From Chloroflexota bacterium (GTDB lineage Bacteria; Chloroflexota; Anaerolineae; Anaerolineales; Villigracilaceae), in the NCBI GenBank assembly GCA_016213105.1, contig JACRBN010000014.1, positions 1-47,071 of the forward strand: a stretch of DNA of 47,071 nucleotides, written 5' to 3'. The notes beneath the pieces are model-generated. The model saw only the letters and a list, made by a program, of their open reading frames with translations, made no database searches and was not told where the DNA came from. This document shows, piece after piece, positions 1 through 47,071 of the stretch. The first letter of the stretch is position 1, and each line of letters starts with the position of its first letter. Made by a program: the position numbers and the translations under genes.

Positions 1-96
1 AATGACCACGTCCACCGCGCCAGCATCGTGGGCCGGGGTAGTGCAGTTGATCTGATTGTCAGAAAACACCGAGCTGGTGCCCTCCGTGCCGCCAAA
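1..96 (-). pseudogene. In-frame continuation of the TIG protein beyond the amber stop
   Basis: On the minus strand the frame stays open from 96 to 1. It reads FGGTEG, then QINCTTPAHDAGAVDVVI, which matches the second half of the neighbouring TIG domains (TFGGLPATC...QITCTTPAHAAGPVDVVV). The TAG at 97-99 sits where a residue just before the conserved FGG would be. This is either a nonsense mutation that truncates the protein or a base-call error. The gene continues past the left edge. Confidence 0.7.
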
Positions 97-2475
97 CTAG
101 ATCGAGGTGGCGCCCGTGAAGCCGTAGCCCACAATGGTCACCGCTGTGCCGCCGCCGGTCGGGCCGGAATTGGGCGTGATGCTGGGGATGGATTGCGGGA
201 TGTAGGTGAAGCCGCCCGCCGAGGTGGCCGGGCCGCCAGGAGTGGTCACAACCACGTCCACCGGGCCGGCAGCATGCGCCGGGCTGGTGCAGGTGATCTG
301 TACGTCTGCAACATCCACCGTGCAGGTCGCGGGGAGGCCGCCGAAGGTGACGGTGCCGCCGGTTAAGCCGGTGCCCGTGATGACCACGCTCGTGCCGCCA
401 GCCTCAGGGCCGGAGTTGGGAGCAATGCCGCCGATGGTCGGGGGATCCACGTAGGTGAAGCCGCCCGCCGAGGTGGCCGGGCCGCCAGGGGTGGTCACAA
501 CCACATCCACCGGGCCGGCCGCGTGCGCCGGAGTGGTGCAGGTGATCTGCGTAGCCGAGTCCACGGTGCAGGTCGCGGGCAGGCCGCCGAAGGTGACGGT
601 TCCACCGGTCAGGTTCGTGCCGGTGATGATCACCGTCGTGCCGCCAGCCACTGGACCCGCGTTCGGAGCGATATTCGTGATGGTCGGGGCGGTGCTGCCG
701 GCGCTGAAATCGATACAATTCGTATCACCTGCGAAGCAGACTGTGAAAACTGACCCGTTTTCATTTGTATAAGGATGGAAGATCGTCAAGTCTGTAAATG
801 GTGTTCCGGCTGGGAAACCCTTACTGTGCATATACACATCGAGAGCCGGATTAGTGTAAATGAGCGTCCCATCGAACGAGAGAGTCCAATGTTCATTTGA
901 ATCGGACGCCCACCACCATAACGTGACATCAATGGGATTGACGGGCGCCAAGAAGTGAACTGTACAAGTTTCGTCATGCCCGGCACTATTGGAAGCAAGC
1001 CACACACCATCTACGCCAAGATTGGTTGTGCCGCCAGATGGTATATCATTCATTTCATATGTACGTGAGCAGTCACCTACAAAAACATATGGCGGAATCG
1101 AGCCGGGGAGATACGTAAATCCACCCGTAGAGGTGGCTGGGCCGCCAGGCGTGGTCACAACCACGTCCACCGGGCCGGCCGTGTGCGCCGGGCTGGTGCA
1201 GGTGGCAGAGAGGCCGTCAAGAGCAACGGTGCAGGTTGCGCTTGTGCCGCCAAAGGTGAAGGCTCCACCGGTCAGGTTTGTGCCGGTGATGGTCACACTG
1301 GTTCCGCCGGAAGTTGGACCCGTGTTCGGGGTAATGCCCGTGATGGTCGGGGCGGGAATAACGGTCACACTTTGTGCTACTGTACCCTGGCTGATCGCAT
1401 AATCGCTGTCGCCAAGGTATTTAGCTGTGATGGTGTGGTTTCCCGCTGTCAGAGCGGAAGTAGCATAAGTGGCAACACCCGCGCCATCCAGAACGCCAGC
1501 GCCAAGATAAGTTGCGCCATCATAAAAAGCAACATTACCAGCAGGTGTCCCAGCCACGCCACCTGTAACCGTTGCGGTGAAAGTGACTGAGTTACCCAAA
1601 ACAGATGGCGAGCCTGATGTGACCACCCCAGTAATGGAAGGGTTCAGGCCCGTTACTGTCAGGTCGCGGATTTCGTGATAGTTCGTGACTGAGCCTGTAC
1701 CGGCAGAGAAACCCATCTTAAACGTTGCCGGCATGGCATACCCTGAAATGTCATAGTCCGTGATCTGGGCAACGCCATCCACTGTAACGCTTATCGTCTG
1801 GGTGGGCGAGGGCGTAATCGTAATGACAACATGCTTGGCGCTTGCGCGGCTGCCTGTTTCGATAGGCATGGGAACACTGGTCAGGTATGGGAAACCGCCA
1901 GCATCAAGTAAATTACCTGGGCCGCGAATGGCAATCCTGTCTGGATTTAAACCACTGGCATAACCACCGATACCGTAGTTGTCACCGTTACTGTTTGTAA
2001 AGTTCCCATACTCATCGAAGCCAATGCCTACATATCCGTTCGTGACACCGGGGAGGGTTACTCCATCATCCCTCCAGGAATAACCCAAAGCGCCGCCAGT
2101 AGCGCCAACCGTTGGCGTGACAGTCGCGCCGTTAATCAGGTAGAAGGTGAAGCCATCTGCGCCACTGCCCCCATAGGTAGCGTACAGGAATGAAACCTGT
2201 ATGCCTTTGGTGTTCGAAAAGGCGGTGTTGTAGATGGCAGAGCCAGCTTGATTGGTTGTGGCAGATGTAAGCCGTAGCCAGCCATCTCCATCCGGGTCAA
2301 AGCCGCCGCCTGTCAGGCTGGCGGTACCTTGTAAAAGCCAACCTGGGGCGGTGCTATGCCTGAAGTCCTGATCAATTCCGACCCCGGCTGCCTGAGCAGG
2401 CGCAGTCTGAAACACCAGGCTGACCAACATGACCAGGATGACGGTCAAAGAAAAGAAAGTCGAGCGTGTTTTCAT
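97..2475 (-). CDS. Secreted lectin/Ig-like/TIG-repeat surface protein, ended by an in-frame amber codon
   Basis: Probably an exported carbohydrate-binding or adhesive protein. I start it at MKTRSTFF (2475), not at the longer upstream ATG (2592), because a classical signal peptide follows (hydrophobic core, cleavage near APAQA) and AGGAGA lies 5 nt upstream. Order in the 792-residue product: L-type (legume-lectin-like) domain at about 30-265, an Ig-like repeat of the Big_3 type at about 280-375, one TIG/IPT domain, a unique Trp-rich stretch at about 460-605, then three more TIG domains with the recurring core ITPNSGPxxGGT...TPGGPATSxGGFTY. The last TIG domain is cut by TAG at 97-99, and TIG-like sequence continues in frame to base 1. 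No anchor is seen, so the true C-terminus lies beyond the window if the stop is an error or a recent mutation. The domain calls are secure; the ligand is unknown. Confidence 0.85.
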   Translation of the reverse strand: MKTRSTFFSLTVILVMLVSLVFQTAPAQAAGVGIDQDFRHSTAPGWLLQGTASLTGGGFDPDGDGWLRLTSATTNQAGSAIYNTAFSNTKGIQVSFLYATYGGSGADGFTFYLINGATVTPTVGATGGALGYSWRDDGVTLPGVTNGYVGIGFDEYGNFTNSNGDNYGIGGYASGLNPDRIAIRGPGNLLDAGGFPYLTSVPMPIETGSRASAKHVVITITPSPTQTISVTVDGVAQITDYDISGYAMPATFKMGFSAGTGSVTNYHEIRDLTVTGLNPSITGVVTSGSPSVLGNSVTFTATVTGGVAGTPAGNVAFYDGATYLGAGVLDGAGVATYATSALTAGNHTITAKYLGDSDYAISQGTVAQSVTVIPAPTITGITPNTGPTSGGTSVTITGTNLTGGAFTFGGTSATCTVALDGLSATCTSPAHTAGPVDVVVTTPGGPATSTGGFTYLPGSIPPYVFVGDCSRTYEMNDIPSGGTTNLGVDGVWLASNSAGHDETCTVHFLAPVNPIDVTLWWWASDSNEHWTLSFDGTLIYTNPALDVYMHSKGFPAGTPFTDLTIFHPYTNENGSVFTVCFAGDTNCIDFSAGSTAPTITNIAPNAGPVAGGTTVIITGTNLTGGTVTFGGLPATCTVDSATQITCTTPAHAAGPVDVVVTTPGGPATSAGGFTYVDPPTIGGIAPNSGPEAGGTSVVITGTGLTGGTVTFGGLPATCTVDVADVQITCTSPAHAAGPVDVVVTTPGGPATSAGGFTYIPQSIPSITPNSGPTGGGTAVTIVGYGFTGATSI

Positions 2476-2658
2476 TGCATTCTCCTTTTTGAATTTTGAG
2501 ACATAACTTTTTTCACTTTGCAAAACCGATTTTTTTTGGGAGCCAGCGGCCTCCTTTGGAAAGGGATGTATAAAATCCTGACGATAAATCACTCAGAAAA
2601 ATGGACGGGTGGGATGCGCCTGTCTAAAATACGCATCCCACCCGCTGAGGAGAATCAC

Positions 2659-3006
2659 CTACAACGCATTTTTTAGCACATCCAACACATCCTGCATGGA
2701 ATGGGCCGGGTGCGAGTGACCGGTCAATACGGTAACGGTATCCGTGAGCGCGTCCAGGCCGACCAACGCGATACCCGGCAGGCCGCGCAGTCTGGGCAGG
2801 GTATCCGCGATATTGTTGTCGCGCACATCAAAGGCAATCACATCCACACCGCTCAAATCTCCGACACAGCCGTCCTGCACCTGGGACACATCCCAGTCCT
2901 GCACCTGCGCCAGCTTGGAAATCAGCCCGGCGATCAAAATGGAATTCCCGTAGAGCAGGATCTTGTGGATCGATTTTGGATGAGCGGGACTCGGCTCCAG
3001 CGACAT
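2659..3006 (-). CDS. Small protein of unknown function, receiver-like fold possible
   Basis: I do not recognise this 115-residue protein. It has an alternating strand/helix pattern (KILLYGNSILIAGLISKL, VDVIAFDVRD, PGIALVGLDA) that resembles a degenerate response-regulator receiver, but I see no clear phospho-acceptor aspartate context. No signal peptide or membrane segment is evident. The ATG at 3006 has no good ribosome site. A promoter with a 17 nt spacer (GTGACA...TAATAT) places the predicted transcript start on the ATG, so leaderless translation is likely. It lies downstream of, and in the same direction as, the kinase-regulator fusion, but a strong terminator separates them. A dyad next to its -35 box suggests regulation. 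Confidence 0.6.
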   Translation of the reverse strand: MSLEPSPAHPKSIHKILLYGNSILIAGLISKLAQVQDWDVSQVQDGCVGDLSGVDVIAFDVRDNNIADTLPRLRGLPGIALVGLDALTDTVTVLTGHSHPAHSMQDVLDVLKNAL

Positions 3007-3012
3007 GTCGCC

Positions 3013-3041
3013 ATATTAGCCACAAGGGAGGGATTTGTCAC
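3013..3041 (-). promoter_or_regulatory. Predicted leaderless promoter of the 115-residue gene
   Basis: On the minus strand the -35 GTGACA (3036-3041) and the -10 TAATAT (3013-3018) are separated by 17 nt. The expected start of transcription falls at about 3006, on the A of the start codon. No Shine-Dalgarno sequence is seen. Confidence 0.45.
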
Positions 3042-3079
3042 TGTACCCTGGTGTAAAAACGGGTACAGTCAAGGTACAG
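3040..3079. promoter_or_regulatory. Dyad operator candidate with a third half-site
   Basis: ACTGTACCC (3040-3048) and GGGTACAGT (3061-3069) form a perfect 9 bp inverted repeat with a 12 nt spacer. A further GGTACAG follows at 3073-3079. The array abuts the -35 box of the 115-residue gene, where an activator or repressor would bind. The adjacent kinase-LuxR fusion is a plausible but unproven binder. Confidence 0.4.
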
Positions 3080-3111
3080 CGATTTAACAAATATGAAAGC
3101 CGGATTAAAAC

Positions 3112-3145
3112 GAAACCTTGCAAAGGTTTTGGCCTTTGCAAGGTT
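3112..3145 (-). terminator. Rho-independent terminator of the kinase-regulator gene
   Basis: AACCTTGCAAAGG (3114-3126) and CCTTTGCAAGGTT (3133-3145) form a perfect 13 bp stem with a 6 nt loop. On the minus strand the T-rich run TTTCGTTTTAAT follows. It lies just past the stop codon at 3199. Confidence 0.8.
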
Positions 3146-3198
3146 GATTCCTGCGTAAAATAATGCGGATTTGGGTGGTTATACCGCACTCGGGTATT

Positions 3199-6100
3199 CT
3201 ACGTACCTTTTTTCCTGCGCCCTTCCTGAAACTGGCGCACGTAGGCAATGCCCTGCTCGCGGTTCTCCAGGTGCAGGCGCTCCAAAATTTGCGCCATGTG
3301 ATATTTGATGGCGCGCTCGGTCAGGTTCAGTTCGTTGCCCGCTTCCTTGTAGGTCAGGCCGCGCGCCACAAGGCGCAGAACCTCCCACTGGCGCATGGTC
3401 AAATCCGCCGGGATGGTTTCCGCCCGAAATGCGGCGCTGCGTGGCGCGGCCGCGGGGCGATTAAACTCTGCCAGCAAACGCGCGGCCAGCCCGGGCGCGA
3501 TCTGGTTCTCACCGCGCACCGCTGCGCCCAGCATGGAAAAGATCTGGCGGGCGTCCAGGCTCTTCAATAAATAGCCCGAAGCGCCGTATTTGACGGCATC
3601 CAGCAGGTGTTCCTCCTCCTCCGAAACCGTCAACAGCACAACCTTGATCTCCGGGAATTCAGCCTTGATCAGGCGCGTGGCTTCGATCCCATCGCAGTTC
3701 GGCATTTGGACATCCATGATCACCACGTCCGGGCGCAGGGACTTGACCTGTTCGAGGGCTTCCAGCCCATCATGCGCCAGGCCGATGACCGTCAGGCCGC
3801 GCGCCGTCAACAGGTTGCGCATCCCATCCAAAAAGAGCGGCTGGTCATCCACCAACAGGATTCGCAGCCCGTGGATGTCTCCCAGGTCATCCTTGGATAC
3901 GGACGGCAGGACGCGCGGGATATGCACCAGCACGCGCGACCCCTGCCCGACGACAGAACGCAACTCCAGCCGCCCCCCGATCTGCTCGGCGCGCTCGCGC
4001 ATGATGCCCAGCCCGAAGTGTTTCTGCGCTGCGCCGGGCGCATCCTGCGGGTCGAAGCCGCGCCCGTCGTCGCTGACAATAAAAACGATCTCGTCCGAGG
4101 AGGTAGTGATCAACACTTCCACGCGCCGCGCCTCGGCGTGTTTGCGGATGTTGACCAGCGCCTCCTGGATAATGTGCAGCAGTTGGTCTTCCACCGCCTC
4201 CGGCAGCATCGGCAGGGTGCTTTGGGCCGGGCTGAAGACCGTCTCGATGCCCCAGGCCTGGTTGAAAGCGCGCAGGGATTCCCGCAGAACCCCGTAAAAA
4301 CTGCGCTGCGGCCTGGCAGAATCGCGCAAGCCAAAAATGGCATGACGCAGTTCGATGTGCGCCTCCTGCGCCGCCTGGACGATGCGTTCCAAATTCTCCT
4401 GCGCCGCCCCGACCTGGTTTTTTTCCAACAGGGTCTGGGCCGCCTGCGCCTGTACATTGACGAAACCGATCACCTGCCCGAAGCCGTCGTGCAGGTCGCG
4501 GCCCATCTTCTCGCGTTCTTCGGCCGCAGCCAGGTCGCGCGCCTGCTGAACGACACGCGACTCGGCCACCTCACGCTCATCCACCTCGTTCTGCAGGCGC
4601 TCATTGGCAGATTGCAATTGCTGCGTGCGCTCGGCCACGCGCTGTTCGAGATGGGTCACAAGCGAACGTAATTGCAGCGTCATCGAATTAAAGGAGGAGG
4701 TCAGGGAGCCAATCTCATCCCAGTATGCCACCGGCATTTCCACATCCAAATCGCCGTCTTCCACCTGTTTAATGCCAGCCAGTAAAGCATTCAACGGTTG
4801 GACGAGATTGACTCGAATCAGCAGCGGCAATGCCATCACCAGAAACAGGCTGCTGAGAACCACCAGCCAGGCCAGCGGGGTGATGAAGTCGTTCAGAAAA
4901 ACACGGAAATCCATGTAGAAATCCTGAATAACACCGCGCGGCCCGCTTTGTGAAATTCGCAAAATGTCCGAAGTCTGTTCGACTGGTTCCGCCGTTCCGG
5001 GCGTGACGCCGCGCAGCCAGGGATTGGCCGACGGCGTCGCATCCGCGTCAAAAACGAGCGGGTTGGGCAGGCCGTTATAGGTTACGTCAAAACTGCCGTC
5101 AGGATACAACACCGCCTGAAACGTGAAGATCGACTCCGGCTGGGAGAGCGCGGGTAAATGATCCCAGGTGACCAGCAACCGCTCCCCTTCGAGACGGGCA
5201 AACACGCCGCCGCCGTTGGCTGGTTCCAAATCCACCAACAGGGGCATGATGGCGGGGAATTGTCCGTACTCGTTTTGCAGGTTGGGATGGTATAACTTTT
5301 GTCCCATGATCAGAACGCCCACGCTGGTCACGGAGATTTCATGGTAGAGTTTTCCGTAAAACGGAAAATGAAAATCCACCCACTGGTTGCGGGCATCACC
5401 GCGCGAGGTGACGTTTAATTTTTCACCGAGGTCGGTCTCGAAATTAAATGGGATCTCCGCCACGGAATAACCGCCCTGCGAATTGGGCGTGTAGCGCAAA
5501 GTTTGATGGTCGCTGATCAGCGGGCGATACGCGGCGACATGCGCAGGCGTCACGGCCCAGCCGACCAATCCCAGCGCCGCCAGGAGCAGGGTCAGGGTTA
5601 TGCCGGAGAGTTTGCCCAGAAACGAAGTGTTTTCCGGCAGGTAGTTGAGATAGGCGGCGGCAAACAGGAAAAGCGTGACCAAAATGCCCAGCGAAAGCGA
5701 GGCGCTGTACGTAGTGGTGGAGATGAAAGAGAAGGCCCGCAAAATGTTCACGATGCTCAATGCAAAGAGCGGGATGAAAATTAGCGCGAACAAACGCGCG
5801 CCATGCGCTCCCAGGCCCCGCGGCTTCCAAAGTTTGCGCCACCACGCGATGGGACGCGCATCCGCGGCAACGGCCTGGCGAAAAAACGCCACGGGTACCC
5901 ACACAAACAAAATCGCCAGCGCATAATCGGCTTGTGGAATGCGGTAATCCACATCCCCCTGGCCCAGCAACAGTGAAAAACGGTAGATGGCGTATTGCGC
6001 CTCGTAAAGGAAATACAACAGGCTCAAACCCAATACGATCCTTGCTTCCCGTTTACGGGACGGGAAGAACACGGGAAAACGATAGACAAATTGAAGCAAA

Positions 6101-6357
6101 AGGAGCAGCGCGCCTGCCAGAGCCGTATTTTCCAGGTAAACAAAATACAAACGCGGCGTCGGCAGGGAAACCGCATCCAAAAACAACAATCCAACGAACA
6201 AGACGATCACCGCGAAGAAGCCGGTCAGCAGCAGCGTTTGCGCGCTTCGATTTTCGCGGAGGCGTAAGTGATGAAGGAGATAAAACGTAATCGCCAGGTT
6301 TAGGATTAATTGCGTCAGGTAACCAATGGAGGACGGAGTCAGATACCAGATTTGCAT
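3199..6357 (-). CDS. Membrane histidine kinase fused to a receiver and a LuxR-type DNA-binding domain
   Basis: A complete two-component system in one 1052-residue chain. About eight N-terminal membrane segments (residues 1-275) are followed by a roughly 200-residue extracytoplasmic domain, a further membrane helix with HAMP (about 490-570), a coiled coil and a HisKA_3 dimerisation domain whose phospho-acceptor is H623 in DLHDGFGQ. Then come a HATPase (DDGRGFDP, FGLGIMRERAEQIGG), a receiver from about 830 with D882 in VIMDVQMP, and a NarL/FixJ helix-turn-helix from about 985 (LTMRQWEVLRLVARGLT). In NarL-family systems the kinase and regulator are normally separate. Here the DNA-binding domain is tethered to the membrane unless it is cleaved. 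I see no internal stop or frameshift. The ribosome site is weak. Ligand and target genes are unknown. Confidence 0.9.
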   Translation of the reverse strand: MQIWYLTPSSIGYLTQLILNLAITFYLLHHLRLRENRSAQTLLLTGFFAVIVLFVGLLFLDAVSLPTPRLYFVYLENTALAGALLLLLQFVYRFPVFFPSRKREARIVLGLSLLYFLYEAQYAIYRFSLLLGQGDVDYRIPQADYALAILFVWVPVAFFRQAVAADARPIAWWRKLWKPRGLGAHGARLFALIFIPLFALSIVNILRAFSFISTTTYSASLSLGILVTLFLFAAAYLNYLPENTSFLGKLSGITLTLLLAALGLVGWAVTPAHVAAYRPLISDHQTLRYTPNSQGGYSVAEIPFNFETDLGEKLNVTSRGDARNQWVDFHFPFYGKLYHEISVTSVGVLIMGQKLYHPNLQNEYGQFPAIMPLLVDLEPANGGGVFARLEGERLLVTWDHLPALSQPESIFTFQAVLYPDGSFDVTYNGLPNPLVFDADATPSANPWLRGVTPGTAEPVEQTSDILRISQSGPRGVIQDFYMDFRVFLNDFITPLAWLVVLSSLFLVMALPLLIRVNLVQPLNALLAGIKQVEDGDLDVEMPVAYWDEIGSLTSSFNSMTLQLRSLVTHLEQRVAERTQQLQSANERLQNEVDEREVAESRVVQQARDLAAAEEREKMGRDLHDGFGQVIGFVNVQAQAAQTLLEKNQVGAAQENLERIVQAAQEAHIELRHAIFGLRDSARPQRSFYGVLRESLRAFNQAWGIETVFSPAQSTLPMLPEAVEDQLLHIIQEALVNIRKHAEARRVEVLITTSSDEIVFIVSDDGRGFDPQDAPGAAQKHFGLGIMRERAEQIGGRLELRSVVGQGSRVLVHIPRVLPSVSKDDLGDIHGLRILLVDDQPLFLDGMRNLLTARGLTVIGLAHDGLEALEQVKSLRPDVVIMDVQMPNCDGIEATRLIKAEFPEIKVVLLTVSEEEEHLLDAVKYGASGYLLKSLDARQIFSMLGAAVRGENQIAPGLAARLLAEFNRPAAAPRSAAFRAETIPADLTMRQWEVLRLVARGLTYKEAGNELNLTERAIKYHMAQILERLHLENREQGIAYVRQFQEGRRKKGT

Positions 6358-6439
6358 GAGACCATTCTTGAAAAAAATAAAAAGAGAGCGTTCAAGGGGC
6401 GTTTTGGAAGTGAGGCATCCAAAACCAAAAATAATGCGG

Positions 6440-6560
6440 GAAATTTATGACGCCATTGCAAAAAGATCGTTTTTCAACGCAAAGACGCAAAGCCGCTGAG
6501 ATTTTCAAAGAGCCCCTTGATCCTCCTTGCGCCCTGGCGTCCTGGTGGTGGGTTTTTGCA
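6440..6560. repeat. Probable dispersed intergenic repeat (ACGCAAAGACGCAAAG type)
   Basis: This part of the gap carries CAACGCAAAGACGCAAAGCC followed by a CCTTGCGCCCTGGCG stretch. From general knowledge, similar low-complexity intergenic elements recur in many environmental bacterial genomes. A 63-codon minus-strand frame through it has no recognisable product and I do not call it a gene. Confidence 0.35.
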
Positions 6561-6778
6561 GTACATTCATGGATCATCTCCAAAAGAAGGGATAAGGTTC
6601 AAATCAACATTTGCATCGCGCACATATCCTCCCGATCCCTTTTCGGGAGTGCGTTAAGGTTTCTACAATTTGAGTTTTTCCTCAAAATCATCGGGGCGGC
6701 GCGTGTGCTTGATTGTCGACGGGGTCTATTATACTAAAATACATTTTTCAAAACCCGTAAACGCCAGCGACTCTCATA

Positions 6779-6877
6779 ATGAACAGGTTGTACGGAACGC
6801 CCGCCATCCTGGTCAGTATCCACGATACGGGTATCGGCCTGGATGCCCAACATCACGAACTGGTCTTCGAGAAGTAA
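6779..6877 (+). pseudogene. Fragment of a histidine-kinase ATPase domain
   Basis: A 32-codon frame ends GTPAILVSIHDTGIGLDAQH, then HELVFEK and TAA. It matches GTPAVQVSVRDTGIGLDAEH, then HELVFEKF, in the intact kinase about 1.15 kb downstream (around 7945-8030). Nucleotide identity is obvious over about 85 bp and stops abruptly at both ends. This is a remnant of a duplicated or recombined kinase gene. It contains only the G1-box region and cannot be functional alone. The codon that is TTC in the intact gene is replaced here by TAA. Confidence 0.8.
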
Positions 6878-6893
6878 ATGGCTGCTGTTTTTA

Positions 6894-6941
6894 CGGGGGG
6901 GATTGCTTCGGGCGAGGAACAAGAGCGCCCTCGCAATGACG
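6894..6941. repeat. Dispersed repeat copy (GATTGCTTCG ... CTCGCAATGACG)
   Basis: GGGGGATTGCTTCG at the left end and CTCGCAATGACG at the right end also occur at 34752-34830 in front of ileS, in the same orientation and with different internal sequence. Both copies are intergenic. Confidence 0.55.
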
Positions 6942-6994
6942 TATGCCGCCCAAATTTATCATCCAAAAGCAATATTCCGCCCGCGCGCGCTGGG

Positions 6995-7000
6995 TATACT
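6995..7000 (+). promoter_or_regulatory. -10 box for leaderless transcription of the cNMP-kinase gene
   Basis: GGGTATACT ends 7 nt before the ATG at 7008 and no Shine-Dalgarno sequence intervenes. The expected transcript start is on or next to the start codon. No clear -35 box is seen. Confidence 0.4.
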
Positions 7001-7007
7001 GAAAGGC

Positions 7008-8234
7008 ATGGACACCCCGCAGGATTTCGACAAAATCGCGCTGTTGAGCCTGGCCTTCCCCGGCCTGGCCGAGACCGACTTGCAGGAGATGTCCAGCCTC
7101 ACCCGCCTGAGCGCCTACCCCGCCGGGCACATCCTCTGCCAGGAAGGCGCCTACGAGGATGTCTTCTACATCCTCGCCGCGGGCAGCGCGGTCATCAGCA
7201 AGACCATCAGCCCACAGGAGGGCGAGCGTGTCCTGCGCGTCGCCGGGCGCGGCGACCTGATCGGCGAAATGGCCCTGGTGCAGAACGCCCCGCGCTCCGC
7301 CACCGTGCGCGCCGCCAGCGATTGCACCGTGCTCGAAATGAACAAACGCGATTTCGAAGCCATGCTCGGCCGCAGTCCCAGCATGGCCCTCGACATCATC
7401 CGCACCACCGTCAACCGCATGCGCGAGAACGACCAGACCGCCATCCAGTACCTGCAAAACACCAACAAGGTGCTGCGCCAACTCGACCGCAACAAACTGG
7501 AGTTCATCCAGGTGGCCGCGCACGAGCTGCGCACCCCCTTGACCGTGGTCAAGGGTTACGTCGACCTGCTGCGCAACTACAAAGGCCTGCCGGCCGACCC
7601 CGCGCTGGGCGGGATCATGGAGGGCATCCTCAAGGGCGCGGACCGCATGCACGAGGTGGTCAACACCATGCTGGACGTGTCGCGCATCGACAGCGAGACG
7701 CTCAAGGTGAACCCCGCCCCGCTCCCGTTGAAGCGCGTGATCCAGGATACCGTTCAGGATTTCTCCGAGGCCGCCGCGGCGCGCCGCATCACCCTGACCC
7801 CCGAGCTGGACCCGGCCACCCCGCAGATCAACGGCGACCCAATCCTGATCCAGAAGGCCCTGGCGCAGTTGATCGTCAACGCCATCAAGTACACCCCCGA
7901 CGGCGGGACGGTGACGATCTCCTCGCGCGCGCTCACCCTCGAAAACGGGACGCCCGCCGTCCAGGTCAGCGTCCGCGATACGGGCATCGGCCTGGATGCC
8001 GAACATCACGAACTGGTCTTCGAGAAGTTCTACCAGGTGGGGGACGTGAAGATCCACTCTTCGGGCCGCACAACCTTCAAGGGCGGAGGCCCCGGGCTGG
8101 GACTGGCCATCGTGCGCGGCGTGGCGCGCGCGCACGGCGGGAAGGCCTGGGTCGAAAGCCCCGGGCACGATGAGGTCAACTTCCCCGGCAGCACCTTCCA
8201 CCTGCTGCTGCCCGTCGACCCGCCCCGCGCCTGA
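7008..8234 (+). CDS. Cyclic-nucleotide-binding-domain sensor histidine kinase
   Basis: A soluble sensor kinase of 408 residues. An N-terminal cNMP-binding/CRP-like beta-barrel (about 5-135, with GDLIGEMALVQNAPRSATV, the phosphate-binding-cassette region) is joined to HisKA with the phospho-acceptor H172 in AAHELRTPL. A HATPase_c domain follows (NAIKYTPDGG, DTGIGLD, GPGLGLAIVRG). The CRP-type domain suggests control by a cyclic nucleotide or another small ligand; this is inferred from the family. I chose MDTPQDFD at 7008 because the 55 codons upstream in the same frame run through the kinase fragment and a dispersed repeat, and a -10 box lies just before this ATG. No receiver gene is adjacent, so it is an orphan kinase. 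Confidence 0.88.
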   Translation: MDTPQDFDKIALLSLAFPGLAETDLQEMSSLTRLSAYPAGHILCQEGAYEDVFYILAAGSAVISKTISPQEGERVLRVAGRGDLIGEMALVQNAPRSATVRAASDCTVLEMNKRDFEAMLGRSPSMALDIIRTTVNRMRENDQTAIQYLQNTNKVLRQLDRNKLEFIQVAAHELRTPLTVVKGYVDLLRNYKGLPADPALGGIMEGILKGADRMHEVVNTMLDVSRIDSETLKVNPAPLPLKRVIQDTVQDFSEAAAARRITLTPELDPATPQINGDPILIQKALAQLIVNAIKYTPDGGTVTISSRALTLENGTPAVQVSVRDTGIGLDAEHHELVFEKFYQVGDVKIHSSGRTTFKGGGPGLGLAIVRGVARAHGGKAWVESPGHDEVNFPGSTFHLLLPVDPPRA

Positions 8235-8420
8235 CCTCCCCTCCAGCCAGCCTGTTCAAAAAACGGGACGCGCTCCCAAATCATTTTCCGCGTACCTCCG
8301 CGCCCGTCCGCGTCCCATCGGGGTTTGATACACTGGGCCCTCCGCTCCTCCCCCATCCCACAGCACTGCCCCTTTCCCCCTTTGTGCCCCTCGTGTCCTT
8401 CGTATTCAATCAGTTCTTCC
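8235..8420. repeat. Intergenic stretch with short CTCCGCG/CCTCGTG-type repeats
   Basis: No gene is visible. The text CGTACCTCCGCGCCCGTCCG and, further on, TGCCCCTCGTGTCCTTCGT resembles the complement of the CACGGAGATCACAGAGAG type of repeat at 28055-28081. It is probably a degenerate copy of the same intergenic family. Confidence 0.3.
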
Positions 8421-8449
8421 TTGTCCGATTGCTTGTTTTCCTGTATGCT
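8421..8449 (+). promoter_or_regulatory. Sigma-70-type promoter of the 71-residue membrane protein gene
   Basis: TTGTCC (8421-8426), a 17 nt spacer and TATGCT (8444-8449). The same TTGTCC/17 nt arrangement occurs at the ileS promoter. The predicted leader is about 35 nt. Confidence 0.5.
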
Positions 8450-8489
8450 TAAGTCCGCACGTATCCTACTTTAAAAAAGGAACCCACCT

Positions 8490-8705
8490 TTGAAACCAAT
8501 CCGCATAGGGGTTGGGGGGTTGGGGCTTGCATCGCTGGCCTGGATGCTATATATTGTTGTGTTCGTCCCGCTGCGCACCGAAGCCTTTCGCTGGCATGAG
8601 AACGCCTTTCTGTGTTTCGGACTGCCCATCTTAATGTTCAATTTCTTCCTGTGGTTCTTTCCCGAGGGCTTCAAGGGGAAAAAACGGGAGGGACAGGAAA
8701 AGTAA
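8490..8705 (+). CDS. Small membrane protein of unknown function
   Basis: A 71-residue product with two hydrophobic helices (GLGLASLAWMLYIVVFVPL and FLCFGLPILMFNFFLWFF) and a basic C-terminal tail (KGKKREGQEK). It starts with TTG at 8490, supported by AAGGA 9 nt upstream and a good promoter before that. I do not recognise a family. It is likely an integral membrane protein with its positively charged tail in the cytoplasm. Confidence 0.6.
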   Translation: MKPIRIGVGGLGLASLAWMLYIVVFVPLRTEAFRWHENAFLCFGLPILMFNFFLWFFPEGFKGKKREGQEK

Positions 8706-8752
8706 ACCGAATCAAATCCCTGCTGTGGGCCGCGCAGGGAACCAGCAGCACC

Positions 8753-8816
8753 AGACTTCGGAAATCTGACCGGGCGCGCTCCCGCTGGGAGACCAGCCCG
8801 CAGATTTCCGAAGTCT
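8753..8816. repeat. Long inverted repeat with ACTTCGGAA core
   Basis: AGACTTCGGAAATCTG (8753-8768) is repeated in perfect inverted form at 8801-8816 with a 32 nt loop. The loop itself holds a smaller GC-rich hairpin. No T-run follows, so it is not a standard terminator. A related ACTTTGGAAG/CTTCCGAAGT hairpin occurs at 26693-26722. Confidence 0.6.
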
Positions 8817-8945
8817 TCATCATAGCGCAGCGCTGTGTTGGTTTGCCTGTATCCCAGCAGGTTGTCATGGAAGACTCCATGATTTATTGTGGCGCCACCC
8901 GGGGTATACTCGGCCCTGGAATTCAAACCCAAAAGGAGACCTCTC

Positions 8946-9284
8946 ATGAACCAATCCGACTATCCACAACAACCCCAGGGCTTTGGCGGGTATACGCCGG
9001 CTCCGCTGCCCACCAGCACCATGGCCATCATCAGCCTGATCGCGGGCATCGCTGGCTTCTTCATCCTGCCGTTGATCGCCTCCATTGCAGCCATCATCAC
9101 CGGCAACATGGCCCGCGGCGAAACACGCGCCAACCCGCCGACTGCCTCGGGCGACGGCCTGGCCACCGCAGGCATCATTATGGGCTGGATCCAGATCGGC
9201 ATGACCGTGGTGGGCATCTGCTGCGTCATCATCTACTTCGTCTTCATCGTCGGCGCCATCGGCGTTTCACAGGGCGTCAACTAA
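8946..9284 (+). CDS. DUF4190-type membrane protein
   Basis: A 112-residue protein with a Pro/Gln-rich cytoplasmic N-terminus and two membrane segments (MAIISLIAGIAGFFILPLIA and TVVGICCVIIYFVFIVG). Between them is the Gly/Ala loop with GDGLATAGIIMGW that is typical of DUF4190 proteins. Function is unknown for this family. I start at ATG 8946, which has AAAAGGAG 6-9 nt upstream; the longer frame has no support. A GGGTATACT -10 box lies at 8902-8910. Confidence 0.75.
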   Translation: MNQSDYPQQPQGFGGYTPAPLPTSTMAIISLIAGIAGFFILPLIASIAAIITGNMARGETRANPPTASGDGLATAGIIMGWIQIGMTVVGICCVIIYFVFIVGAIGVSQGVN

Positions 9285-9314
9285 GGGCGCGAAAGGCCAG
9301 CCCGGGATACCTCC

Positions 9315-9605
9315 ATGACCATCGTGCAAATCGTGCATCTCGAAGTCCAGTCCGACAAGCTGGAGGAATTCCTGGCCGAGGCCCTGCCCAACGCCCAGGC
9401 CAGCCGCGCCGAAGAGGGCGTGATCCAGTTCGACCTGCTCCAGCAGCTCGAAGCCCCGCAGCGCTTCCTGCTCTACGAAGCCTATCGCGACATGCCCGCC
9501 CTCGAAGCGCACCGCGACACCCCGCACTTCCAGCGCTGGCTGGAGAAGGGCGTGCCCCTGATCATCGGCAATCGCGTACGCGTGTTGTACAGTCGCGTGG
9601 AATAA
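9315..9605 (+). CDS. Antibiotic biosynthesis monooxygenase (ABM/YgiN-like) protein
   Basis: A 96-residue single ABM domain, a dimeric ferredoxin-like fold. It shows the pattern of an N-terminal strand (IVQIVHLEVQ), a helix with FLAEALPNAQASRAEEGVIQ, the strand FDLLQQ, then RFLLYEAYRD and the helix ALEAHRDTPHFQRW. This matches YgiN/LsrG-type proteins, which include quinol monooxygenases and small-aldehyde isomerases. The substrate cannot be deduced. It lies 30 bp after the DUF4190 gene and may be cotranscribed with it. Confidence 0.82.
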   Translation: MTIVQIVHLEVQSDKLEEFLAEALPNAQASRAEEGVIQFDLLQQLEAPQRFLLYEAYRDMPALEAHRDTPHFQRWLEKGVPLIIGNRVRVLYSRVE

Positions 9606-9630
9606 ACCCGCCCGCGCCCGCCGCCTGGGG

Positions 9631-9636
9631 TAGAAT
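9631..9636 (+). promoter_or_regulatory. -10 box for leaderless transcription of the yqeC-mocA fusion
   Basis: GGGGTAGAAT ends 6 nt before the ATG at 9643 with no ribosome site between. The layout is the same as at 6995. Confidence 0.35.
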
Positions 9637-9642
9637 GGAAGC

Positions 9643-11046
9643 ATGAACCTGCTCCAGGCCCTGCGCATGACATCCCCGACCGCCTCTCCCGCATTCCATC
9701 ATTTGGAAAACGGGCGGGGCGGTTCGCGCCCGGGCGCCATCGCCATCGTCGGCTCGGGCGGCAAGACCACCGCCCTCTTCCAACTCGCCCGCGCACTCCA
9801 ATCCCCAATCGCAAATTCTCAATCGTCAATCGTCACCGCCACCTCGCATCTCGGCGTCTGGCAAATCCCGCTGGCCGATCATCACCTCATCGCCGAAGCA
9901 GCCCAGGATTTGACAAACCTGCCCGCGACGGGCCTGACTCTGGTCACGGGCCCGCTCGACGGCGACCGCACCCGCCCCCTCGCCCCCGAACTGGTCGAAC
10001 TGCTGCACGAGATCTGCCGCGTCCGCGCCTGGCCGCTGTTGATCGAAGCCGACGGCTCGCGCGGTCATGCGCTCAAGGCTCCCGCCGCGCACGAACCGCC
10101 CATCCCCGCCTTCGTCGAGACCGTCATCGTTGTCGCAGGGCTGACGGGGCTGGGCTCCCCGCTCAACAGCGACCATGTCCACCGTCCGCAGGTTTTCGCG
10201 GAACTCAGCGGACTGCCCCAGGGGGAGCCGGTCACGTCCGAAGCGCTTGCGCGTGTGCTGACGCATCCGCAGGGCGGTTTGAAGAACATCCCGCACACCG
10301 CGCGCAGACTGGCCCTGCTCAACCAGGCCGACACGCCCGATCTGCAATCCCAGGGCGGCAAACTGGCGCGACTGCTGCTGCCCGCCTTCGACTCGGTGCT
10401 GGTCGGCTCACTCAAGGCCGCGCGCTTCCAGACCTTCGAACGCATCACGGGCGTCGTGCTGGCTGCGGGCGGCTCCACCCGCTACGGCCAGCCCAAGCAG
10501 CTACTCGACTGGCGCGGAGTGCCCTTCGTGCGCGCCGTTGCCCAAACCGCCCTGGCCGCCGGGCTGGCGCCCGTGCTCGTCGTCACGGGCGCGCACGCCG
10601 AAGCCGTCGAGTCCGCGCTGCAAGGCCTGCCCGTGCGCATCGTCCGCAACCAGGATTGGCAGGAGGGCCAGGCCAGCTCGATGCGCGCCGCAATAAAATC
10701 CCTGACCTTGCCTGCGGCAGACAGGGCGGAGAGGGCTGGGGCTGCCATCTTCCTGTTGGTGGACCAGCCGCAGGTGAACACACCCATCCTGCAAGCCCTG
10801 GCCGAACGTCACCGCCTCGACCTGCCCCCCGCGCTGGCGCCCCTGGTGCAGGACGCGCGCGCCAACCCCGTGCTCTTCGACCGCGTCACCTTCCCCGACC
10901 TGCTCGGACTCAAAGGCGACGTGGGCGGGCGCGGCATTTTCCACAAATATCCCCCCGCCTATCTGCCCTGGCATGACGACCGCCTGCTGCTCGACGTGGA
11001 CACCCCCGAACAATATCAGAGACTGAGAGAAGATGAGACCTTATAA
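9643..11046 (+). CDS. YqeC-MocA fusion, molybdenum hydroxylase cofactor maturation
   Basis: A two-domain protein of 467 residues. Residues about 1-255 match the putative selenium-dependent hydroxylase accessory protein YqeC: P-loop GSGGKTTALF, VTATSHLG, LIEADGSRGHALKAPAAHEP, VAGLTGLGSPL. Residues about 268-460 are a MobA/MocA-like nucleotidyltransferase: VVLAAGGSTRYGQPKQLLDW, the acidic VDQP motif, and a C-terminal ARANPVLF...LKGDVGGRGIF. In enterobacteria yqeC and mocA are separate genes of a xanthine-dehydrogenase-like cluster. Here they are one chain. MocA-type enzymes attach CMP to molybdopterin for xanthine-dehydrogenase-type enzymes. A second MocA-like gene follows 33 bp downstream, but no hydroxylase is in the window. 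Confidence 0.85.
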   Translation: MNLLQALRMTSPTASPAFHHLENGRGGSRPGAIAIVGSGGKTTALFQLARALQSPIANSQSSIVTATSHLGVWQIPLADHHLIAEAAQDLTNLPATGLTLVTGPLDGDRTRPLAPELVELLHEICRVRAWPLLIEADGSRGHALKAPAAHEPPIPAFVETVIVVAGLTGLGSPLNSDHVHRPQVFAELSGLPQGEPVTSEALARVLTHPQGGLKNIPHTARRLALLNQADTPDLQSQGGKLARLLLPAFDSVLVGSLKAARFQTFERITGVVLAAGGSTRYGQPKQLLDWRGVPFVRAVAQTALAAGLAPVLVVTGAHAEAVESALQGLPVRIVRNQDWQEGQASSMRAAIKSLTLPAADRAERAGAAIFLLVDQPQVNTPILQALAERHRLDLPPALAPLVQDARANPVLFDRVTFPDLLGLKGDVGGRGIFHKYPPAYLPWHDDRLLLDVDTPEQYQRLREDETL

Positions 11047-11047
11047 T
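11042..11047 (+). promoter_or_regulatory. TATAAT box overlapping the fusion gene's stop codon
   Basis: A perfect TATAAT overlaps the TAA stop of the yqeC-mocA fusion, 33 nt before the next ATG. It may give the second nucleotidyltransferase its own transcript. No clear -35 box is seen. Confidence 0.3.
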
Positions 11048-11079
11048 CCGCCCCCACCCTCCAGGCAAGGAGTCCGCTT

Positions 11080-11658
11080 ATGATCACCGCCATCGTGCTC
11101 GCCGCGGGTCAATCGAAACGCATGGGCCAGCCCAAGATGCTGCTGCCCTGGGGCAAGAGCACCGTCCTGCAAACCGTGATTGCCGCCTTCCACTCCGCAG
11201 GCGTGGAGGATGTGCTGGTGATCACCGGCGCGCTGCGGGAGCAGGTCGAGGCCCTGGTCGGCCGTTCGGCGCAAACGATCTTCAACGCGAACTACACCGA
11301 GGGCGAGATGCTCAGTTCCGTGCAGGTGGGGCTGGCGCAGAAACAACGCGAGGCGCGCGCCGTGTTCATCGGCCTGGGCGACCAGCCCCAAATCCAGCCA
11401 CGCACCATCCAGGGCATCCTGCAATCCTATCAACGCACGGGCGCCTCATTGATCGTGCCAAGTTATATGAACCACCGCGGGCATCCGTGGCTGGTGGGGC
11501 GCGAACATTGGGAGGAACTGCTGCGCCTGGAACCTCCTGCGACCATGCGTAACTTCCTCCACGACCATGCGGGCAGGATCCAATACTTCGAAGTCGATAA
11601 CGACAGCATCCTGGCCGACCTCGACACCCCCGACGACTACTTGAAATCAAGGCCTTAA
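11080..11658 (+). CDS. MocA-like molybdopterin nucleotidyltransferase
   Basis: A 192-residue NTP-transferase with the nucleotide-binding signature LAAGQSKRMGQPKMLLPWG, the metal-binding GLGDQPQ motif, and late motifs PSYMNHRGHPWLV and DLDTPDDY. It is close to molybdenum cofactor cytidylyltransferases (MocA), which make molybdopterin cytosine dinucleotide. Specificity for CTP over GTP cannot be read from the sequence. The start has AAGGAG 7 nt upstream. It is a paralogue of the second half of the preceding fusion. The two together may serve different hydroxylases or steps; that is inference. Confidence 0.82.
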   Translation: MITAIVLAAGQSKRMGQPKMLLPWGKSTVLQTVIAAFHSAGVEDVLVITGALREQVEALVGRSAQTIFNANYTEGEMLSSVQVGLAQKQREARAVFIGLGDQPQIQPRTIQGILQSYQRTGASLIVPSYMNHRGHPWLVGREHWEELLRLEPPATMRNFLHDHAGRIQYFEVDNDSILADLDTPDDYLKSRP

Positions 11659-11706
11659 CGTGTTACTCTGAATGCGGAACGGTTCAGTTCCAGATAGGAG
11701 GCTGAA

Positions 11707-11985
11707 ATGACTGACTGGGACATGATGACCGAGAACATCCGCAATGCCATGCAGGCCATGGATGAGGCGCAGCGCGCCCGTCAGGCCCTGCTCGAACAGC
11801 CCACTCCCGACAAGTTCGATGCCTTCCGCGCCGAAATGCAGGAACTCACCGAACACCTCACCCAGCTCCAGACCGTGCTCGCCGACGAGGAATCCTTCGC
11901 GGTGGACGAACTGGCCGACTGGTTGAGTCAGGTTTTCACCGGCCACCGCGCCGAGTACCGGCACACGCCGCGCATGGAAAGGTAA
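11707..11985 (+). CDS. Small helical protein of unknown function
   Basis: A 92-residue, acidic, almost entirely helical protein (IRNAMQAMDEAQRARQALLE ... FRAEMQELTEHLTQLQTVLA) with probable coiled-coil character and no membrane segment. A good ribosome site, GGAGG, lies 6 nt before the ATG. No family is recognised. It sits between the MocA-like gene and the lipid kinase and could belong to either transcript. Confidence 0.6.
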   Translation: MTDWDMMTENIRNAMQAMDEAQRARQALLEQPTPDKFDAFRAEMQELTEHLTQLQTVLADEESFAVDELADWLSQVFTGHRAEYRHTPRMER

Positions 11986-12091
11986 ACCTCCACGCTGAAC
12001 GTCGTCCTCCGCGTTGCGAAATTCGCAGGGGGAGCGGAGGGCGGCGTTCTTCGATCCACACAGCAGGCATGAACGGGGAAAAAAATATGAT

Positions 12092-12120
12092 AAACTCCCC
12101 CCATTCCATCACGGGAGTTT
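12092..12120 (+). promoter_or_regulatory. Hairpin AAACTCCC/GGGAGTTT covering the lipid-kinase ribosome site
   Basis: AAACTCCC (12092-12099) pairs with GGGAGTTT (12113-12120). The right arm contains GGGAG, the Shine-Dalgarno of the TTG start at 12126. A TATGAT -10-like box lies at 12086-12091. If transcription starts there, the left arm would be partly outside the RNA, so an operator role is as likely as an RNA switch. Confidence 0.3.
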
Positions 12121-12125
12121 TCATC

Positions 12126-13052
12126 TTGAAATACCTCATCATTGTCAATCCCATCTCGGGGCGCGGCTACGCTGAAAAAATGGTCCCGCAGATCGAGGCA
12201 CTCCTGCGCCAGCACAACCTGGATTTCGACCTGGTGCGCACCACCGCTCCGTGGCATGCCGCCGACCTGGCAGAGCAGGCCGCGCGCGAAGGAAAATATA
12301 ACGTCATCGTCACCGCCAGCGGGGACGGCACCGCCAATGAAGCCGTCAACGGCCTGATGCGCGCCCGCGCGGCAGGCTTCAATCACACCGCCATGAGCAT
12401 CCTGCCGGTCGGCACGGGCAACGATGCCGCCTACAGCCTCGGAGTGCCCCTGGAGCTTGCAGACGCCATCCAGTCACTGGCCGACGACAAACGCCGCAGG
12501 CTCGACGTGGGCCATGTGCGCGGCGGGGACTTTCCCGATGGGCGCTACTTCATCAATGGTGTGGGCATCGGCTTCGACGCGGCGGTCGGCTTTGTAGCGG
12601 TCGAGATACGCTGGGCGCGCGGGCTGCTGGCCTATCTCATCGCGGTGTTGCAAACCGCCTTCCTATATTACAAGGCTCCCACGGTCGAGATGAAATTCAA
12701 CGGGAAGACCCTCACCCAGCCCGCCCTGATGGTCTCGATTATGAACGGGATTCGCATGGGCGGCGGATTCTTCATGGCCCCCAAGGGCAATCCCGCCGAC
12801 GGGAAGATGGACCTGTGCATTGCCTCGCATGTGGGACGCCTGCGCATCTTCGGCCTGGTGCCCTACTTCCTGAAAGGCACGCAGGAAGGCCAGCCCGAGA
12901 TCATCATGGAACACACCGGCCAGATCACCGTCAAGGCCGTGAAGGGCGTCCTGCCCGCGCACTGCGACGGCGAAACGCTCTGCCGCGCAGGCCATGAGCT
13001 TGCGGTGGAGTTGGTCCCCGCCGCGCTCGATTTCATCTCTGCGGCGGATTGA
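12126..13052 (+). CDS. Diacylglycerol/lipid kinase family protein (DagK/YegS type)
   Basis: A lipid kinase of about 308 residues, expected to phosphorylate diacylglycerol or a related lipid at the membrane face. It has the N-terminal IVNPISGRGYA motif, the nucleotide loop TASGDGTANEAVNGL (SGDGT in place of the usual GGDGT), VGTGNDAAYSLG, and GVGIGFDAAV in the second domain. I start at TTG 12126, which gives MKYLIIVNP after an 8 nt spacer from GGGAG. The longer frame from the ATG at 12069 runs through the promoter region. The stop overlaps the start of the acyltransferase gene, indicating an operon for phosphatidic-acid metabolism. Confidence 0.85.
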   Translation: MKYLIIVNPISGRGYAEKMVPQIEALLRQHNLDFDLVRTTAPWHAADLAEQAAREGKYNVIVTASGDGTANEAVNGLMRARAAGFNHTAMSILPVGTGNDAAYSLGVPLELADAIQSLADDKRRRLDVGHVRGGDFPDGRYFINGVGIGFDAAVGFVAVEIRWARGLLAYLIAVLQTAFLYYKAPTVEMKFNGKTLTQPALMVSIMNGIRMGGGFFMAPKGNPADGKMDLCIASHVGRLRIFGLVPYFLKGTQEGQPEIIMEHTGQITVKAVKGVLPAHCDGETLCRAGHELAVELVPAALDFISAAD

Positions 13053-13726
13053 GCATGGGACCGTTCGGGCCGTTCCTCGGCGCAGTCTGCCGTCTCGGGC
13101 TGGAGGCCATGTGCCGCGTCGATAAAACGGAGCTGCGCAAGGTCCCGCAAAATGGGCCGCTCATCGCCTACTCCAACCACACGGGGTCGGTCGAGGTGCC
13201 GCTGCTCTTCACAGAGCTGCTGCCGCGTCCCGTGACCGGCATTGCCAAGGTCGAGACCTGGGACGGCTGGTTCCTGCGCTTTGTCTTCAACCAATGGGGC
13301 GTCATCCCCATCCACCGCGGCGAGGCGGATATGGCCGCCATGCGCAAATCCCTGGAAGCCTTGAAGCGCGGGTACATTCTCGGCATGTCCCCCGAAGGCA
13401 CGCGCAACAGAACGGGCGCGATGATCAAGGCCCAGCCCGGCATCGTCACCCTGGCCATGCACAGCCAGTCACCCCTGATCCCGATTGGAAATTGGGGCGG
13501 CGAGAATTTCCTCAGAAATCTCAAAAGCCTGAAACGCACCGACTTCACCATCCGCGTCGGCGAACCGTTCAAGGTCAACCCGCGCGGCGAGCGCGTGACC
13601 GGGGAACTGCGCCAGAAGATCGCCGATGAAATGATGTACAAGGTGGCCGCGCTGCTACCCGAAAAATACCGCGGCGCCTACTCCGATCTGGAAAACGCCA
13701 CCGACAGGTATCTGGAAAAAGTCTAG
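13049..13726 (+). CDS. 1-acylglycerol-3-phosphate acyltransferase family protein (PlsC-like)
   Basis: A 225-residue LPLAT/PlsC-type acyltransferase. Motif I reads SNHTGSVEVP, that is H-x4-E in place of the usual catalytic H-x4-D, which is a conservative change. Motif III is canonical (MSPEGTRNRTG), and IPIHRGE and PIGNWG correspond to motifs II and IV. It probably converts lysophosphatidate to phosphatidate, or acylates a related glycerolipid. The start is TTG 13049, overlapping the upstream TGA, or ATG 13055; both imply translational coupling to the lipid kinase. A terminator follows at once. Confidence 0.83.
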   Translation: MSMGPFGPFLGAVCRLGLEAMCRVDKTELRKVPQNGPLIAYSNHTGSVEVPLLFTELLPRPVTGIAKVETWDGWFLRFVFNQWGVIPIHRGEADMAAMRKSLEALKRGYILGMSPEGTRNRTGAMIKAQPGIVTLAMHSQSPLIPIGNWGGENFLRNLKSLKRTDFTIRVGEPFKVNPRGERVTGELRQKIADEMMYKVAALLPEKYRGAYSDLENATDRYLEKV

Positions 13727-13732
13727 AATCAC

Positions 13733-13765
13733 AATCGCCCGCAGTTGACTGCGGGCGATTTTTTT
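13733..13765 (+). terminator. Rho-independent terminator after the acyltransferase gene
   Basis: AATCGCCCGCAG (13733-13744), loop TTGA, and CTGCGGGCGATT (13749-13760) run into a T-tract. It lies between convergent genes and may also serve the Tat-protein gene on the minus strand. Confidence 0.85.
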
Positions 13766-13782
13766 GGAGAATGCAGCGAAAC

Positions 13783-14106
13783 CTATCCCAGGCGCCAGGA
13801 ATTTCCGTCTTCGGCCAGGGACAGGAAGAAACTCCGATCCTGGTATTCCAACTGAGCATACAGGCGACCGTCGAAGCCGGTGAACATCTTCGAGATCGAA
13901 TATTGCGGGCCAAAGCGCACCTGCTTGCTAAAGGTCTGTCCCTGGTCATCCGAGACGTGGACCTCCCCATCCTGTGTCCCGCGATAGACCCGCCCGCCAT
14001 ACTCTATTTGCGCGGCAGCCAGGGCAAACTCGCCCAATTTCCAGGCGGGGAAAGCCAGCACGGCGGAAGTCAACCCGCCAAATTTGAGAAAGTCACGACG
14101 ATTCAT
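13783..14106 (-). CDS. Small Tat-exported BNR/sialidase-like protein
   Basis: A 107-residue protein starting MNRRDFLKFGG, a textbook twin-arginine signal followed by a hydrophobic stretch (LTSAVLAFPAW). The mature part resembles one or two blades of a BNR/Asp-box beta-propeller (VYRGTQDGEVHVSDDQGQTF contains an S-D-D-x-G-x-T-F box). It is far too short for a full propeller, so it may be a fragment or may oligomerise. The start at 14106 is favoured over the upstream ATG by GGAGG 5 nt before it and by the signal. It is transcribed away from the collar-protein cassette. Function is unknown. Confidence 0.68.
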   Translation of the reverse strand: MNRRDFLKFGGLTSAVLAFPAWKLGEFALAAAQIEYGGRVYRGTQDGEVHVSDDQGQTFSKQVRFGPQYSISKMFTGFDGRLYAQLEYQDRSFFLSLAEDGNSWRLG

Positions 14107-14464
14107 AAGGCCTCCAGTTGGAGAAAACAAGGATGAGTGGGCTGAATGAATGAGTGCTATCTTAGCCTATTCTCCAATGATTGTACAGTAAAACCGGCTT
14201 CAGTGTAGCTTTTTTGTAGGGATTTTGTAATGGGTTTTCTACTCAGATTTATCTTGCATTTTTCGTCCACATGAGTATAATATGAGAATTCAATTCTGAC
14301 AAGTTTACGAATATTTATCCAGTTCAGACTAAAGCCACCTAGTTTCTCGTTTTCATTTTTTGTTGGTACGGAAGCCACCATCATCGTCGCAATCCTGCCA
14401 ACATTTTTGTTTTAAATCTTCATTGAACGTCGACTCTTATTCATTCTTCCAGGTCCCCGACCTT
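14107..14464. other. AT-rich intergenic region between divergent genes
   Basis: About 360 bp, clearly richer in A and T than its surroundings and without a credible reading frame. It must hold the promoters for the Tat-protein gene (minus) and for the GNAT/collar cassette (plus). Apart from the plus-strand promoter described separately I see no repeat or RNA gene. Confidence 0.5.
14254..14281 (+). promoter_or_regulatory. Predicted promoter of the GNAT/collar-protein cassette
   Basis: TTGCAT (14254-14259), a 16 nt spacer and a perfect TATAAT (14276-14281). The predicted leader to the GNAT start is about 175 nt, with no recognised riboswitch. Confidence 0.45.
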
Positions 14465-14956
14465 ATGACCCCCTCTCCCTACCAACTGCGCCCCGTCACC
14501 CCCGGCGATGAGGCATTTCTGCTCCAGGTCTACTCCAGCACTCGCGCGGAGGAAATGACACGCGTCGATTGGATAGATGAGCAAAAAACAGCCTTCCTGC
14601 GTATGCAGTTCGATGCTCAGACCCAGCACTACAAGGCCCATTATCCGTCTGCGAAATATTTAGTCATCGAACATGATGGCGCGCCAGTTGGAAGGCTGAC
14701 CCTTGAATACACCGAGAGCCAGCACCTCATCATGGATATTATCCTGCTTCCCAAATTTCGCAGGTTGGGGATTGGAACTGCCATTCTCACTGATTTAATG
14801 AACTCAGCCCGTCAGGACAACCATCCACTTGTCCTGCGGGTCGAATTTTTTAATCCCGCCGTGCAGCTTTATTCGCGCCTGGGGTTTGTCAAAACCAGGG
14901 AAGTTAATAGTGTCTACCAGGAAATGATCTGGACGCCAAACCAAAACACCGCTTAA
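14465..14956 (+). CDS. GNAT-family N-acetyltransferase of the collar cassette
   Basis: A 163-residue acetyltransferase with the acetyl-CoA signature region ILLPKFRRLGIGTAIL (the R-x-x-G-x-G/A loop) and the C-terminal VEFFNPAVQLYSRLGF. The start is ATG 14465 (MTPSPYQLRP); the longer frame begins in AT-rich non-coding sequence. No convincing ribosome site is seen, unlike in the genes that follow. The next gene begins 41 bp downstream on the same strand. Its position at the head of a DUF6916/collar-protein array suggests it modifies one of those proteins; this is inference from context only. Confidence 0.8.
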   Translation: MTPSPYQLRPVTPGDEAFLLQVYSSTRAEEMTRVDWIDEQKTAFLRMQFDAQTQHYKAHYPSAKYLVIEHDGAPVGRLTLEYTESQHLIMDIILLPKFRRLGIGTAILTDLMNSARQDNHPLVLRVEFFNPAVQLYSRLGFVKTREVNSVYQEMIWTPNQNTA

Positions 14957-14997
14957 TAACAACATTACGAACAATCCAATTTACAAAAAGGTAGAAC

Positions 14998-15300
14998 ATG
15001 CTGGAGAAAATCAGAGCAGAGCAGATGGCTGGCTACGTCGGAACGCAATTCGAGATCATCGAGAATTCGTCCCCCGTCCTTAGCCTGTCGCTGGTGCGTG
15101 TGGTGGAAAGCATAAAGACCGAACGCAGCGAGGCATTTTCGCTGTTCTTCCAGGGTCCTGCTGAAATTTTTGTGCCGCAGGGAACCCGCAGGCTGAAACA
15201 TGCCGGCCTGGGAGAGATGGACATCTTCCTGGTGCCTGTCGCAAAGACCCAAGCTGGTTATGAATACGAAGCTGTATTCAATCATATTTTTAACGTGTAG
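14998..15300 (+). CDS. DUF6916-type protein
   Basis: A 100-residue soluble protein. The pattern FSLFFQGPAEIFVPQGTRRL, then KHAGLGEMDIFLVPV and YEAVFNHIF matches proteins annotated as DUF6916, whose function is unknown. From general knowledge they are often encoded next to tail-collar proteins. It is mostly beta in pattern with no signal peptide. AAAGG precedes the start. It is 15 bp from the first collar gene and certainly in one transcript with it. Confidence 0.75.
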   Translation: MLEKIRAEQMAGYVGTQFEIIENSSPVLSLSLVRVVESIKTERSEAFSLFFQGPAEIFVPQGTRRLKHAGLGEMDIFLVPVAKTQAGYEYEAVFNHIFNV

Positions 15301-15315
15301 AAAAGGAGAAACGCT

Positions 15316-15819
15316 ATGGCTGAACCGTTCCTAAGTGAAATCAGAATCATGTCGTTCAATTTTGCGCCCAAAGGCTGGGCTCTGTGCAATGGGCAATTAC
15401 TGCCCATTAATCAGAACCAGGCGCTCTTCTCGCTGTTGGGCACCACCTTTGGCGGAGACGGACGCGTGAACTTCGCCCTGCCCGACCTGCGTGCGCGGAC
15501 TCCCATCCATGTGGGCAGCGGTCATACACTCGGCGAGCGTGGCGGAGAACAGGCGCACACACTCTCGATCAGCGAACTACCAACGCACATGCATGTTGCG
15601 TCTGGTTCCACTTCAGCAGCGACTGCTATTATTCCCAGCACCAGTACGGTGGTGGCGCAGGCAGGTTTTGACGCCTACCGCACGCCCACCAATCTGACGG
15701 CCATGAACGCAAGCAGCGTTACGAACGTGGGCGGCAGCCAGGCGCATCTGAATATGCAGCCCTTTCTGACGCTGAATTTCTGTATTGCCCTGCAGGGCAT
15801 CTTCCCCAGCCCCACTTAA
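15316..15819 (+). CDS. Tail-collar domain protein 1 (microcystin-dependent-protein type)
   Basis: A 167-residue protein with an N-terminal phage tail-collar domain: EIRIMSFNFAPKGWALCNGQ, LLPINQNQALFSLLGTTFGG and FALPDLRARTPIH. A variable middle follows, then the conserved end GGSQAHLNMQPFLTLNFCIA. The fold is that of phage T4 gp12, a trimeric receptor-binding short tail fibre. The motif ELPTHMHV contains the H-x-H that binds metal in gp12. No signal peptide is seen. AAAAGGAG lies 7 nt before the ATG. It is the first of three tandem paralogues. Family members outside phages have no settled function. Confidence 0.85.
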   Translation: MAEPFLSEIRIMSFNFAPKGWALCNGQLLPINQNQALFSLLGTTFGGDGRVNFALPDLRARTPIHVGSGHTLGERGGEQAHTLSISELPTHMHVASGSTSAATAIIPSTSTVVAQAGFDAYRTPTNLTAMNASSVTNVGGSQAHLNMQPFLTLNFCIALQGIFPSPT

Positions 15820-15831
15820 AGGAGTTTCATC

Positions 15832-16335
15832 ATGGCACAACCTTATGTCGGTGAGATAAGAATGTTTGCAGGGAACTTTGCCCCTGCTGGTTGGGAGTTC
15901 TGCGAAGGACAATTGCTCCCTATTTCAGAAAATGAGACCCTGTTCAACTTGATCGGCACGACCTACGGCGGTGATGGACAGGAAACCTTCGCCATGCCCG
16001 ACCTGCGCGGGCGAATTCCGATCCACCAGGGAAATGGGGTCGTCCTGGCTGAAACCGGCGGCGCGGAACAGATCACGTTGACGATTGGTCAGATCCCAGC
16101 CCACTCACATCCAATGCTCGCTTCCGCAGATCAGACCAACTCGGTCAATCCTGGTGGGAACGTGCTCGGCGCGCCCCTGACCGCCACTCCCTATATTAGC
16201 CTGCCGCCTAATACAACCCTGGCTTCCCAGGCAATCTCGTCGGTTGGTGGAAGTCAGCCGCATACCAACTTCCAGCCCTATCTGTGCGTCAACTTTATCA
16301 TTTCGCTATTCGGGATTTTCCCGTCGCCGACGTAA
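15832..16335 (+). CDS. Tail-collar domain protein 2 (microcystin-dependent-protein type)
   Basis: The second paralogue, 167 residues, 12 bp after the first. The collar core is conserved (EIRMFAGNFAPAGWEFCEGQ, LLPISENETLFNLIGTTYGG, FAMPDLRGRIPIHQG), as are the H-x-H site (QIPAHSHP) and the C-terminal GGSQPHTNFQPYLCVNFIIS. The middle segment has diverged from its neighbours, as expected if it determines binding specificity. AAAGGAG lies 7 nt before the ATG. Confidence 0.85.
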   Translation: MAQPYVGEIRMFAGNFAPAGWEFCEGQLLPISENETLFNLIGTTYGGDGQETFAMPDLRGRIPIHQGNGVVLAETGGAEQITLTIGQIPAHSHPMLASADQTNSVNPGGNVLGAPLTATPYISLPPNTTLASQAISSVGGSQPHTNFQPYLCVNFIISLFGIFPSPT

Positions 16336-16404
16336 CAATCATTGGCAAGGTTCCGAAGCGCATCACGCACAACTCGCTGAAAAAACTTATAAAGGAGAAA
16401 GAAC

Positions 16405-16926
16405 ATGGCAGATCCTTTTGTCGCTGAAATACGCATCTTCCCGTTCAACTTTGCCCCCAGGGGCTGGGCATGGTGCGATGGGCAACTCTTACCCCTCTCA
16501 CAAAATACCGCTTTGTTTTCACTGTTAGGCACTACCTACGGAGGCAACGGCATGTCCAATTTTGCGCTGCCTGACCTGCAAGGAAGCGCCCCCATGCACC
16601 CGGGACAGGGTCCCGGGTTATCCCTGCACGACCTGGGCGAAAGCGGGGGAACGGATACCGTTTCCCTGTTGCAATCCGAGATTCCCGCTCATACCCACGC
16701 ATGGCAGGTGGCTTCGACTGATCCCGGCGAAGATCGAATTCCCACCGGCGAGGTTCTGGCCAGGTCGGTGGGCGGCAATTTGTATGGCGCTGCGAACAAT
16801 CTAGCCGCGATGTCTGCCAATACACTGGCCCCTACGGGCGGAGATCAGCCGCACAATAACATGCAGCCCTATCTGACCTTGTATTTCTGCATTGCCTTGC
16901 AGGGCGTCTTCCCGCCCCGCCCCTAG
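16405..16926 (+). CDS. Tail-collar domain protein 3 (microcystin-dependent-protein type)
   Basis: The third paralogue, 173 residues, 69 bp after the second with AAAGGAG before the ATG. It has EIRIFPFNFAPRGWAWCDGQ, LLPLSQNTALFSLLGTTYGG, the H-x-H site EIPAHTHAW and DQPHNNMQPYLTLYFCIAL. It differs from the other two by a longer proline/glycine loop after the collar (MHPGQGPGLSLHDLGESGG). It is followed by a very strong inverted repeat, then by the giant surface protein gene. Confidence 0.85.
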   Translation: MADPFVAEIRIFPFNFAPRGWAWCDGQLLPLSQNTALFSLLGTTYGGNGMSNFALPDLQGSAPMHPGQGPGLSLHDLGESGGTDTVSLLQSEIPAHTHAWQVASTDPGEDRIPTGEVLARSVGGNLYGAANNLAAMSANTLAPTGGDQPHNNMQPYLTLYFCIALQGVFPPRP

Positions 16927-16933
16927 TCCTTAT

Positions 16934-16981
16934 GGGCTGGTCATACAGTCCGACTGGAAACAGCGACTGTATGACCAGCCC
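16934..16981 (+). terminator. Perfect 17 bp hairpin after the collar genes, without a U-tract
   Basis: GGGCTGGTCATACAGTC (16934-16950) pairs perfectly with GACTGTATGACCAGCCC (16965-16981) across a 14 nt loop. The sequence after it (CAATCGAAGC) is not T-rich. It could be a terminator, a transcript-stabilising 3' hairpin that lowers downstream expression, or a protein-binding dyad between the collar genes and the giant gene. Confidence 0.5.
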
Positions 16982-17129
16982 CAATCGAAGCAAGATACGC
17001 ACCTGTCCACCTTAGGGCAGGATTTGTTCCTTAATTCAAGTTATTGTCTTGCAGGCAAAGCTGTAATTTGAGTTAGCGAATAAAGCATTTTTATGTTTTC
17101 AACGCCTTACATCACAGAAGGAGTAAGTA

Positions 17130-20100
17130 ATGAAACCATTGACGAGGAAACACTCTCACCCAGCTTCCAAAGTACCAGCGGCCCGCCCCATGCGACTGAT
17201 GGTGTTGACCCTGATCGCGGTTCTGGCTGCATTTGGCACCTATACCATCGTACAGGCCGCCCCAAACTTTGTACCCAATCTCTTGGCAACCATGACCGAT
17301 GCCTTCATCGGCGGTGATGGGGATGGAAAAGCAGATCCGGGTGAGACCATTGAATATACGGTCTCCATCCCGAACACCGGCACAGATGCGACAGGTGTGG
17401 CCTTCAACGATACCATCGACGCGAATACCACGCTCGTACCTGGGTCGGTCTACGCTTCTCCAGTGGCGTCCAACGATACCTACCCTGAAATCATTGTAGG
17501 AAATGTCTCGATCGATTCTGCGCTGATCTCCTACAGCGTGGTATCGAACGATTATCTGGGACAGAATCCCACCGCGGCCATCACGGCCTTCGACGCACTC
17601 AGCGCCCAGGGTGGACAAGTCAGCATGACCACCAGCGGCGCTGGGCTTGGACAATTTACCTACAACCCACCGACCGGCTACGAAGGCATCGATACCTTCA
17701 CCTATACCCTGACCGACAACCCGAACGCCGCCAGCGCGGCTTCGAACCGCACGGCCACGGTTTCGATCAACATCAGCGGGATGGTCTGGTTCATCAATAA
17801 CGGTGCAACAAGCTGCACAGTAAATGGCTGCGGACGCCTCTCCAACCCGTTCAGCACGCTAGCGGCTTTCAACTCGGTGAACGATGGCGTCAACGGCCCA
17901 TTTTCCAACCACCCGGCCGCCAACGACAACATCTTCATCTATGAAAGCGGCACTGCATACACGGGCGGAATCACGCTCCTGAGCAACCAAAAGTTGATCG
18001 GTCAGGATGCAACTGCCAGCCTGTCTTCGATCACTGGGCTGACACTTACCCCCAGCAGCAGCGCAGCCTTCCCAGCGATGGCCCCGGGAGCGCCAAATGC
18101 CACGATCCAAAACGGCGGCGGCAACGCCATCACGCTGAATTCAGGCAACACCATCCGCGGCTTGAGCATCTCGGGCACCAGCGGCGCGGGCTTGATCGGC
18201 ACAGGCGTCACCACGTTGACGGTCGGTTCCGATGTGAGCTTGAGCGGTATCACCGGCAATGACCTGGATCTGAGCGGCGCAGCCAGCGGCGCGATCGATT
18301 TTGGGGCAAGCATCACCAATACCAGCGGGCGCGCGGTCTCGATCCAAAACCGCAGCGGCGGCGCGGTAAACCTGAGCGGCGCGATCAGCGACAACGGCGG
18401 CACAGGTATTTATCTCAACAGCAATACTGGCGCCACCCTTACCTTCTCGGGTGGATTGAATCTCAGCACGGGCGCGAACGCGGCCTTCACGGCTACCAAC
18501 GGCGGCACGGTCAACGTTTGTGACGAGTCAGCCTGTAACCCTGGGGCGACAGGCCCATTGGTAAACAGCCTGACGACCACCACAGCCACCGCATTGAACG
18601 TCAACGCGACTGGCATCGGCGCGAACAACCTGGAATTCAGGAGCATTTCATCCAACGGCGGCAGCGCCACGGGCATCATCCTGGTCAACACGGGAGCGAG
18701 CGGCTCGCTGGTCGTCAAGGGTGACGGCGGCACCACCAGGGGCGGGAACAGCACGGGCGGCACGATCACCAACAAGACGGGCGGCACGGATGGGAACGGC
18801 TCAACCGCCTCCGCTGTGTATATCAACAGCGGTTCCGCCATCCTGCGCAATATGACCATGACCCGTCTCGATAACTATGGCGTGTACGGTCTGAGTGTCA
18901 ACAATGTGACCGTTCAGTACAGCACGATCGGCGCCATCTCGGGCGCGGCCTGCGCCGACGCCGATGGCGACATCGGCTCGACCTCGGCATCTGGCGATGC
19001 GGCCCTGGTCTTTGGCATCAGCAACCCAGGCGGCTCGAATGGTTTTGCCAATGGCGGCAGCCTGCTGCTGGACAACCTGAGGGTCTATTGTTCCATCGAG
19101 CACCAGGTCGAGATTTACCAGCAGAGCAACAGTTTTACGGCCACGATTTCGAACAGCGACATCAAGGATGCCAGTACCAGCCTGGGTGGCGACGGCGTGC
19201 AGACTGAGATGCAAGGGTCTGCCACCGCCACCATCACCGTGGATAATGTCAGCTTCGATGACAACAAGTCGCAGGCTGTGCAGGCGGCTGCCAATGATAC
19301 CTCCACGCTGGATATGACCGTGAGAAACTCCACCCTTGTGCGCAGTTCACAAGGGAACGAGGGTATTCTCATGTCCAATGGGAGCAGCGGACGTCTCACT
19401 GCCCATATTACCGGAAATAATATAAGTGGGATTCCGGGTGCAAATATTTTTGTTGGGCAAACGCCGGGGAACGCCACGGCGGCATCCTCTCTTACTGCTT
19501 ATATCGGTAATAACAACATCACGCATCCAACCACTGCGACCAACAGCGCAGTCCTGGTATGGCTGACCAGCACGGCTGGTGCGGGCGCCCCGGCCAATGT
19601 CATGGTCACGAACAATATCATTACCCAGAACTCCACTGGTGGCGTCTCGCGCGGTATTTTTGTAGACACACCGGACGCTGGCACCAACCCGAATTTTTCC
19701 GTCACCGTGCTGTCGAATACCGTTCACGTGAATGATTCAATAGCAGGCCTTCAGGGCATTGTGGTCCAGGGACGCCAGGCCTCCACTGCCTGCTATGATG
19801 TCCGCTCCAATCTTGTGGATTTCCCGAGCGGCACGCCGGCCGGCGTCAATGGGATTCGTATTCGACAGGCCAACACGGCGACCGTAAACCTGGAACAAGG
19901 TTCTTCAGCAGGCGCTGCTGCGACTGTGCTGGCTGCCAACAATCCTCCCAGCACTGCAGAAGCGTTGGGAACCGTCTCTGTGGTTGGCAATAGTACCTGT
20001 CAAAACCCGCCTGTAGCAGCCCTGCCTTCCAGCCAGACGGTGGCAAGCACCCAGCCCGTTGAGGATGCTGCCGCAGCCGTCGCCGCCCCGATCTCCACGG

Positions 20101-23100
20101 GCACACTGGCCGCCGCCACTGTCCGCGTTGAACGCAGCAAAGCAGATATGGCCTCCAACACTGGCAGCGGGAAGCCGCTCTTCATCGTCAACCCGAAGCC
20201 CCTGCAATCGGGTGAGACGGTTAGCGTAACCATCGGCAACCTGCCCGCAGGCAAGACGGCCATCATCAAGTTCCGTGTGACGGTCAACGGCCCATCCCTG
20301 CCGCTGGGCACCACCCAACTCTCGACCCAGGGCACGGTCAGCGCCACCAACGGCACCAGCACCCTGACGGATGATACTGCTCTCGGTGGCTCCAGCGATC
20401 CGACCATTACCCTGGTTGACCGCCCCGACACCACTGTGGTCTCCCTCACCCGCCAGAGTGGCAACCCGACCAAAAACGCTACTGTCACCTGGCAGGTCGT
20501 CTTTGCCGATGCAGTCGACAGCTTGACGGCCAGCAACTTCAGCCTGGTACAGGCTGGCGGCGTCAGCGGAGCCTCCATCACCAGCGTCACCGAAACCAGC
20601 GGGCCTCCCTCCACCACCTGGAATATCACCGCCAGCACCGGCAGCGGCGATGGCACCCTGGGCCTGAACTTTGCCAACGACACCGGCCTGACGCACGACG
20701 TGACCAACGCGGTCTTCACGGGTCAGGTCTATACCATCGACCGCACGCCGCCCACCGTCACCATCAACCAGGCCGGCAGCCAGGCTGACCCGACCGGCAG
20801 CAGCCCGATCCACTTCACGGTCGTCTTCAACGAGCCGGTTACTGGATTCGCCGATGGCGATGTGACCCTGGGCGGCACGGCCAACCCGACCACCGCCACC
20901 GTCACCGAGATCGCCCCCAACGACGGCACCACCTACGACGTGGCCGTCAGCGGCATGAGCGGCGACGGCACCGTCACCGCCAGCATCGGCGCAAGTGTGG
21001 CCCAGGATGCGGCCGGCAATGGCAACGACGCCTCGACCAGCGGCGATAACAGCGTGACGTATGTCCGGCCGGCCGACCTGTCCATCACCAAGACCGACGG
21101 CGCAGCCACGGCGACGCCCGGCGGCAATGTCACCTACACCATCACCGCCAGCAACGCCGGGCCGTTTGCCGACCCGGCCGCAACCGTGGCGGATACCCTG
21201 CCAGCCAGCCTGAGCGGCGCGACTTGGACCTGCGTCGGCGCGGGCGGCGGAACCTGCACCGCAGCCGGCTCCGGCAACATCAACGATACCGTCAACCTGC
21301 CCGTGGGCGGCTCGGTCACCTTCACGGTCACCGCCGCCATCAGCCCGACGGCCACGGGGACGCTGTCCAACACGGCCACGGTCACATCCAGCCTCAGCGA
21401 CCCGAATTCCGCCAACAACAGCGCCACCGACACCGACACCCTCAACCCGCAGGCTGACCTGGCCATCACCAAGACGGATGGCGCAACTTCGGCGTCACCG
21501 GGCAGCAACGCCACCTACACCATCACCGCCAGCAACGCCGGTCCGAGCAACGCCCCCAGCGCGACCGTGGCCGACACCCTCCCGGCCAGCCTGAGCGGCG
21601 CGACCTGGACCTGCGTCGGCGCGGGCGGCGGCACCTGCACGGCAGCCGGCTCTGGCAACCTCAACGAGAGCGTCAACCTGCCAGCAGGCGGCTCCGTCAC
21701 CTTTACGCTCACCGCCACCCTCGATAGCGGCGCCAGCGGCAGCCTGAGCAATACAGCCACGGTCACCGCCGCGGGCGGAGTCACCGACCCGTCTCCCGCC
21801 AACAACAGCGCCACCGATGTGGACACCATCGCCCCGAGCGCCGACCTGTCCATCACCAAGACTGACGGTACAGCCACGGAAATCCCGGGCAGCAACGTCA
21901 CTTACACCATCACCGCCAGCAACGCCGGGCCGCTGGCTGACCCTGCCGCCACCGTGGCGGACACCCTGCCAGCCAGCCTGAGCGGCGCGACCTGGACCTG
22001 CGTCGGCGCGGGCGGCGGAACCTGCACCGCAGCCGGCTCTGGCAACATCAATGACACCGTCAACCTGCCGGTGGGTGGCTCCGTTACCTTTACGGTCACC
22101 GCCGCCATCAGCCCGTCGGCCACCGGGACGCTGTCCAACACGGCCACGGTCACATCCAGCCTCATCGACCTGAATTCCGCCAACAACAGCGCCACCGATT
22201 CCGACACCCTCACCCCACAGGCCGACCTGTCCATCACCAAGACCGACGGTGTGGCCTCGGCGACGCCCGGCAGCAATGTCACCTACACTATTACCGCCAG
22301 CAATGCCGGGCCCAGCAACGCCCCCAGCGCCACCGTGGCTGATACCTTCCCTGCCTCCCTGACCGCCAACTGGACTTGTGTGGGCGCGGGCGGCGGCACC
22401 TGCACCGCCTCGGGCTCTGGCAACCTCAACGATACCGTCAACCTGCCCGTGGGCGGCTCGGTCACTTATACCGTCAGCGCCACCATCAGCCCCTCGGCCA
22501 CCGGTACCCTGTCCAACACGGCCACGGTCACATCCAGTGTCACCGACCCGGCTCCTGGCAATAACAGCGCCACCGATACCGACACCCTCAACCCGCAGGC
22601 CGACCTGGCCATCGCCAAGACGGACGGCGCAACTGTGGCCATCCCCGGCGGCAGCGTCACCTACACCATTACCGCCAGTAACGCCGGGCCAAGCAATGCC
22701 CCCGGCTCAACCGTGGCAGACACCCTTCCGGCCAGCCTGAGCGGCGCAACCTGGACTTGTGTCGGCGCGGGCGGCGGCACCTGTACCGCTGCGGGCGCGG
22801 GCAATATCAACGATACCGTCAACCTGCCTGCGGGCGGCTCGGTTACCTATACCGTCTCTGCCACTTTGAGCATCAGCGCCAGCGGCACCCTGAGCAATAC
22901 AGCCACGGTAGCCGCTCCAGGTGGAGTAACCGACCTGTCGCCAGCCAATAACAGCGCGACGGATACGGATACCATCGCCCCGCCGGTGGATGTGACCATC
23001 GACCAGGCCGGCAGCCAGGCCGACCCGACCAACGCATCGGCCATCAACTTCACTGTCGTGTTCGGCTCTGCCGTGACCGACTTCAATGATCCAACCGACG

Positions 23101-26100
23101 TGACCCTGAGCGGCACAGCCGGCGCGACCACCATCAACATCACCGGCGGCCCGACCACCTACAACGTGGCGGTCAGCGGCATGACCGGCGATGGCACGGT
23201 AATCGCTTCCATTCCAATGGGCGCAGCAGCAGGATCGCTTGGCGAGCCCAATGCCGCCTCCACCAGCGGCGACAACACAGTGACCTACGACGCCACCGCC
23301 CCGACCGCCACGGTCGAACAGGCAGCTGGACAACCTGACCCGACCGGCCTCAGCCCGATCCACTTCACGGTCGTCTTCAGTGAACCCGTCACGGGCTTCG
23401 CCAGCGGCGATGTGACCGTGGGCGGCGGTTCCAACCCGACCACCGGCACTGTCACTGAGATTGCGCCCAATGACGGCACCACCTTCGACGTGGCAGTCAG
23501 CGGCATGGCCAATGATGGCACCGTCACCGCCAGCGTCGGCGCAAACAAGGCCCAGGACGCAGCCGGCAACGGCAACACAGCCTCCACCAGCGGCGACAAC
23601 TCCGTGGTGTATGACACCGTCGTCCCGTCTGTAACCATCGACCAGGCGGCGGGACAACCCGACCCGAGCAACAGCGGCACGATCAACTTCACCGCAGTCT
23701 TCAGCGAACCCGTCACAGGCTTCGCCACCGGCGATGTGACCCTGGGAGGCACGGCCAACCCGACCACCGGCGCCGTGACCGAAATCGCGCCCAACGATGG
23801 CACCACCTACAACGTGGCCGTCAGCGGCATGACCAACGATGGCACCGTCACCGCTTCCATCGACGCGGCCAAGGCCAAGGACGCCGGCAATAACGACAAC
23901 ACTGCGTCCACCAGCGGCGACAACACTGTCATCTATGACGCCACCGCCCCGACCGGCACCATCAACCAGGCGGCGGGACAGGCTGACCCGACCAATAGCG
24001 GCCCGGTCAATTTCACGGTCGTCTTCGACGAGCCTGTCACGGGCTTCGCCACCGGCGATGTGACCCTGGGAGGCACGGCCAACCCGACCACCGGTGCCGT
24101 TACTGAGATCGCGCCGAACGATGGCACCACCTACAACGTGGCCGTCAACGGCATGGCCAACGATGGCACCGTCATCGCTTCCATCACCGCCAGCAAGGCG
24201 CAGGATGCGGCCGGCAACGACAACGCGGCCTCCACCAGCGGCGATAACACGGTGACCTACGACGCCACCACCCCGACCGCCACGGTCGAACAGGCAGCTG
24301 GACAACCTGACCCGACCGGCCTCAGCCCGATCCACTTCACGGTTGTCTTCAGTGAACCCGTCACGGGCTTCGCCAGCGGCGATGTGACTGTGGGCGGCGG
24401 GTCCAACCCGACCACCGGCACAGTCACTGAGATTGCGCCCAATGACGGCACCACCTTCGACGTGGCAGTCAGCGGCATGGCCAATGATGGCACCGTCACC
24501 GCCAGCGTCGGCGCAAACAAGGCCCAGGACGCAGCCGGCAACGGCAACCAGGCCTCCACCAGCGGCGATAATTCCGTGGTGTATGACACCGTCGTCCCGT
24601 CTGTGACCATCAATCAGGCGGCAGGCCAGGTCGACCCGACCAACAGCAGCCCGATCGACTTCACGGTCGTCTTCAGTGAACCTGTCACAGGCTTCGCCAC
24701 CGGCGATGTGACCTTGGGCGGCACCGCGGGCGCCACGACCGGCACCGTCACCGAGATCGCCCCCAATGATGGCACCACCTACAACGTGGCCGTCAGCGGC
24801 ATGACCAGCGATGGCACCATCATCGTCTCCATTGCGGCGGGCGTGGCCCAGGATGCCGGCAACAACGACAACACCGCCTCCACCAGCACCAATGACACGG
24901 TCACTTACGACACCACCGCTCCCGACGTCACCATCGAACAGGCGAGTGGACAGGCCGACCCGACCAAGGTCAGCCCGGTCAATTTCACGGTCGTCTTCGA
25001 CGAGCCTGTCACGGGCTTCGCCAGCGGTGACGTGACCCTGGGCGGCACGGCAGGCGCCACGACCGGCACCGTGACCGAGATCGCGCCCAATGACGGCACC
25101 ACCTACAACGTGGCCGTCAGCGGCATGACCACCGGCGGAACCATCATCGCTTCCATCAACGCCAGTGTGGCACAGGACAGCGCCGCCAATGGCAACACCG
25201 CCTCGACCAGCATCGATCACACGGTCGCCTTCACCTTCGACACCACCACGACCATCACGTCCGACACGCCCGACCCGTCCATCGTCGGCGAGGCGGTTAC
25301 CTTCACCTACACCGTCACCGTCAACGGCGGCAGCGGCATCCCGACCGGCAACGTGACCGTCTCAGATGGCACGAATAGCTGCACCGATACCGTGGCCACA
25401 GGCTCCTGCACGATCACCTTCACCACGCTGGGCAGCAAAACCCTGACCGCCACCTATGAAGGCGACGCCAACTTCAACACCAGCACCTCGACCAGCGTCA
25501 GCCACCAGGTCAACAACGCCAACACGACCACGACCATCACGTCCGACGCCCCCGATCCCTCCATGGTCGGTGATGCGCTCACCGTGAACTTCACCGTGGC
25601 GGTCGTCGCACCGGGCACCGGCACTCCGACCGGGAACGTGACCGTCAGCGATGGCGTGGACTCCTGCATCGGCACAGTCGCCAGCGGCTCCTGCTCGATC
25701 ACGCTGACCACCTCCGGCCTGCGCAACCTGACCGCCAGCTACGAAGGCGACGCGAACTTCGGCAGCAGCACGTCCGCGGCCGAGAACCACACCGTCAACG
25801 CGGCGCCCGCCATCACCAGCCCGGATCACATCACCTTCGTGGTGCAGACGGCTGGTTCCTTCACCATCCTGACCAGCGGCTTCCCTGTTCCCACCCTGAA
25901 CAGCGCGGGCCTACTGCCCAGCGGCGTCACCTTCGTGGATAACGGCGACGGCACCGCCACCCTGAGCGGCACGCCCGACCTCGGAACGAGCGGCGACTAC
26001 CCGCTGACCTTCACCGCCAGCAACGGCACCACCGACGCCACCCAGAACTTCACTCTGACCATCAGCGTCGACCCGATCTTCGATGACGTGCCCAACGATT

Positions 26101-26639
26101 TCTGGGCGGCCCCGTACATCAACGCCATCTATTATGCAGGCATCACCGGCGGCTGTACCTCCTCGCCGATGAACTTCTGCCCGAACGCCTCCATCACCCG
26201 CGCCCAAATGGCGGTCTTCCTGAAGCGCGGCATCCACGGCAGCAGCTACCAGCCTCCGCTCCCGGCCTCCTTCCACTTCAACGACATCATCGGGCACTGG
26301 GCACAGAACTGGATCGAGGATCTGTACAGTGAAGGCATCACCGGCGGATGCGGTCTGTCACCCTTCTCCTACTGCCCGGATCAGCCGGTCACCCGTGCCC
26401 AAATGTCGGTCTTCCTGCTGCTCCTCAAGCACGGAGCAGGCTACACCCCGCCGCCCGCCTCGGGAGCCGTCTTCACGGACGTCCCGGACACGCAATGGGC
26501 CGCGGCCTGGATCGAACAGCTCGCAGCTGAAGGCATCACGGCAGGCTGCGGAAGCGGAAAGTACTGCCCCGATGCCCCCGTCACCCGCGCCGAAATGGCC
26601 GTGCTCATCGTCACAACCTTGAACCTGGTTCTGCCGTAA
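17130..26639 (+). CDS. Giant cell-surface protein: beta-helix, DUF11 and Ig-like arrays, C-terminal SLH modules
   Basis: A 3169-residue exported protein, probably anchored to the cell wall by its C-terminal SLH modules and extending a long stalk. Order: signal peptide (1 to about 44); a DUF11-like and a cadherin-like repeat (45-215); a parallel beta-helix-like region rich in Asn/Ser/Gly turns (about 215-960); an isolated Ig-like unit near 1207-1312; five DUF11 repeats (1315-1950, ADLSITKTDG at the start of each); seven tandem Ig-like units (about 1954-2706) with FTVVF.EPVTGFA.GDVTLGG; two Big_3-type repeats; a putative Ig domain; three SLH modules (about 2984, 3050 and 3115 onward). Each SLH module has a cysteine pair in the loop (GGC...CP). 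AAGGAG lies 7 nt before the ATG. It resembles surface adhesins or matrix proteins of Chloroflexota. The ligand is unknown. Confidence 0.88.
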   Translation: MKPLTRKHSHPASKVPAARPMRLMVLTLIAVLAAFGTYTIVQAAPNFVPNLLATMTDAFIGGDGDGKADPGETIEYTVSIPNTGTDATGVAFNDTIDANTTLVPGSVYASPVASNDTYPEIIVGNVSIDSALISYSVVSNDYLGQNPTAAITAFDALSAQGGQVSMTTSGAGLGQFTYNPPTGYEGIDTFTYTLTDNPNAASAASNRTATVSINISGMVWFINNGATSCTVNGCGRLSNPFSTLAAFNSVNDGVNGPFSNHPAANDNIFIYESGTAYTGGITLLSNQKLIGQDATASLSSITGLTLTPSSSAAFPAMAPGAPNATIQNGGGNAITLNSGNTIRGLSISGTSGAGLIGTGVTTLTVGSDVSLSGITGNDLDLSGAASGAIDFGASITNTSGRAVSIQNRSGGAVNLSGAISDNGGTGIYLNSNTGATLTFSGGLNLSTGANAAFTATNGGTVNVCDESACNPGATGPLVNSLTTTTATALNVNATGIGANNLEFRSISSNGGSATGIILVNTGASGSLVVKGDGGTTRGGNSTGGTITNKTGGTDGNGSTASAVYINSGSAILRNMTMTRLDNYGVYGLSVNNVTVQYSTIGAISGAACADADGDIGSTSASGDAALVFGISNPGGSNGFANGGSLLLDNLRVYCSIEHQVEIYQQSNSFTATISNSDIKDASTSLGGDGVQTEMQGSATATITVDNVSFDDNKSQAVQAAANDTSTLDMTVRNSTLVRSSQGNEGILMSNGSSGRLTAHITGNNISGIPGANIFVGQTPGNATAASSLTAYIGNNNITHPTTATNSAVLVWLTSTAGAGAPANVMVTNNIITQNSTGGVSRGIFVDTPDAGTNPNFSVTVLSNTVHVNDSIAGLQGIVVQGRQASTACYDVRSNLVDFPSGTPAGVNGIRIRQANTATVNLEQGSSAGAAATVLAANNPPSTAEALGTVSVVGNSTCQNPPVAALPSSQTVASTQPVEDAAAAVAAPISTGTLAAATVRVERSKADMASNTGSGKPLFIVNPKPLQSGETVSVTIGNLPAGKTAIIKFRVTVNGPSLPLGTTQLSTQGTVSATNGTSTLTDDTALGGSSDPTITLVDRPDTTVVSLTRQSGNPTKNATVTWQVVFADAVDSLTASNFSLVQAGGVSGASITSVTETSGPPSTTWNITASTGSGDGTLGLNFANDTGLTHDVTNAVFTGQVYTIDRTPPTVTINQAGSQADPTGSSPIHFTVVFNEPVTGFADGDVTLGGTANPTTATVTEIAPNDGTTYDVAVSGMSGDGTVTASIGASVAQDAAGNGNDASTSGDNSVTYVRPADLSITKTDGAATATPGGNVTYTITASNAGPFADPAATVADTLPASLSGATWTCVGAGGGTCTAAGSGNINDTVNLPVGGSVTFTVTAAISPTATGTLSNTATVTSSLSDPNSANNSATDTDTLNPQADLAITKTDGATSASPGSNATYTITASNAGPSNAPSATVADTLPASLSGATWTCVGAGGGTCTAAGSGNLNESVNLPAGGSVTFTLTATLDSGASGSLSNTATVTAAGGVTDPSPANNSATDVDTIAPSADLSITKTDGTATEIPGSNVTYTITASNAGPLADPAATVADTLPASLSGATWTCVGAGGGTCTAAGSGNINDTVNLPVGGSVTFTVTAAISPSATGTLSNTATVTSSLIDLNSANNSATDSDTLTPQADLSITKTDGVASATPGSNVTYTITASNAGPSNAPSATVADTFPASLTANWTCVGAGGGTCTASGSGNLNDTVNLPVGGSVTYTVSATISPSATGTLSNTATVTSSVTDPAPGNNSATDTDTLNPQADLAIAKTDGATVAIPGGSVTYTITASNAGPSNAPGSTVADTLPASLSGATWTCVGAGGGTCTAAGAGNINDTVNLPAGGSVTYTVSATLSISASGTLSNTATVAAPGGVTDLSPANNSATDTDTIAPPVDVTIDQAGSQADPTNASAINFTVVFGSAVTDFNDPTDVTLSGTAGATTINITGGPTTYNVAVSGMTGDGTVIASIPMGAAAGSLGEPNAASTSGDNTVTYDATAPTATVEQAAGQPDPTGLSPIHFTVVFSEPVTGFASGDVTVGGGSNPTTGTVTEIAPNDGTTFDVAVSGMANDGTVTASVGANKAQDAAGNGNTASTSGDNSVVYDTVVPSVTIDQAAGQPDPSNSGTINFTAVFSEPVTGFATGDVTLGGTANPTTGAVTEIAPNDGTTYNVAVSGMTNDGTVTASIDAAKAKDAGNNDNTASTSGDNTVIYDATAPTGTINQAAGQADPTNSGPVNFTVVFDEPVTGFATGDVTLGGTANPTTGAVTEIAPNDGTTYNVAVNGMANDGTVIASITASKAQDAAGNDNAASTSGDNTVTYDATTPTATVEQAAGQPDPTGLSPIHFTVVFSEPVTGFASGDVTVGGGSNPTTGTVTEIAPNDGTTFDVAVSGMANDGTVTASVGANKAQDAAGNGNQASTSGDNSVVYDTVVPSVTINQAAGQVDPTNSSPIDFTVVFSEPVTGFATGDVTLGGTAGATTGTVTEIAPNDGTTYNVAVSGMTSDGTIIVSIAAGVAQDAGNNDNTASTSTNDTVTYDTTAPDVTIEQASGQADPTKVSPVNFTVVFDEPVTGFASGDVTLGGTAGATTGTVTEIAPNDGTTYNVAVSGMTTGGTIIASINASVAQDSAANGNTASTSIDHTVAFTFDTTTTITSDTPDPSIVGEAVTFTYTVTVNGGSGIPTGNVTVSDGTNSCTDTVATGSCTITFTTLGSKTLTATYEGDANFNTSTSTSVSHQVNNANTTTTITSDAPDPSMVGDALTVNFTVAVVAPGTGTPTGNVTVSDGVDSCIGTVASGSCSITLTTSGLRNLTASYEGDANFGSSTSAAENHTVNAAPAITSPDHITFVVQTAGSFTILTSGFPVPTLNSAGLLPSGVTFVDNGDGTATLSGTPDLGTSGDYPLTFTASNGTTDATQNFTLTISVDPIFDDVPNDFWAAPYINAIYYAGITGGCTSSPMNFCPNASITRAQMAVFLKRGIHGSSYQPPLPASFHFNDIIGHWAQNWIEDLYSEGITGGCGLSPFSYCPDQPVTRAQMSVFLLLLKHGAGYTPPPASGAVFTDVPDTQWAAAWIEQLAAEGITAGCGSGKYCPDAPVTRAEMAVLIVTTLNLVLP
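20749..21066 (+). repeat. Isolated Ig-like unit of the 324 bp family
   Basis: Encodes VTINQAGSQADPTGSSPIHF and onward. It is one copy of the same module as the array at 22989-25247, but it lies before the DUF11 block. This shows the two repeat classes have been shuffled. Confidence 0.75.
21072..22979 (+). repeat. Five tandem DUF11 repeats of about 378-387 bp
   Basis: Units start at 21072, 21453, 21840, 22221 and 22599 (lengths 381, 387, 381, 378 and about 381 bp). Each encodes AD(L)(S/A)I(T/A)KTDG ... YTITASNAGP ... WTCVGAGGGTC. The DNA conservation is high enough to open long spurious frames on the complementary strand. Confidence 0.85.
22989..25247 (+). repeat. Seven tandem Ig-like units, six of exactly 324 bp
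   Basis: Unit starts are 22989 (315 bp), then 23304, 23628, 23952, 24276, 24600 and 24924, all spaced exactly 324 bp (108 codons). The units at 23304 and 24276 are almost identical in DNA, with only about ten differences including synonymous sites. This points to a recent duplication or gene conversion across a three-unit (972 bp) distance. Confidence 0.88.
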
Positions 26640-26654
26640 GCATCCAACCCCAAT

Positions 26655-26694
26655 AACAAAGAGACCGCCTCATCGGCGGTCTCTTTGTTTAAAA
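26655..26694 (+). terminator. Rho-independent terminator of the giant gene
   Basis: AACAAAGAGACCGCC (26655-26669) pairs with GGCGGTCTCTTTGTT (26675-26689) across a 5 nt loop. The right arm is T-rich and is followed by TAAAAA. Confidence 0.88.
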
Positions 26695-26722
26695 ACTTTG
26701 GAAGTCCGTTGGGCTTCCGAAG
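26693..26722. repeat. Hairpin related to the ACTTCGGAA element
   Basis: AACTTTGGAAG and CTTCCGAAGTT flank a short loop, forming an imperfect inverted repeat between convergent genes. It shares the CTTCGGAA/TTCCGAAG core with the 16 bp inverted repeat at 8753-8816. Confidence 0.4.
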
Positions 26723-26727
26723 TTGGA

Positions 26728-27156
26728 TTAAAACTTGAACACGTAGGCGTTGGTCTCGCGCCTGAGAAAGCCCATGCGCTGATAAAGTCGATTGGCGGCT
26801 TCGCGCTTCGGGTTGGAGGTGAGCGTGACGGCGGGCGCGCCTTTCGCGCGGGCGATCTCCAGGCAGCGCGAAACCAGCGCCTCGCCGATGCCCTGTCCGC
26901 GCGCGGACGAGTCCACGATCACATCTTCGATGATGGCGCGCACGCCCGTCGGCACCAGGTAGACCGTCAGGCTGGCCGCGCCGAGGATGGGACCGTCGTC
27001 GGCGCGGGCGACCAGGAGCGTGGATGACTCTGATTTAACGAGGGCAGTCAACAGGTCCAGCGCGGGCGGCGGGTTGTTATCCGTCAACTGTGGGGTGAGC
27101 CGCTGAAACGCCTCCCACAGTTCCCCAGTGGCGCCATCCACCACTTCAACCCGCAT
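26728..27156 (-). CDS. GNAT-family N-acetyltransferase
   Basis: A 142-residue acetyltransferase with VRAIIEDVIVDSSARGQGIG (the acetyl-CoA-binding R-x-x-G-x-G loop), ALVSRCLEIARAKG and the C-terminal REAANRLYQRMGF. The start at 27156 (MRVEVVDG) lies inside the last codons of the upstream phosphatidylcholine synthase gene, overlapping it by 11 bp. The two are therefore coupled. The substrate is unknown. Confidence 0.8.
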   Translation of the reverse strand: MRVEVVDGATGELWEAFQRLTPQLTDNNPPPALDLLTALVKSESSTLLVARADDGPILGAASLTVYLVPTGVRAIIEDVIVDSSARGQGIGEALVSRCLEIARAKGAPAVTLTSNPKREAANRLYQRMGFLRRETNAYVFKF

Positions 27157-27886
27157 CGCCCGGCACCAACACATTGGATTTCTTGGGGATCAGGCTGATC
27201 ACGATGTAATATCCCACGTACAGGAAGGAAACCCAGGCCACCCATTTGGGGACGTTGGGGTACTGCATCAGGCCCCAGATGCCGAAGGCCGAGTAGATGT
27301 AGGTGAGGGTCAGGGTCAGTTTGCGCAGGAAGCTGGTGCGGCTCGGGTAAATGTATTTGACCGGCACGAAGACCAGGATGTTGAAGAAGATCAAAAAGCC
27401 GAGGTTGACCCACGGGTTGGAATGCAGGATGAGCATGTACAGCACCATCACGTTCCAGTAGGACGGGAAGCCCTTGAAGAAATGGTCATCGGTCTTCGCA
27501 TCGGCCTGCGTGAATTGGTAGGCCGAGGTCAACAGGATGGAGACGGCGCCCAGGAGCGTGAAGCCGTACGGGAGCATCTCTGGAGCCTTGTAAAGGAACA
27601 AGGCCGGGACGATCACATAATTGAAATAATCGAGAATGTTATCGAGCAGGGCGCCATCGATGCCCCTGGCGTAGGTCTTGACGTCGGCCCAGCGCGCCAG
27701 CATCCCGTCGAAACCATCGACCAGCATGGCCAGCACCATCCAGAGAATGGCCGCGCGCCACTGCCCCTCGAAGATGGCCAGCAGCGCCAGGAAACCCCAC
27801 ACGGCCCCGCTGGCGGTAAAGAGATGCACGCCCCATGCGAGCGTGCGGCGGATCCATAAGTTCTTCGGTTGTACAGATTTCATCAT
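27146..27886 (-). CDS. pcs: Phosphatidylcholine synthase (CDP-alcohol phosphatidyltransferase family)
   Basis: An integral membrane enzyme of 246 residues, expected to condense CDP-diacylglycerol with choline to give phosphatidylcholine. It shows the CDP-alcohol signature DGFDGMLAR...GIDGALLDNILDY and, more specifically, Pcs-type landmarks: HLFTASGAVWGFLALL near the N-terminus and TDDHFFKGFPSYWNVMVLYM. Seven or so hydrophobic segments are visible. I place the start at ATG 27886 or 27883, which have GAGGG just upstream; the longer frame runs through an operator-like region. Related phosphatidylserine or other CDP-alcohol enzymes are the alternative, but the FxGFPxxWN region favours Pcs. Confidence 0.8.
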   Translation of the reverse strand: MMKSVQPKNLWIRRTLAWGVHLFTASGAVWGFLALLAIFEGQWRAAILWMVLAMLVDGFDGMLARWADVKTYARGIDGALLDNILDYFNYVIVPALFLYKAPEMLPYGFTLLGAVSILLTSAYQFTQADAKTDDHFFKGFPSYWNVMVLYMLILHSNPWVNLGFLIFFNILVFVPVKYIYPSRTSFLRKLTLTLTYIYSAFGIWGLMQYPNVPKWVAWVSFLYVGYYIVISLIPKKSNVLVPGDAG

Positions 27887-27959
27887 GCCCTCACCAAAAT
27901 GGATTTTTTCAGCCTCGCGGAATCTTGGATCTACGGACGGGCATGGATTCGCGCCAGGC

Positions 27960-27988
27960 TGGATATTGTGAAGATTATACAATATCCA
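27960..27988 (-). promoter_or_regulatory. -10 box embedded in a 10 bp dyad upstream of pcs
   Basis: TGGATATTGT (27960-27969) and ACAATATCCA (27979-27988) form a perfect inverted repeat with a 9 nt spacer. On the minus strand TATAAT occupies 27979-27974, inside the dyad. A protein bound to the dyad would block the promoter, so this is a repressor-operator layout. The predicted leader is about 80 nt. Confidence 0.5.
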
Positions 27989-28054
27989 AGGTTGAAAACT
28001 GCGCTTTCCAGCCTCTCAAAAGCGTAATTTTCAAGCAAGCGTGGGATGGCAATA

Positions 28055-28081
28055 CCACGGAGATCACAGAGAGCACGGAGG
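28055..28081. repeat. Short CACGGAG-type intergenic repeat
   Basis: CACGGAGATCACAGAGAG followed by CACGGAGG: the heptamer CACGGAG occurs at 28056-28062 and again at 28074-28080, 18 nt apart. It resembles the complement of the stretch at 8285-8400. A TAAAAT -10-like box follows at 28090-28095. Confidence 0.35.
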
Positions 28082-28133
28082 CTTTAAGGTAAAATCATGA
28101 CACCAGACACACCCACCCGCGGAGGGAAACCCC

Positions 28134-31100
28134 ATGCCCCAAACCCCCGAAGAGATTGCCCTGGAACGCATCCGCCAGGCCGCCGAGAGCGGCTCAAAAA
28201 GGCTTAAGCTTTCCGGGTTAGGTTTAACAGCCTTGCCTCTCGAAATTGGCCAACTCCAAGCCCTCACCTCACTCGACCTTCGCAAGAACCAACTTACCAG
28301 CCTGCCGCCTGAGATCGGTCAACTCCAAGCCCTCATCACGCTTGATGTTTCCTACAATCAACTCGCCAGCCTACCTCCCGAGATCGGGCAAAACCAGACT
28401 CTATCCTCACTTGACCTTTCTTCGAATCAATTTATTAACTTGCCTCCCGCGATCGGCCAACTCCAAACCCTCACCTGGTTGGACCTTTCGGAAAACCAAC
28501 TCACCAGCCTGCCCCCAGAAATTGGTCAACTCCAGGCACTGAATTCGCTTTACCTCCACAAAAACCAACTTACCGGCCTCCCCCCCGAAATCGGTCAACT
28601 TCGGACACTGACCTTGCTTGTCGTTTACAACAACCAACTTGTCTGCCTGCCTTCCGAAATTGGCCAACTTCAATCGCTCACTTCGCTATACATTAACAAT
28701 AATCTACTCGCCAGCCTGCCCCCCGAAATCGGGCAACTCCAGGCACTCACCGAGCTTGACCTTTACAACAATCAACTCGCCTGCCTCCCTCCCGAGATCG
28801 GGCATCTTCAGGCACTCATCTCTCTTTTCCTTTCAGAAAACGAACTTGCCAGCCTGCCCCCCGAGATCGAGGGTCTCCAAGCCCTCACCTCGCTTAACCT
28901 TTCATCAAACCAACTCGCCAGCCTGCCCCCTGAGATTGGGCATCTACAAGCCCTCATTGAGCTTTACCTTCGCAATAACCAACTCACCAGCCTGCCCCCT
29001 GAGATTGGGGAACTCCAAGCCCTCACCTCACTTAACCTTTCCTCGAACCAACTCACCAACCTGCCACCTGAGATCGGGCAACTCCAAGCACTCACCGAGC
29101 TTGACCTTTTCTCGAACCAACTCACCAGCCCGCCCTCTGAGATCGAGCAACTCCAAGCCCTCATCTCGCTTGACCTTTCACTCAATCAACTCACCAGCCT
29201 ACCCCCCGAGATGGGGCAACTCAAAGCCCTCATCTCGCTTGACCTTTCACGCAACCAACTCACCAGCCTGCCCTCCGAGATCGGTCAACTCCAGGCCCTT
29301 ACCTGGCTTTCCCTTTCCTTCAACCAACTCACCAACCTGCCCCTCGAGATCGGGCAACTCCAATCCCTCACCTCGCTTTTCCTTTCATTCAATCAATTCG
29401 ATAGTCTGCCCCAAGAAATGACAGAGTTGCGCAACTTGGAAAAAATCAGCCTGCGCGTCAACCCGCTGGAAATTGCCATCCCCGCCCAATGGCTGGAACC
29501 TGAATACAGTTTCAGTGATGATGCACAAAACATTCTGGCTTATTACAAACAGCTCCACGCAGAAGGCGGGCATCCGCTGGGGGAGGCGCGGATCCTGGTG
29601 GTGGGGGAAGCCAATGCGGGCAAGACCAAGCTGCTGCGCGCCCTGCTCAGTGGCGAGTATGGGGCCAGGTTCATCGAAACCCGCGACCCGACCGAGGGCA
29701 TCGAGGTCAACGCGCTCGAAACAGAGGGCCTGAGTCTGCGCTTTTGGGATTTTGGCGGGCAGGAGATCTTGCACGCCACGCACCGCTTCTTCCTTTCGAG
29801 GCGCTGCGTCTACCTGCTGGTGGCCGATTCCACCCGCGACCGCGAGTACAACGAAGCCAAGATCGAATACTGGCTGGAACTTATTAAATTCTTTGGCGGC
29901 GATTCACCTGTGATTTTGGTCGCCAGCAAGACCGAGAATTTCTCGCTCAACGTCAACGAACGCCGCTTGCAGGAGAAGTATCCCAATCTGGTGCCCATGC
30001 CCGCGCTGCAAACTTCCGCCAAAACGGGACGTGGCATAGAAGATCTGCGCCGTACCTTGCTTGATGAGGCCCAGGCTTTGCCCAGCGTCAGCGTCATGCT
30101 GCCGCGCAGTTTTCTAGCGGTCAAAGATGCGCTGGAAGCCTTGAAGGCCAAAGAAAAGGTCAGGGTCATCGAGGATGCAGTCTACCGCCGCCTGTGCGAA
30201 GAAAACGGCATCACCGAACAGGAACGCCAAAACACCCTGCTGGGACTGATGCACGATATGGGCGTGGTGCTGCACTACGAGGACGACCGCCTGAGCGATT
30301 TCGGCATCCTCAACCCCGATTGGGCGACAGGCGGCGTGTATAAGGTGGTCAATAATTGTCAGATCAGGGACGCGCACGGGAAATTCACTCTGGCACAGCT
30401 CAAAGGGATTCTTGATGACGAGGAATTGTATCCCGCCGCCATGCGCCGCCGCATCGTGGATTTGATGAAGAAGTTCGAACTGACCTATGAGCTTCCGCTG
30501 GCGCGCGATACCTATATCCTGCCCAGCGCCCTGCCCGTCAACCAGCCCGAGCTGGACGGATGGGACGTTCCCGCCATGACCTTCGAGTATCGTTATCCCA
30601 TCCTGCAAGTCAGCGTGCTGCACCGCTTCATGGTCATCGCGCACACATCGATCCTGGATGACCAGGTCTGGTACAGCGGTGTGGTGCTGGCAAACGGTGA
30701 AAACCAGGCCCTGGTCAGGGCCGATTTCCGCGACCGAAAGATTACCATCAAGGTCAAGGGCGCGGAGGAGACCCGCAAGGAATTCTTATATTATCTCCGC
30801 ACCCAGTTCGAACATATCCACGGCGAGGAAACCCAGCCCGAGGAATACATCTACTCCCCACAATACCCTGATCTGCCTTTGCCCTTTACGGATATGAAAA
30901 CGCTTGCCAAGTCCGAGCAGGAATACAAGGTGGTGTACAAGGGCAAGGCAGTCTCCATTAACCTACGCGAATTACTGGATGGTTTCGTCACCCCTGAAGA
31001 ACGCCGCAAGGACGAGGAAAGGGAGAAACAGGAATCAGTCCGCATGGGAGTGGACATCGAAATGCAGGAAAGGGAACGCGCACAAAGGCTCAAGGGCGGC

Positions 31101-31481
31101 GATACCTATGTCACCAATAACGTCACCATTCACGGCAGCGTGGAAGGTGGCAATCTGGCCGTAGGCGAGAGGCACCAGATCTCGCAAAACGTGCAGGGCA
31201 GTTTCAACACCCTCCCGCCCGATCTCCAAAGCGCCCTGCTGGAATTGATCCAGAGAGTCGAAGAAGCCCTGCAAGTGGCGGAAGAGTCTGAGGATAAGGA
31301 AGAACTTAAAGACGAGTTGGAGAGTTTGCGAGCCGAGGCCAACAAGTCCAGGCCCAAGAAGGAAAGAATCAAAGTCACCGTGGAGGGCTTGAAGAAGGCC
31401 GCTGAAAACATCAAGGATGTGGGCGTCCCTGTGCTGACCGTCGCCGCGAAGGTCATCGCGCTGCTCAACAGCCTGCCGTAA
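28134..31481 (+). CDS. ROCO protein: LRR-Roc-COR GTPase with a C-terminal beta-motif/helical tail
   Basis: A 1115-residue Roco-family GTPase. Residues about 20-450 form 17 canonical 23-residue leucine-rich repeats (LPPEIGQLQALTSLDLSxNQL) plus a degenerate last one. The Roc GTPase follows: P-loop GEANAGKTKL with K497, DFGGQE at 539-544, a G4 motif that reads SKTE (598-601) instead of NKxD, and SAK in TSAKTGRG. A COR dimerisation region runs to about 900. The tail is unusual: NNVTIHGSVEGGNLAVG (995-1011), an acidic coiled coil, and a hydrophobic end (VGVPVLTVAAKVIALLNSL). GGAGG at 28121-28125 supports this start. Bacterial Roco proteins are regulated by nucleotide-dependent dimerisation; the partner here is unknown. 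Convergent with ileS. Confidence 0.9.
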   Translation: MPQTPEEIALERIRQAAESGSKRLKLSGLGLTALPLEIGQLQALTSLDLRKNQLTSLPPEIGQLQALITLDVSYNQLASLPPEIGQNQTLSSLDLSSNQFINLPPAIGQLQTLTWLDLSENQLTSLPPEIGQLQALNSLYLHKNQLTGLPPEIGQLRTLTLLVVYNNQLVCLPSEIGQLQSLTSLYINNNLLASLPPEIGQLQALTELDLYNNQLACLPPEIGHLQALISLFLSENELASLPPEIEGLQALTSLNLSSNQLASLPPEIGHLQALIELYLRNNQLTSLPPEIGELQALTSLNLSSNQLTNLPPEIGQLQALTELDLFSNQLTSPPSEIEQLQALISLDLSLNQLTSLPPEMGQLKALISLDLSRNQLTSLPSEIGQLQALTWLSLSFNQLTNLPLEIGQLQSLTSLFLSFNQFDSLPQEMTELRNLEKISLRVNPLEIAIPAQWLEPEYSFSDDAQNILAYYKQLHAEGGHPLGEARILVVGEANAGKTKLLRALLSGEYGARFIETRDPTEGIEVNALETEGLSLRFWDFGGQEILHATHRFFLSRRCVYLLVADSTRDREYNEAKIEYWLELIKFFGGDSPVILVASKTENFSLNVNERRLQEKYPNLVPMPALQTSAKTGRGIEDLRRTLLDEAQALPSVSVMLPRSFLAVKDALEALKAKEKVRVIEDAVYRRLCEENGITEQERQNTLLGLMHDMGVVLHYEDDRLSDFGILNPDWATGGVYKVVNNCQIRDAHGKFTLAQLKGILDDEELYPAAMRRRIVDLMKKFELTYELPLARDTYILPSALPVNQPELDGWDVPAMTFEYRYPILQVSVLHRFMVIAHTSILDDQVWYSGVVLANGENQALVRADFRDRKITIKVKGAEETRKEFLYYLRTQFEHIHGEETQPEEYIYSPQYPDLPLPFTDMKTLAKSEQEYKVVYKGKAVSINLRELLDGFVTPEERRKDEEREKQESVRMGVDIEMQERERAQRLKGGDTYVTNNVTIHGSVEGGNLAVGERHQISQNVQGSFNTLPPDLQSALLELIQRVEEALQVAEESEDKEELKDELESLRAEANKSRPKKERIKVTVEGLKKAAENIKDVGVPVLTVAAKVIALLNSLP
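28238..29410 (+). repeat. Tandem 69 bp leucine-rich-repeat units
   Basis: About 17 direct repeats of 69 bp (23 codons) in the ROCO gene, many sharing runs such as GAGATCGGGCAACTCCAAGC. The similarity is at DNA as well as protein level, so unit gain or loss by slippage or recombination is plausible. Confidence 0.85.
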
Positions 31482-31508
31482 TCGAAACCACCACTCCCCC
31501 AGAACACC

Positions 31509-31551
31509 AAACGCCCTCGGAGAAGTCAAATCTCTCCGAGGGCGTTTTCAC
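31509..31551. terminator. Bidirectional terminator between the ROCO gene and ileS
   Basis: AAACGCCCTCGGAGA (31509-31523) pairs with TCTCCGAGGGCGTTT (31533-31547) across a 9 nt loop, followed by TTC on the plus strand. It lies between the convergent stop codons at 31481 and 31583. Confidence 0.8.
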
Positions 31552-31556
31552 TACTC

Positions 31557-31584
31557 ACTACTCTCTAATCACTACTCTCTAATC
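31557..31584. repeat. Tandem 14 bp repeat at the ileS stop codon
   Basis: ACTACTCTCTAATC occurs twice head to tail (31557-31570 and 31571-31584), preceded by a partial copy ACTACTC. The second copy runs into the ileS stop codon (31583-31585). Confidence 0.55.
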
Positions 31585-34500
31585 ACGAACCCTTCACCAA
31601 CCCCACCTTCACCGTCTCACCCTCGAACGTATCATCCACCACGGAGGCGCTCTCGGGAGCGGGGCCAAAGGTCAGGGTCGTGGTCAGCGTCTCGACGGTG
31701 ATGTACTCCTGGTGCGCTTCGACCGCGGACTTGAGGCCTGCGCTGGCTTCAACGAACAGGTTCACGCGGTCGGAGACGTCCAAGTCGGCGCTCTTGCGCA
31801 GGTCCTGCACGCGGCGGACGAACTCGCGCGCCAGGCCTTCCTGCATCAGCTCGGGCGTCAGCTCGGTGACCAGGGCGGCCACGTAGGCGCCTTCCTCGGC
31901 CACGGCAAAACCCGTCTTCGCGTTGGCCTTGACCTCGACCTCCTCGGGCAGGATGCCATATTCCACGCCATCCACCACCACCTTGAGCGATTCTCCCAGC
32001 ATCAAGGTCTGGGCGGCCTGCTCCGCGTCCAGGGCCAGGATGGCCTTTTGCAGGGCGGGGAATTTGTTGCCATACTTCTGGCCCAACTGCTTGGGCAGCG
32101 GCTTGACCGAGTGTGTGAGGGCCTCGGTGCTGGCATCCAGCGGGCGCACGCGTTTGACGTTCAACTCATCGGCCAGGATGTCGGCATGCACATCCAGGGC
32201 CTTGCGCTCGGCGGGACTGCCGACCGAGAAGGCGGCCTCGGCCAGCGGCTGGCGGACTTTTCGATTTGCCTTCTGGCGTGCGGCATGACCGAGCGAAACC
32301 AGGCGCATGACCAATTGCATGTCGCGGTTGAGCGATTCGTCGATGAACTCGGGCATGGTCTTCGGCCATTCGGCCAGGTGTACCGACTCGGGCGCGGTCT
32401 CATCCACCGAGCGGACGAGGTTCTGGTACAACTCCTCGCTCAGGAAGGGCATGGCGGGCGCCAGCAGTTTGGCCACGGTCACCAGCGCGGTGTACAGCGT
32501 GGAGTAGGCCGACTGCTTGTCCGAGTCGGATTCATTCTTCCAGAAGCGGCGGCGCGAGCGGCGCACGTACCAGGTGGAGAGCACCTCAACGAATTTCTCG
32601 ATGGGGCGCGTCGCGTTCGGCACATCGTAGGTTTCGTACGCGTTCGTCACGTCACGAACGAGCACATTCAGTTCAGACAACAGCCAGCGGTCGAGTTCGT
32701 TGGTGACCGCGGGCACGGTGGTCAGGGTGGGTTTGTCGAGGTTGGCATACGTCACGAAGAACGAATACACATTCCACAGCGTGAGCGTGAAGCTGCGGAT
32801 CACCTCGCCCACCAGGTCGGAAGAGAAGCGGCGTTCCTGCCCGGGCGGTGTGGCCGTGTAGAGATACCAGCGGAAGGCATCCGCGCCGTGGGCGGAGAGC
32901 ACATCCCAGGGCGCGATGATATTGCCCTTCGACTTGGACATCTTGAAGCCATCGGCATCCATGATCAGGCCGAGGCAGATGACGTTCTTATAGGAAGGCG
33001 TATCAAACAGCAGTGTACTGATGGCGTGCAGGGAATAGAACCAGCCGCGCGTCTGGTCGACCGCTTCGCAGATGTAATCGGCGGGGAACTGCTGTTCGAA
33101 TTTTTCCTTGTTCTCGAACGGATAGTGCCACTGCGCCACGGGCATGGAGCCTGAGTCGAACCACACGTCGATCAGGTCGGGGACGCGCTGCATCCTGCCG
33201 CCGCAGTCGGAGCAGGCCCAGTTGACATTGTCCACGTGCGGGCGGTGCAGGTCGAGTTCGCTCAGGTCGCGGCCGGCCTTGGCGGAAAGCTCCGCCACCG
33301 AGCCGACGCACTCACGATGTTTACATTCGATGCACTCCCAGACGGGCAGCGGCGTGCCCCAATAGCGCTCGCGGCTCAAGGCCCAGTCGATGTTGTTGGA
33401 GAGCCAGTTGCCGAAGCGCCCCTCCTTGATGTGTTCGGGCACCCAGTTGATCTGGTTGTTCAGGCCCACCAGGTCGTCACGGTGTGCGCTGGTGCGGATG
33501 TACCAGGACTCGCGCGCGTAGTACAGCAGCGGTGTTTTGCAGCGCCAGCAGAACGGATAGGTGTGCGTATACGCCTCGGACTTGAACAACAGTCCGCGCG
33601 CCTGCAAATCCTGGATGATGAGCGGGTCGGCGTCCTTGACGAAGACTCCGCGCCAGGGCGTGACCTCGGGGATGAAGGCGCCGTCGGGCTGGACGGTCAT
33701 CAGCACGGGCAGGTCGTAGGCCTTGCCCGTTTCCATGTCCTCCTGGCCGAAGGCGGGCGCGGTATGAACCAGGCCCGTGCCGTCTTCGGCGGTGACATAC
33801 TCGCCCGTTACGACGTAGTAAGCTGGCTTGTCGGGTGGCAGGAAGGTATAGAGCGGCTGGTATTTCAGCCCCTTCAACTTTTTACCCTTGAAGGTCTCCA
33901 CCACCTTGACCTCTTCGCCCTTGAAGACTTTCTCGACCAGGGCCTTGGCCAGGATCAGTTTTTCCTTCGCGCCGTTGTGATCTCGCTCGACGGTCACGTA
34001 CTCCATGTCGGGGTGCGCGACGACGGCCACGTTGCCGGGCAGCGTCCACGGGGTGGTCGTCCATACCAGCAGGGATGTCCCAGGCTTGTCGACCAGCGGC
34101 ATGCGCACGAAGACCGAGGGGTCGGTGGCTTCGTCGTAGCCGAGGGCTACTTCATGGTCCGAAAGAGGCGTGCCGCAGCGCGGGCAGTACGGCACCACCT
34201 TGTAGCCCTTGAAGAGCAGGTCCTTCTCCCAGAAGTTTTTCAGGATCCACCAGACCGACTCGATGTAATCGTTGGTATAGGTGACGTAGGCATCCTGCAA
34301 ATCGACCCAGAAGGCGATGCGGTCGGTCAGGCGTTCCCAGTCCTGGATGTAGGTAAAAACGGACTTCTTGCACAGCTCGTTGAACTTGTCGATGCCATAC
34401 TCTTCGATCTGGTGCTTGCTGTTGAAGCCAAGCGCCTTCTCGACTTCGATCTCGACCGGCAGGCCGTGGGTATCCCAGCCGCCGCGGCGCGAGACGTGAT

Positions 34501-34732
34501 AGCCGCGCATGATCTTGTAGCGCGGGAACATGTCCTTGAAGGCGCGCGCCAGCACGTGATGCACGCCCGGCTTGCCATTGGCGGTCGGCGGGCCTTCATA
34601 GAAGACGTATTCGGGTTTGCCCTGGCGCTGCTCGATGGTCTTCTTGAAGGTCTGGTTTTGCTTCCAGAATTTCAGGACAGATTCCTCCATCGAGGTCACG
34701 TCGAGTTTTGGAGAAACGGGTTTGAAGGTCAT
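31583..34732 (-). CDS. ileS: Isoleucyl-tRNA synthetase
   Basis: Charges tRNA-Ile with isoleucine in the cytoplasm. Its 1049 residues are normal for the long type of IleS. The class I HIGH signature appears as GVHHVLAR near residue 56, the form found in the eukaryote-like IleS group also seen in actinobacteria, and KMSKS as GFKMSKSKGN near 596. The catalytic-domain motif RGGWDTHGLPVEIEVEK, a CP1 editing domain (VWTTTPWTLPGN) and the anticodon-binding region (SRRRFWKNES) are all present. A T-box leader, promoter and attenuator lie upstream, so expression should rise when tRNA-Ile is uncharged. The IleS group matters because this form is often linked to mupirocin tolerance. Confidence 0.97.
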   Translation of the reverse strand: MTFKPVSPKLDVTSMEESVLKFWKQNQTFKKTIEQRQGKPEYVFYEGPPTANGKPGVHHVLARAFKDMFPRYKIMRGYHVSRRGGWDTHGLPVEIEVEKALGFNSKHQIEEYGIDKFNELCKKSVFTYIQDWERLTDRIAFWVDLQDAYVTYTNDYIESVWWILKNFWEKDLLFKGYKVVPYCPRCGTPLSDHEVALGYDEATDPSVFVRMPLVDKPGTSLLVWTTTPWTLPGNVAVVAHPDMEYVTVERDHNGAKEKLILAKALVEKVFKGEEVKVVETFKGKKLKGLKYQPLYTFLPPDKPAYYVVTGEYVTAEDGTGLVHTAPAFGQEDMETGKAYDLPVLMTVQPDGAFIPEVTPWRGVFVKDADPLIIQDLQARGLLFKSEAYTHTYPFCWRCKTPLLYYARESWYIRTSAHRDDLVGLNNQINWVPEHIKEGRFGNWLSNNIDWALSRERYWGTPLPVWECIECKHRECVGSVAELSAKAGRDLSELDLHRPHVDNVNWACSDCGGRMQRVPDLIDVWFDSGSMPVAQWHYPFENKEKFEQQFPADYICEAVDQTRGWFYSLHAISTLLFDTPSYKNVICLGLIMDADGFKMSKSKGNIIAPWDVLSAHGADAFRWYLYTATPPGQERRFSSDLVGEVIRSFTLTLWNVYSFFVTYANLDKPTLTTVPAVTNELDRWLLSELNVLVRDVTNAYETYDVPNATRPIEKFVEVLSTWYVRRSRRRFWKNESDSDKQSAYSTLYTALVTVAKLLAPAMPFLSEELYQNLVRSVDETAPESVHLAEWPKTMPEFIDESLNRDMQLVMRLVSLGHAARQKANRKVRQPLAEAAFSVGSPAERKALDVHADILADELNVKRVRPLDASTEALTHSVKPLPKQLGQKYGNKFPALQKAILALDAEQAAQTLMLGESLKVVVDGVEYGILPEEVEVKANAKTGFAVAEEGAYVAALVTELTPELMQEGLAREFVRRVQDLRKSADLDVSDRVNLFVEASAGLKSAVEAHQEYITVETLTTTLTFGPAPESASVVDDTFEGETVKVGLVKGS

Positions 34733-34751
34733 TCATACTCCTTTTTTAGGA

Positions 34752-34830
34752 TGTCACTGCGAGGAGCGGAGCGACGAAGCAGTCTCTCCTTCCGGGGGAT
34801 TGCTTCGCCACTGCGAGGCTCGCAATGACG
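34752..34830. repeat. Dispersed repeat copy between the T-box attenuator and ileS
   Basis: TGTCACTGCGAGGAGCGGAG, then CGACGAAGCAGTCTC, and after a short gap GGGGGATTGCTTCG and GCTCGCAATGACGG. The two halves are roughly inverted copies (CACTGCGAGG.../...CTCGCAATGAC). It shares both end sequences with the copy at 6894-6941. It lies inside the ileS 5' untranslated region. Confidence 0.55.
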
Positions 34831-34837
34831 GTCTAAC

Positions 34838-35116
34838 AAAATAAAAACTCTCGCCTCACATCAGAGACGAGAGCCATGCTCACGCGGTACCACTCTGCTT
34901 CCCATCGAACGAAGGGCGCTTGGTCGGATACAAACATATCCGCAGGCTTGATAACGAAGTCTGTCTCCGTCTCACTTACTTCCCTTCGACAAATCCAGGG
35001 GTTCAGTTCGAAGCTCCGGGAGGATTTTCAGCCCGCTTCCGTGACCTGGCTCACACTCAACCCAGGTTCGCTGACAGTTCGGCGGGCGTACTCGTTCCCA
35101 TCCATGCTTATGAAGT
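34838..35116 (-). ncRNA. T-box riboswitch controlling ileS
   Basis: A tRNA-sensing leader read from the minus strand. The T-box sequence AGAGTGGTACCGCGTG lies at 34881-34896, and its TGGT (34892-34889) pairs with the ACCA end of uncharged tRNA-Ile. Stem I spans about 34990-35110 and has the AGTA element and a specifier loop containing TGAAAATCC. The specifier ATC (35025-35023) is an isoleucine codon, matching the downstream gene. The terminator is CTCTCGTCTC (34873-34864) pairing with GAGGCGAGAG (34857-34848), then TTTTTATTTT. The antiterminator would form with the T-box sequence when uncharged tRNA-Ile is bound. All parts are consistent with transcriptional attenuation. Confidence 0.93.
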
Positions 35117-35122
35117 TGCAAT

Positions 35123-35151
35123 ATTATACCTATTTCCTTTTCACTGGACAA
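35123..35151 (-). promoter_or_regulatory. Promoter of the ileS T-box transcript
   Basis: On the minus strand the -35 TTGTCC (35151-35146), a 17 nt spacer and a perfect -10 TATAAT (35128-35123). The start is expected near 35116. It lies back to back with the start of the GGDEF gene at 35160. Confidence 0.75.
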
Positions 35152-35159
35152 GTGTGATA

Positions 35160-36743
35160 ATGAAAGTAATGGCCTTCACCGCTGGTTTGTGGATTTTCGT
35201 CCCGGCAGCGCTGATCCTGGCGGGGTTGATGATTTCCACCTGGCAATTCCGAGACAGCGACACGGGAAAAGCCTTTCTTCTACTCGCAGGAAGCGCTCTC
35301 TTATGGGTGGCTGGTTTCATATTCGAAACCGCCGCCAGGTCATTACCGTCCAAACTCTTCTTCGCCAACCTGCAATTCCTGGGATTGTGCTTCATTCCCC
35401 TCGTCTGGCTGTACCTGGCCGTTTCGTACCGCGGCTGGACGCGCCCTGCCAGGGACTGGTTCCTGCCTGCCAGCGTCCCACTAATGACCAATCTCGTGAT
35501 CTGGACCGATCCGCTGCATCACTGGTTCCGCGGCGCGCCCCACATCGATTCAACTTCAGCTCCGTTCCCGGTGCTGGTGAACGATTACCAATTCTGGTTT
35601 TATTTCATTCACGCGCCGTGGGGATACGTCTGCATCCTGGCGGCGGTGCTGATCCTGCTGTACGGGTTTCGCAAGATGCTGCCCATCTACCGCAAGCAAA
35701 CCCTGCTGCTGCTGGCCGCCCTGTCCCTGCCCATGGTGGTTGACGTCACGTACGTCCTCGGTTATTCCCCCATTCAATCCTACAATCTCACGCCCGCTGT
35801 GTTCAGCCTTTCGGCGATCCTGGTCGCCTGGGATCTGTTCCGCTTCCAATTGTTCGACCTGCGTCCGATTGCCCGCCACCTCGTCATGGAAAGCATCCAG
35901 GAGGGCATCCTCGTGCTCGACCAGCAGGAGCGCATCATCGACCTCAACCCGGCCGCGGAACGGATGGCCAGGATCACGGCCGCCTCCATCGGAAAAGACC
36001 TGCAGGAAATGCAAGCCTGGCTGCACCAGGTCATACACGACCTCGACCGCGAGGGAAAATCCTGGACCGAGATTCAGGTGGGTGAAAATCCCGTTCTGAC
36101 CTATGAACTGCATTTTTCCGCGATAGAGCATCCCTCGGGCCGCCCCATCGGGCGCATCATCACCCTGCGCGACAATACCGAACGGGCCGAGCTATTCCAC
36201 AGGATCGAGCATGCGGCCACCCACGACGACCTGACCGGCACACTCAACCGCCAGCGCTTTGCCGAACTGGCTACGCAGGAATTCCAGCGTCCGGGCCGCG
36301 CCGAGCACCATCGCGTTTCGATGATCATGTTCGACCTGGACCGTTTCAAGCAGATCAACGATCAGTACGGACACGCCACGGGCGACGAGGCCCTGATCAA
36401 GGTGGCGCAGGCATGCCCGCGCCTGCTGCGTCCCAGCGACATTTTCGGCCGCATCGGCGGGGATGAATTCGCCGTCATTCTGCCCGACACCAGCGCCGAC
36501 GATACGGCGCGGGCCGCCGAACGATTGCGCGAGGGCATCGAAAAACTCGAATTTCTGGCGGAAGGGCAGCACGTCTGGCTGACCTCCAGCTTTGGCATCT
36601 ACACCCTGCAAAACGGGAACGAGCCTTTCAATGAGGTTTTCAAGCGGGTGGACAAGGCCATGTACCGCGCCAAACAATCGGGGGGCAACCGCGTGGTGAA
36701 TTTCGAATCGCTTGCAGAGAACGCTCCCCGCATGGATAATTGA
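35160..36743 (+). CDS. 7TM-PAS-GGDEF diguanylate cyclase
   Basis: Predicted to make cyclic di-GMP. Of 527 residues, the first 230 or so form a seven-helix membrane sensor of the histidine-kinase 7TM type, with LWIFVPAALILAGLMI as the first helix. A PAS domain follows (about 240-360, MESIQEGILVLDQQERIIDL), then a GGDEF domain with an intact active site GGDEF (433-437) and an RPSD inhibitory I-site five residues before it. The enzyme should thus be active and product-inhibited. I start at ATG 35160; the 80 codons upstream in frame read through the T-box leader in antisense. The galactosidase start is 5 bp past its stop, so the two genes are cotranscribed. Confidence 0.9.
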   Translation: MKVMAFTAGLWIFVPAALILAGLMISTWQFRDSDTGKAFLLLAGSALLWVAGFIFETAARSLPSKLFFANLQFLGLCFIPLVWLYLAVSYRGWTRPARDWFLPASVPLMTNLVIWTDPLHHWFRGAPHIDSTSAPFPVLVNDYQFWFYFIHAPWGYVCILAAVLILLYGFRKMLPIYRKQTLLLLAALSLPMVVDVTYVLGYSPIQSYNLTPAVFSLSAILVAWDLFRFQLFDLRPIARHLVMESIQEGILVLDQQERIIDLNPAAERMARITAASIGKDLQEMQAWLHQVIHDLDREGKSWTEIQVGENPVLTYELHFSAIEHPSGRPIGRIITLRDNTERAELFHRIEHAATHDDLTGTLNRQRFAELATQEFQRPGRAEHHRVSMIMFDLDRFKQINDQYGHATGDEALIKVAQACPRLLRPSDIFGRIGGDEFAVILPDTSADDTARAAERLREGIEKLEFLAEGQHVWLTSSFGIYTLQNGNEPFNEVFKRVDKAMYRAKQSGGNRVVNFESLAENAPRMDN

Positions 36744-36747
36744 CCGC

Positions 36748-38346
36748 ATGGATACAACCATCGAATTTGCCAACACGACCCTGCGCGTCTCGGCCGAGGA
36801 ACTTCGCGAGACGCGCGATTATATCCAGCTCAGCGGCGCGCACGTGAGCGTCCATCTGCCCCAGCCGCCCAGGCGCTACCTGCGGCATGGCTGGCAGTCC
36901 TGGTCGCTGGCCGCCTGGACCGAGGCTGCTCCCCTGCCGATCCAGCAGCCGCGTCTCATGCACGCGATGCAGGCCGACCCAGTGTACGCGGAAGACCGCT
37001 CTCCGAACGGCTCATGGTATGGCGCGGTCGAGCTGGAGGATGGACAGGTGCTCCTGCTGGGCGCGCTGGGGCTGGAGACACACGTCCGCTTGAACGGAAA
37101 CAGGCTGGAGGGCTGGAGCGAGGCAGGCCCCGTCGAGTGGATGCTGGCCTGCGGAGAGGAAGCCTCCACCTTTGCCGACTACGCCGACCTGCTGGGCGAA
37201 CGCTTCGGCCGCGCGGAGGGGAAATCCGCGCCGCGCGTGTGGTGCTCGTGGTACAGTCTGTACACCGCCATCGACGAGCCGCTGCTAAATCGCACCTTCG
37301 ATGAACTGGGCGACCTGCCCTTCGACGTCCTGCAAGTGGATGATGGCTGGCAGGTCTCCATCGGCGATTGGCAGGCCAACGGGAAATTCCCCTCGGGCAT
37401 GTCGGCGCTGGCCGCCAGGATCAAATCCACGGGACGGGGGGCGGGACTGTGGCTGGCCCCGCTGATCGCGGCCAGGTCCTCGAAATTATTCCGCGGGCAT
37501 CCCGACTGGTTCCTGAAGGATGGCAGGGGACACTTCGTCTCGGCGGGCTTCAACTGGAGCGAGCCGCTGTACGCGCTGGATACCACCCATCCCGCCGCGC
37601 TCGACTGGCTGGCGGATCTAATGAAGCAGGTGCGCGAGTGGGGCTTCGATTATCTCAAGCTGGATTTCCTGTATGCGGGCGCGCTGCCCGGCAAACGTCA
37701 CGTGGACATGCCGCGCGAGGCGGCTTATCGCCAGGGCATAAAATTGCTGCGCGAAAGCATGGGCCTGGACGCCTACTTCCTGACCTGCGGCGCGCCGATC
37801 CTGCCCACGCTGGGTTTGTGCGACGCCCTGCGCATCGGGCCCGATGTGGCAGGCAAGTGGGAGTCCCATCGCGATGCGACACTGCTCTGCAACCCGACCA
37901 CGCCCGGCACGAGGAACGCCATCCGCACCTGCCTGCACCGCCTGTGGCTGGCCCCGCTCGTCCAGCCCGACCCCGATGTGGCCTATTTTGCCGCGCGCGG
38001 AAATTCGCTCACGGCCGAGCAAAAGCAGATGTTGCAGGATTTGGCGCTGATCTGCAATTTCCGCGCCACCTCGGACCTGCCGCAATGGCTGACCGAGGGC
38101 GAACGCGACTCCCTGCGCGCCTTCCTGCGCGACCGTCACAAACCTGCGCAGACCGCGCGCTACGTCTACAAGCTCGGCAAACGCAGCGTCGACTTTTCGG
38201 CGGCCGTCCCGCTGCCCGAACCCCCGCGGGGAGTCGATGTCCCGGGCAGCGCACTCATCGGCTGGCTGGGCAATCAACCCTGGGCGCTGCGCCTGCTGGA
38301 CCGCATGGACAGGAAAAAGTTGGAGCAACTCAAGCGCGACTTGTAG
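36748..38346 (+). CDS. Alpha-galactosidase, glycoside hydrolase family 36 type
   Basis: Hydrolyses terminal alpha-galactosides such as melibiose or raffinose; the exact substrate is not evident. In the 532-residue chain the catalytic (beta/alpha)8 barrel has WCSWYSLYT, the substrate motif LQVDDGWQ, the nucleophile D306 in YLKLDFLYAG and the acid/base D366 in RIGPDVAGKW. The N-terminal beta-sandwich is short for GH36. No signal peptide is present, so it is probably cytoplasmic. The start ATG 36748 is 5 bp after the GGDEF stop. Coupling to a c-di-GMP enzyme is unusual for a sugar hydrolase and may be fortuitous. Confidence 0.88.
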   Translation: MDTTIEFANTTLRVSAEELRETRDYIQLSGAHVSVHLPQPPRRYLRHGWQSWSLAAWTEAAPLPIQQPRLMHAMQADPVYAEDRSPNGSWYGAVELEDGQVLLLGALGLETHVRLNGNRLEGWSEAGPVEWMLACGEEASTFADYADLLGERFGRAEGKSAPRVWCSWYSLYTAIDEPLLNRTFDELGDLPFDVLQVDDGWQVSIGDWQANGKFPSGMSALAARIKSTGRGAGLWLAPLIAARSSKLFRGHPDWFLKDGRGHFVSAGFNWSEPLYALDTTHPAALDWLADLMKQVREWGFDYLKLDFLYAGALPGKRHVDMPREAAYRQGIKLLRESMGLDAYFLTCGAPILPTLGLCDALRIGPDVAGKWESHRDATLLCNPTTPGTRNAIRTCLHRLWLAPLVQPDPDVAYFAARGNSLTAEQKQMLQDLALICNFRATSDLPQWLTEGERDSLRAFLRDRHKPAQTARYVYKLGKRSVDFSAAVPLPEPPRGVDVPGSALIGWLGNQPWALRLLDRMDRKKLEQLKRDL

Positions 38347-38370
38347 ACTTCCCATGAAAAGGAGGTTGCC

Positions 38371-39153
38371 ATGAAATCCCGTCTTTCTCCCTGGATTGCA
38401 TTGATCCTGGCGGCTGCGATCAGCCTGGGCTGTGAACTTGTGAATTCCATGCTCGATCCTGGACCCCTACGGGTGGAATCGGTGGATGTCGCCCCGCTGG
38501 GAAACGGCGTCTTCACGGCCTCGGTGGGATTGCCGCCGCACAGATCGGCTGGCGCCTTGTACTGCAACCTGCCGCAACAGGATGGCGGCCCGTCGCAGGA
38601 AGTCTACCGCCAGACCATCCCCCCGCTGGACACCTCGCGCATCCTGACCTTCGAGTTCACGCTCAACGAGCCAGGCGAACACCGCCTGTACTGCACCGCC
38701 GACCCGATCGGCGTCACGGCCAAGACCACCTTCAGCGTGGACGGCCCGACTCCGCCTGGCTCGACCCCGGCCGCCTCACCCGCGCCCGGGCAACCGGTCA
38801 CGATCAACGGCGTGGGACAAAAGGTCAGTTATTCGGGCGCGTACTCCTGCGCCGCAGCCCAACAAGTCAGCCTGGTGGTGCGCGCCGACGGCACGGCGGA
38901 ACTCTCCGCGGTCGGCCCGGGCTTTATCGACCACATCAACTGCATCCAGTCGGATTCTGCCGAGGGCTGGTACATCGTGGGCGTGGCCGACCAAGTCGCG
39001 GAAACGGTCAGTTTCAGCGCCTGCAACAACGGCGGATTCAACGCCAGCGGCGTGATCAACTACGCGGGCGGGGCGTTGTCGGGCGAGGTCTCCTGCCTGT
39101 ACAACCAGGGCAGCACCGCCGGGCAAACCGCCGTCACCTTGAAAATGCCATAG
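38371..39153 (+). CDS. Lipoprotein of unknown function
   Basis: A 260-residue protein with a lipoprotein signal (basic start, hydrophobic LILAAAI, lipobox SLGC with Cys at about residue 21). Two beta-rich regions follow, separated by a Pro/Thr-rich linker (PTPPGSTPAASPAPGQP). The C-terminal part has evenly spaced cysteines (YSCAAAQQ, INCIQS, SACNNG, VSCLYN) that could form two disulfides. AAAAGGAGG lies 5 nt before the ATG. I do not recognise a family. It should sit on the outer face of the cytoplasmic membrane. Confidence 0.75.
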   Translation: MKSRLSPWIALILAAAISLGCELVNSMLDPGPLRVESVDVAPLGNGVFTASVGLPPHRSAGALYCNLPQQDGGPSQEVYRQTIPPLDTSRILTFEFTLNEPGEHRLYCTADPIGVTAKTTFSVDGPTPPGSTPAASPAPGQPVTINGVGQKVSYSGAYSCAAAQQVSLVVRADGTAELSAVGPGFIDHINCIQSDSAEGWYIVGVADQVAETVSFSACNNGGFNASGVINYAGGALSGEVSCLYNQGSTAGQTAVTLKMP

Positions 39154-39163
39154 GACCCACCTC

Positions 39164-39676
39164 ATGACCCTGCTCGAAACCGAAAGACTCTGCCTGCGTA
39201 CAATATCAGAGGACGACGCAGACTTCATCCTCGAACTGCTGAACGAACCCGCCTTCATCCGCAATATCGGCGACCGCCAGGTGCGGAGCAGCGGGGACGC
39301 CCGCCAGTACATCCAGAGCCGCGTGATTCACAGCTACGAAACCCACGGCTTCGGCATGTACCTGGTGGAGCGCAAAGAGGACGGCCTGCCGCTCGGCATC
39401 TGCGGGCTGGTGCGGCGCGAGACATTGGAGGACGTGGATATCGGCTTCGCCTTCCTGGAGCGGTACTGGTCGCAAGGCTACGCATCCGAGTCCGCTGCGG
39501 CGGTGATGGCTTACGCCCGGGAAACGCTGGGCATTGGGCGCATCGTCGGCATCGTTGACCCGGCCAACGGCGGCTCGATGCGCGTGCTGGAAAAACTCGG
39601 CCTCAAGTTCGCGCGCCTGGTTCGTCTCTCGGCAGAGGATATCGAGTTAAAATTGTTCACGCCGGACGGCCAATAA
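39164..39676 (+). CDS. GNAT acetyltransferase, RimJ/RimL-like
   Basis: A 170-residue acetyltransferase of the ribosomal-protein/RimJ-like subgroup. It begins LLETERLCLRTISEDDADFI and contains DVDIGFAFLERYWSQGYASE (the acetyl-CoA site, Q-G-Y-A) and IVDPANGGSMRVLEKLGLKF, the usual late motif. It could acetylate a small molecule or a protein N-terminus; this cannot be decided. It is 10 bp after the lipoprotein gene and probably cotranscribed. Confidence 0.85.
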   Translation: MTLLETERLCLRTISEDDADFILELLNEPAFIRNIGDRQVRSSGDARQYIQSRVIHSYETHGFGMYLVERKEDGLPLGICGLVRRETLEDVDIGFAFLERYWSQGYASESAAAVMAYARETLGIGRIVGIVDPANGGSMRVLEKLGLKFARLVRLSAEDIELKLFTPDGQ

Positions 39677-39692
39677 CAGAAACGGAGAAACC

Positions 39693-40046
39693 ATGTCAGT
39701 CTACAACGGATATGACGATGAAAGTTCGGGCATTTCCATTTCCAAGATCGTCGGCATACTGCTGACCCTGGTCGGCGCGGTCGTCATCATCTGGACCGTG
39801 GTGGAGATCTTCCAACTGTTCACGCAGGGCAGCGCCTTCATTGTGCTGGATGGGATCGTCCCCCAGCGCATCGTCCTGACCGAATTGGCTGGCGACGGTT
39901 ATTTGCTCCTGCCGCGCGAACTGTTGATCTTCGGCCTCCCCATTTGGGCGCTCTCGGTCACCACCAAGATCGGCATGATGCTGATTCAGAACGGCCTGCA
40001 ATACGTGGAACTTCCGCGCCGCGCCAAGTCAAAAGAATCAAAATAA
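39693..40046 (+). CDS. Membrane protein of unknown function
   Basis: A 117-residue protein with an acidic start (YNGYDDESSG), one clear membrane segment (IVGILLTLVGAVVIIWTVVEIF) and a second hydrophobic stretch (LLIFGLPIWALSVTTKIGMML), ending in a basic tail (RRAKSKESK). GGAG lies 6 nt before the ATG. No family is recognised. It is 16 bp from the GNAT gene. Confidence 0.65.
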   Translation: MSVYNGYDDESSGISISKIVGILLTLVGAVVIIWTVVEIFQLFTQGSAFIVLDGIVPQRIVLTELAGDGYLLLPRELLIFGLPIWALSVTTKIGMMLIQNGLQYVELPRRAKSKESK

Positions 40047-40054
40047 ACCACGGG

Positions 40055-40681
40055 ATGGGAAATCTCAATATGTCATCGTACACTCCAGATTTGAACCTGA
40101 CGCTGCTTGCCATATTAATTATCGGTGTAGTGATAACCGTGCTGGTTCAGTATGTTCGAACTCAAAATAATATGAATAACAAAGTTTATTTTTTGCCTAA
40201 CAAAATTCCCGTGTTGCCTTTCATCTTGATTTTTCTTTTCATCGGCTACATGACATTCATAACGCTTCAACCGCAGGAATTTGCCTACATCGGGCAGGGA
40301 ACACAGATGGACCTGCCGCCTCTTGTCGATCTTGATTTCTACTACTCACGTTTGGTTGTGGCAACAGGTCTGTTATTAAGCATGTTGCTCACATTTTTTG
40401 GTTTATTTCAGAAAACTGCCTTGGGAGAACATGGATTGCTCTATAAAGGCATCGTATTGAATTGGGACAAATTTGAATCGTATGTCTGGGATAACCAGGA
40501 ACTCTACAAAGACCCAGAGATCATAAAAATGATGAATCACTCGATTTCGCTGAGCCTTACGCTGCGCTCCAGACACGTTCTCTATCCATCCACCTTTACA
40601 TTCACCATTCCGTTCGAGGATAAACCTTTTATCGATGCCATTCTTGCTACAAAATTTAAAGTAAAAGGACAAGAACCATGA
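40055..40681 (+). CDS. Membrane protein, possibly DUF5673-like
   Basis: About 208 residues from ATG 40055 (203 from ATG 40070; neither has a clear ribosome site). Three membrane helices are visible: LLAILIIGVVITVLVQYV, VLPFILIFLFIGYMTFI and VVATGLLLSMLLTFFGLF. A cytoplasmic tail follows with GLLYKGIVLNWDKFESYVWD, which resembles DUF5673 proteins; function is unknown. The gene is markedly richer in A and T than all its neighbours, with runs such as AAAGTTTATTTTTTGCC, which suggests recent acquisition. Its TGA overlaps the ATG of the MOSC gene. Confidence 0.65.
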   Translation: MGNLNMSSYTPDLNLTLLAILIIGVVITVLVQYVRTQNNMNNKVYFLPNKIPVLPFILIFLFIGYMTFITLQPQEFAYIGQGTQMDLPPLVDLDFYYSRLVVATGLLLSMLLTFFGLFQKTALGEHGLLYKGIVLNWDKFESYVWDNQELYKDPEIIKMMNHSISLSLTLRSRHVLYPSTFTFTIPFEDKPFIDAILATKFKVKGQEP

Positions 40682-41235
40682 CCCAGTCCCCTCTTTTATC
40701 GCTCGAAGAATTGCAAGCCGCGCTGGACCAAATCCGCGCATCGCCGCGTGAGACGGGCCGCCTGGAGTGGATTGTACGCCGCCCGAGCGTGGATGCGCGC
40801 GAGACGCTGACCGAAGGCCAGCTCGACCTGGACGGGGGCCTGGTCGGCGACGGCTGGCAGGGGCGCCGCTCCCCGGGCGAGCGCGCGGAGGCACACCTCA
40901 ACTGCCAGGTCACGTTGATGAACGCGCGCGTCATCGCCCTGCTGGCCCAAAGCCGCGACCGTTGGGCGCTGGCCGGCGACCAACTCTACGTGGACTTCGA
41001 CCTGGGCCTCGAAAACCTGCCGCCCGGGACACAGCTCGAAATCGGCGCGGCGGTCGTGGAAGTCACGGCCCAGCCGCACACGGGCTGCAAGAAATTCTCC
41101 GAGCGCTTCGGCCCGGACGCCATGAAATTCGTCAACTCGCCCGAGGGCAGGTCGCTGAACCTGCGCGGCATCAACGCCAAAGTCATCCGCCCCGGGACGA
41201 TCCGCGTGGGGGATGCGGTTCGAAAAATCCAGTAG
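40678..41235 (+). CDS. MOSC-domain protein
   Basis: A 185-residue protein with a single MOSC (molybdenum cofactor sulfurase C-terminal) domain. The conserved cysteine is in QPHTGCKKFSERFG, and LNLRGINAKVIRPGTIRVGD gives the family's closing strands. MOSC domains bind molybdenum cofactor or carry sulfur; free-standing members such as YiiM act on N-hydroxylated compounds. It starts in an ATGA overlap with the membrane-protein gene, so translation is coupled. A link with the YqeC/MocA genes 30 kb away is possible but not shown. Confidence 0.85.
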   Translation: MTQSPLLSLEELQAALDQIRASPRETGRLEWIVRRPSVDARETLTEGQLDLDGGLVGDGWQGRRSPGERAEAHLNCQVTLMNARVIALLAQSRDRWALAGDQLYVDFDLGLENLPPGTQLEIGAAVVEVTAQPHTGCKKFSERFGPDAMKFVNSPEGRSLNLRGINAKVIRPGTIRVGDAVRKIQ

Positions 41236-41236
41236 T

Positions 41237-41617
41237 ATGCCAGAGACCTTCATCCTGCGCCTCGACCAGATCCAGCCCAGCCAGTTGTACATCAACCGCG
41301 GCAAGCTGGGCGCCGTGCAAGCCTCCGTCTACCCGGATGCGCTGCCCGTCAAGGAATTGAACGGGCGCATCGTCTTTACCGATGGACACACGCGCGCCTT
41401 TGCGGCCCACCTGGCGGGCAGGCGGGAGATCGAAGTCTACTGGGAGGATGAGGAGCTGGATTGGGAGGCGTACCAAATCTGCGTGGACTGGTGCCTGGCC
41501 GAAGGCATCCACAACATCGCGGACCTGGCGGGGCGGGTGATCGACCCACAGCAGTACGAGGTGCTGTGGCTTGAACGCTGTCGGCACATGCAGGAATCCC
41601 TTCACGCTGTTCGATGA
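41237..41617 (+). CDS. ParB-N-like small protein
   Basis: A 126-residue protein that starts 1 bp after the MOSC stop. FILRLDQIQPSQLYI followed by LPVKELNGRIVFTDGHTRAF and AAHLAGRREIEVYWED resembles the ParB/sulfiredoxin N-terminal fold, whose G-H-T/x-R motif contacts nucleotide. No helix-turn-helix is present, so a partitioning role is unlikely. Stand-alone proteins of this kind have no assigned function. It is the last gene of the run, with a terminator 8 bp beyond. Confidence 0.7.
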   Translation: MPETFILRLDQIQPSQLYINRGKLGAVQASVYPDALPVKELNGRIVFTDGHTRAFAAHLAGRREIEVYWEDEELDWEAYQICVDWCLAEGIHNIADLAGRVIDPQQYEVLWLERCRHMQESLHAVR

Positions 41618-41624
41618 GCATTGG

Positions 41625-41657
41625 ACTCCAACGTCTCCCGACGTTGGAGTTCTTTTT
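41625..41657. terminator. Rho-independent terminator between convergent genes
   Basis: ACTCCAACGT (41625-41634) and ACGTTGGAGT (41641-41650) with a 6 nt loop, followed by TCTTTTTC on the plus strand. It serves the ParB-like gene and possibly the glycosyltransferase gene on the minus strand. Confidence 0.85.
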
Positions 41658-41665
41658 CACGAGCG

Positions 41666-42904
41666 CTACTTCGCCAAACTTTTATACACGTCCGCAACCT
41701 GGGCGGCGATGCGCTCCCAGGCGTAGTCCTGGGCGTACTGCTCGGCGCAGCGGCCCATCGTCGAGCGCAGTTGGGGATCCCCCAACAGCAGGGACAGCTT
41801 TTCGCACAGGGCGTCGGGGTCGTTGTCGGGGATGGTGAAGCCCGTCTCCCCATCCCGCACCAGGTAGGCCAGGCCACCCACCTGCGAGGCCACCACGGGC
41901 GTGCCGCAGGCCATCGCTTCCAGGGCCACCATCCCAAACGATTCATACAACGAAGGCATGACCAGCACCTCGGCCGCGGAGTAGTAATACGGCAGGGTAT
42001 CCTGTCCGCGTTTGCCGAGGAAGACCACCATGCCGCCCATGCACAGGTCGTCGCACAACTTTTGCAGGCGCGCCATCTCGGCGCTCATCTCGCGCGGATT
42101 GGCCGCAGGCTCGCCGCCGATGATGGCCAGGTGTACGGGCCGCCCCGCGTCAAACGAGCGGATGCAGGACATGGCGCGGATCAACGTATCCAGGCCCTTG
42201 AGCGGCTCGATGCGCCCCACGAACAGGATCATGCGATCCTCGGGTTTCAGGCCGATGAACTGCTTGGCCTCGTCCGAGGGGATCGGGTAGAAGTGGCACA
42301 CGTCCACCCCGGGCGGGATGATCGAGACGGGGCGGTTCCCGTTGCGATAGAGAAAACGCAGCTGCGTCTCCTCGGCCTGGGTGGCGGCGATGATGCGGTC
42401 GGCGCGCGCCAGCACCCGCTTCTCGCCGTCGATGCGGTAGCCGCCCTCGCGCTCCTCCTCCGAGCGGGCGATGCGGTTCTTCATCTCGCCCAGGGTGTGG
42501 AACATGTGTACGATGGGCGTCCCGCCCCAGGCGTCCGAAAGCGACTCCGCCGCCAGGCCCGACATCCAGTAATGGCTGTGGATCACGTCGTAATGGATGT
42601 CTTTTTCCAGCGCGAACTGCCTGATGCCCTGCACGAACTGCGGGATGTAGCCCGCCAGTTCCCGTTTCGGCAGCGGAATCTCGGGCCCAGCCGGCACGTG
42701 CACCACGCGGTTGCCGTATCCCAACTCGTGGACGACGTGCGGCACGTGCTCATCCTGTGAACGCGTAAACACGTCCACGTGGACGCCCATCCGCCCCAAC
42801 TGGCGGGTCAACTCGCGCACGTAGACGTTCATCCCGCCCGTATCCTTGCCGCCCAGGGTGGCCAGCGGACAGGTGTGATAAGAAAGCATGGCAATGCGTA
42901 ACAT
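41666..42904 (-). CDS. GT4-family glycosyltransferase (MshA/sucrose-phosphate-synthase-like)
   Basis: A 412-residue retaining GT-B glycosyltransferase. The N-terminal domain has GGKDTGGMNVYVRELTRQLG (the donor-phosphate glycine loop) and HSHYWMSGLA. The C-terminal domain has FVGRIEPLKGLDTLIRA and the nucleotide-sugar motif PSLYESFGMVALEAMACGTP (E-x7-E). This pattern is shared by MshA (inositol-phosphate GlcNAc-transferase) and sucrose-phosphate synthases; the acceptor cannot be decided. I start at MLRIAMLSYH (42904), with AAGGAA 8 nt upstream. It is divergent from the tRNA-Thr gene. Confidence 0.85.
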   Translation of the reverse strand: MLRIAMLSYHTCPLATLGGKDTGGMNVYVRELTRQLGRMGVHVDVFTRSQDEHVPHVVHELGYGNRVVHVPAGPEIPLPKRELAGYIPQFVQGIRQFALEKDIHYDVIHSHYWMSGLAAESLSDAWGGTPIVHMFHTLGEMKNRIARSEEEREGGYRIDGEKRVLARADRIIAATQAEETQLRFLYRNGNRPVSIIPPGVDVCHFYPIPSDEAKQFIGLKPEDRMILFVGRIEPLKGLDTLIRAMSCIRSFDAGRPVHLAIIGGEPAANPREMSAEMARLQKLCDDLCMGGMVVFLGKRGQDTLPYYYSAAEVLVMPSLYESFGMVALEAMACGTPVVASQVGGLAYLVRDGETGFTIPDNDPDALCEKLSLLLGDPQLRSTMGRCAEQYAQDYAWERIAAQVADVYKSLAK

Positions 42905-42948
42905 GAAGGTTCCTTCCCTTGCTCTAGACGACACAGCCTCTCAAAAAC

Positions 42949-42977
42949 TTGCGGGATTGAAAAAACTCCTGTATAAT
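42949..42977 (+). promoter_or_regulatory. Promoter of the tRNA-Thr gene
   Basis: TTGCGG (42949-42954), a 17 nt spacer and a perfect TATAAT (42972-42977). Transcription should start near 42984, about 34 nt before the mature tRNA. Confidence 0.7.
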
Positions 42978-43017
42978 CCCGCCCGCTGTGAACAAATTGG
43001 CAATTTGTTCTACATTT

Positions 43018-43090
43018 GCCACCGTAGCTCAGCTGGCAGAGCAGACGATTCGTAATCGTCAGGTCGTGGGTTCGTATCCCACCGGTGGCT
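43018..43090 (+). tRNA. tRNA-Thr (anticodon CGU)
   Basis: A complete 73 nt cloverleaf: acceptor GCCACCG/CGGTGGC, D arm GCTC-GAGC, anticodon stem GACGA/TCGTC with loop TTCGTAA (anticodon CGT at 43051-43053, reading ACG), and T arm GTGGG/CCCAC with loop TTCGTAT. The discriminator base is T, and the CCA end is not encoded. It has its own promoter and terminator. Confidence 0.95.
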
Positions 43091-43094
43091 CTCG

Positions 43095-43130
43095 AAAACA
43101 CCCGTTCTTCAACGGGTGTTTTGCTTTTTA
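43095..43130 (+). terminator. Terminator after tRNA-Thr
   Basis: AAAACACCCGTT (43095-43106) pairs with AACGGGTGTTTT (43111-43122) across CTTC, followed by GCTTTTTA. Confidence 0.88.
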
Positions 43131-43245
43131 TCGGACAAGGATAAATGTACTTCCATCCGCACAGTATAATGCCAAATATGCGCCTCCCCGCGTCTGCTGG
43201 CACAAACCAGCGGGCATTTGATATACTTTCCAAAGGCAACCCATC

Positions 43246-44181
43246 ATGGAACAAAAATCGAAATTGCAAATGCGGCCCTACCGGGACGACCGGGATTTCT
43301 GGCGGATGCGTAGCCTGGCGCGGGAGGTTTTCCCGCTCAATGACAGGCTCGAACGAAGCTGGAGTCTGCCGCGCCTGGATTACTGGCGCTGGCACTACAT
43401 CAAAACCGTCGGGACGGAACCCATGGAGCAGGTCACGTTTCTGTGGGAGACCGCGGACGGTCAACTGGGGGCCACGGTTCATGTGATCGACTCGGAAGCC
43501 TATCTGATCGTGCATCCCCACATCCGCACAGTGGAACTGGAAGATGAAATGTTCGCCTGCGCCGAGGGGATCATCTCCAGGCTCAGCCCCGCGGGTCAGC
43601 GCATACTATTCGCGCTGGCCGACGAAGACGATCCCCTGCGAAGGCAGGTCCTCGAAGCCCGCGGCTACACCCACCGTGATCGACCCGTTTACCGCTGGCG
43701 CCGCGACCTGGAGGGGGCCATTCCCAATGTGCAGGCGCCCCCTGGATATTCCATCCGCGCCATGGGAGATGCCAGCGAATACGATTCGCGCGCCCTGGCA
43801 TCCTGGCGCGCTTTCCATCCCGACGAATCCGAGGACGCCTTTGGCGGCGGGGATTGGGTTGCCAATCTGCAATCCGCCCCGCTCTACCGCCGCGACCTGG
43901 ATATTGTTGCGCAGGCCCCCGATGGCGGGATCGCGGCATTTTCCACGATCTGGTATGACGATGCCACCCGCAGCGCAGTCTGCGTGCTGGTGGGCACCGC
44001 GCCCAAGCACCAGCGCCTTGGTCTTGGGAAAGCCGTGATCAGCGAGGGGATGCGCCGCTTGCAGGCGATGGGCGGCACACGCGTCTTTGCAAATGGATTC
44101 GACCCGGCCGCCAATGCCCTGTACGGCTCCGTTCTGGGCACAGCCTGCCGCGCCGAATCCTGGTACAAGGAACTGGATTGA
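43246..44181 (+). CDS. Tandem-GNAT acetyltransferase
   Basis: A 311-residue protein whose length fits two GNAT-like halves. The N-terminal half (from LQMRPYRDDRDFWRMRSLAR) is degenerate. The C-terminal half has a proper acetyl-CoA site (VLVGTAPKHQRLGLGKAVIS, R-x-G-L-G-K) and the late motif NGFDPAANALYGSVLG. A TATACT -10 box lies at 43222-43227. The methyltransferase gene begins 3 bp after its stop. The substrate is unknown. Confidence 0.82.
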   Translation: MEQKSKLQMRPYRDDRDFWRMRSLAREVFPLNDRLERSWSLPRLDYWRWHYIKTVGTEPMEQVTFLWETADGQLGATVHVIDSEAYLIVHPHIRTVELEDEMFACAEGIISRLSPAGQRILFALADEDDPLRRQVLEARGYTHRDRPVYRWRRDLEGAIPNVQAPPGYSIRAMGDASEYDSRALASWRAFHPDESEDAFGGGDWVANLQSAPLYRRDLDIVAQAPDGGIAAFSTIWYDDATRSAVCVLVGTAPKHQRLGLGKAVISEGMRRLQAMGGTRVFANGFDPAANALYGSVLGTACRAESWYKELD

Positions 44182-44184
44182 CAT

Positions 44185-45036
44185 ATGGACCATAGGCTGT
44201 TTTCAGACCTCGAGCGGATCCACGCGCGTCCGGCTCCCTTCGAGTTTTACACCGCGCAGGAACTCTGGACGGATGAACATACCTCCGCGCAGATGCTGGC
44301 CTTTCACTTGAACGAAAACGTGGATCTTTCCTCGCGCAGGATGGCCTTCATCGACCAGTCCGCGGACTGGCTGGCGGGGCACCTGGGGATTGCCCACGGA
44401 ACCCGCGTCATCGACTTTGGCTGCGGCCCGGGCTTGTACACTTCCCGCCTGGCCAAACGCGGGGCAGACGTGACGGGGATCGACTTCTCCGCGAGATCGC
44501 TCGAGTACGCCAGGGACCAGGCCAGGGTCATGGGCCTCGACATCCGCTACGTGAACCAGAACTATCTCGACTTCAGCACGGAGGAACGCTTCGACGTCAT
44601 CCTGTTGATCTTTTGCGATTTGTGCGCCCTGGGGCCGGCCCAAAGGGCGGTCCTGCTGGCGAAATTCAAGTCCATTTTGAAGCCGGGCGGGCGGATTGTG
44701 CTGGATGTCCACTCCCTGGCGGCCTTCGACCAGCGCACCGAGGCTTCCCGCTGCGAGCCAAACCTGCTGGGCGGTTTCTGGTCGCCCCATCCGTATTATG
44801 GCTTTCTCAACACCTTCAAATATGCGCAGGAGCGGGTGACGCTGGATCAATACACCATCGTGGAGTCAGCCGGGACGAAGACCATCTACAACTGGCTGCA
44901 ATATTTCTCCGTCGGGAGCCTGGAGGAGGAGTTCCGCGAGGCGGGCCTGACGATTACCGAAATCTACGCGGACGTGGCGGGCGCGCCCTTCGACGCCGAA
45001 GCCGGCGAGTTCGCGGTCGTCGCGAAACTGGCATGA
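44185..45036 (+). CDS. SAM-dependent class I methyltransferase
   Basis: A 283-residue methyltransferase with motif I VIDFGCGPGLYTSRLA, the acidic end of strand 2 (VTGIDFSARSLEYAR), motif IV RFDVILLIFCDLCAL and LKPGGRIVLDVHS. The N-terminal 60 residues (FEFYTAQELWTDEHTSAQML) form a lid typical of small-molecule methyltransferases. It lies 3 bp after the GNAT gene, so the two are cotranscribed. The pair may modify one small molecule, but nothing in the sequence names it. Confidence 0.87.
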   Translation: MDHRLFSDLERIHARPAPFEFYTAQELWTDEHTSAQMLAFHLNENVDLSSRRMAFIDQSADWLAGHLGIAHGTRVIDFGCGPGLYTSRLAKRGADVTGIDFSARSLEYARDQARVMGLDIRYVNQNYLDFSTEERFDVILLIFCDLCALGPAQRAVLLAKFKSILKPGGRIVLDVHSLAAFDQRTEASRCEPNLLGGFWSPHPYYGFLNTFKYAQERVTLDQYTIVESAGTKTIYNWLQYFSVGSLEEEFREAGLTITEIYADVAGAPFDAEAGEFAVVAKLA

Positions 45037-45054
45037 CAATAACCAAAGGAGTGT

Positions 45055-45519
45055 ATGCAGATGAAGCCCATCGAGATCCAGATCCTCGGCCTGGTTCCAA
45101 AGTCCCCGCAGGAAATTTGCGCGGAATTCCTGAAGCTCGAACGCTGGTCGGACTTCACCGGCTATTCGATCCTGCCGGGCATCCAGAGCGCCCGCTTCGA
45201 AACGCAGGTTCCGGGCTGGGTCGGGTCGCGCATCAAAGTACAAAACAGCGACGGCTCCTCCCACATCGAAGAGATCATCGCATGGGACGTGAACCACAGA
45301 ATCGCGCTGAAATTCCAGGACTTCACGCCCCCGCTGCGGAACCTGGCAACTCACTTCATCGAAGCCTGGGAATTCCGCGCCTCGCCCGCGGGCACGGAAA
45401 TCATCAGGAAGATGACCATGTACCCGAAAAACTGGCTGGGCTGGTTGATGCTGCTGCCCATCTCCAGGTTGATGAAGAAGGCCTTCGAACAGAACGCAAA
45501 CCAGATGGGCGGCAAGTGA
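45055..45519 (+). CDS. SRPBCC-fold (START-like) protein
   Basis: A 154-residue protein with the pattern of a polyketide-cyclase/START-like fold. It begins IEIQILGLVPKSPQEICAEF and has a helix around LKLERWSDFTGY, strands with RIKVQNSDGSSHIEEIIAWD and IALKFQDFTPP, and a long C-terminal helix. The fold binds hydrophobic ligands. The start is ATG 45055 or 45061; AAGGAG suits the second slightly better (9 nt against 3). It is 18 bp after the methyltransferase gene and shares its transcript. Confidence 0.75.
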   Translation: MQMKPIEIQILGLVPKSPQEICAEFLKLERWSDFTGYSILPGIQSARFETQVPGWVGSRIKVQNSDGSSHIEEIIAWDVNHRIALKFQDFTPPLRNLATHFIEAWEFRASPAGTEIIRKMTMYPKNWLGWLMLLPISRLMKKAFEQNANQMGGK

Positions 45520-45564
45520 TTGCCACAGGAATAAAAAAACCGGTGGTGGCATCAAGTACGTGAT

Positions 45565-45632
45565 TGCGGAATACCCTACAGGTACGATGTGGCATTCCGC
45601 ATACCCGTAATTTGGCGGGATTCCATCCCGCC
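45565..45632. repeat. Two adjacent inverted repeats upstream of the alcohol dehydrogenase gene
   Basis: TGCGGAAT (45565-45572) and ATTCCGCA (45594-45601) flank 21 nt. Immediately after lies the palindrome GGCGGGAT-TCC-ATCCCGCC (45614-45632). They could be operators of the downstream gene or dispersed palindromes. No T-run follows. Confidence 0.4.
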
Positions 45633-45684
45633 CCACGAGTTCATCACTTATGTTGACCCGCTACCAAAAAACAAGGAGACTTTC

Positions 45685-46686
45685 ATGACAACCATGCAAG
45701 CATTACAGATCGCACAACCGCACGAATTGAAGGTTATCACGTTGGAACGTCCGCAGCCCGGCCCCGGGCAGGTATTGATCAAGGTCATGGCCAGCGGCAT
45801 CTGCGGCACGGATGTCCACATTTTGGAGGGGGAATATCTGGGAGCCTATCCCGTCATTCCAGGCCATGAATTTGCAGGCGTGGTGGAGCAGGTCGGGCCG
45901 GGCGTGTCCCGCATCCAGGTCGGGGGTCGGGTCGCGGTGGAGCCCAATATCGCCTGCGACAATTGCAGCTACTGCCTCAACAATCAGCAAAACTTCTGCG
46001 AGAACTGGCAGGCGGTCGGCGTGACCCTGCCCGGCGGGATGGCGGAGTATGTCCTAGCCCCCGAGAAGGCGGTCTTCGACATCGGAGAGCTTGCATTCGA
46101 GGCAGGCGCCTTTGTCGAGCCTTTGTCCTGCGTGCTGCACGGCGTCCAGAAAACGGGCATTCGGCTGGCGGATCGGGTGGCCCTGCTGGGCGCCGGCCCG
46201 ATCGGCATTTTGCTGCTCCAGGCGGTCAAGGCCCAGGGCGCGCAGCGCGTGAGCGTGGTCGAGCTGGATCAGGCGCGGGCGGAGACGGCGCAGGCTTTTG
46301 GCGCGAATCAGGTGGTCCGCTCCCTCGACGAGCTTCCCAAAGGCGCCTTCGAAGTGGTCATCGACGCGACCGGCGCGATTCCCGTCATGCAGCGCGCGCC
46401 CGAGTTTGCCCGCAAAGGCGGCAAGATCCTCCTGTTCGGCGTGCCGCCCAAGACCCAGGTGGCCTTCGACGCCTTCGGCCTCTTCGTCAACGGCCTGACC
46501 CTGCTGACCTCCTACACCTCCGTGCGCAACAGCCTGCAGGCGGTCGACTTGTTGAAGAGCGGGCGCATCGACGTCAAACCGCTGATCTCGCATCGCCTGC
46601 CGCTGGCGGAGTTCGAACGCGGCGTGAACCTGATCAAAAACAAACAGGAGCGGGTCGGGAAGGTGCTCATCCTGCCCAATGGGTAA
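45685..46686 (+). CDS. Zinc-dependent alcohol/polyol dehydrogenase (MDR family)
   Basis: A 333-residue medium-chain dehydrogenase that oxidises an alcohol or polyol with NAD(P). The catalytic zinc site is GICGTDVHILEGE and PVIPGHEFAGVVEQVG. A structural zinc lobe has four cysteines in CDNCSYCLNNQQNFC, and the Rossmann motif is VALLGAGPIGILLLQAVKAQ followed by VVELDQARAE. It resembles sorbitol and threonine dehydrogenases. The start is MTTMQALQI at 45685 with AAGGAG 7 nt upstream; the in-frame extension runs through the upstream palindromes. A terminator follows. Confidence 0.88.
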   Translation: MTTMQALQIAQPHELKVITLERPQPGPGQVLIKVMASGICGTDVHILEGEYLGAYPVIPGHEFAGVVEQVGPGVSRIQVGGRVAVEPNIACDNCSYCLNNQQNFCENWQAVGVTLPGGMAEYVLAPEKAVFDIGELAFEAGAFVEPLSCVLHGVQKTGIRLADRVALLGAGPIGILLLQAVKAQGAQRVSVVELDQARAETAQAFGANQVVRSLDELPKGAFEVVIDATGAIPVMQRAPEFARKGGKILLFGVPPKTQVAFDAFGLFVNGLTLLTSYTSVRNSLQAVDLLKSGRIDVKPLISHRLPLAEFERGVNLIKNKQERVGKVLILPNG

Positions 46687-46712
46687 AATCCCCGCACAAA
46701 TTCCGTACATCC

Positions 46713-46746
46713 ATAGCGCAAGCCCACGGGCCTGCGCTATTTTTTA
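46713..46746 (+). terminator. Rho-independent terminator after the alcohol dehydrogenase gene
   Basis: ATAGCGCA and TGCGCTAT form the outer stem, GCCC and GGGC the inner stem, over 46713-46740, followed by TTTTTA. Confidence 0.85.
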
Positions 46747-46751
46747 TGGGT

Positions 46752-46835
46752 CTACGCGCCCTGCACTCCGCCGGGGACGATGGTGTCGGCCTGGGCCATG
46801 CGTCCCAGCGCGGGGTCATATCCCCTCCACTCCAT
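46752..46835 (-). pseudogene. Remnant of an RHS-repeat-associated core domain
   Basis: A 27-codon minus-strand frame reads WRGYDPALGRMAQADTIVPG, then GVQGA and a stop. Intact RHS core ends read like RWYDPxLGRFxQADTIVPxxG, then xQGLDRYAYVNN. Only the central core motif survives, and sequence on both sides is not recognisably RHS. It is probably a degraded end of an RHS/YD-repeat toxin or surface-protein gene. Confidence 0.6.
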
Positions 46836-46971
46836 TTCGGGGACGCTTCGCAGCCAGCGTGACTGGCCCACTCGTCAAAGAACGGCTCGGGATGCTGCTG
46901 CCCAAATCCGTGGCGTCGTCGCTGACATAGTTACATTAACTTCGCATAACATTCAGTCTTGTTGAAAAAGG

Positions 46972-47032
46972 CTCCTGGTGGTACGTTGGAACTCGAAACG
47001 GGCAGTTTCATTTCCAAATCCATCACCAGGAG
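46972..47032 (+). promoter_or_regulatory. Long-range hairpin that masks the ribosome site of the edge gene
   Basis: CTCCTGGTGGT (46972-46982) can pair with ATCACCAGGAG (47022-47032), with one G-U pair and a 39 nt loop. The right arm contains the CCAGGAGG Shine-Dalgarno of the ATG at 47042, so the stem would block initiation. Confidence 0.4.
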
Positions 47033-47041
47033 GTAGTTCCC

Positions 47042-47071
47042 ATGTTACCAGAAATCGAGTCGTTCGTGAGA
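47042..47071 (+). CDS. Start of an unidentified gene cut by the window edge
   Basis: ATG at 47042, 8 nt after a strong AGGAGG, opens a frame reading MLPEIESFVR to the last base. Ten residues are too few to name the product. The strong ribosome site and the hairpin before it argue that it is a real gene. Confidence 0.5.
   Translation, partial: MLPEIESFVR

Follow-up and report, generated by a model that had tools for sequence, protein, structure and literature searches.

A 47,071-nt stretch of DNA from a Chloroflexota bacterium (contig JACRBN010000014.1; hereafter the window) carries a gene in which sensor, histidine kinase, receiver and DNA-binding domain are encoded as one membrane protein. 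The question raised by this locus is what such a regulator could control, and how, when its output domain is tied to the membrane. The answer favored here, with a probability of about 0.62, is that the protein is a hybrid two-component regulator which, from the membrane, would activate the adjoining genes for a small receiver-like protein and a surface protein through a predicted operator located past its own end (Table 1).

Table 1. Features of the locus, in window positions; residue numbers refer to the fused protein.
Feature	Position	Strand	Remarks
Secreted protein gene	97..2592	-	L-type-lectin-like (below cut-off), Big_3_5 and TIG repeats; likely start ATG 2475 (by eye)
Small degenerate receiver-like protein, 115 aa	2659..3006	-	Profile similarity to receivers
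Sigma-70-type promoter-like site, GTGACA-17-TAATAT	3013..3041	-	-35 overlaps the end of the dyad; found by a separate scan as well
Predicted operator dyad, ACTGTACCC-N12-GGGTACAGT	3040..3069		Overlaps -35 box of next promoter; ~130 nt past stop codon of fused gene
Extra half-site CTGTACC (minus strand)	3073..3079		11 bp from next half-site
Terminator-like hairpin	3114..3145	-	13 pairs, T-rich tail; 3′ of fused gene
Fused sensor kinase/response regulator gene	3199..6357	-	1,052 aa, ATG start, single stop-free frame
LuxR/NarL-type HTH (GerE), residues 986-1038	3244..3402	-	Pfam E 1.5e-11, over cut-off
Receiver (Response_reg), residues 833-942, D882	3532..3861	-	Pfam E 5.1e-29, over cut-off
HATPase_c, residues 722-815	3913..4194	-	Pfam E 2.8e-15, over cut-off
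HisKA_3 dimerisation/phospho-acceptor domain, residues 614-680, H623	4318..4518	-	Pfam E 5.9e-13, over cut-off
HAMP, residues 517-564	4666..4809	-	Pfam, over cut-off
External domain, residues 266-495, nidogen-like	4873..5562	-	Weak profile matches
Multi-TM N-terminal region, residues 1-270, ~eight helices	5548..6357	-	Hydropathy, homologue positions

A preliminary description of this DNA had proposed that a complete two-component system is contained in one chain whose NarL-type output is tethered to the membrane; this is borne out by the one frame, the five Pfam domains and the intact H623 and D882. The kinase half is of the HisKA_3 (NarX-like) class, with the HisKA_3 domain over its cut-off, the phospho-acceptor histidine and the N and G boxes, and the regulator half is of the NarL/FixJ type, with a GerE HTH behind a receiver whose D-D pair, D, T and K (D837/D838, D882, T910 and K932) are all in place. 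Among 28 fused proteins collected, the histidine is conserved in 26 and the residues corresponding to D882 and K932 in all 28. The earlier estimate of nine or so membrane helices is fair: a strict hydropathy cut gives seven in the window protein and nine in its homologue L130. The downstream hairpin, the dyad with its promoter, the small receiver-like gene, the secreted-protein gene and the nidogen-like external domain are additional to that description.

The first 505 residues match 16 of the 27 other fused proteins, L025 in part only; L025 is broken by a frameshift (from assembly or real) and L056 is cut by a contig end. The same module heads split HisKA_3 kinases (L022 and L032), a HisKA kinase (L026) and GGDEF proteins (L027, L028 and L037), and because of this it is, judged by these matches, a portable sensor. 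Homologous external domains match Pfam NIDO at E≤0.1 in 20 of 26 cases (best 1.6e-5), and that of the window protein matches at E 0.035 with 14.5 bits, below the 25-bit cut-off for membership. A profile search of solved structures with this domain returned only RemA (E 0.06), and its structure model has a pLDDT of 38.4. The domain is weakly nidogen-like by profile and is not assigned to NIDO.

A missed frameshift between kinase and regulator would have undone this picture, as the preliminary description pointed out, and full-length fused relatives with the same domain order in other assemblies (e.g., L009, L010, L116, and L117) speak against it. The junction is a real and conserved fusion with no missed frameshift, because 23 fused Chloroflexota proteins group together and the genome of the window contains a second fused copy, L049. 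This copy shows an apparent single TAA, and its interpretation as a split pair was rejected, as it is read as one frame of 1,028 aa. Furthermore, two contigs from other assemblies encode a full-length fused relative with 66% identity in the best segment and with two extra PAS domains. Searches with a profile of the kinase-receiver-HTH part of the fused proteins, which favors fused proteins, found at least 23 stop-free full-span fused matches in no fewer than 12 of the family's 100 genomes and at least 20 in no fewer than 16 of the phylum's 301 genomes (own genome included in both), counts that are lower bounds from the listed matches, only part of which were read individually. With these numbers, and with a 2023 survey whose available text already mentions an abundance of hybrid transmembrane transcription regulators (TTRs) in Chloroflexota (PMC10269533), the earlier word “uncommon” for the fusion needs qualifying. 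When genome contigs were scanned with the full protein sequence, 10 loci were confirmed; just two of them are full length, and these come from Chloroflexota. On plasmids (2,885 matching records), there was no annotated one-gene fusion among the 40 matches listed: 31 had two features under the match, 8 had none, and 1 record was unannotated.

For the phylogeny, 91 kinase-regulator pairs (28 fused and 63 split) were extracted, and L054, with Ns at its junction, was left out of the trees. In the resulting 90-row tree, the 27 fused proteins fall into three groups, namely, 23 together with the window (SH-aLRT 96), L090 with L091, and L102 with L109, and the fused or split state requires 3 changes versus a mean of 23 after shuffling. 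A careful tree of 53 rows, from which 37 of the 63 split rows including L012 and L013 were dropped, supports the group of 23 at 92/95, under the tool's star. Because a tree holding all 27 fused proteins together was rejected (p-AU 8.9e-7), the fusion arose at least twice; one holding 25 together, without L102 and L109, was compatible (p 0.4). The group of the window has members from families f1, f8, f11, f21, f34, and f35, some of them beyond its order and class, and since it spans these six families, this fusion is old or well spread.

The next gene past the fused gene and its hairpin is that for the small protein. Compared with receivers by hhalign, its family gives 93%, E 3e-7 and a score of 45.1, versus at most 17.6 for 50 column shuffles and 17.6 for the reversed profile. 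In the 16-row family alignment, D60 is invariant at the place of the phospho-acceptor; in the window member, the D-D pair is replaced by G-N and the profile match ends before the lysine, so that the full acidic triad with lysine is absent. By profile, then, the small protein resembles receivers and is degenerate. A two-sequence structure model (pLDDT 74.7) gave no Foldseek hit at E≤0.001 and many receivers among the weaker hits; Pfam gave no match to the window protein even at E≤10, stray matches appearing in other family members only. In 31 of 37 distinct loci (L007, a duplicate of the window, excluded), a regulator HTH is directly upstream of the small gene, and 8 of these were seen as fused; of the other six loci, two are near a contig end, and in L010 the fused gene lies at a greater distance upstream. 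By clade of the 90-row tree, the near group has 35 testable rows, 14 of which are accompanied by the small gene, and the rest has 48, none of which is (3 and 4 rows, respectively, are cut by contig ends). At the level of the order, a search at E≤1e-6 found matches in 48 of 201 genomes, the weakest of which look like ordinary receivers of full regulators. Many fused genes have no adjacent small gene.

The gene after the small gene is signal-like, by one rule, in 28 of 36 loci. By eye, several of the remaining next genes are of Tat type or mis-started. In the background, 9 of 87 ORFs were signal-like (five target genes taken out), a comparison for which ten target genes were picked by hand; the unpicked count, taking the first ORF after the fused gene, is 11 of 23 loci. 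Domains in other next genes include TIG and SLH (L135), sortase and TIG (L139), SLH and Ig-like (L141), sortase (L134), beta-helix (L120) and Listeria-Bacteroides repeats (L118), and L056 had no match. Genes following weaker members of the small-receiver family look lipoprotein- and haem-protein-like by eye. In the window, a hairpin seen by eye separates the small gene from the secreted gene, and because of it the two may not form one operon.

What connects the regulator with these neighbors is the predicted operator. The window dyad has no second match in the window at up to 3 mismatches, and none in 100 shuffles. A general pattern, CTRTACY-N10..15-RGTAYAG, written after seeing the window, L116, L117, L010, and L056, was tested in 330-nt flanks, the upstream ones being shorter where the contig ends. 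With up to 1 mismatch of 14, it occurs downstream of 9 of 26 fused genes, namely, these five and the later-found L119, L122, L133, and L009, where L009 nearly duplicates L010, and one genome contributes both L119 and L133, which are paralogues. With up to 2 mismatches, L049 and L130 are added (11 of 26), and the pattern is absent from the other 15 downstream regions. A shared operator upstream of the fused gene was also considered and rejected, there being no dyad at up to 2 mismatches in any of 27 upstream regions. When whole genomes were searched with the exact pattern, the genome of the window (G000) and G161 had one site each, both in the gap after the fused gene. G154 had two, one after the fused gene and the other 5′ of another secreted-protein gene (~200 nt before it; DUF7933), and G087, G226, and G196 had none. 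Eight further genomes gave five hits in four of them, one (G199) following a fused gene and those in G183, G210, and G243 elsewhere in the genome. At 2 mismatches, G161 gains two further sites. The reversed control pattern gave 1, 1, 1, 0, 0, and 0 hits in the first six genomes and 11, versus 5 for the pattern, in the eight further ones. Because the control hits about as often or more, chance hits amount to about one per genome, and it is the location of the sites, not their number, that is evidence.

The location extends to the promoter. The best -35 box begins 1 nt before the end of the dyad in 10 of 11 loci, and the summed promoter score of the 11 loci is 91, versus a shuffled mean of 67.2 and a shuffled maximum of 82 (n=300), with four promoters alone (L117, L122, L133, and L056) no better than shuffles (p 0.31-0.85). 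No RNA element was found in the gap by Rfam at E≤1 (2500-3300). Since the sites adjoin the -35 box with repeats of 11-12 bp, the layout suggests class II activation.

Could the HTH act elsewhere, the dyad belonging to another regulator and the neighbors being incidental? Many fused genes have neither dyad nor small gene, and binding is a prediction. The evidence for the favored reading is computational, and another regulator could own the dyad. This alternative is nevertheless unlikely, as several genera have the dyad behind fused genes belonging to the window's subgroup, whereas none was found ahead of such genes, and the own-genome paralogue L049 has related repeats, ACTATACC twice, 11 bp apart, at the corresponding place. 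Sites that overlap a promoter can also repress, and the fused protein might be a repressor of the downstream promoter. This is improbable: the half-site array is upstream of the -35 box and only touches it, and the repeats at 11-12 bp fit activation better. So do the two operators of G154, where TATAA lies 33-34 nt from the site (by eye), about one helical turn further than the ~23 nt at other loci.

How a tethered output domain could reach DNA was put by the preliminary description as working from the membrane or being released. Membrane tethering itself is supported. The linker between ATPase domain and receiver has 7-23 residues in 27 of 28 fused proteins (79 in L097, whose profile match ends early), and no conserved protease site was seen in the linkers of the 28, which vary in sequence and length. 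The idea of a protease site was rejected on these grounds, and release finds no support. An internal start that separates kinase and regulator had been raised as well; it would yield a free receiver-HTH beside the full-length chain, and the system would then behave as an ordinary two-component pair. From 10 residues before the linker to the receiver, the window has only two in-frame candidates among ATG, GTG, and TTG, both GTGs, located 20 and 18 residues ahead of the receiver; none falls in the linker proper. The GTG at 20 has a Shine-Dalgarno-like energy of -7.0, and L009, L060, and L061 retain an ATG 2 residues ahead of the receiver, at the point where split regulators start. However, the window codon at that place is ATC, its GTGs fall inside the end of the ATPase domain, with the candidate GTG in the stretch coding for GxGTRV, the best in-frame starts of L009, L060, and L061 reach only -1.1, -1.1, and -3.5, and in L063, L064, and L097 (3 of 27 fused rows) the 25 residues ahead of the receiver contain no in-frame start. 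Because starts near the receiver are irregular across the fused rows and the median best energy is weaker than at the regulator starts of split pairs (-4.4 versus -7.4; Mann-Whitney p 0.0014; though 12 of 27 fused rows reach -5), an internal product is quite improbable, the window's own GTG being a point in its favor.

The hybrid regulator acting from the membrane would then work as follows. A signal, putatively a ligand, perceived by the sensor, eight TM helices with the nidogen-like external domain, would pass through the ninth helix and HAMP to the HisKA_3 kinase dimer, which would phosphorylate H623 and afterwards D882 in the receiver that it carries. By phosphorylation, the paired NarL-type HTH domains would be freed to bind, still from the membrane, the predicted multi-half-site operator with its class II layout over the -35 box, and the bound HTHs would activate the promoter of the small-receiver and surface-protein genes. 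The available part of the work on hybrid two-component systems (HTCS) states that tethering pairs the DNA-binding domains, which must stay off until phosphorylation (PMC11253607); by analogy, the paired HTHs of the fused protein should also be held off until then. Probably, the small receiver feeds back on the regulator; as a guess, through competition for either phosphate or the kinase. A more far-reaching proposal, tentative and rather doubtful, is a self-contained local envelope switch, in which the one-chain regulator would in some genomes be served by essentially a single operator immediately behind the stop codon of its gene. It would drive a surface protein together with a small, decoy-like receiver, the latter draining or gating the phospho-signal. 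The nascent protein would be inserted into the membrane during transcription, and because insertion and transcription coincide, gene, operator and anchored HTH would be brought near each other. How membrane-anchored transcription factors work is poorly understood, in the words of the available text of the TTR survey (PMC10269533). As the predicted operator of the hybrid regulator is short, defined and beside the gene, it lends itself to direct tests of binding, of activation by a membrane-bound regulator and of the effect of distance.

Among known systems, the nearest by sequence are NCBIfam NarQ (5.2e-44) and NarL (1.3e-37), both matched far below their cut-offs, and among the nearest solved structures, VraR and NarL correspond to the regulator half, whereas DesK corresponds to the kinase. 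NarX/NarQ-NarL, LiaSR/VraSR, and DesKR are thus the nearest systems for the two halves, but there the halves are two separate proteins. Regulators of the CadC/ToxR type share DNA binding from the membrane and lack kinase and receiver. The HTCS of Bacteroides, like the window protein, unite a sensor kinase in the membrane with a receiver and a DNA-binding domain in a single polypeptide. Their sensors are periplasmic and of the Y_Y_Y/propeller type, whereas Pfam gave no such sensor in the window protein, only the weak NIDO match in its external domain, and the nidogen-like sensor lies behind about eight TM helices. Further differences are the HisKA_3 kinase, the small receiver-like neighbor, the surface-protein gene instead of a polysaccharide locus, and the NarL-type HTH in place of the AraC-type one (GerE found and HTH_18 absent among 13 Pfam families at E≤1). 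Both would have to hold their paired DNA-binding domains inactive as long as no signal is present, going by the available part of the HTCS study (PMC11253607).

The window protein also has what defines a hybrid TTR, TM regions with kinase, receiver and DNA-binding domain (PMC10269533, available text). The same text calls hybrid TTRs recent and not conserved at the genus, class or phylum level and gives no Chloroflexota family, target or operator; in contrast, the clade described here spans several families and classes and speaks, for at least one family, against that view. Among the open-licence papers listed by literature searches, none described the family, the operator or the small partner in its title or the start of its abstract. 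The kind is already known, from Bacteroides HTCS and from the hybrid TTRs of Chloroflexota. The variant looks new in its kinase class, DNA-binding domain, sensor, small receiver-like partner and predicted operator, and it would propose cell-surface proteins as targets of such regulators in the poorly known Chloroflexota. Next to the HTCS, it would be a second way of building a hybrid two-component regulator, one in which the fusion has long been kept.

Two of the homologous loci encode one-chain proteins with the order HisKA_7TM, PAS, kinase, receiver and HTH (L039:505-2871 and L053:2695-5193), in which the phospho-acceptor position is occupied by Lys, the His having been lost; therefore, these fused proteins are pseudo-kinases carrying a tethered regulator. 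The gene for the small receiver-like protein still adjoins both of them.

Long hairpins are found in the gap 5′ of the small receiver-like gene at these two loci and at L057, L066, L058, L030 and L051. In all seven gaps the hairpin arms are GACAGTC/GTACAGTC-like and are accompanied by T-runs, and the arms have letters in common with the half-site of the predicted operator.

There are other arrangements around the small gene. In one genome, G087 (L138:6916-7590), an AIM24-family gene separates it from the fused gene. Where the small gene is a weaker member of its family (L156–L171), by eye, a regulator mostly precedes it, and the gene 3′ of it is mostly lipoprotein, Tat-signal or haem-protein-like. 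The transmembrane and nidogen-like sensor of the fused protein is also N-terminal in a HisKA kinase (L026) and in GGDEF proteins (L027, L028 and L037). Other genes in the window are tabulated below.

Other genes in the window
Feature	Position	Basis
Signal-like secreted protein ORF, 3,169 aa	17130-26639	
Divergent neighbour, cyclic-nucleotide-binding and histidine-kinase protein by look	6843-8234	by eye
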